A stretch of DNA of 35,485 nt from Bacillota bacterium (GTDB lineage Bacteria > Bacillota > Limnochordia > DTU080 > JAAYLA01). Below are positions 1 through 35,485 of this stretch, one piece after another; the stretch's first letter is position 1; every line of letters starts with the position of its first letter. The translations under genes and the position numbers were made by a program. Under the pieces are notes generated by a model, which did no database searches, was not told the origin of the DNA, and worked only from the letters and a program-made list of their open reading frames with translations. Where the stretch lies: assembly GCA_012522135.1 (NCBI GenBank), contig JAAYLA010000192.1, positions 1 to 35,485 of the forward strand, given 5' to 3'.

Positions 1-25
1 AATTCAAGGAAGGTGATCCAAGAAC

Positions 26-1336
26 ATGAGTGGCCGTGGAAGATCGCTCGCTTCGCCCGGCGGAAAAGGCCGCGGCAAGATGCTCCTGGCCGCGGTGCTG
101 ACGCTCGCGCTGCTAGTGACCGGAGCGTCGAGTGCGCTGGCCGACGCTCCGCAACCGAAGAACATTATCTACATGATCGGCGACGGCATGGGCCACGTGC
201 AGCTGGAGGTCGCACGGCTCGTGAAAGGCGGCCCCCTGGCCATGGACCTCTTTCCCGTCCAGCACAAGGCAGCGAACGCGTCCTTGGACAATGCGGTCAC
301 CGACTCGGCCGCTGCCGGCACTGCTCACGCGACGGGTTACCGGACGAACAACGGCATGGTGGCGATGCTGCCTGACGGCCGGGAGCTCACGAGCGCTCTG
401 CGCATCGCCCAGGCGGCGGGCAAAGCCACGGGGGTCGTCGTTACGGACATCGTTTACGGTGCCACACCCGGCTCGTACCTTGCTACCGTCAATAACCGCA
501 GCGAGCAAAATGCCATTTTGGAACAGGCGCTCTTCCGCACGCAACCGGACGTGCTGCTCGGCGGGGGGCTGTCCGTCTTCAACGCGATCGGCGGTGCCGA
601 CCGGCTGGCTGAAACCCCGTACGATTTCGTGACCACCCGCGACGCGCTCTTGGCATGGGAACCGATTTCAGGCAGGAAGCTGCTCGGCCTGTTCGCCTCG
701 AGCACGATGTCGTACGAACTGGACCGTCCGGCAAATGAGCCGCACATCGTCGAGATGGTGCATGCCGCCCTCGAGTTTCTCTCCCAAAGCGACGCGGGCT
801 TTTTCCTGATGGTCGAAGGCTCGCGCATCGACCACGCCGGCCATGCGAACGACCTTCTCCGCGGCATACACGAAACGCTCGCATTCGACCAGGCGGTCGA
901 GCTTGTTCTGAACTTCGCCGAAGAGCGCGGCGACACCCTGGTCGTGGTGACGGCCGACCACGAGACGGGCGGACTTACTGCGCCGACCAAGAAGCCTTCG
1001 CCCGTCGTAATGGACCGGGGCGTTTCGACCGTGGCGAGTGAGATCCGCGCGGCGCTGAATCAGAATCCCGACGCAAACATCGTCGAGCTTTTCGCCCGCT
1101 ACGCCGGCATCGATGATCTGACGTCCCGGGTGCAGGCGGGAAACCTCGACGAACTCATCCGTTCGGTCCTTTCCGACCGGGCCTTTACGTACACCACGAC
1201 GAACCACACGGCGGCGCCGGTGCCGGTTCTCGCCTTCGGCCCTGGAGCGGAACTCTTTGCGGAGGTCGAGCACATCGCCGACATGGGCCGCCTGACGATT
1301 GAGCTATTGGGCGGCTCGGCAGGAGGTGACCGGTAA
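26..1336 (+). CDS. Secreted alkaline phosphatase
   Basis: Signal peptide (LLAAVLTLALLVTGASSALA), IIYMIGDGMG metal-binding start, DSAAAGTA active-site serine motif, TADHETGG; RBS-like aaggaaggtga upstream of ATG. Confidence 0.93.
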   Translation: MSGRGRSLASPGGKGRGKMLLAAVLTLALLVTGASSALADAPQPKNIIYMIGDGMGHVQLEVARLVKGGPLAMDLFPVQHKAANASLDNAVTDSAAAGTAHATGYRTNNGMVAMLPDGRELTSALRIAQAAGKATGVVVTDIVYGATPGSYLATVNNRSEQNAILEQALFRTQPDVLLGGGLSVFNAIGGADRLAETPYDFVTTRDALLAWEPISGRKLLGLFASSTMSYELDRPANEPHIVEMVHAALEFLSQSDAGFFLMVEGSRIDHAGHANDLLRGIHETLAFDQAVELVLNFAEERGDTLVVVTADHETGGLTAPTKKPSPVVMDRGVSTVASEIRAALNQNPDANIVELFARYAGIDDLTSRVQAGNLDELIRSVLSDRAFTYTTTNHTAAPVPVLAFGPGAELFAEVEHIADMGRLTIELLGGSAGGDR

Positions 1337-2610
1337 TGCGCAGGCGCCATGCGATGTACATCACGGTAGTTGCCGCTCTAGGGCTGATCCTGGGCGCTGC
1401 CGGTGCCGCGGCCCAAGGGCCCCAGCTCGAACCTTTGGCGGGCGGCGAGGGCAAGTTCCACTTCCTAACGCCCAGTCCCGCCGATGAGCCTGTAACGCTG
1501 CAGGTCCGCTTCACTTTGGAGGACACATCCGGTCTCGAGGCGCTCTGGATCGGCTTCGGAGACAGCGCGGAGGCCGCGCCGGCCCTCTTGTCGCTTGTCT
1601 GGACGGAAGACCGTTCCGGCTGGTTCCCCGTCTGGGCCGTACACCTGCAGACAGACGCCGATCTTTTCGGACCCGGCGTGGCAGCCAAGAGCGGCGCGGG
1701 CGTCCTGGCCGGTTCGAAGGTCGTGTCGCTGCATAACGCACAGCCTCGGACGGGCCACTTTTACCAGGTCGAGCTCAGCTACGATCCAGCCAACGGCGTG
1801 ATCGCGGCGGGACTGACCGATCTCACCGAAGGAGAGCGCCTTTTCGCACGCGAGGTTCCCGTCGGCCGTCCCGAAGGGCCTTTGTATCCCGCGATCGGCG
1901 CGCTAGGCGGAGAGATCACGATCCAATCGGCTGCGGCCTACGGATACAGCGTTCCCCTGGGAGCCGCCTGGGACTTGATGGTGCGGGACGGCGACCGCTA
2001 CACCCGCCTGGCACTGTATCGCCTGACGCCCGAGATCGAAATGGCTCTGCGCTTGGTAGGCCCCGGCGAGTACGCAGGTAAATTCGTCGTACGGGTTCAA
2101 GGCCCGGCAGGCACGGTGACTTTGATGGAGCTGTCCGGCGCGGCCCGAGGGGAAGAGCTGCTCGTTCCGTTCAAAGCGACGGATCTGCCCTTGGGCCCGC
2201 TCACACTAGAAGTCGCGTACATCGACGAGGCGGGCACGGTGTGGGTCTTGGGCGGACGCTCGCTTCTGAACGTGGCCGCCACGTTGGAAGTCCGCTTCGA
2301 CGAGATGAAGGTGGAGGGCGGCGACGTGACGGGCGTGCTCGTCGTGGCCAGCAGTGACCACCGGGTCGAGAACCTGCCTGTACAGCTCTCGGCCCACGTG
2401 GCGGAAGTTGGAAAGGACGCTGCCGCGGTTCCCGTACTCTCTACGACGCTGGCATCCGTCGACAAGGCACCCGTGCGGCTTCCGTTCACGGTTCCGCTGC
2501 CCGCCGCGGGCAATCTGTTCAGCCTGAGCCTCGACGTGGAGTTCGGCGTGCCCGTCGGCGTCGTGTCGTCCCAAAGCCAGTTCCACGTCTTGCGCATCGT
2601 GGGCGACTGA
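1336..2610 (+). CDS. Hypothetical secreted protein, translationally coupled to the alkaline phosphatase
   Basis: Start overlaps upstream stop (TAATG), RBS AGGAGGTGA; N-terminal signal peptide ending AGAAAQ; beta-rich sequence with no family I recognise. Confidence 0.85.
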   Translation: MRRRHAMYITVVAALGLILGAAGAAAQGPQLEPLAGGEGKFHFLTPSPADEPVTLQVRFTLEDTSGLEALWIGFGDSAEAAPALLSLVWTEDRSGWFPVWAVHLQTDADLFGPGVAAKSGAGVLAGSKVVSLHNAQPRTGHFYQVELSYDPANGVIAAGLTDLTEGERLFAREVPVGRPEGPLYPAIGALGGEITIQSAAAYGYSVPLGAAWDLMVRDGDRYTRLALYRLTPEIEMALRLVGPGEYAGKFVVRVQGPAGTVTLMELSGAARGEELLVPFKATDLPLGPLTLEVAYIDEAGTVWVLGGRSLLNVAATLEVRFDEMKVEGGDVTGVLVVASSDHRVENLPVQLSAHVAEVGKDAAAVPVLSTTLASVDKAPVRLPFTVPLPAAGNLFSLSLDVEFGVPVGVVSSQSQFHVLRIVGD

Positions 2611-2636
2611 TCGCTTCATCGAACGGCACGCGACCT

Positions 2637-2674
2637 GCAGGCTGCAGTCCCCGGCAGGGCGCACTGCAGCCTGC
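2637..2674 (+). terminator. Hairpin downstream of the alkaline phosphatase operon
   Basis: Perfect 12-bp stem GCAGGCTGCAGT (2637-2648) / ACTGCAGCCTGC (2663-2674); weak T-tract follows (gcatttctt). Confidence 0.55.
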
Positions 2675-2871
2675 GCATTTCTTCGAAACCCCAGCTACAA
2701 TCCTGTGCCAAAAAAGAGGGACTTCTTCTTGTGAGTCGAATAGGAACCTGCTAAGCTAAGTTAGAACGTGCTGCAACGCGAACGTACGAACCGCCGCAAA
2801 CGAGGTAGCATAGCGAGCGACTGTGACAGGGGCCGTAATCGTAGGCCCCGCATCCACTTGGGGGAGAATCC

Positions 2872-5136
2872 ATGCATACGACGGAGCCTATCCCGGCGCA
2901 GGTCGAATCGCTCCTCAACGCACACGGCGTCCAGCTTCCCTCTTTACACCTCCTACTGGCAACCGACATGACTTTGACCGGCCACTACTCGGAATCGTGG
3001 CTCGGCGTGGACGACAAGTACGTCTATATGATCTCGCCGAGTCCGAGCTACGAGCAGAACGGCCGTTCGGCAGGTCCGGGAGCGTCTTTGCGCTTCGAGA
3101 CCTACCCGTTGGCGGATATCGAAGAGGTGCGGTCCGTCAACATGATGGGCAACGGCATGCTGGTCCTGCGCACGAAGCAGACCGAGTTCGTCCTGTGCCG
3201 CTACTCGAACACCCGGGCAAAGCAGTTGGGCCAGTTCGCCAAGATCGTGAACAAGCTGGCCAAGGGCGAAGCGCTCGAGGCGGAGGACTTTGAAGATCCG
3301 CGCGCGGAAGTGGCGTGCCCCAAGTGCGGCCAGCTTTATCCCGACCAAAACCGCAAGGTGTGTCCGAAGTGCGTCGACCGGCGCAGCGTCTTCCTGCGGG
3401 TACTCTCCTTCGTGCCGCGGTACAAGACGCAAATCGCGCTGATCCTCTTTTTCATGCTGGCCGGCGTCGCCCTCAACGCGCTGAACCCGTATATCCAGGG
3501 CGTCATCCTATTTGACGAGGTGCTGGCAGAGGACGGAAAATACCACGGACGCCTGGTGGAGATGGTCTTCGTCATCGCCGGGCTGCAGCTCGTCTCGCTC
3601 CTCACCAGCATTATGCACGCCCGCATCAACGCCCAGATGACGGCGGAAGTGGTGCGCGACTTGAAGGTGGAAGTCTACGCGGCCATGCAGCGCCTGTCCT
3701 TGGGCTTTTTCACGAAACGACAGACGGGCAGCCTGATGACGCGGGTCAACGACGATGCGATGAACCTGCAGTATTTCTTCCATGACGGCCTGCCCTTCTT
3801 CATCGTCAACTGCCTGCAGATCATCGCCATCGTCACGGTCATGCTGAGGCTGAACTGGCAGCTTGCCCTCGTCTTGCTTGTGCCGGCGCCCGCCATCGTA
3901 TGGTTCGTGGCCAAGGTCTATCCCAAGTTGTGGAAGATCTTCACGAGGCGCCACATGAAGAACCGGGCCTTGAACGCGGTGCTCAACGACACGCTGACGG
4001 GCTTTCGGGTCGTGAAGGCGTTCGGGCGCGAGGACGCGGAGATCGACCGGTTCGAAGTGCGGAACCTGGACGTCTACGATGTGTCGCTGGCGGAAGGCCG
4101 TATGAAGGCGATACTTTTCCCCACCATGTCGATGCTCATGAGCTTGGGCGGGTTCGTCGTCTGGGCGTTGGGCGGGGCGCAGGTGTTGACGGGTGCGCTT
4201 ACCTTCGGCACCTTGATGACGTTTATCAATTACCTGGGGATGCTCTACGGTCCCCTGGAATTCATGACCCATATCGTCGACTGGTGGACCCACTGTATGA
4301 ATGCGGCCCAGCGCATCTTTGAGCTGTTGGACGCGCAGTCCGACGTGCCCGAAGCGGCCAATCCCGTGCGGCTGCCTGCAATCCGCGGCGAGGTGGAGAT
4401 CGACAACGTCACCTTCGAGTACGAGCCGAACAAACCCGTCCTGCGCGACATCAACCTCCACATCAAGCCGGGCGAGATGATCGGCTTGGTTGGCCATTCG
4501 GGAGCGGGCAAGTCGACCATCACAAACCTGATCAGCCGGCTGTACGACGTCACGGAAGGCGCGATCCGCATCGACGGCGTCGACGTGCGCGACGCGTCCG
4601 TCGCCGACCTGCGGCGCCAGATCGGCATGGTGCTCCAAGAGCCCTATCTTTTCCAGGGCAGCATCGCCGAGAACATCGCCTACGCCAAGCCCGACGCGAC
4701 GCCGGAGGAGATCATCCTGGCCGCGATGATGGCCAACGCCCACTACTTCATCGTGAATCTGCCCGACGGCTACGATACGGTGATCGGCCGGCGCGGGCAC
4801 AACTTGTCGGGCGGCGAGCGGCAGCGCATCTCGATTGCCCGGGCCCTTTTGCACAACCCGCGCATTTTGATCCTGGACGAAGCGACGGCCTCGGTCGACA
4901 CCGAGACGGAACGCAACATCCAGGAAGCTTTGGAGCGGCTGTTCGAGGGCAGGACCACCATCGCCATCGCGCACAGGCTCTCGACGTTGCGTGACGCCGA
5001 CCGCCTGGTGGTGATCGAAAAAGGGCAGATCGTCGAAGTGGGAACCCACGCCGAGCTCGTGAAGAAACGGGGCGTCTACTACAACCTACTGCAAAAGCAG
5101 CGTGAAGCGTTGAAGATCGGGGTGAAAATCGCGTGA
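2872..5136 (+). CDS. ABC exporter (fused TMD-NBD) with N-terminal PH-like region and CPKC-x(n)-CPKC zinc ribbon
   Basis: Walker A GHSGAGKST, signature LSGGERQR, Walker B ILILDEAT, H-loop AHR; VACPKCGQLYPDQNRKVCPKCVDR before the TM region. Confidence 0.95.
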   Translation: MHTTEPIPAQVESLLNAHGVQLPSLHLLLATDMTLTGHYSESWLGVDDKYVYMISPSPSYEQNGRSAGPGASLRFETYPLADIEEVRSVNMMGNGMLVLRTKQTEFVLCRYSNTRAKQLGQFAKIVNKLAKGEALEAEDFEDPRAEVACPKCGQLYPDQNRKVCPKCVDRRSVFLRVLSFVPRYKTQIALILFFMLAGVALNALNPYIQGVILFDEVLAEDGKYHGRLVEMVFVIAGLQLVSLLTSIMHARINAQMTAEVVRDLKVEVYAAMQRLSLGFFTKRQTGSLMTRVNDDAMNLQYFFHDGLPFFIVNCLQIIAIVTVMLRLNWQLALVLLVPAPAIVWFVAKVYPKLWKIFTRRHMKNRALNAVLNDTLTGFRVVKAFGREDAEIDRFEVRNLDVYDVSLAEGRMKAILFPTMSMLMSLGGFVVWALGGAQVLTGALTFGTLMTFINYLGMLYGPLEFMTHIVDWWTHCMNAAQRIFELLDAQSDVPEAANPVRLPAIRGEVEIDNVTFEYEPNKPVLRDINLHIKPGEMIGLVGHSGAGKSTITNLISRLYDVTEGAIRIDGVDVRDASVADLRRQIGMVLQEPYLFQGSIAENIAYAKPDATPEEIILAAMMANAHYFIVNLPDGYDTVIGRRGHNLSGGERQRISIARALLHNPRILILDEATASVDTETERNIQEALERLFEGRTTIAIAHRLSTLRDADRLVVIEKGQIVEVGTHAELVKKRGVYYNLLQKQREALKIGVKIA

Positions 5137-5651
5137 GCGAACAAAAAGGTCTCGAGGCATACGCAGAAATACGCTTCCTCGCGCCCGAAGAATGCCGCTT
5201 TGAGGAAAGTCCCGGCGGCCTTCTCGTCCTGCACGTCGACGGCGAGCGGTACGAGAGCGTCGCCGTTCACCGCGCTTTTCCCTTCACCTACGGCGACGAT
5301 TACCTGTCGGTGCGCGACAAAGAGGGCAACGAGATCGGCATGATCAAGACCCTCAAAGTGTTTGACGAGCAGACGCAAACGCTCATCCGCAAGGAGCTCG
5401 AACGGCGGTATTTCGTCCCGACCATCACGCGCATCGACCGCATAAAGGAAGAGTTCGGTTACGGCTACTGGGAAGTGCAAACCGACAGGGGACCGCGGCG
5501 CCTGACTATCCGCGGCGTTCATGAAAGCGTCATCCCTATCGGCGAGGAGCGGGTTCTCATCATAGACGTCGACGGCAACCGCTACGAGATTCCTCGCCTG
5601 TCGGACTTGGACCCCAAGAGCTACAAACTGATCGACCAATATTTGGTGTAA
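5133..5651 (+). CDS. DUF1854 domain-containing protein
   Basis: Recognised DUF1854-type sequence (VHRAFPFTYGDDYLSVRDKEGNEIGMI ... YWEVQTDRGPRRLTIRGVHESVIPIGEERVLIIDVDGNRYEIP); GTG start overlaps the upstream stop by 4 nt. Confidence 0.85.
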   Translation: MSEQKGLEAYAEIRFLAPEECRFEESPGGLLVLHVDGERYESVAVHRAFPFTYGDDYLSVRDKEGNEIGMIKTLKVFDEQTQTLIRKELERRYFVPTITRIDRIKEEFGYGYWEVQTDRGPRRLTIRGVHESVIPIGEERVLIIDVDGNRYEIPRLSDLDPKSYKLIDQYLV

Positions 5652-5672
5652 CGCGGGAAAAGGAGAGAGCTC

Positions 5673-7847
5673 ATGGCTACCGAGATACGGCTTCAGGACG
5701 CGCCCGGTGAGAAGGCGCCGCTTTTCGTCCTGCCGGCCGACATCGATCACGAAGGTCGTTTTATAGAAAGCGAGCTCCACGTATTCCCGGAGGAACTGCG
5801 CGTGGTCACGTCAGGCGTGATCGAGCGCTCCATTCCGCTCGCGCGGGTCACGGAACTGCGGGCCGAAGGGCTGGTGGGCAACGGCAGCCTGGTCGCAGTC
5901 GTAGACGGCGAGGAGCAACTGGTCGTCCGCTACACCAACGACCACCTGGCCCGGTACAGCGAGATGGCGCGTCAGGTCAACCGGATGCTCAAAGGCGAAC
6001 CGTACTCGACCATCCTAACGGCGGACGAGCGGATTTGCCCCAAGTGCGGCCGGTACCTGCCCGGGGGCTCGACTGTGTGCCCGCGCTGCGTGGACAAAAC
6101 CGCGGTATTAAAGAGGATGTGGCAGGTGACCAAGCCGCACGTGCAATGGCTCATTCTCGGTACCGGGATTTTCTGGGTAATCGCCCTATTGCGCCTGGCG
6201 GGTCCCCAGATCAACCGCATGCTCGTCAACACGGTGCTGCAAAGCGGCACGGGCACCATGGGCCAGCTGCTGTTTTACGTGGGACTCATGGTCGCGGTGG
6301 CCGTTGCAACGAACTTGATGCACGTGGCGCAAGCACGGGTAATGACGAATTTGAGCAGCCGCCTGTCCCGAGATCTGCGCAGCCTCGTTTACGCTAAGAT
6401 CCAAGAGCTGACCTTGACCTACATCTCGCGCAGAAAAACCGGCGACCTGATGAACCGGGTGCGCCGCGACACGAACACGATTCAGCGCTTCATCCAAGGC
6501 CAGGCCGCGGCCGGCATCAACGAAGGGCTCTTGCTGATCGGGATCTGCGTCATCATCTTTGCCTACGACTGGAAGCTGGCTGCGCTCGTGATCTTGCCGG
6601 CACCTTTCGTGGTGGCGATTGCTGGAGCCATCCGCAAGCGCATCCGCATTATGTATCACCAGCAGTGGCGTGCTGGAGACCAGGCCGACTCGCTCCTGCA
6701 GGACGTGCTGAGCGGCGTGCGGGTCGTGAAGGCGTTCGGACAGGAGGAGCGTGAGGTCCGGCGATTCGTGCGCTACAGTCACAAGCTGGCCGAGATCACC
6801 GCGCGCAACGAGAAAACGTGGAACACCCTGTTTCCCTCGCTGCGCTACATCATGGGGGTCGGCAGCTTCATCGTACTGCTCTACGGCGGACAGAGGGTCT
6901 TGGGCAAGCAGATGGACATCGGCGAGCTGGTGCAGTTTAGCCAGTACGCGGGCATGCTCTATGGGCCGTTGCAGTTCGTCAGCTTCTTCCCGCGCTGGTT
7001 TACCGAAGCGATGACCGCAGCGGAACGCATATTTGAAGTGATCGACGCCGAGCCCGACGTACAGGAAAGTCCCCGGGCGCTAGAGCACACGATCGAAGGC
7101 CGCATTGAGTTTCAAAATGTCACGTTCGGCTACGAGAAGCACGAGCCGGTGTTGGAAGACATCAATCTCGTGATCGAACCGGGCGAGATGGTGGGACTCG
7201 TGGGCCACTCGGGCGCGGGCAAGTCGACGATGATCAACCTGGTGTGCCGCTTCTACGACGTCGACGAAGGGCGCATCTTGATCGACGGCATCGACATTCG
7301 GGACATTGCCCAACACTCCCTGCGGTCCCAGATCGGCGTCGTGCTGCAAGAGACGTTCCTGTTCTCGGGGACGATCTATGAAAACATCGCCTACGCGAAG
7401 GACGACGCCACGCCCGAAGAGGTGATCCGGGCCGCGAAGATCGCCAACGCGCACGACTTCATCATGCGTTTTCCGGACGGTTACGACACCCGGGTAGGCG
7501 AACGGGGCCAAAGACTTTCCGGCGGGGAGCGACAGCGCATCGCCATCGCCCGGGCCATATTGCACGATCCGAAGATCTTAATCCTGGACGAAGCGACCGC
7601 GTCCGTCGACACCGAAACGGAGTACCAGATTCAAGAGGCACTGGCACGGCTTGTGAAAAACCGGACCACCATCGCTATCGCCCACCGGCTCTCGACCCTG
7701 CGCAACGCCGACCGCCTGGTCGTGCTGGATAAGGGTCGCATCGCCGAGGTGGGCACCCACGACGAGCTGATGCGGGCAAAGGGCATCTACTACCGGCTCG
7801 TCCAGGCGCAGAGACAGATGTGGCGGGTGCGCGCCGTGGAAGGCTGA
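5673..7847 (+). CDS. ABC exporter (fused TMD-NBD) with N-terminal PH-like region and zinc ribbon
   Basis: Walker A GHSGAGKST, LSGGERQR, ILILDEAT, AHR; RICPKCGRYLPGGSTVCPRCVDK; RBS aaaggagagag. Confidence 0.95.
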   Translation: MATEIRLQDAPGEKAPLFVLPADIDHEGRFIESELHVFPEELRVVTSGVIERSIPLARVTELRAEGLVGNGSLVAVVDGEEQLVVRYTNDHLARYSEMARQVNRMLKGEPYSTILTADERICPKCGRYLPGGSTVCPRCVDKTAVLKRMWQVTKPHVQWLILGTGIFWVIALLRLAGPQINRMLVNTVLQSGTGTMGQLLFYVGLMVAVAVATNLMHVAQARVMTNLSSRLSRDLRSLVYAKIQELTLTYISRRKTGDLMNRVRRDTNTIQRFIQGQAAAGINEGLLLIGICVIIFAYDWKLAALVILPAPFVVAIAGAIRKRIRIMYHQQWRAGDQADSLLQDVLSGVRVVKAFGQEEREVRRFVRYSHKLAEITARNEKTWNTLFPSLRYIMGVGSFIVLLYGGQRVLGKQMDIGELVQFSQYAGMLYGPLQFVSFFPRWFTEAMTAAERIFEVIDAEPDVQESPRALEHTIEGRIEFQNVTFGYEKHEPVLEDINLVIEPGEMVGLVGHSGAGKSTMINLVCRFYDVDEGRILIDGIDIRDIAQHSLRSQIGVVLQETFLFSGTIYENIAYAKDDATPEEVIRAAKIANAHDFIMRFPDGYDTRVGERGQRLSGGERQRIAIARAILHDPKILILDEATASVDTETEYQIQEALARLVKNRTTIAIAHRLSTLRNADRLVVLDKGRIAEVGTHDELMRAKGIYYRLVQAQRQMWRVRAVEG

Positions 7848-7896
7848 CCGGAGACGGCGCGGCCTTGCCTCCGGGCGGCCGGACCCGTGCCAGGGC

Positions 7897-8712
7897 TCAG
7901 GCGCCGGTCGTTCCCGTACTCCGCTCGGAGTCGAGCGGAATGCCCATTTCCTCGAGCACAGCCGTGAGCACCCGACCGGCCGGCTCGCGCACGAGCAAGG
8001 CAGCGAGCGGATCGAGGTGGGTCGGGCTCATGTTCAAGATGACGAGCTTGGCGCCGAAGGCATGGGCGTGGGCCGGCACTCCGTTCACCGGCCCGACCTC
8101 CAGGGACGAGCCGACGACCATGAAGAGATCCGCCCGTTCCGCCTCTGCGAAGGCGCGACGGATCGCTTCAGCCGGCAAGGCCTCTTCGAACAAGACGATG
8201 CTGGGCTTCAGCAAGCCCCGACAGCGCGGGCAGCGCGGGACGTCATCCAGGCTGTTCACTTCGACGTCTAAGACGCCGGCATCGTAGCGGGCTCCGCAGT
8301 CGATGCAATCGGCGTGCTCCAGGTTGCCGTGCACCTCGACGACGTCGGTACTGCCGGCTGCCTGGTGCAGTCCGTCTATATTCTGCGTGATGATGGTCCG
8401 CAGTTTGCCGGCCCGCTCCAAGGCGGCCAGCGCCCTCTGGGTCGGGCCGGGCTTTGCCTCGCGCAGTTTGGACAGCCGGTAGCGGTAGAACTGGTAAAAG
8501 TCGATTGGATGTTCCCGCATCGCGCTCAGCGAGGCGAGGCGCGTGGGGTTCCACTGCTTCCACATGCCCTGCGGGCCTCGCCAGTCGGGCAGACCCGCTT
8601 CGGTACTTGCACCGGCTCCCGTCAGCACGACCAAGTACTTGCTGTCGGCGATGAGCCGGGCGAGCTGCTTGATCGGATCGACAGTCAATGACTTGCGCCT
8701 CCATCCTTTCAT
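7897..8712 (-). CDS. Sir2-family NAD-dependent protein deacylase
   Basis: LTGAGASTEAGLPDWRG, TQNIDGLHQAAGS, VEVHGN, Zn cysteines CIDC ... CPRC, VVGSSLEVGPVN. Confidence 0.95.
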   Translation of the reverse strand: MKGWRRKSLTVDPIKQLARLIADSKYLVVLTGAGASTEAGLPDWRGPQGMWKQWNPTRLASLSAMREHPIDFYQFYRYRLSKLREAKPGPTQRALAALERAGKLRTIITQNIDGLHQAAGSTDVVEVHGNLEHADCIDCGARYDAGVLDVEVNSLDDVPRCPRCRGLLKPSIVLFEEALPAEAIRRAFAEAERADLFMVVGSSLEVGPVNGVPAHAHAFGAKLVILNMSPTHLDPLAALLVREPAGRVLTAVLEEMGIPLDSERSTGTTGA

Positions 8713-8860
8713 AGTGTTCCTTCCTTATCCTTCCATTCTCTTCCCGGCTCCCGGCGTCCTTCCCCGCTCGCGGCGCCTGTCCCCGGCGCTACAGCGCCTA
8801 GCCAGGATCCGGAGCCAGGCGAACCGAAAAAGTGTGTAACGTAGTCGCGGAGGGAGTCTA

Positions 8861-9697
8861 TTGTCCGGTTCACGTTATAAGCTCCTTTGGTCGGGAACGT
8901 CCCGCTTCGGCGACCACATCGAAGTCGTCGAAAAGGGCGCCGTAGTCCAGCTGCGAGTAAACGAAGTCTGGCAAGGTGAGTGGAACCGCCGCTCGCCGCT
9001 CCTTTTGCCCACGCCCTACATGCAGCAGATGCTCCTCGCGCTCTGCTACGCTCGGGCGCTGCGGCGCTTTCTGGTCATAGGGCTCGGCACGGGGTGCTTG
9101 CCTAAGGCACTGCGGGCGATCCTGCCCCGCTCCCGGGTCGACGTGGTGGAGATCGATTCCGTCATCGTAGAAGTCGCGAAACGCTTCTTCGGCGTCGTGC
9201 CCGACGACGGCTCGGACCGGCGGCGACCCGGGCTTTACGTCCATGTCGGGGACGGAGTCGAATACGTGCGGCAAACCGAGGAGACGTACGATGCGATCTT
9301 CGTAGACGCCTTCAGCGGCAGCGAGCTGCCCGAAGCCTTCAGAAGCCGGCGCACCGTATACCACCTGCGCAAGCGGCTCGCTCCCGGCGGCGTGTTGGCG
9401 TTCAATTTGTCTCGCCTGGACGCCTTTGCGATAGGTGACGTGGTGGCTCACATCAGCGCCCTCGTGGCTCCGCCCGCGGCCTTCGATCCGAAAAACGACG
9501 AGCGTCACGACGATTTGAATTTGGTCCTCATCGCACCGACGCCGCACAGCAGCCGCCGCATGCGCCAAAGGCGTCTTTTTCTTGAAAGTCACAAGACACG
9601 ACTCGGGATGGACATCGGACAACTTCTAAGGAATGAGCTGCACCCGTCCGCCCTGCGGCACATCACGGAAACTTTTGTTACCCACTTTTTGGTTTGA
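8861..9697 (+). CDS. Spermidine synthase-like (SAM/dcSAM-fold) protein
   Basis: GLGTGCLPKALRAILPRSRVDVVEIDSVIVEVAKRFFGV, YDAIFVDAFSGSELPE; TTG start after gcggagggag. Confidence 0.8.
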   Translation: MSGSRYKLLWSGTSRFGDHIEVVEKGAVVQLRVNEVWQGEWNRRSPLLLPTPYMQQMLLALCYARALRRFLVIGLGTGCLPKALRAILPRSRVDVVEIDSVIVEVAKRFFGVVPDDGSDRRRPGLYVHVGDGVEYVRQTEETYDAIFVDAFSGSELPEAFRSRRTVYHLRKRLAPGGVLAFNLSRLDAFAIGDVVAHISALVAPPAAFDPKNDERHDDLNLVLIAPTPHSSRRMRQRRLFLESHKTRLGMDIGQLLRNELHPSALRHITETFVTHFLV

Positions 9698-9707
9698 CTA
9701 GGAGGAT

Positions 9708-9737
9708 TTGGCAGGTCCGATGAGTAAAGATTATACA
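9708..9737 (+). promoter_or_regulatory. Candidate promoter TTGGCA-18-TATACA upstream of the CBM9-like gene
   Basis: TTGGCA at 9708-9713 with TATACA after an 18-nt spacer. Confidence 0.4.
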
Positions 9738-9824
9738 CACAGGTGCCAGTCCGGGGGTCATTTCTTCGCACCGGTCTTTTGAGCGCGTGGGCCGGTACCC
9801 GCGAATGCCCCGTCGGTTCTGGCA

Positions 9825-9836
9825 ATTGTCGACAAT
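9825..9836. promoter_or_regulatory. Perfect 12-bp palindrome ATTGTCGACAAT, candidate operator
   Basis: Self-complementary 12-mer 34 nt before the ATG at 9870. Confidence 0.4.
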
Positions 9837-9869
9837 AGCACCAACAACAGATAGCGGGGGGTTTCACAC

Positions 9870-10556
9870 ATGAAGAGGACTCTTTCCATTGCGTTGGTTG
9901 CGCTGTTCGCCCTCGTGTTGGCCGTGCCCGCCTTCGCTCAGGATGCGAAGACGGTTTACAGAGTAAAAGCCACGAAGTTCGCCGAGGCGCCCATTATCGA
10001 CGGCGAGCTCGATGACGCGGCGTGGCTCCAGGCCGCTAAGAACAACTCGGTCGTTGCCGGGTTCGTCAACCATCCCGGCACGATCCTCATGAAGAACCAG
10101 ACCGTCGTCCTCGTAGGCTGGGACGATGAGAACCTCTACCTGGCCTACCTCAACTACCGCGACATGTCTAAGGTGACGCGCTTCGAAGACGGCACGGTCA
10201 GCTTCGGTGCAGAGGAAGAGAACGAGTTCTGGTTCGACTACAACAATTCCGGCATTAACAGCGGCCAGTTTGCATGGGATTCCTACGGTGCGTACACCTC
10301 GCCCTCCGGCCACAGCACCGCCGGCGTGGAGGTTGCCGTGAAGGACACGCCCGTCGGCTGGGTTGCCGAGGTCAAGATCCCCCTCGCCAACCTGCTCGTG
10401 ACGGAGCCGGCCGAAGGCTACGAGCTGGGCTTCATCTTCACCGGCTACAGCACCGAAGAGAACATGTACTTCGGTTGGACGCCGACCTACGGCTCCTTCA
10501 ACAATCCGCCGCGCTGGGGCGTCCTCGAACTGGGTCCGGCCTACACGCCCTGGTAA
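9870..10556 (+). CDS. Secreted CBM9-like (carbohydrate-binding family 9-like) domain protein
   Basis: Signal peptide ending PAFAQ; APIIDGELDDAAWLQA ... DDENLYLAYLNY ... EVKIPLANLL ... GFIFTGYS pattern of CBM9-like domains. Confidence 0.75.
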   Translation: MKRTLSIALVALFALVLAVPAFAQDAKTVYRVKATKFAEAPIIDGELDDAAWLQAAKNNSVVAGFVNHPGTILMKNQTVVLVGWDDENLYLAYLNYRDMSKVTRFEDGTVSFGAEEENEFWFDYNNSGINSGQFAWDSYGAYTSPSGHSTAGVEVAVKDTPVGWVAEVKIPLANLLVTEPAEGYELGFIFTGYSTEENMYFGWTPTYGSFNNPPRWGVLELGPAYTPW

Positions 10557-10585
10557 GAGGGGTATCTGAAACCCGCCACGCGCTC

Positions 10586-10617
10586 AAACGAGGGGGAGCA
10601 AGCGCTCCCCCTCGTTT
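10586..10617 (+). terminator. Intrinsic terminator after the CBM9-like gene
   Basis: Perfect 14-bp stem AAACGAGGGGGAGC (10586-10599) / GCTCCCCCTCGTTT (10604-10617), loop aagc. Confidence 0.75.
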
Positions 10618-10662
10618 CTGTGCGGCATGCGGTTCACCGCTGCTCCGGCAGTTGCACGCGCG

Positions 10663-11820
10663 TCACGGCAAGCTTCCGTAAACGAGTTCTCCCTGCAAGA
10701 AGGTCGCCACGATCTGCAGATCCCCGCTAGTCTGGTCTACGTTGAAGAGGGTCACGTCGGCCCGGTTTCCCGGAGCCACGGCCACATCGGCCAGTCCCAA
10801 CATAGCAGCCGGCCGGTCGGTGGCCAGGCTCACCGCTTCAGCGAGCGAAAGCCCGGCAAAGCGCATCGCGTTCGCGATGCCGACGGGCATCGTCAGGGCG
10901 CTGCCGGCCAAGATGCCTTGGCCGCCGACTACTTGAATTTTTCCTTCCGGGGTCAGCTCGACGTCGACGCCGTTCAGCTGGTAAAAGCCCGGTTCCAGAC
11001 CCGCCATGGCGACAGCGTCCGTTGTGAGTGCGACCCGCTCCAGACCTTTCGCCCGGATCATCACCTTGACCACGGAAGGCGGCAGGTGAAAACCGTCGAT
11101 TATGAGACCTGCCCAAAGCTCATCGCACGCTAGCTGCTCCCATATGTAATTCGGGTGTCGCGGCAGCGTCAGATGGGCACCGTTTCCCAAGTGGGTAGAC
11201 ATCCGAGCGCCGGCCTTGACCGCATCGCGAATCTGCTCGGGCGCGGCGGCCGTATGGCCGATGGCCGCCATCACGCCGTGTTCCGTCAGCTTTTCGATGA
11301 AGGCGGTCGCCTCGGGCCACTCGGGAGAGAGGGTCACGATGCCGATTCGGCCTTCCGCCGCATCCTGCCAGCGCAGGAATTCTTCCCAATCGGGGGGCCG
11401 CACGAAGGCGGGGTGATGGGCGCCCCGGGGGCCGTCCTCCGGTGAGATGAAGGGTCCCTCCACGTGAACGGCTACGACCGACGCGTCCGTCCGCGGCGAC
11501 TCGCGGCAAGCTTGCGCCACGGCGCGCAGCGAACGGACTATGCGCTCCTCGCTGTTGGTGATGATGGTCGGACAGTACCGGGTCACGCCCGTGGACCAAA
11601 GGGCTTCCGTCAGACCTTGGATGCTGTCCGCCGCCGTGGCTTCACCGTTCACGTCGTATCCCGCAAAACCGTTCACTTGGTGGTCGATGAACCCCGGAGC
11701 CAGCCACGGCAGACCGGGCGCGTCCTGGATTGGCTCGATCTGCACCACGTATCCGTCCCGGATCGTCACCTCGCAGGCCTCTTCCGATCCGACCAACCTA
11801 GCTTGCAGCTTCGTCTCCAC
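10663..11820 (-). CDS. nagA: N-acetylglucosamine-6-phosphate deacetylase
   Basis: WLAPGFIDHQVNGFAGYD, HVEGPFISPEDGPRGAHHPAFV, AAIGHTAA, STHLGNG, LTTDAVAMAGL. Confidence 0.92.
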   Translation of the reverse strand: METKLQARLVGSEEACEVTIRDGYVVQIEPIQDAPGLPWLAPGFIDHQVNGFAGYDVNGEATAADSIQGLTEALWSTGVTRYCPTIITNSEERIVRSLRAVAQACRESPRTDASVVAVHVEGPFISPEDGPRGAHHPAFVRPPDWEEFLRWQDAAEGRIGIVTLSPEWPEATAFIEKLTEHGVMAAIGHTAAAPEQIRDAVKAGARMSTHLGNGAHLTLPRHPNYIWEQLACDELWAGLIIDGFHLPPSVVKVMIRAKGLERVALTTDAVAMAGLEPGFYQLNGVDVELTPEGKIQVVGGQGILAGSALTMPVGIANAMRFAGLSLAEAVSLATDRPAAMLGLADVAVAPGNRADVTLFNVDQTSGDLQIVATFLQGELVYGSLP

Positions 11821-11976
11821 ATCTTGGCCCCCCGATGCGCCCGAAAATGTCCAACCCGCGCGCTTCCCACGTGCGCCGCGGAACGGGCGTTGCGTCCCAG
11901 CATTCGCTTCGCCGCCGGCTAGGTTTTCCCCTCTGTCCCCGTGCGGCCCCGTGCCCTGTCGGTTGGCAATAAAAGG

Positions 11977-11985
11977 TGATATACT
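11977..11985 (+). promoter_or_regulatory. Extended -10 promoter element TGATATACT
   Basis: TG-A-TATACT about 36 nt upstream of the EEP hydrolase start. Confidence 0.45.
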
Positions 11986-12020
11986 GATATTCGCATGCCC
12001 GTCGCAAGGGAGTGGTCTGT

Positions 12021-12803
12021 TTGTCTTTCGTGGTGATGACCTACAACATCCGCGTCGGCCTCGGGTTCGATTACAAGCTGGACGCGCACGATCCGCTCAA
12101 GGGCCTGCGGCGCGTCGCCGATTTCATCCGCGCCCACCAGCCCGACATCGTGGCCCTGCAGGAAGTCGACCGCTTTATGCCCCGTACGGGGAAGGTAGAT
12201 CAGATCGCTTGGCTCGCCGAGCGGTTAGATATGCAGTTCGCCTACTCCCCGTCGTACTTGGGCGAGATCACCCATGCGGGAGGGCGCGCCCGCTACGGAA
12301 ACGGCCTGCTCACCCGCTTTCCCATCGTGTGGTCGGAATCGCACCGCCTGTTCCACCGGGGCTGGCTCCTTCCGGCCGAGGAGAGCTGGGTCAACGAGCC
12401 CCGCTCCGCCCTCGAAGTCCGCGTCGAAATCGAAGGCCAGGCGCTTACAGCTTACTCGGTGCACCTTTCGACTACGACCGATCAGCAAGCCATTCAAGTG
12501 GAACAACTGGCTAAGGTGCTGCGGCAGGTCGATGGCCACCAGGTCATCATGGGCGACTTCAACTGCGGCTTGGACGCGGCCCATATGGCACCGCTCACCG
12601 TCGAGTGGCGCTCCGTGCTCGACGCCGTCGCCGCGCCTTCCGAACGCCGGCTCACCTTTCCATCCGGCGAGGAAAGCCGCATTGCCATCGACCATATCTT
12701 GGTCAGTCAGGGCGTCCGCGTGATCCGCGCCGAAGTCATCGTGGACAAAGAGGGCATCTCGGACCACAACCCCGTCCTCGCCGAACTGGAGCTGGCCGGC
12801 TAG
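12021..12803 (+). CDS. Endonuclease/exonuclease/phosphatase (EEP) family protein
   Basis: MTYNIR, PDIVALQEVD, MGDFN, IDHIL, SDHNPV motifs. TTG at 12021 preferred over the ORF-track GTG at 12012 because RBS aagggag ends at 12011. Confidence 0.88.
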   Translation: MSFVVMTYNIRVGLGFDYKLDAHDPLKGLRRVADFIRAHQPDIVALQEVDRFMPRTGKVDQIAWLAERLDMQFAYSPSYLGEITHAGGRARYGNGLLTRFPIVWSESHRLFHRGWLLPAEESWVNEPRSALEVRVEIEGQALTAYSVHLSTTTDQQAIQVEQLAKVLRQVDGHQVIMGDFNCGLDAAHMAPLTVEWRSVLDAVAAPSERRLTFPSGEESRIAIDHILVSQGVRVIRAEVIVDKEGISDHNPVLAELELAG

Positions 12804-12827
12804 AAACAATCTTGGAGGAGAAGGCTA

Positions 12828-13628
12828 TTGGACATAGAGCTTATCGCCTTGGACCTTGACGGCACCCTGCTCGATCCCGGAACACGCATTCAACCTGAAA
12901 CGATCTCCGTGCTCGACCAATTTGTCGCGTCCGGAGGCCTGGTCGTGATCGATACGGGCCGGCCGCTGCCCGCGATCTACAGGATCCTGACCGACAACGG
13001 CGTGCTTCCCGGAAAACCGTATCCTCACGCACTGATCGCCGAGGAGCGGGAGATTTACCTGCGGGGAAGCGACGGGCAGTTCGAGCCGCTGCAGCCTTGG
13101 AACGACGAGATCATCGCAGCGGAAAAGGCGCTGCTTCCTACGGCCCGTGCAATCGCCGCCAAAGTCGAGGCCGAGTTGAAGGATGAGGGGATCACCGGCA
13201 GGGTGCCCGACGTGGCCATGGAAAACGAGCGCGGCTTTGTCGAACGGCACTTTCACCGCCGCGAGCATGCCGAGCGCGCCCGCGAGCTGGCCGAGGCTTA
13301 CCTGTCGGACGGTATTCCTCTGCGGGTGGTGCGAAACAACCGCTTGATTGCCTTCCGCCACCGCGACATCGGTAAGGGAATATTGCTGGCACGCCTAGCG
13401 GAGCTGCTCGATGTACCGCAAAGCAAGGTTTTCGCCGTAGGAGATTCCCACAACGACCTGTGCATGCTCGACGGGCGCTTCGGATTCCAGTCCGGCACCG
13501 TGGCCAACGCCGACCCGGAGATCCAAGAGGTGATCAGACAAAAAGGAGGTCCCATCGCCTCTCAGCCTACGAGTTTGGGCGTTGCGGAGCTGGTGCGGGG
13601 CCTAATGGAAGGAAACAGCGCGCGCTAG
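12828..13628 (+). CDS. Cof-type HAD-superfamily hydrolase
   Basis: IALDLDGTLLDPGTRIQPETI, VVIDTGRPLPAI, AVGDSHNDLCML; RBS ggaggagaag and TTG start. Confidence 0.9.
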   Translation: MDIELIALDLDGTLLDPGTRIQPETISVLDQFVASGGLVVIDTGRPLPAIYRILTDNGVLPGKPYPHALIAEEREIYLRGSDGQFEPLQPWNDEIIAAEKALLPTARAIAAKVEAELKDEGITGRVPDVAMENERGFVERHFHRREHAERARELAEAYLSDGIPLRVVRNNRLIAFRHRDIGKGILLARLAELLDVPQSKVFAVGDSHNDLCMLDGRFGFQSGTVANADPEIQEVIRQKGGPIASQPTSLGVAELVRGLMEGNSAR

Positions 13629-13671
13629 GCAGACGGACGAAAACGCCGGAGGAAATGCCGCCGCCCGCCGC

Positions 13672-14010
13672 CTAATCTTGCTGGGTGAGTTTGTGGACGA
13701 TGCCCATCACACGCTTAACCGGCAGGACAAAGGCAATGCCGCGGCCGGGTTCCGAGAGGTTCGCCGCCTGCTCGATCGCGTCGGTGACCCGCTGCGACAA
13801 GTTGCTGGGCACCAAGGTGAGTAGAATCTCCTTTTCGGGCTCGATGGGAATGTTGAAAAGTCGCATGCGCTCGTGGATGCCGGTACCCCGCCCGTAAACG
13901 ATAGTACCGCCTTCCGCACCCGCCGCACGCGCGGCATCCATCACCGCGCTGGCTACTCCCTTCGAGACGATGGTTACTATCAGATCGAATTCACCTTGGA
14001 CGTCGGCCAT
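13672..14010 (-). CDS. PII-like signalling protein (P-II family, atypical)
   Basis: FDLIVTIVSKGVASAVMDAARAAGAEGGTIVYGRGTG ... EKEILLTLVPSNLSQRVTDAIEQAANLSEPGRGIAFVLPVKRVMGIVH. Confidence 0.8.
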   Translation of the reverse strand: MADVQGEFDLIVTIVSKGVASAVMDAARAAGAEGGTIVYGRGTGIHERMRLFNIPIEPEKEILLTLVPSNLSQRVTDAIEQAANLSEPGRGIAFVLPVKRVMGIVHKLTQQD

Positions 14011-14086
14011 GAATTATACACACTCCTGCACCTTGCTGTGGTGTCAGATACTGAAGAGAGCCCCCGGACAGCGAGCTCGTCTCCCC

Positions 14087-14111
14087 TGCCATGGTAGCAG
14101 TAGCCATGGCA
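14087..14111. promoter_or_regulatory. Inverted repeat TGCCATGG-N9-CCATGGCA in the PII/DUF554 divergent intergenic region
   Basis: Perfect 8-bp arms at 14087-14094 and 14104-14111. Confidence 0.35.
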
Positions 14112-14190
14112 AAAGACAAGCGTCTAGAGATTTCCTCGGACGGCCCTGGCCTGCGCGCCGGTCCCTTTATCTGGCCGGGCGGCACTCTCG

Positions 14191-14913
14191 ATGGGAGGTT
14201 CACCGGGTTTGCCAGGACTGGGAACTGTTGTCAATGTAACCACCGTCGTCGTTGGATCGCTGCTCGGTCTGGCTATCGGCGGCCGGATGCCGGGACGGCT
14301 CAGCGAGATCACCATGCAAGCCGTCGGCGGAGTGACCGTCCTCATCGGCGTCCAAATGGCGTTGGAGGCGAGCGAAGGCCGTTTCGTCATCGCCCTGCTG
14401 GTATCTCTCGTGCTCGGCGCCATCGTGGGCGAGCTGCTCGATATCGAAGGACGGCTCGAGCGCCTAGGCAGACGCCTCGAACAGCGCTTCGCCCGGGACG
14501 GAGACGCCGGGCGGTTCACCAAGGGCTTCATTACGACTTCCCTTCTCTTTTGCGTGGGGCCCATGACCATTCTCGGTTCCATCCACGACGGGCTTTTCGG
14601 CGACGCGACCCTCCTCATGACCAAATCCGTCCTCGACGGCATCAGCGCGATCGCCTTCTCCGCCTCCCTCGGTCTGGGCGTGCTGCTCTCGGCCGGGACG
14701 GTATTCATCGTGCAAGGCAGCCTGACCCTTTTAGCCCAGCTAGTGCACACGTGGATGACCCCTAACGTCGTGCTGCTCGTGACGGCGGCTGGAGGGGTCA
14801 TGATCTTGGGCATCGGGCTGAACATTTGGCAGGTGACCCGCCTGCGCGTGGGCAACATGTTGCCCGCCCTCGTCATCGGGGCAATTTTGGCCTACGTGGT
14901 CTTTCCTTCGTAA
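14191..14913 (+). CDS. DUF554 family membrane protein
   Basis: GTVVNVTTVVVGSLLGLAIGGRMP ... ALLVSLVLGAIVGELLDIEGRLERLG ... FCVGPMTILGSIHDGL. Confidence 0.88.
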   Translation: MGGSPGLPGLGTVVNVTTVVVGSLLGLAIGGRMPGRLSEITMQAVGGVTVLIGVQMALEASEGRFVIALLVSLVLGAIVGELLDIEGRLERLGRRLEQRFARDGDAGRFTKGFITTSLLFCVGPMTILGSIHDGLFGDATLLMTKSVLDGISAIAFSASLGLGVLLSAGTVFIVQGSLTLLAQLVHTWMTPNVVLLVTAAGGVMILGIGLNIWQVTRLRVGNMLPALVIGAILAYVVFPS

Positions 14914-14918
14914 CCGGG

Positions 14919-15593
14919 TTATGCGGCGAGCCGCGCTTTAAACCATGCCTTCAGTGCCGTGCGCCGCTGCTGCTTCCGCAGGAAACCCGGGTACCCCTTG
15001 TACGTTTCCAGGGCTTCCTCGTACATGTTCCGGGCCCGGTCCCGGTCTCCGGCCTCTTCGTACAGCCTGCCGATCCGGTACAGCACGTCGACCGAGCCGT
15101 ACTGAGCGAGGGCCTCGTCCAGTCCTTCCAACTCGTCGAGGCTTCCCCCCTTCTTCAGCTGATACTCGGCCAAATACACGTACGGCTCACCGTAACCTAC
15201 CTTCGGATTCATCTGCAGCGCTTTCTGCAGTGCCTCTTTGCCTTCATCGAGCCGCCCCAGGTGGAAGTAGGCCGTGCCGAGCCGGTAGTAGGACTGGGAG
15301 TTGTCGAGCCGCTTCGCGGCCAGCTCCAGGTGCTCCGCCGCCTGAGCCCACCTGCGCTTTTCCGCCAAAATCGTCCCGAGCTCCAGGTGGGCGTTGGCGT
15401 CATACGGATTGAGCTCGAGGGTTTGCTTCAGACGCCGGACGGCCCCGGCCTGCCGGAACGGTTTCGACAGGTCCGGCAGCAGGCCTACAAAGCGCATGTC
15501 GATCAAGGAATACAGGACGAGAAGGACGAAAAGCGCGATAAAGGGGTTACCGAAGAGCCGCTGCAAAATGAGAAATCCGAATAGGCCGCGCAC
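14919..15593 (-). CDS. Membrane-anchored tetratricopeptide repeat protein
   Basis: N-terminal hydrophobic segment (LFGNPFIALFVLLVLYSLIDM), then TPR units (NPYDANAHLELGTILAEKRRWAQAAEHLELA, SYYRLGTAYFHLGRLDEGKEAL). Confidence 0.85.
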   Translation of the reverse strand: MRGLFGFLILQRLFGNPFIALFVLLVLYSLIDMRFVGLLPDLSKPFRQAGAVRRLKQTLELNPYDANAHLELGTILAEKRRWAQAAEHLELAAKRLDNSQSYYRLGTAYFHLGRLDEGKEALQKALQMNPKVGYGEPYVYLAEYQLKKGGSLDELEGLDEALAQYGSVDVLYRIGRLYEEAGDRDRARNMYEEALETYKGYPGFLRKQQRRTALKAWFKARLAA

Positions 15594-15759
15594 CGAATCA
15601 CCTGCTTCCTTTGGTCAGAGCGTACACTACAAATCTAATGTACACGACACGCCGTGCCGTTGCCAGAACTCCTCGGCCCCGGCGCAGGGAAAGACTGGAA
15701 GGCAGCGAAGCCCCAACTTGAGAGCGTCGTCCGGAGCCCTTGAAGGAGGTCCCTGCTCC

Positions 15760-16713
15760 ATGGTTGTCTTCCCTTGGGTGATCGATCGTGAGGAAAGTTT
15801 GGCCGTACTGGAACGCCACGGCGCGCTGTTCACCCATATCAGCCCGGCCGGCACCAAGGTGCTTCCCGACGGCAGCGTGGACCATACCCCCCTTCCCCGT
15901 GCCGTGAAAGCCGCGCAAGACCATGGCCTTAAAGTGTTCCCTCTGGTTACGAACGGCACCTTTACGCTCGAGACCGCGGAAGCCATCTTGAGCGACGGAA
16001 CGGTGCGTGCCCGGGCAGCCGGAGAACTTGCAGCGCTGGCCTTGGACAACGGCTGGGACGGCGTTTGCCTGGATTTCGAAGGCCCTTGGGCGCTGCGCTC
16101 CGAGTACACCGATTTCGTGCGCCGTCTATGTGAAAAGCTGCAGCCCAGGGGACGGCAGGTCGCCATAGCCGTGGCCGCCCAGACCGAGCACCCCGCGGGG
16201 TCGGGGACGGACGCTACTTGGGCCGATCCGTACGACTACCCCGCGCTGGGCCGGCTCGTCGACCTTTTTATCCCCATGGGCTACGACTTCCACGGCATCA
16301 ACACGCCGCCCGGTCCTGTGGGGCCCGCCTGGTGGCTGCGGCAGGTGCTCCGCCACACGCTCTCGTGCGTGCCCCGCGGCAAGACCGTCCTCGGCCTGCC
16401 CCTCTACGGCTACCGGTGGCGGCAAAGGCCCGACGGCGGCTGGCAAGGCGAGTACGTCACCTATGAAATCGCCGAGAAGCTGCGCCGGGAAGTGCAGGCT
16501 CCGCTCCTTTGGGACTACGACGCCCTGAGCCGCACCTACTCGTTTACGGACGAAGAGGGCCGGCTGAACGTGGTCCACTTCGACGACGTGGAGTCCGTAG
16601 GCCGCCGCCTCGAGCTTATACGGGAGTACAAGCTGGCAGGCGTCGCCTTCTGGTGCTTGGGCCTGGGCGATCCTCAGTTCTGGCCGCAGCTGGCGCATTT
16701 TTTGGGGAAGTAG
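15760..16713 (+). CDS. Glycoside hydrolase family 18 protein (YaaH/SleL-like catalytic domain)
   Basis: DGVCLDFEG (GH18 DGxDxDxE-type), PMGYDFHG, VLGLPLYGYRW; ATG at 15760 with RBS GAAGGAGGT. The ORF-track start (15394) runs antisense through the TPR gene. Confidence 0.87.
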   Translation: MVVFPWVIDREESLAVLERHGALFTHISPAGTKVLPDGSVDHTPLPRAVKAAQDHGLKVFPLVTNGTFTLETAEAILSDGTVRARAAGELAALALDNGWDGVCLDFEGPWALRSEYTDFVRRLCEKLQPRGRQVAIAVAAQTEHPAGSGTDATWADPYDYPALGRLVDLFIPMGYDFHGINTPPGPVGPAWWLRQVLRHTLSCVPRGKTVLGLPLYGYRWRQRPDGGWQGEYVTYEIAEKLRREVQAPLLWDYDALSRTYSFTDEEGRLNVVHFDDVESVGRRLELIREYKLAGVAFWCLGLGDPQFWPQLAHFLGK

Positions 16714-16725
16714 CCGCTCGTACCG

Positions 16726-18234
16726 CTACAGCCCGTACAGCTCGCCGTACTTCCCCTTAATGTATGCGAGATAAGGCTCGGGGTCATATCCCGTGCCGGT
16801 GACCTTCTCGAGCAGCTCCTTCGGCGTATACAGGCAAGCCTGGTCGTACACGTTCCGCTGCATCCAATGGCGCACCGGCTCGAAGTTACCCGCTGCGATT
16901 TCGCTCGGAATTTCCGGATGCTCCTTGCACGCCGCCTCAAACAGCTGCACGGCCAAAATGGTGCCCAGCGAGTAGGTCGGGAAGTAGCCGATCGAACCCA
17001 TGGACCAGTGCACGTCCTGCAACACGCCCTCGCGTACCGACCGCGGCCGGACCGTCAGATATTCCTCCATTTTCGCGTCCCAGGCCCCGGGCAAGTCGGC
17101 CACGGCGAGGCTCCCGTCGACGAGGGCCTGTTCGAGCTCGTACCGGATCATAATGTGCAGGTTATAGGTGACCTCATCTGCTTCGGTGCGGATGTAGGAA
17201 GGCTCGACCCGGTTGACGGCCCTGTACACGGCATCTACGTCGACGCCGTCGAACTCGCCGGGGAAGGCCTGCCGCAGCTTGGGGAGGAAGAACGCCCAAA
17301 ACTCCCGGGAGCGGCCGATGACGTTTTCCCACATACGTGATTGCGACTCGTGCAGGCCCAAGGACGGTACCGCGCCCACCGGCGTCCGTTCCCACCGTGC
17401 GGGAATCCCTTGTTCGTACATACCGTGGCCCGCCTCGTGGATCGCCGAGTACAGGGCCATGCGCAGGTCGTTCGGGTCGATGCGAGTGGTCAGGCGCACA
17501 TCATTCGGCGAGAAGGATATCGTGAACGGATGGGCGGAAAGGTCCATTCGGCCCCGGTTGTAGTCGAAACCGATTTGGGCGATGACCTCGTTGACGAAGG
17601 CCATCTGGCTCTCCCTCGCAAGCTCGCGGCGAAACGGCCCGTCGTCTACTTCGCCCAGTTTCGGCAGTAGTTCGTGGAGCAGCGGTATGAGGGTACCGCG
17701 GAGCCCGTCGAAAATCCGGTTCACCTCGTCGCGGGTGGCGCCGGGTTCGTACAGGTCTAAGAGCGCGTCGTACCGGTCCGTCGTGTAGCCTAAAGCGTCT
17801 GCTCGCTCGCAGGTCAGCTCGACGATTCGCTCCAGATGGGGCCGGAACAGATCGAAGTCGCCTTCCTCCCGCGCCCTGGCCCACGCGTTCATGGCCACCG
17901 ACGTAACCCGCACGAACTCTGCCGCAAGGTCCGCGGGGATTTTCACCGCCTGATCGTACATCCGGCGCGTTTCCCGCAGGACGGCTTTGCGAAACGGATC
18001 GTCACCCGCCGCGCCTTGCGCTTCCAAGTCGGCCAGGAGCTCCCCGACTTCCGCACCCGTCAGCCGCTCGTGGATGACGCGCTGCAACGTAGCTCGCTGC
18101 TGGGCGCGGGCTTCACCGCCTCCCGGAGGCATGTAGGTCTGCTGATCCCAGCCGAGCACCGCCGCCGCGCGGGACAGATCGGAAAGTTCGCCGGCAAGCT
18201 CCATGAACCTCTGCCATTTGGCTTCCGTCGTCAA
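16726..18234 (-). CDS. M32-family metallocarboxypeptidase
   Basis: HEAGHGMYEQG zinc motif, LGLHESQSRMWENVIGRS, VNRVEPSYIRTEADEVTYNLHI; TTG start with ggaggag RBS. Confidence 0.95.
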   Translation of the reverse strand: MTTEAKWQRFMELAGELSDLSRAAAVLGWDQQTYMPPGGGEARAQQRATLQRVIHERLTGAEVGELLADLEAQGAAGDDPFRKAVLRETRRMYDQAVKIPADLAAEFVRVTSVAMNAWARAREEGDFDLFRPHLERIVELTCERADALGYTTDRYDALLDLYEPGATRDEVNRIFDGLRGTLIPLLHELLPKLGEVDDGPFRRELARESQMAFVNEVIAQIGFDYNRGRMDLSAHPFTISFSPNDVRLTTRIDPNDLRMALYSAIHEAGHGMYEQGIPARWERTPVGAVPSLGLHESQSRMWENVIGRSREFWAFFLPKLRQAFPGEFDGVDVDAVYRAVNRVEPSYIRTEADEVTYNLHIMIRYELEQALVDGSLAVADLPGAWDAKMEEYLTVRPRSVREGVLQDVHWSMGSIGYFPTYSLGTILAVQLFEAACKEHPEIPSEIAAGNFEPVRHWMQRNVYDQACLYTPKELLEKVTGTGYDPEPYLAYIKGKYGELYGL

Positions 18235-18556
18235 TGATTGTCACTCCTCCGTTGATCTGGCTGCATTCACTTCCATATTGTCCACGGAAACGGCACTTCC
18301 TTGCCCTTCGGCCGCGGCGGCGGGTGCGGGGACGCTCGGGTGGCGTTTCATAGAAATCGGATCAGAAAGAAATCCTTATTCCCCACCTAAGATCGGAGAT
18401 ATTATTCATTCGCAGAGGAGGAATTGTCAGGGTCGGAGCAAAACTATTGCTGCGATGTGAATTTTCCTGCTTCCGGTGCGGCAAGGAGGTGAAAGCCGGC
18501 CTCAACGCCTTTGTCTGTCGACCACCGGACAAAGAATACAAGAAGGAGGAGCTCGA

Positions 18557-19816
18557 ATGACCAGGCGTCTGTTGACAGTGTTATCCGTTTCCTTGCTTGC
18601 GGTCGCCTTGGCCTCGGGTTTTGCGTTCGCCCAGGAGCGCACCAAGGTGACGGTATGGCTCATCGGGCAGGAAGAGACGGGCTCGTACGGCCAGGTGTGG
18701 AAGATCATCAAGGAGCACATCGAAAATGACCTGCCCCACATCGAGGTCGATATGCAGTTCGGCGTGTCACCGGATACCCGCTACACCGTGGCTTACGCGG
18801 CGGGCATCGCGCCGGACGTGGTGACGCTTGCAACCCAAATGGCGCCGGCCTTTATCAACCAGGGCATGGTGTCGCCTTTGGATTTCGAAGTCTTCGGCGT
18901 GAGCAACGTCGACGAGTTCCGTGAGCTGTTTTACGCCGGCGCGCTGCGCAGCATCTACTTCCAGGACGAAATCTACTATTTCCCGGTCGAAGTGACGACT
19001 TGGGGCATGTACTACAACCCCGAGATGATGGACCGCTTCGGCGTCGGCCGGGACCAGGTGCCGCGGACTTGGGATGAACTGATCACGGTCGGCAAGCGGT
19101 TCATGCAGTCGGCGGACGGCGAGACGTGGGACACCGTAGGCCTTGCGCTCAACCGCGGCTGGCGCTGGCCGAGCTACCGCTACGTTGCGCTGCTGCGTCA
19201 GGCCGGCACGGACTGGCTGGTGAACGGCGAGCCGATGTTCGACAGCCCGCAGGCGATTGAAGCAATTTCGCTGTATGCGAGCCTGTTCCACGAAAACCAG
19301 ATCACCCATACGTTCAGCGAGCCGGCGCGGGCGTTTATCAACCAGCAGGCCGCCTTCTACCTCGGTCCCTCGTATGAGATCTTCACGTTGCGCGACCAGA
19401 TCCCGTTCGAGTGGGCTACGGCCGCGTATCCCGCGATCGACGTGAACAACCGGGTATCGACGAGCTACGCGTGGGGTTTGTTCGTCAACAGCCAATCCCA
19501 GGTGAAGAAGGAAGCCTGGGAGGTCGTCAAGTACCTCACCAGCGAGCGCTGGGCCCCCACTTGGCTCGCGACGAGCTCCCTTCTGATCCCGCGGGCCGGC
19601 GACTGGATCATGGACGTCATCGCGACGCAGCCGCAGCTCGCGCCGTTCATCATGGAACTGGAAGTCGCTCAGCTCGAGCTTTTCCATGAGAAGTACGGGC
19701 AGATCGTCAGCGAGATCACGACGGCGGACAACCAGATCATCGCCCGCACGGACAGCGTTTCCAACATCCTAACGCAGCTGAACGAAAGGATACGCGGCAT
19801 CCTAATGGGCGACTAA
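18557..19816 (+). CDS. ABC-type extracellular sugar-binding protein, family 1, non-lipoprotein signal peptide
   Basis: MTRRLLTVLSVSLLAVALASGFAFAQ signal; SBP fold sequence (YAAGIAPDVVTLATQMAPAFINQGMVSPLD ... WGMYYNPEMMDRFGV); RBS aaggaggag, ATG at 18557 rather than 18476. Confidence 0.9.
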   Translation: MTRRLLTVLSVSLLAVALASGFAFAQERTKVTVWLIGQEETGSYGQVWKIIKEHIENDLPHIEVDMQFGVSPDTRYTVAYAAGIAPDVVTLATQMAPAFINQGMVSPLDFEVFGVSNVDEFRELFYAGALRSIYFQDEIYYFPVEVTTWGMYYNPEMMDRFGVGRDQVPRTWDELITVGKRFMQSADGETWDTVGLALNRGWRWPSYRYVALLRQAGTDWLVNGEPMFDSPQAIEAISLYASLFHENQITHTFSEPARAFINQQAAFYLGPSYEIFTLRDQIPFEWATAAYPAIDVNNRVSTSYAWGLFVNSQSQVKKEAWEVVKYLTSERWAPTWLATSSLLIPRAGDWIMDVIATQPQLAPFIMELEVAQLELFHEKYGQIVSEITTADNQIIARTDSVSNILTQLNERIRGILMGD

Positions 19817-19826
19817 GGAAAATGAA

Positions 19827-19863
19827 AAAGATGACGCCCGCTGCTCCGGCGGGCGTCATCTTT
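19827..19863 (+). terminator. Strong hairpin between the SBP gene and nagZ
   Basis: Perfect 15-bp stem AAAGATGACGCCCGC (19827-19841) / GCGGGCGTCATCTTT (19849-19863), 7-nt loop. Confidence 0.8.
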
Positions 19864-19914
19864 GTGGACGGAGGGACGATCGAGGATGTGCCGCCACAGG
19901 GGGCCTGTAAGAAA

Positions 19915-21441
19915 ATGAACGACATGACGCTGAAGCAAGCCATCGGACAACTGTTTATGATCGGTATCCCCGGCGCTACGGTGGACGGCGCGTCGGAAGC
20001 CCTGCTCAAGCGATGGCAGATCGGTAACATCGTGCTGTTCGCCCGCAATCTGAAAGACGGCGTACAAGCCGCCCGGCTTACCGACGATCTACAGCGGCTG
20101 ATCACCGCCGAAACCGGCATACGGGCCTACATCAGCGCGGACCAGGAAGGCGGCATCGTGCTGCGGCTCGTGGACGGCGCCACGCCTTTCCCGGGAAATA
20201 TGGCCGTCGGCGCAACCGGTAAGCCCGAGTTCGCAGAGCAAATCGCGTACGCGATAGGTAGGGAGCTATTAGCCCTCGGCATCAACATGAATCTGGCGCC
20301 CGTCCTGGACGTGAACAACAACCCGAAAAACCCCGTCATCGGCGTCCGCTCGTTCGGCACCGATCCGGCCCGCGTCGCGAGGTTCGGCCGCGCCGCCGTC
20401 CGCGGTTACAAACGGGCAGGCATCGCCTGCGTGGCCAAACATTTCCCGGGCCACGGCGACACCGAGGCGGATTCCCACACCAGCCTGCCGACGATCCCGC
20501 GCGACTTGGGTGAATTGGAAAAGTGCGAGCTCCTGCCGTTCCGGGCAGCAATCGAGGAAGGCCTCGATGCGGTGATGACGGCCCACATCGCCTTCCCCAA
20601 GCTCGACGGCGTGCCGGCCACGTTGTCCAAGACGATTCTGACCGGCATCTTGCGCCGGCAGCTGGGCTTTAGCGGACTGATCCTTACCGACTCCATGCGC
20701 ATGGCGGGGGTAGCAGACTCCTACTCCCCTGCAGAAGCCGCGGTGATGGCCCTCAAGGCAGGTTGCGACATTCTGCTGTACAGCGGGATGGGCGAGGTGG
20801 AAGAAGCGGCGGTGCGGGCGGTACACGAGGCGGTAGCCCGCGGCGAGCTTTCCGAGGAGCGCATTTACGCCTCGGCCGAACGCATCGTCGCGGCGAAAAA
20901 GCGGCTCGTCCGGGAACGGCCTTCCGTGGACCTTGCCGCGCACGCGGACCTGGCGCGGCAAGTAAGCCGGAAAGCCGTCACTTTACGCCGGGACCGCGCC
21001 GGCCTCATCCCACTGCCCGTAGGGAACGTCACCGTGATCGAGGTGACCCGGCGGGCCATCACCCAAGTCGAAGAGCAGCTGCAGGAAACCGGCCTGCGGG
21101 CGCAGCTGGCCGATTTCCTGCCGGCCGCGCAGCACCTGGCGGCTCCGGCCAATCCGGATGCCCTTACGATCGAACAAGTGCTACGGGCCGCCCGGGGAGA
21201 CGTCGCGGTCGTCGTTACCCAAGACGCCTGGCGGCACGGCGGCCAACAAGATCTCCTGCGCCGGCTCGTCGCCCGCTATCCACAACGGATCATACACGTG
21301 GCCGGCCGCTTGCCCTATGATGTAGACCTCGTACCCGAAGTGCCGACGGCCCTGTGCATATACGACACGGTGACCCCGTCGATACGCGCCCTTCTTGAAG
21401 TACTTACCGGCCGCATCGAGCCTACCGGCAACCTGCCGTAA
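19915..21441 (+). CDS. nagZ: Glycoside hydrolase family 3 beta-N-acetylhexosaminidase
   Basis: ISADQEGGIVLRL, KHFPGHGDTEADSHTSLP, LILTDSMRMAGV. Start at ATG 19915 (or GTG 19888); the ORF-track start at 19822 lies upstream of and reads through the terminator. Confidence 0.9.
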   Translation: MNDMTLKQAIGQLFMIGIPGATVDGASEALLKRWQIGNIVLFARNLKDGVQAARLTDDLQRLITAETGIRAYISADQEGGIVLRLVDGATPFPGNMAVGATGKPEFAEQIAYAIGRELLALGINMNLAPVLDVNNNPKNPVIGVRSFGTDPARVARFGRAAVRGYKRAGIACVAKHFPGHGDTEADSHTSLPTIPRDLGELEKCELLPFRAAIEEGLDAVMTAHIAFPKLDGVPATLSKTILTGILRRQLGFSGLILTDSMRMAGVADSYSPAEAAVMALKAGCDILLYSGMGEVEEAAVRAVHEAVARGELSEERIYASAERIVAAKKRLVRERPSVDLAAHADLARQVSRKAVTLRRDRAGLIPLPVGNVTVIEVTRRAITQVEEQLQETGLRAQLADFLPAAQHLAAPANPDALTIEQVLRAARGDVAVVVTQDAWRHGGQQDLLRRLVARYPQRIIHVAGRLPYDVDLVPEVPTALCIYDTVTPSIRALLEVLTGRIEPTGNLP

Positions 21442-21466
21442 GGATCCGGCACACGGGCACAAAAAA

Positions 21467-21511
21467 CCGCGTTCCTGCGGCGGGCGCCATTGGCCCGTTG
21501 CAGGAACGCGG
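21467..21511 (-). terminator. Rho-independent terminator for the minus-strand small membrane protein gene
   Basis: Stem CCGCGTTCCTGC (21467-21478) / GCAGGAACGCGG (21500-21511) with inner CGGGC/GCCCG pairing; on the minus strand followed by TTTTTT. Confidence 0.8.
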
Positions 21512-21526
21512 GATCCGCGGCGTCAC

Positions 21527-21766
21527 TTACCTTCCCGCCCGCTCGTCGCCCGGACGGGGGTAGAAGCGGTTCTGGTTGAAAAGACCCCGGAACATGAGGA
21601 CGAGCAGAATCACCAACGGCACGGCGGAAACCGTCGCACCGATGACGAAAAATTGAGCCCACGGCTGGTCGAGATGGGAAAGGAACGCCCTCAGTCCGTC
21701 TTCGGCGGCCAAAGCGCTCGGCGATGCCAACGTGACGAAAAAGAGCAGCACAAGCAAGCGTTTCAT
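21527..21766 (-). CDS. Small secreted/membrane protein, unknown function
   Basis: MKRLLVLLFFVTLASPSALA signal plus one TM segment (FFVIGATVSAVPLVILLVLMF); G-rich RBS; good downstream terminator. Confidence 0.6.
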   Translation of the reverse strand: MKRLLVLLFFVTLASPSALAAEDGLRAFLSHLDQPWAQFFVIGATVSAVPLVILLVLMFRGLFNQNRFYPRPGDERAGR

Positions 21767-21881
21767 AAGGCAAAAGCCCCCTTCTTGCCCTTCCAACGCA
21801 GGATGATTGTCCCTTCCGGTACTTCCCCCTGCGCGGGCCCTTCTCCTTCATCGTACGCCCTTTATCTCTGCGCCTGACCGC

Positions 21882-23135
21882 CTACATCAGCCCTGCTTCT
21901 TTGCGCAGCCTCACCACTCCGTCGAGAATACGGTCGGCCACGTCGCGCTTCGACATCAAGGGCAGCTGCTCGATGCGGTCCGGGCCGAACACCAAATGGA
22001 CCTTGTTTGTGTCGACGCCGAAGCCGGCGCCCTCTTCGGTCACGTCGTTGGCCACCGCCAGATCGGCCTTCTTTTCCCGCAGTTTGCGCAAAGCCTGCTC
22101 CACGAGGTCGGAAGTTTCGGCCGCAAAAACGACGAGGGTCTGATCGGGCCGTTTCACCTTCCCTACCTCCGCCGCGATGTCGGGGTTGCGCACGAGCTGC
22201 AACGTCAACTCGTCCCCGCTAGCCTCCTTCTTGATCTTTTCGGCGGAAATCTCGCGCACCCGGTAGTCGGCCACGGCTGCGGCCTTAATGACGACATCCA
22301 CGCCGGGCAGCCGCGCCATGACGGCATCGCGCATCTGCACCGCGCTCTCTACGTCCACGCGCTCGACACCCCGGGGCGCAGGCAGGGCAGTGGGCCCGCT
22401 CACGAGCGTCACCCGCGCGCCCCTTTCCGCGGCAGCCTCGGCGATGGCGTAACCCATCTTGCCGGAGGAGCGGTTGACGATGTAACGGACGGGATCGATG
22501 GCCTCGTGGGTCGGCCCGGCTGTGACCAAGATGTGCAAGTGCTTGAGATCCGCCCGGCCCTCGAGAGCAGAGCGCCTCCAGGTGGCACCCGATGCCAACA
22601 GTTCCAAGGCCCGTTCGGCGATTTCCTTTGGATCGGCCAAGCGGCCCGGGCCAACGTTGCGCCGGGCCAACGGTCCCGTAGCGGGTCCGACGAAGTGGAC
22701 GCCGAGCTGCTTGAGCTTTGCGATGTTCGCCTGGGTAATCGGGTTCGTATACATGTCGGAGTCCATGGCCGGCGCGATCAGAATAGGGCAGGTACAGGAT
22801 AGCGCCATCGTCATGAGCAGGTTGTCGGCGATGCCGCACGCCATTTTGTTGATCACGTTGGCGGTCGCTGGCGCGATGACGAACAGATCGGCCCACTCCA
22901 TCCAGCCCAAATGCTGCATCATGGGCCCCTTTGGCTCCTCGAACATTTCGACCGCCACGTGATGGTACGAAAGTTCCCGGAAGGTCAGCGGCGTGACGAA
23001 CTCGGTGGCGGCTTTCGTCATGACGACCCGTACGTTGACGCCTTTCTCGGTCAAGCGGCGCAGCACTTCGACCGCTTTGTAGGCCGAGATGCCGCCCGAC
23101 ACGCCCAGTACCACGTTCTTGCCCTTTACTTGCAT
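21882..23135 (-). CDS. coaBC: Bifunctional phosphopantothenoylcysteine decarboxylase / phosphopantothenate-cysteine ligase
   Basis: LGVSGGISAYKAVEVLRRL, APATANVINKMACGIADNLL, APAMDSDMY, VTAGPTHEAIDPVRYIVNRSSGKMG, KAAAVADYR. ATG at 23135 with RBS gagagga. Confidence 0.95.
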   Translation of the reverse strand: MQVKGKNVVLGVSGGISAYKAVEVLRRLTEKGVNVRVVMTKAATEFVTPLTFRELSYHHVAVEMFEEPKGPMMQHLGWMEWADLFVIAPATANVINKMACGIADNLLMTMALSCTCPILIAPAMDSDMYTNPITQANIAKLKQLGVHFVGPATGPLARRNVGPGRLADPKEIAERALELLASGATWRRSALEGRADLKHLHILVTAGPTHEAIDPVRYIVNRSSGKMGYAIAEAAAERGARVTLVSGPTALPAPRGVERVDVESAVQMRDAVMARLPGVDVVIKAAAVADYRVREISAEKIKKEASGDELTLQLVRNPDIAAEVGKVKRPDQTLVVFAAETSDLVEQALRKLREKKADLAVANDVTEEGAGFGVDTNKVHLVFGPDRIEQLPLMSKRDVADRILDGVVRLRKEAGLM

Positions 23136-23161
23136 ACAGGTCAATCCTCTCTCACTCTAGT

Positions 23162-23301
23162 TGTGTACAGCCCTGCTTATGCACATCTCCACATACACAC
23201 ATGTTCACACACCGGGCGGGCGATCCTGCTCCCGCTTCGCATCGGGTTTTCCCGGGCGGCAGGAGAGCAGGCACTGGAGACGAACTGATAGGCTGTACAC
23301 A
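23162..23301. repeat. Inverted 11-mer TGTGTACAGCC (23162-23172) / GGCTGTACACA (23291-23301) in the coaBC-HTH intergenic region
   Basis: Exact reverse complements about 130 bp apart. Confidence 0.6.
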
Positions 23302-23368
23302 CTTTGTCGTCAGTTTGTCGTCATGTTGTCCACAAGTTGTACACAACCTGTGGATAACTTGTTCCCGA
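23292..23368. repeat. Run of seven imperfect 11-bp units with invariant TGT, DnaA-box-like
   Basis: GCTGTACACAC|TTTGTCGTCAG|TTTGTCGTCAT|GTTGTCCACAA|GTTGTACACAA|CCTGTGGATAA|CTTGTTCCCGA; includes TGTGGATAA (reverse complement of TTATCCACA) at 23349-23357. Confidence 0.65.
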
Positions 23369-23383
23369 AGGGTGGCCGCCCCT

Positions 23384-23647
23384 ATGCAAATCGAGATCCG
23401 CGGCGCGGAAAGGCTCAGTTTCCGCGAACGCCAAGTAGTCGCACTGAAGGAAATGGGAAGCAGCAACGAAGCAGTGGCAAAGCGCCTGGGCCTTAGCGTG
23501 GCGACGGTAGCCACGCTGTACAGCCGCGCCAAGAGGAAGGGGTACCAAGTGGTGATGGTCCTCTCGGGCGATCCGCTCGGCATCATGGGAGAGGACGACG
23601 ATCCGTTCACTGCGCCCGAGGGTGAGGAGGACGACGGGTTGGCCTAA
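23384..23647 (+). CDS. Small helix-turn-helix DNA-binding protein (sigma region 4/LuxR-type HTH) with acidic C-terminus
   Basis: LSFRERQVVALKEMGSSNEAVAKRLGLSVATVATLYSRAKRKGY HTH; GEDDDPFTAPEGEEDDGLA tail; ATG after gaagggtgg. Confidence 0.7.
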   Translation: MQIEIRGAERLSFRERQVVALKEMGSSNEAVAKRLGLSVATVATLYSRAKRKGYQVVMVLSGDPLGIMGEDDDPFTAPEGEEDDGLA

Positions 23648-23652
23648 AAGTG

Positions 23653-23692
23653 CGGCAGGTGACGGTGCGCGCCGGCGCTTCCGTACCTGCCG
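23653..23692 (+). terminator. Hairpin after the HTH gene
   Basis: CGGCAGGT (23653-23660) / ACCTGCCG (23685-23692) followed by TTTGCTTA. Confidence 0.4.
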
Positions 23693-23697
23693 TTTGC

Positions 23698-24360
23698 TTA
23701 CCTTTGCATCCGAACCGCCAAGGTGCGGATCACGTCGGCCGTATCCTCCGTCTGATCGGCTGTCTCCTCCATCGCTTCGATCAGATCGTGGATCATCAAT
23801 AGCCGGGCGGCACTTAGGTCCATGGCGAAGATGCGGCTCAGCAGCTCCGCCTTCTGCCGGTCGCACTCCTCCTCCACCTCTTCGACCTCTGTACACTTCT
23901 GCAACGTCTCGGCCGCCGTGCCCCGGTAGAGGGTGTCCAAGGCATCCTTCAGCCGCTCCGTCCCCGTGATGAGCAGCTCGGCAAAGCGCTTCAAGTCACC
24001 GGCCAGCTCCTCGGGGAAGGGCGTGTCGAACAAAACGAGGATGCGCGAAGCGCCGTTAGCTTGGTCGGCAATGTAGTCCAGGCGTTCGATGAACCGGACG
24101 AGGTCGTCCCGCTCGGAAGGGAGCAGGAGGCCTTCGGACAAGGAAGCCAGAAGGTCACGCCGGATTTGGTCTGCGACCCGCTCCGCCTCGACGACTTGTC
24201 CATGGAGGGTGCGGTTGGCGTCCATGTCGCCCGCCGCGCACGCAGTCAGCTGGTCCTTTAGGAGCCGGACCACTTCGCGCACCTTCTCCACATGTTTGTC
24301 CACTTCCACCAGGACTCTTCTGCCGTCACGCGCTCCGATCCAAGCAAAGATATTGGGCAT
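23698..24360 (-). CDS. DUF47 (PhoU-like) family protein, Pit accessory protein
   Basis: MPNIFAWIGARDGRRVLVEVDKHVEKVREVVRLLKDQL ... VRFIERLDYIADQANGASRILVLFD ... IHDLIEAMEETADQTEDTADVIRTLAVR; RBS gaaggagg. The longer ORF upstream is out of frame with the PiT gene. Confidence 0.9.
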   Translation of the reverse strand: MPNIFAWIGARDGRRVLVEVDKHVEKVREVVRLLKDQLTACAAGDMDANRTLHGQVVEAERVADQIRRDLLASLSEGLLLPSERDDLVRFIERLDYIADQANGASRILVLFDTPFPEELAGDLKRFAELLITGTERLKDALDTLYRGTAAETLQKCTEVEEVEEECDRQKAELLSRIFAMDLSAARLLMIHDLIEAMEETADQTEDTADVIRTLAVRMQR

Positions 24361-24374
24361 GTAAGACGCCTCCT

Positions 24375-25346
24375 TCAGCCTCCGACGATCATCTTCAGTA
24401 CGAAAAAGAGCACAAAGGATACTGCGCCGGCTCCGATCGGTGTGAACGCCCACGCCAGGACGATGTCGCGGGCCGTGCGCAAATTCACCGCCGAACGTCC
24501 GTAGACGAGGCCGATGCCGAATATCGCCCCGATGATGGAGTGGGTCGTCGATACCGGGATCCCGGCCAAGGTGTAAAGATGGACGTTGAGGGCCGCGGCC
24601 AGCTCCGCCATGAACGCCATGGGCGGTGTGAGGGCGAGAATCCTCGTCCCGACCGTCTGCATCACGCGGTAACCCCACATTAGGACGCCCAAGGCGATGG
24701 CCAAACCGCCCATCGCCGCGGCCGTGAAAGGTCCAAGCAGCCCCGCCCCGACGATCACGCCGGTCGCATTGGCCACGTCGTTGGCTCCCCACGAAAAAGC
24801 CATATATATCCCGCTGAGGGTGAGGAGCCAAGCCCAGACCCGCTGGGATACTTCCCTGCCGGCCAGCAGCCTGCTCATCAACCGGTACAGAACGTAGGCG
24901 GTAATGGCTGCACCGATAGGAGTTGCAATCCAGGCGACAAAAATCTCGCCGAGCTTGGCCCAAATGATCGGGACGCCGCCGGCCGCGAGCCCCGCGCCCG
25001 CCACCGCGCCGACGGTCGAGTGGGTGGTGGATACGGGCAGGCCGAGGTACGTTGCCAAGGTCAGCCAGGCACCTGCGCCGAACATCGCCGAGATAGCGAT
25101 CAAGGTCGCCGTCTCCGCTGCAACCGTATCCAAGGGCACGATGCCGCGGCCTATCGTCTTGATCACGCCCGAACCCATGGTGACTGCGCCCAGAAAACCA
25201 AAGACGGCGACGATGAGTACCGCCTCGCGCATCTTGCGCACGCCGGCGCCGACGGCGGTTCCCATGGAGTTCGCGCCGTCGTTGGCGCCCAGATTCCATC
25301 CCACGTAAAGGCCGCCAACAATTGTGAGCAGTCCGAGCAGTGTCAC
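24375..25346 (-). CDS. Inorganic phosphate transporter, PiT family
   Basis: GWNLGANDGANSMGTAVGAG, LPVSTTHSTVGAVAGAG, WGANDVANATG, IPVSTTHSIIGAIFGIG; GTG start at 25346 with RBS gggggaggat. Confidence 0.95.
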   Translation of the reverse strand: MTLLGLLTIVGGLYVGWNLGANDGANSMGTAVGAGVRKMREAVLIVAVFGFLGAVTMGSGVIKTIGRGIVPLDTVAAETATLIAISAMFGAGAWLTLATYLGLPVSTTHSTVGAVAGAGLAAGGVPIIWAKLGEIFVAWIATPIGAAITAYVLYRLMSRLLAGREVSQRVWAWLLTLSGIYMAFSWGANDVANATGVIVGAGLLGPFTAAAMGGLAIALGVLMWGYRVMQTVGTRILALTPPMAFMAELAAALNVHLYTLAGIPVSTTHSIIGAIFGIGLVYGRSAVNLRTARDIVLAWAFTPIGAGAVSFVLFFVLKMIVGG

Positions 25347-25438
25347 GAATATCCTCCCCCAACGACGACCGCAGAGGCCGAGCCAAGAAAAAAACGGCGG
25401 CAAAGCGGAGCGCACGGCGACGGCCTTTCCGTCTTAGG

Positions 25439-26821
25439 TTAGGCCTCTTCCTCCGTCCACGCCTCGAGCAAGAAGGACAAGAGCGCATCCAAAGTCCAAA
25501 TGACGACCGTGACGGCCATGATCATGACCCAAACGCCCCAAAGCCGGTTCTTGCGCACGTTATAGGCTTCCGCCGCTACCGCCGCCTTAAAGCCCTCCCG
25601 GTCGGAAGCGAGGTAGAAATGCTTCGCTGCGTCCTGCGGCCGCTCGAGGGATAAATACGCGCCGGCCAGCCAGCGGCGAAGCGACTGCAATCGGGGCTCC
25701 CGTTCCACAAGCTGCTCAAACAACAGGAGCGCGCCAGGGCCGTCACCACGGGAAGCAGCGACGACCGCCTCGCGCATCATGGTCCCGGCCTCGTTCAGAC
25801 GGTACGTCCTGAGGCCGCGCGCATAGACTACCAACAAAGCCCCTCCCGGCAGAGCGGTGACCGATCGCGCGTCCCCGAGGCCGTCTCCGTGCGGAGGCGC
25901 GTGAAGGATTACCCGGGCGCCGGGACTCAGTTGGACCAGGTGGCCCGCCTGATCGACGATCGTGATAAACCCGAGCTCGTCGACGTCCAACGAAACGAAC
26001 GGCCGGTCCCAATACGACAAGGCCCAAATCCACGTCGTATCCACCGGAACGAACGTATCGACACCGGCCCGAGAAAGCTTTGCTACCGGCAGCCCGCTCT
26101 CGTGTCCTCCGCTCACATATACGTAACCGTCCCGGGCGACCATGTCGGTCACGTGGCCGTAGCCGTACCGGGCCACCGCCGCTTCACCCGTCCAGACGAC
26201 GATGCCGGGGGAGGGCCCGCCGTTCAAGATGAGCAGCGCCTCGCCGTCCTGGACCGCTTGCACCGGGAAAAGCTCGACGGCTGCCCCTTCTCGCCGGTAC
26301 ACGACTTCCACGTTCCCGTCGGAATCGACGTACCCTACGATCCCGGAGGGGTCTGCCACCAGTAGACGGCCGTCCGGTGCGAGGGCGACGTCGCGGGGCG
26401 AGGGCATCTCATCGAGAGGCAGGCTGCGGGTCACCGTTCCTTCGGCGATGCCGTAGTGGATGAGCCGGCCGTCGCCGCTGGCGATCCAGACCCCGCTGCC
26501 GTCGGCAGAAAGGGTGGAGCCGTACAGGTCACCCTCGACCGGTGCGGTGCCGGCTACGGAGAAGCCCTCAATCGGCGTGGGCCGCATGTCGCTCGGGGTG
26601 AGCCCTTCCTCCTCGAGCTCCTGCCGGACAGCCCTTTCCATCACCCGGGCCAGCCAGTTGTCCGAGAAGACGAACACGAGAAACGCCGCGACGCTGGCCA
26701 CGATCCCGATGATGCGCAGGATGCGCAGGACGGCGCCGATGCGCTGCAAGGCTGCGAGGTCCCTGAGCCGGCCGGGCCCCCGCCCTTCCCCGTTCTGGAC
26801 TCCGTTCCCGCCGGTCCGCAT
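25439..26821 (-). CDS. Membrane protein with beta-propeller-like lumenal region and TPR-like segment
   Basis: N-terminal TM (IIGIVASVAAFLVFVFSDNWLA), repeats such as SPRDVALAPDGRLLVADPSGIVGYVDSDG, C-terminal TM (LWGVWVMIMAVTVVIWTLDALLSFLL). Confidence 0.75.
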   Translation of the reverse strand: MRTGGNGVQNGEGRGPGRLRDLAALQRIGAVLRILRIIGIVASVAAFLVFVFSDNWLARVMERAVRQELEEEGLTPSDMRPTPIEGFSVAGTAPVEGDLYGSTLSADGSGVWIASGDGRLIHYGIAEGTVTRSLPLDEMPSPRDVALAPDGRLLVADPSGIVGYVDSDGNVEVVYRREGAAVELFPVQAVQDGEALLILNGGPSPGIVVWTGEAAVARYGYGHVTDMVARDGYVYVSGGHESGLPVAKLSRAGVDTFVPVDTTWIWALSYWDRPFVSLDVDELGFITIVDQAGHLVQLSPGARVILHAPPHGDGLGDARSVTALPGGALLVVYARGLRTYRLNEAGTMMREAVVAASRGDGPGALLLFEQLVEREPRLQSLRRWLAGAYLSLERPQDAAKHFYLASDREGFKAAVAAEAYNVRKNRLWGVWVMIMAVTVVIWTLDALLSFLLEAWTEEEA

Positions 26822-26822
26822 G

Positions 26823-28181
26823 TCAACCTTCCTCGCCGAACATCTGGAGCAGCCGCGCCATCAGCCGAACGGTCTCGTCGAAGTCCGCCAGACGGATATT
26901 TTCGTTGGGTGCGTGGGCCCGGCGGTCCCAGTAGCCGACGCCGACGCTCACGACGGGCAGCCTGAGGTATTCCGCCAGCTCGTACATTCTGCCCGAATAC
27001 TGCAGCGTCGGATACAAGACCACTTCGCGGCCTGTCTCCTCTTCCGCCGCCCGCTTGACCGTGTCCACGAACTCGTGGTTAATAGGCGTCTGATGGGGTC
27101 TTTGCGTCGCCAGCACCCGAATTTGCACGTCGGGAAAACCTTTCATGTCGAGGTGGTGGCGAAGCTGGCGCACCAGCACTTCGGGGTCCTGATCGGGCAC
27201 GAGGCGGAATTCCACTTTGGCCTTGGCCTGTTTGGGTAGGATCGTGCGCATGCCTTCTCCGGTGTGGCCGCTTTCGATGCCGCAGAAGGTGCACGTGGGC
27301 TCGAGGAGCAGCGTAGCCAAGGCGCCCGTGCGGATGCGGTCGCGCAGGAAGCGGCGGATACCGTAGCGAGCCCGGAGAATTTCGTCCTCGAAGGGCAAGG
27401 CCTCGAGGGAAGCGCGCACTTCGGACCCGGGCGGACGCACCACATCGTAAAAGCCGGGTATCAACACCTGCCCCCGTCCGTCGCGCAACGTCGCCAGCGC
27501 CCGGACGAGCCGGTTGGACGCCGCCTCGACCAGCGCGCCGTAACCTGAGTGCAGATCGCTCGAGGCAATTTCCACCTCCAGCTCGACGTACAGGAGCCCT
27601 TTCAGCCCGAGCCCCACCTCGAGCCGGCCGGCGGGATCGCGATTGCCGTACTTCCAAATGCATGCGTCTGCCTGGAAAAGATCGCGGTACGTGCGCAAGT
27701 AGTCCGGCAAACTGGGGCTGCCGATCTCTTCTTCGCCTTCGATCAAGAACTTGACCCGGCAAGGCAGACGCCCGCGGGCCTGTCTCCACGCGTCGATTGC
27801 CGCCAAACGGGAGACCAGGTCGCCCTTGTTGTCGGCCGCGCCGCGGGCGTAGAACAAGCCGGCTTCCACCACTCCTTCGAATGGCGGCACGGTCCACTCG
27901 TCGAGCGGCTCGGCGGGCTGGATGTCGTAGTGATTGTAAAAGAGAAGGGTTCGCTCGCCGTCGCCGTCGAACTCAGCAAAGATCACGGGGTTGGCATCCG
28001 CCATCTGCAGGACCTGGACTTTCCCGCCGATCTCCTCGATGAGCTGACGTATCGCCTGGACGCTCGCATCGATGCCGTAACGCCGGGAGGAGACCCCGGG
28101 GATGCGGCAAAGGGTGCGCAGCCAGTCAAGATGCACATCGGTCCGCCGCGCTATGGCCGAACGCACATCGTCGATACCCAA
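26823..28181 (-). CDS. M20-family metallopeptidase (dipeptidase-like)
   Basis: FYNHYDIQP, FYARGAADNKGDLVSR, EGEEEIGSPSLPDYL, LPKQAKAKVEFRLVPDQDP, APNENIRLADFDE. Confidence 0.93.
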   Translation of the reverse strand: MGIDDVRSAIARRTDVHLDWLRTLCRIPGVSSRRYGIDASVQAIRQLIEEIGGKVQVLQMADANPVIFAEFDGDGERTLLFYNHYDIQPAEPLDEWTVPPFEGVVEAGLFYARGAADNKGDLVSRLAAIDAWRQARGRLPCRVKFLIEGEEEIGSPSLPDYLRTYRDLFQADACIWKYGNRDPAGRLEVGLGLKGLLYVELEVEIASSDLHSGYGALVEAASNRLVRALATLRDGRGQVLIPGFYDVVRPPGSEVRASLEALPFEDEILRARYGIRRFLRDRIRTGALATLLLEPTCTFCGIESGHTGEGMRTILPKQAKAKVEFRLVPDQDPEVLVRQLRHHLDMKGFPDVQIRVLATQRPHQTPINHEFVDTVKRAAEEETGREVVLYPTLQYSGRMYELAEYLRLPVVSVGVGYWDRRAHAPNENIRLADFDETVRLMARLLQMFGEEG

Positions 28182-28309
28182 TGTTGCACCTCCTGCACGG
28201 GCACTGATCGGTGAAACGTGACGTTTATGGCACTGTTCTCCCTGGAGCCGGCCATTCCTCTATGCTGCGATGAACGTAAACGCCGGCGAGGGCGGTGTGA
28301 AATGAGGCG

Positions 28310-29206
28310 TCAGTTGAGGGTCGACTCCGTGCGGGGCGGCGCTGCGGCAGGCGGCTGAGGGTGTTGCGCGGCAAAAACACGTTGCGGACGGATGCAAAGC
28401 GTGCGGAAGAAGGCTTCGGGATTGCACGTGCAGCCGACGAGCCAAGGCGGAAGCAACGCACGGGCTTGGCGCAGAGCACGCCGAAGCACGGGGCGGCCAC
28501 CGATGTACCACTCCTTCGCCCCGGGTGATGCGAACGTCTCGATTACCAGCCGGGCCAAGTCGCGCAGCCGGAAGATGTCGGGTCCGGCTGCGTCGAAGGT
28601 CGTGGCGGGCGCGGCGGGGATGCGCACGGCCTTCGCAATTCCTTCGGCCAGGTTCGCCAGGGCTACGGGCTGCACGAGGCCGTCCGGCGGTCCCGGTAGC
28701 GGCAGCCTCCCCCACAGGCGGACGAAGCGGCGAAGCGCGGCGAGCGGTCCTAGTTCCGGATCCCACACGGGTCCCGAGCGAAGGATGACGTGTTCGAAGC
28801 CGCCGTCGCGCAGCGTCTGTTCCGCCCTCCACGCCGCGCGCAAGTGGGCGTGCACCGAACCCGCCTGGGCGCCGAGAAAGCTTTGCATGACGATACGGGG
28901 CCGCGGCGCCGGGTCGGCAGACGACGAGGCGAGAAGGCCGGCGAACGCGGCGTAGGCTTGGCCGATCGCCCCGTCGCTTCGATGGAGGGGCGGGAGAAAG
29001 ACCACGGCGTCGCAGCGGAGCAACGCGGGGAGACGGCGTGCCGTACGGGGTATAGGCGCCGTGAGCAGTTCGAGCCGCCCGGCTTTGTCTTTACCCGGGG
29101 CGGTCCGTGCCTGCGCAGCCGGCTGTACCGCGTAACCTTGGCGTGCGAAAATGTGCACCACCGCGCGCGCCTGCGGCCCGCCCGAACCCAGAAGCAAAAT
29201 CCGCAT
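28310..29206 (-). CDS. NAD(P)-binding (SDR/NmrA-like) protein
   Basis: MRILLLGSGGPQARAVVHIFARQGY Rossmann start, YAAFAGLLASS, VILRSGPVWDPELG; ATG at 29206. Confidence 0.7.
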   Translation of the reverse strand: MRILLLGSGGPQARAVVHIFARQGYAVQPAAQARTAPGKDKAGRLELLTAPIPRTARRLPALLRCDAVVFLPPLHRSDGAIGQAYAAFAGLLASSSADPAPRPRIVMQSFLGAQAGSVHAHLRAAWRAEQTLRDGGFEHVILRSGPVWDPELGPLAALRRFVRLWGRLPLPGPPDGLVQPVALANLAEGIAKAVRIPAAPATTFDAAGPDIFRLRDLARLVIETFASPGAKEWYIGGRPVLRRALRQARALLPPWLVGCTCNPEAFFRTLCIRPQRVFAAQHPQPPAAAPPRTESTLN

Positions 29207-29512
29207 GGTTATCTTACCCGCACGAGGCAGTGGTCGCGCCGTCCGGTTGTCCGTCGTTTCATCGCATCGGTCTCCCTTCCCTTTTTGCCGCAAACTTAGA
29301 GTGTCCCGTCAAGCAGGGAATGATCCAGGCAACAGAGGGGGTCCTTTACGTAGAATAGAAGTGCGGCGGACCGGAGACGCCAGGCGGGGTAAAGACGCGG
29401 AAGGGAAATCCCTTTGTCACGTGGAAGGTGTCGCTCCAGCGATAATGTGTCCCTTGGCAGAGCATTCTAGGGGGGGCGACCAGTCACCTTAACGAGTGGG
29501 AGTGTTCCATCG

Positions 29513-29947
29513 GTGTTCAGGCAAGTGAAGCAGGTGGTAAGCTACGCAGACGATGTATACGTGTGGGTGTACCTCGACTACGTCGACCGTGTCTTGCGCT
29601 ACGAGGCCTTCGTCGTGGGATATGACGATTTCGGCCGCAAGTCTACGCTGGAGTTCGTCTTGGAAGAGGGCGTCTTGGACAACATCCATGAAGTGCCTTT
29701 GATCCGCGAGCTCATGCGCGCCGTGGATGCAGACAGTGCCTGGGTTTCGTCTTTTCGCTTCACCTCCGAAGGCCGGCTTATCACGTCACCGCCTTTGCTT
29801 CAGTTTTACGCCTGCCTGAATAACGACCAGCGGGACGCTCTGCACGCTTACTTTGCCGAGCGGGAGCGCGAGATAAAAAAGGAGCGGCGGCCGCGCTGGA
29901 CTCGGATGTTGCGGGCTTTAGGCTACGATGTGATCCCCTCCTTGTAA
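29513..29947 (+). CDS. Hypothetical protein, 144 aa
   Basis: Intact ORF with GTG start, acidic/aromatic soluble protein; about 200-nt leader upstream. Confidence 0.7.
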   Translation: MFRQVKQVVSYADDVYVWVYLDYVDRVLRYEAFVVGYDDFGRKSTLEFVLEEGVLDNIHEVPLIRELMRAVDADSAWVSSFRFTSEGRLITSPPLLQFYACLNNDQRDALHAYFAEREREIKKERRPRWTRMLRALGYDVIPSL

Positions 29948-30156
29948 CGCCGGCGTGATCAGACTCGCGCGCCGCGTCCCCGGAGAAAAATTGAACCTCC
30001 GGCCCGTCCTTGTCGTATTACGGGTAGACCCGAGAATCCGGCCAGCAGATTTTAGCAGACCGATTTGCCCGGCCGATACAGGAGATCGGTCCGCCCATTG
30101 CGAATTGAGACCGGTGGGCACCGCTTTCTTGATGTCAGTTTAGGAGGGCGATCCGC

Positions 30157-32004
30157 TTGAGCCAAACCATCACTTCCCCACGCAGGCGGCAATTCAGACT
30201 AAAGCCCGGCACGATTTTGAACCTTGTGGTCTTTGGCGTGGTGGCCATCGCGTTGCTCATTTACTTCAGGCCGCCCAGACCGATCGTGCCGTCGATCGAC
30301 ATGTCCGTCGGGATGACGAACGAGCCGGTCCCGGTCCCGACCGTCCTGGACACCCGGGTGAACGACATGACCCGTGTCCACTTCGCACGTCAAGACGAAG
30401 TCTTCACCTTGGAGCTCGACGGCGAATATTGGACGATTTCAAGCCCCTTTACGGACCGCGCCGATGATACCCTCGTCGCGTCGTTGGTCGAGAACTTGGC
30501 CGGCATCGCGTTCGACGAGGAAATCACCGATCCCGAGCCCGATGAGGCTTACGGTTTCCACGAACCTTTGATTCGCGCCGAGTTTACGCTAACCGACGGT
30601 ACGCAGCAGACGCTGATTATCGGCCAGCCTGAAGGTTCGATCGAGTATTTCGTCAAGACCTCCGCGTCCGATTCGGTCTACCTCGTGCGCAACTTGCCCG
30701 AGCGCCTTTTCACCATCATCGGCGGCGAGATGATCTACGGCCCACTGCTTGACTTCAATCCGGCCGACGTGCAAAAGATCGTCGCAGTAGCTGCCGACGG
30801 CAGCGTTAAGGAAATCGACCGCGAAGGCAACTCCTGGTTTACCGATACGGAGTACGGGCGGGCGCTCGTCTTCGACGTAGACGTCTTCCTGCGCGACCTG
30901 CACGCCATTAGCGGCTCGAGCATCGCGGCCACGGCCGAATCGAACCGCTGGGTCGACCTGGGCATCGAACCGACGCCCGAGACGATGTACATCGAGCTGA
31001 CATTGACCGACGGCAGCACGCACATGCTTGAAGTCGGCCGTTCTGACGCCGCGGGGCGCCGCTACTACGTACGGTCCAGTGACCGGCCCCATGCCTACGT
31101 AGTCGTCGAATTCTCCGCCGTCAACCTCTCGCGGAAGCTGGCGGCAGCCAGCACGGACATCTTGCGCGTGAACACGGCCCGGGTGACGAACGTCGAGGTA
31201 CGCACCGTGACGGCGGACGGAACCCCCGTCGTCCGCAGCTTCGCCCGGGATAACAACAACCATCAGCAGTGGACGTCCGAACGCCGTGTTGCGTTCTACG
31301 TTCCGGCGTTGATTGAAAGCCTGAACGGCGTCGTGACCTTCCAGCGCGCGCCGGAGGCCTCGGACGAAGCGTACGGTTTCGTCGGCAGTCCCCACGCCCT
31401 CAGTGCGACGCTGGAGATGGAAAACAAGGCGAAGTACGTGCTCGAAATCGGGAACGTCACGAGCGACGGCCGGTACGTCTACGTGCGGTCGAGCACCCGG
31501 GAAGGCGTATACTTGGCGTCGATCGACACCGTACAGGAGATCCGCGACAGCCTGAGCATCATCCGCACCGACTTGCTGCCCTTCGACGCAACGAAGGTGG
31601 CCTCGGTTGAAATTACCACGGTCGACGGCGACGGCAACGCTACGGTACGCACCGTGACACGCAGCGACGATGCCTGGTTGCTCGACGGCACTGCGGTGGA
31701 CGGTGCAAAGGTCGACGCGATGGTGAACCAGCTGCGCGGCTTGCAGGCAGAAAAGCTGGCACCCGTTCTCGACGCCGAAGAGGACTATGAGTTCTACCCG
31801 GCACCGAACAGCCTGCGGGTGGCGGTGCGCACGACCGACGGCGACGAGCTGATCCTCGACGTCGGTGGATCGGTGACCGAGGGTACGGGTTGGTTCTCGA
31901 CAGTCAGCCACTACGTGCGCGTGAACGATCTCGAAGACGTCGTCTTCATCGGCGACCGCAACAACACAAGTCTGCGGAACGCGATCAACGGCGTGATCAA
32001 TTAA
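30157..32004 (+). CDS. DUF4340 domain-containing membrane-anchored protein
   Basis: TM at N-terminus (ILNLVVFGVVAIALLIYF), repeated units DEAYGFHEPLIRAEFTLTDG.../DEAYGFVGSPHALSATLEMEN...; RBS AGGAGGG, TTG start. Confidence 0.85.
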   Translation: MSQTITSPRRRQFRLKPGTILNLVVFGVVAIALLIYFRPPRPIVPSIDMSVGMTNEPVPVPTVLDTRVNDMTRVHFARQDEVFTLELDGEYWTISSPFTDRADDTLVASLVENLAGIAFDEEITDPEPDEAYGFHEPLIRAEFTLTDGTQQTLIIGQPEGSIEYFVKTSASDSVYLVRNLPERLFTIIGGEMIYGPLLDFNPADVQKIVAVAADGSVKEIDREGNSWFTDTEYGRALVFDVDVFLRDLHAISGSSIAATAESNRWVDLGIEPTPETMYIELTLTDGSTHMLEVGRSDAAGRRYYVRSSDRPHAYVVVEFSAVNLSRKLAAASTDILRVNTARVTNVEVRTVTADGTPVVRSFARDNNNHQQWTSERRVAFYVPALIESLNGVVTFQRAPEASDEAYGFVGSPHALSATLEMENKAKYVLEIGNVTSDGRYVYVRSSTREGVYLASIDTVQEIRDSLSIIRTDLLPFDATKVASVEITTVDGDGNATVRTVTRSDDAWLLDGTAVDGAKVDAMVNQLRGLQAEKLAPVLDAEEDYEFYPAPNSLRVAVRTTDGDELILDVGGSVTEGTGWFSTVSHYVRVNDLEDVVFIGDRNNTSLRNAINGVIN

Positions 32005-32025
32005 GGCGCACGGACAGAGTAAGGC

Positions 32026-32054
32026 AAAGGGGCGGCCAATGGCCGCCCCTTTTT
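32026..32054 (+). terminator. Intrinsic terminator after the DUF4340 gene
   Basis: AAAGGGGCGGCC (32026-32037) / GGCCGCCCCTTT (32041-32052) with 3-nt loop and T-run. Confidence 0.85.
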
Positions 32055-32106
32055 GCGCAGGATACCGTCCGGCCCACTCCGTGCTGGCTCCTGGCCGGCA
32101 TACCGC

Positions 32107-33171
32107 CTATGTCCTTCCGTATAGGCGCCGCCACAGGCTGCAGTAGGTGAAGACGGTCCATGCCCTGGGCGAAGCGGCGGAAAGAAGCCGTATAGCAAAC
32201 GTACGGAGCCTTTGCTCACGCACTTTGGCGTCGGTCAAGTACAGCCCCAAGAGGCCTTCCAACACGGCTTGATGAAAGGGGGCGTCGGGTAGCCATCGCA
32301 CTTGCCGGCCCGCTTCACGCACTAGCCGCTGCATGCCCCCGAGGGCCGCTTGCCGCGACGCATAGTAGCTGACAAAATTCAGATCCCCCTCGATCCTGTC
32401 CTCTTCCTGATCGATCAGGTAGTCAAGGAGAATGTGCACCCCGCAAATCCAGGGGAAATATACGCTGGCGATGGCCGCCACGCGCTCCGCGTTCGTTCCT
32501 CTAGCCGCTTCCAGAAAGAGGGCGAAAATGCCCAGCGTCGAGCCGCAGGCGGCAGCGAATTCCCACCATGCGAGTTCGTTGCACCGGTCCGGATGACCCC
32601 GTTCCCAGCCGATGAGGCGCTTTTCCCGCTCGGCTGCCGTGAGGTGCTTATACACTTGCAAATCACAATACCGCTGCGCCTGCCGGAGGACCTCGGCGGC
32701 GACGAGGCCGTAGTCCGGTAGCCCGCGCACGGCGCTGCGGCACTCGGCCACAAGCGCGGCCAAATATCCGCCGTCGTCCTTGTGGGGGTGGTAAGTGTAG
32801 TAGTCGTGGGCGGCCGGTTCCGTATCGAGGGCGTCGAGAAACGCCTGATGGAGTGCGCGGAAGTCGTGCTCGCACACAGAGCCCGTGCGATCAACGAGGT
32901 TGTCCAGATAGTCGCTGATCGTCTGTAGTGCGACGATGAGGGGAACGAGCCCGCCGGCAAGCTGCGGTTCGGCTGCCGCGAAGACGCTGCCGCCTTCGGC
33001 GTGAAACCGCTTCGCCCGCAGGGAGGCCAAGGCTTGCCGGCGCAAGACGGGATCGGGTATGCCGGATGCCCGCTCGTGCCAGCGCTCCATCTCCGCTGCC
33101 ACCATAGGCAAAATTTCCCGTGCGAACCGCACGGTATAGCCGAGGGGCTTCAGCGCGCGCCCTACCACCAC
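32107..33171 (-). CDS. ytpB: DUF2600 / YtpB-like terpene synthase (tetraprenyl-beta-curcumene synthase family)
   Basis: ISDYLDNLVDRTGS and HILLDYLIDQEED acidic motifs, YHPHKDDGGYLAALVAECR, WEFAAACGSTLGIFAL; GTG at 33171 with RBS aaaggaggcctac; extended -10 TGTTATACT upstream at 33197-33205. Confidence 0.85.
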   Translation of the reverse strand: MVVGRALKPLGYTVRFAREILPMVAAEMERWHERASGIPDPVLRRQALASLRAKRFHAEGGSVFAAAEPQLAGGLVPLIVALQTISDYLDNLVDRTGSVCEHDFRALHQAFLDALDTEPAAHDYYTYHPHKDDGGYLAALVAECRSAVRGLPDYGLVAAEVLRQAQRYCDLQVYKHLTAAEREKRLIGWERGHPDRCNELAWWEFAAACGSTLGIFALFLEAARGTNAERVAAIASVYFPWICGVHILLDYLIDQEEDRIEGDLNFVSYYASRQAALGGMQRLVREAGRQVRWLPDAPFHQAVLEGLLGLYLTDAKVREQRLRTFAIRLLSAASPRAWTVFTYCSLWRRLYGRT

Positions 33172-33196
33172 GTAGGCCTCCTTTGCCAGTAGGCCT

Positions 33197-33205
33197 AGTA
33201 TAACA
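33197..33205 (-). promoter_or_regulatory. Extended -10 element TGTTATACT for the ytpB-like gene
   Basis: Minus-strand TG-T-TATACT about 26 nt upstream of GTG 33171. Confidence 0.45.
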
Positions 33206-33253
33206 CAGGGCACGGCACGTTTTTCCCATCGTGTGCACGCCGCCCTGGACACA

Positions 33254-33284
33254 CCGAGGAGCCCTCGCCGTGAGGGCTCCTCGG
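33254..33284. terminator. Perfect 13-bp hairpin between korB and the ytpB-like gene
   Basis: CCGAGGAGCCCTC (33254-33266) / GAGGGCTCCTCGG (33272-33284), 5-nt loop; no T-tract on either strand. Confidence 0.5.
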
Positions 33285-33304
33285 GGCAGGAAGGGAGGAT
33301 GGCG

Positions 33305-33326
33305 GGGCGGCCGCTTGCGGCCGCCC
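33305..33326. terminator. Second hairpin directly after korB
   Basis: GGGCGGCCGC (33305-33314) tt GCGGCCGCCC (33317-33326). Confidence 0.4.
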
Positions 33327-33348
33327 TTTGCATACCGGCGAAAACTCC

Positions 33349-34212
33349 TTAGCGGAATTCAGCGAGCAGCTCGTTGAAGGCTTCCTCGGGCACAGACCAG
33401 TCCTGCTCGACGATCGGTGTATCGCGGAAGCCCGGATAAAGCTCCTCGTAGGACGGCGCCTCTTCGCGATAGATAAGCCCCGTGACGAGCTCTTCCCTCT
33501 GTACAACCCTCTCCAAGGCGAGCAACCGGTTCGTCGGGTCGTAACTGTCGTCCTGGTCGAGGTCGTATAGGACTTCCCGGTACCAATCGTACGTGTTGAC
33601 CCGGTTAAAGGTCACGCACGGGCTGAGGGCGTTGATGAAGGCGAAGCCTTTGTGCCGGATCCCTTGCTGGATGAGGCTGGTCAGCTGCTTGACGTTGCTG
33701 GAAAATCCCTGGGCCACGAACGTGGCTCCCGCCGCCAGCGCATAAGTCAACGGTGTGACCGGCCGCTCGATATTTCCCCGGGGCTGCGCTTTCGTGGCGA
33801 ATCCCATCTGCGAAGTCGGTGAAATCTGGCCCTTCGTCAGTCCGTAGATGTGATTGTCCATGACGATATACGTGATGTCGGGGTTGCGGCGAACAGCGTG
33901 CATGAAGTGGCCCATGCCGATGGCGAAGCCGTCTCCGTCACCCCCCGCTGCAAGGACCGTTAAATCGCGATTGGCCAGTTTCAGCCCCATTGCCGTGGGC
34001 AACGTGCGCCCGTGGGTGACGTGGAAGTTGTAGCAGTTTATATAGTTGCCGATCTTACCCGAGCAGCCGATGCCGGCAACGAGCGCCACGTTGTGCGGCT
34101 CGAGGCCTTCGTTGACCAAGGCCCTTTGCAACGCCGCCAAAACCGCGAAGTCGCCACAGCCCGGGCACCACCACGACTTGGCATCGGTCTTGAAATCAGC
34201 AAGCGTAGGCAT
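33349..34212 (-). CDS. korB: 2-oxoacid:ferredoxin oxidoreductase subunit beta
   Basis: WWCPGCGDFAVLAALQRAL, GIGCSGKIGNYINCYNFHVTHGRTLPTAMGLKLAN, GGDGDGFAIGMGHFMHAVRRN, NHIYGLTKGQ. Confidence 0.93.
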   Translation of the reverse strand: MPTLADFKTDAKSWWCPGCGDFAVLAALQRALVNEGLEPHNVALVAGIGCSGKIGNYINCYNFHVTHGRTLPTAMGLKLANRDLTVLAAGGDGDGFAIGMGHFMHAVRRNPDITYIVMDNHIYGLTKGQISPTSQMGFATKAQPRGNIERPVTPLTYALAAGATFVAQGFSSNVKQLTSLIQQGIRHKGFAFINALSPCVTFNRVNTYDWYREVLYDLDQDDSYDPTNRLLALERVVQREELVTGLIYREEAPSYEELYPGFRDTPIVEQDWSVPEEAFNELLAEFR

Positions 34213-35485
34213 GCTTCAATTCCTCCTCGGCCCTGGCCACAATCTCGCTGGGCAGGAACGGCTTGCCGTTGTACTTTACGAGGCTTGCAACGTGGGTCAT
34301 ACCGCGGCTGGAAGCGCGAGCCGCCAGCACGTCGCCTACGTGCAACTTAATCAATTGCTTCAGCTGTCCGCTGAAGTTGTTCTCCACGACCAGCACGTGC
34401 TTGGCACCCTCAATCAGGTCGGCCAGCTCCTCGGCCGGGAACGGAGCGAGCATCCGTACCTGAGCATGGGTGGCTTGAACACCCGAGGCTAGAAGTTCCT
34501 TCCTGGCTTCATCCAGCGGACCCCGTGTTGCACCGAAGCCCACGAGCAAGATGTCGCTTGTCCGCTCGCCGTAAACCGCTACGCCGGGTTCTCGCAAATT
34601 CTCGAGCTTCCGGAAGCGCTTGCGCATCATCTCGACTCTGTTCCTCGGGTCCTCCGAGACCTTGCCGTATTCGTCGTGCTCGACGCCCGTAGCCAAGTAC
34701 TGTCCTCTCGGCTGGCCGGGCAACGAGCGCGGCGAGATGCCGGATTCCGTGATGCGGTACCGCTTGAAACCTTCGCCCTTCGCCAAGGCCAGAAGGGTTT
34801 CGGTGGCTACGATCTCTCCCCGGTCGATCGTCACCTTCGACAGATCGAAGGGGTCGACCGTCTGCTTGTTCAGAGCGAGCGACAGGTCCAGGGCCAAGTA
34901 AACCGGCATCTGGTACTTGTCGGCCAAGTTGAACGCACGCACGGTATCGTAGAAACACTCCTCGGCGTTCGACGGCGCCAGCACGATGCGCGGCGTATCG
35001 CCGTGCGTTCCGTACAGCATGGCGAACACGTCGCTTTGCTCGTGCTTCGTCGGCATGCCCGTGCTCGGGCCGCCTCGCTGCGTGTCCACGATCACCAAAG
35101 GCAGTTCGGCGGTGTGCGCGAGGCCCAAGTTCTCCTGCTTCAACGAAAGGCCGGGCCCGGCCGTGGCCGTCATGGCCCGTGCGCCGGCAAAGGAAGCGCC
35201 TATGCACATGGCGATCGCCGCGATCTCGTCTTCCGCCTGCACCACGACGCCGCCGAACTTGGGCAAGTGTTTCTGCAGCCACTCCATGATCTCCGAGGCC
35301 GGCGTGATGGGATAGGCGGCCATGAACCGGCAACCTGCGGCCACGGCACCGAGGGCGACGGCCTCGTTTCCCATCATCAAGAGGCGCTCCTTACCGTCGC
35401 CGGGAGCCAACACGAAGTCGCGGGTCAGCACGTGCTCGGCCGCATAGTTGTACCCGCGCAGCAGTGCCGCCTTGTTCTGCTCAAC
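34196..35485 (-). CDS. korA: 2-oxoacid:acceptor oxidoreductase subunit alpha, 5' end beyond the window
   Basis: AAYPITPASEIMEWL, TATAGPGLSLKQENLGLAH, PSTGMPTKHEQSDV; the frame stays open past the ORF-track start (VEQNKAALLRGYNYAAEH-VLTRDF) to the window end; overlaps korB by 17 nt. Confidence 0.93.
   Translation of the reverse strand, partial: VEQNKAALLRGYNYAAEHVLTRDFVLAPGDGKERLLMMGNEAVALGAVAAGCRFMAAYPITPASEIMEWLQKHLPKFGGVVVQAEDEIAAIAMCIGASFAGARAMTATAGPGLSLKQENLGLAHTAELPLVIVDTQRGGPSTGMPTKHEQSDVFAMLYGTHGDTPRIVLAPSNAEECFYDTVRAFNLADKYQMPVYLALDLSLALNKQTVDPFDLSKVTIDRGEIVATETLLALAKGEGFKRYRITESGISPRSLPGQPRGQYLATGVEHDEYGKVSEDPRNRVEMMRKRFRKLENLREPGVAVYGERTSDILLVGFGATRGPLDEARKELLASGVQATHAQVRMLAPFPAEELADLIEGAKHVLVVENNFSGQLKQLIKLHVGDVLAARASSRGMTHVASLVKYNGKPFLPSEIVARAEEELKHAYAC

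Follow-up and report, generated by a model that had tools for sequence, protein, structure and literature searches.

A phased array of DnaA boxes at the predicted transcription start of a small HTH regulator gene in Bacillota: a putative replication-state switch

Seven 11-bp units lie directly upstream of the gene for a small helix-turn-helix (HTH) protein in a Bacillota DNA stretch of 35,485 nucleotides, which was analysed at its full length and is referred to here as the window. With a probability of roughly 0.7, DnaA forms an oligomer on these units, which would lie where transcription of the regulator gene begins and would thereby place the gene under a replication-state switch. A DnaA-regulated promoter or titration site had been among the candidates of the original prediction, and this candidate is now strongly supported: the array is conserved, its box profile points to DnaA, and dnaA too has this box pair next to it. 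Going beyond that prediction, the array is immediately preceded by a SigH-type promoter, and the arrangement is conserved over a broad range of lineages. Promoters under DnaA control are known as such. As far as the literature searched shows, no description exists of the strict 11-bp array, of its pairing with SigH, of this family of regulators or of conservation over such a range. This search, which left most subscription journals uncovered, returned no work in which DnaA boxes are linked to the genes or lineages concerned.

All seven of the 11-mers originally quoted are present letter for letter at 23292–23368 (Table 1), with TGT in 7/7 units and CA in 5/7, in agreement with the description of TGT as invariant and C-A as mostly kept. 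The perfect minus-strand DnaA box claimed within them was confirmed. Where a single further box at one mismatch had been noted, two are present: TTGTCCACA and TTGTACACA are both perfect matches to TTRTNCACA and 1 mismatch from TTATNCACA. With G allowed at position 3, several 9-mers fit TTATNCACA, above chance. The HTH start codon follows 15 bp beyond the end of the array. A coding repeat was ruled out, since 11 is not divisible by 3 and the start codon comes only after the array; the 11-bp phase is compatible with stacked sites on one DNA face, as had been suggested. Unit 7 is probably without function and may be a chance extension of the array, because the chain in relatives usually stops at TGTGGATAA.

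Table 1. Positions of promoter elements, array units, the HTH gene and a neighbouring DnaA box in the window.
Feature	Position	Strand	Remarks
Further perfect DnaA box TTATGCACA	23177..23185	+	by the divergent coaBC start
SigH-type -35 element GCAGGAGAG	23259..23267	+	consensus RnAGGAwWW; relatives have GCAGGAATT or similar, likewise followed by an 11-bp spacer
SigH-type -10 element GACGAAC	23279..23285	+	consensus RnnGAAT; 11-bp spacer; ends 6 bp before the array
Array unit 1 GCTGTACACAC	23292..23302	+	contains CTGTACACA, 1 mismatch to TTRTNCACA
Array unit 2 TTTGTCGTCAG	23303..23313	+	weak unit
Array unit 3 TTTGTCGTCAT	23314..23324	+	weak unit
Array unit 4 GTTGTCCACAA	23325..23335	+	forward DnaA box TTGTCCACA at 23326-23334
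Array unit 5 GTTGTACACAA	23336..23346	+	forward DnaA box TTGTACACA at 23337-23345
Array unit 6 (23347-23357), perfect reverse DnaA box TTATCCACA	23349..23357	-	plus-strand reading TGTGGATAA
Array unit 7 CTTGTTCCCGA	23358..23368	+	in phase, TGT kept alone, not box-like
HTH gene, 87 aa	23384..23647	+	GerE/sigma-region-4-type HTH core between two short strands, acidic tail

The pattern TTGTNNNCA-N2-TTGTNNNCA is matched four times in the window, each time within the array, and not once in 100 shuffles, the motif density of the real sequence being far higher. In a scan of the whole 3.22-Mb assembly this tandem pattern was again restricted to the array (genome-wide counts given here are from pattern searches). 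The next-longest 11-phased TGT chain elsewhere in the window has 2 units. Perfect TTRTNCACA boxes number six in the window, three of them in the array and one 150 bp upstream. A second DnaA-like group is seen by the divergent coaBC start at 23160–23210, with one-mismatch sites on both sides of TTATGCACA, and two lone perfect boxes TTATACACA are found at 9731–9739 and 14014–14022. The window contains no structured RNA of an Rfam family and no tRNA.

The 11-bp spacing is conserved in relatives: the phase is kept upstream of HTH orthologues in the same class and in Sulfobacillus, Moorella, Carboxydothermus and Desulfotomaculum relatives. The main statistics were obtained from 75 upstream regions with no common 30-mer, with dinucleotide shuffles as control. 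TGT pairs at distances of 11, 22 and 33 bp occur 205, 152 and 91 times, respectively, versus about 4–6 in shuffled sequence, and neighbouring distances stay at background level. Unbroken chains of at least 3 units are present in 60 of the 75 regions (0.13% of shuffles), and there are 166 perfect TTRTNCACA boxes against 1.8 after shuffling.

A per-unit mismatch profile was derived from 99 upstream regions aligned on the last unit, a set in which some loci are represented twice. The last unit is the reverse box TGTGGATAA and, with a mean of 0.17 mismatches, the most conserved one. It is preceded by two forward boxes TTGTNCACA (0.9–1.2 mismatches), which have a free base at box position 5, the N position of the DnaA consensus TTATNCACA, and these in turn by weak 5' units of the type TTTGTAnTAA (3–4 mismatches). 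This order, weak 5' units followed by two forward TTGTNCACA and one reverse TGTGGATAA, is constant. One spacing measures 12 bp in family f8, where the middle box is TTATCCACA; ten genomes of this family (G010, G014, G021, G024, G027, G030, G033, G036, G039 and G042) also contain TTATCCACA-N2-TTATCCACA once each, away from the HTH gene. The TTTGTCG units had also been likened to Spo0A boxes. This was not borne out, since the weak units vary and are replaced by TTTGTAGTTA, TTTGTACTAA or TTTGTCCTCA in relatives, with loss of the TGTCGAA core.

The pair TTGTNCACA-N3-TGTGGAYAA, with 1 mismatch allowed, is found at 0–3 places per genome. Out of 26 loci fetched with this pair, 19 have the HTH gene and 4 dnaA, and all non-HTH matches with an identifiable neighbour lie beside dnaA. 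In the window's own genome the sole other place with the stricter pair is ~546 bp before dnaA, which resides on a different contig (C163) with boxes of its own upstream. The one-mismatch pair is also present upstream of dnaA in G008 and G037, neither of which has an HTH orthologue. The same box type hence occurs in the dnaA/oriC region of the species itself and of relatives. The array is therefore made up of the type of site used beside dnaA, and from this shared pair we infer DnaA as the binder.

The HTH protein matches Sigma70_r4_2/GerE only, the Sda domain (PF08970) being absent, and no named NCBIfam family scored above its cut-off for the 87-aa protein. A PDB sequence search matched the HTH region alone. 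In the AlphaFold model, a three-helix HTH flanked by two strands is predicted with confidence, and the acidic tail behind them is of low confidence. Foldseek recovered the GerE/NarL/sigma-4 HTH core in alignments of ~45 residues, none of which reached E ≤ 0.001. Accordingly, Pfam, NCBIfam, PDB sequence and fold searches gave no named function beyond the HTH core. This core is shared by sequence and fold with GerE/NarL and sigma region 4 proteins; unlike them, the present protein is a stand-alone polypeptide of 87 aa that has one strand N-terminal and one C-terminal to the core, besides an acidic tail. Orthologues were detected in 24 of 60 same-class relatives (two more gave weak HTH matches at E ~5e-4), those aligned showing 57–76% identity to the window protein. 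A search of genome contigs returned 313 stretches encoding relatives of the protein, of which 80 were kept; these include Sulfobacillus, Carboxydothermus, Moorella, Desulfofundulus, Desulfoscipio, Thermincola and Fermentithermobacillus.

The usual gene order in the 80 loci is spoVT-mazG-S4-type protein-yabP-yabQ-HTH-divIC-S1 protein-spoIIE-like gene. SpoVT, MazG, YabP, YabQ and S1 were confirmed by Pfam, DivIC was below its cut-off, and the S4-type and spoIIE-like labels were assigned by eye. In most lineages the HTH gene is thus placed between the sporulation gene yabQ and the division gene divIC. In the taxonomic order to which the window belongs it adjoins coaBC instead, and the array has moved along with the gene, which argues for control of the HTH gene rather than for a free-standing DnaA sink.

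The full SigH consensus, reportedly set out by Britton in 2002, is RnAGGAwWW-N11-12-RnnGAAT. With at most 1 mismatch, RnAGGAwWW-N11/12-RnnGAAT was found in 28 of 58 non-Sulfobacillus regions and in 0.5% of shuffles, so that the non-Sulfobacillus family as a group carries a SigH-type promoter. The window copy, GCAGGAGAG-N11-GACGAAC, deviates from the consensus at 3 positions, counted over the two elements, and lacks significance by itself; the SigH assignment in the window therefore rests on the family. The signature of SigH consists of an AGGA and a GAAT element (PMC12456013). SigH itself was found in 25/25 genomes searched, the best match in G076 being partial and below the curated cut-off. 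A scan for sigma-70 promoters returned none in the window, and TATAAT takes the place of the SigH elements in 15/15 Sulfobacillus-type regions. In four loci of the latter type (L097, L098, L112 and L123) a further DnaA-like box, CTGTGGATA, is seen between the -35 element and TATAAT.

In relatives, the -10 element usually ends 0–30 bp from the first array unit, and with both promoter types the array is predicted to lie at and just after the transcription start. Its distance to the start codon ranges from 5 to ~130 bp, and the variable leader may have some other role. The largest distance, ~480 bp, is found in G001 (L008 1501-2500), where the array and a SigH-like motif stay by coaBC. The HTH gene of G001 adjoins a TATAAT-like motif of its own, which could permit a bypass of the array.

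According to the mechanism that we propose, the HTH gene would be transcribed by SigH, the stationary-phase and early-sporulation sigma factor, or from the TATAAT-type promoter in Sulfobacillus. Nucleation of DnaA would take place on TTATCCACA, the strong box in reverse orientation, together with the pair of TTGTNCACA boxes. From there DnaA would extend in the 5' direction over the weaker units, occupying one at each turn of the helix, and the resulting filament would cover the transcribed region next to the promoter. The position of the array at or after the predicted start suggests repression by steric blocking, so that the DnaA switch on this putative stationary-phase regulator gene is probably repressive; it is the geometry alone that favours repression over activation. 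HTH transcription would then be low with plentiful active DnaA and rise when active DnaA falls. The regulator, with a supposed role in the timing of sporulation or division, would thereby be tied to replication status, as Sda is to DnaA in Bacillus subtilis. Judged by its sequence, this arrangement, present in many bacteria of the spore-forming type, suggests that chromosome replication directly controls the HTH regulator.

Other explanations have to be weighed against this. The array might mainly be a DnaA sink or reset element, comparable to the DnaA-box clusters of B. subtilis or to datA of E. coli, which tunes initiation timing and affects the HTH gene only secondarily. A strong DnaA-box cluster that occurs about once per genome outside oriC, 69.5 kb from dnaA in G019, would suit such an element, and the B. 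subtilis clusters do limit initiation (PMC5295017). We nevertheless regard this as unlikely, in that the array tracks the HTH gene through lineages and contexts, with coaBC in the window's own order and yabQ/divIC elsewhere, and has a constant location, with a conserved promoter on one side and the gene on the other, whereas a sink could sit anywhere. An operator for the HTH protein itself, whose likeness to DnaA boxes would be incidental or due to competition with DnaA, appears improbable, and the autoregulation put forward in the original prediction has lost ground. The units obey DnaA-box degeneracy with TTATCCACA as the most conserved, forward and reverse copies are held apart by position, and the same pair occurs upstream of dnaA even where the HTH orthologue is lacking. 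On the other side, the array accompanies the HTH gene almost without exception, the protein has a DNA-binding HTH, and TTGTNNACAA is nearly palindromic and would suit an HTH dimer.

Very little speaks for the iteron-like initiation site or replication origin that had likewise been considered. The build does resemble oriC, with one strong box accompanied by weaker ones that recur at every helical turn. However, dnaA is located on a different contig and has a box cluster of its own upstream, and in the complete single-contig genome G019 the cumulative GC skew drops until dnaA and climbs after it, the minimum being at dnaA and not at the array. Moreover, no AT-rich unwinding region was seen by eye near the array; oriC is thus assigned to dnaA, and the origin reading was rejected. 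An iteron array, bound by a plasmid Rep protein at a plasmid origin, appears unlikely as well, since chromosomal-type genes surround the array and its units match DnaA boxes. It is equally hard to credit that the repeats act in the leader RNA as sites for an RNA-binding regulator. Their location 3' of the predicted promoter, often just before the ribosome-binding site, would allow for this, but the same boxes stand beside dnaA, the spacing equals one helical turn of DNA, and in some relatives the start codon is up to ~480 bp away. Hence, a DnaA oligomerisation site controlling the HTH gene is preferred.

In B. subtilis, DnaA activates sda, and Sda blocks the activation of Spo0A (PMC4447404, PMC5295017). 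Sda was not detected above cut-off in any of 98 genomes, comprising 61 of the class set and 37 other carriers of the HTH gene. Spo0A is present in 60/61 class-set genomes. Carriers and non-carriers alike possess Spo0A and lack Sda, so that this distribution provides no independent support for a sporulation role, and it was uninformative as an explanation for the presence of the HTH gene. The absence of Sda fits an HTH regulator that substitutes for Sda, without proving it. We know of no established account of how spore formers without Sda match sporulation to replication. A wider reading, which we advance tentatively and at somewhat less than even odds, is that several deep Bacillota lineages without Sda use a dedicated SigH-driven HTH regulator, governed by a phased DnaA filament switch; encoded between yabQ and divIC, this regulator would inform sporulation and septation of the state of replication. 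The locus offers a concrete candidate for replication–sporulation coupling without Sda, present about once per genome, with site, promoter and product.

The sda promoter of B. subtilis likewise combines a DnaA-box cluster with a small regulatory gene that links replication to early sporulation. The present case differs in its product, an HTH protein and not the Sda kinase inhibitor, in the strict 11-bp phasing of its boxes, which form an array where transcription from a SigH-type promoter would start, and in the repression expected, as DnaA activates sda. DnaA also represses several B. subtilis operons (PMC4447404). The DnaA-repressed promoters (ywlC, vpr, yyzF-yydD, trmE-noc and ywcI-sacT) and the DnaA-box clusters of this species similarly have DnaA boxes outside oriC, placed at promoters, but the HTH family of the present gene is not represented among the repressed genes, and the literature consulted describes for them no run of boxes in strict 11-bp steps that several classes share. 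In the oriC arrays of E. coli, 2 bp separate the 9-mers, which gives 11-bp steps. The account of Rozgaja 2011 given in PMC4285127 has a strong anchor box and weaker, same-oriented low-affinity sites guiding ordered growth of the DnaA oligomer; in contrast to these, the array described here precedes a gene and is not at an origin. Because it occurs naturally outside an origin, keeps strictly to one helical turn between sites and has a wide phylogenetic range, this putative DnaA array would lend itself to studies of how DnaA oligomers grow when no origin is being unwound. A 4-unit 11-bp TGT chain was also seen just after dnaA in G019 (L087 1641-1690, contig C1), and a shorter phased array may thus be present at oriC too.
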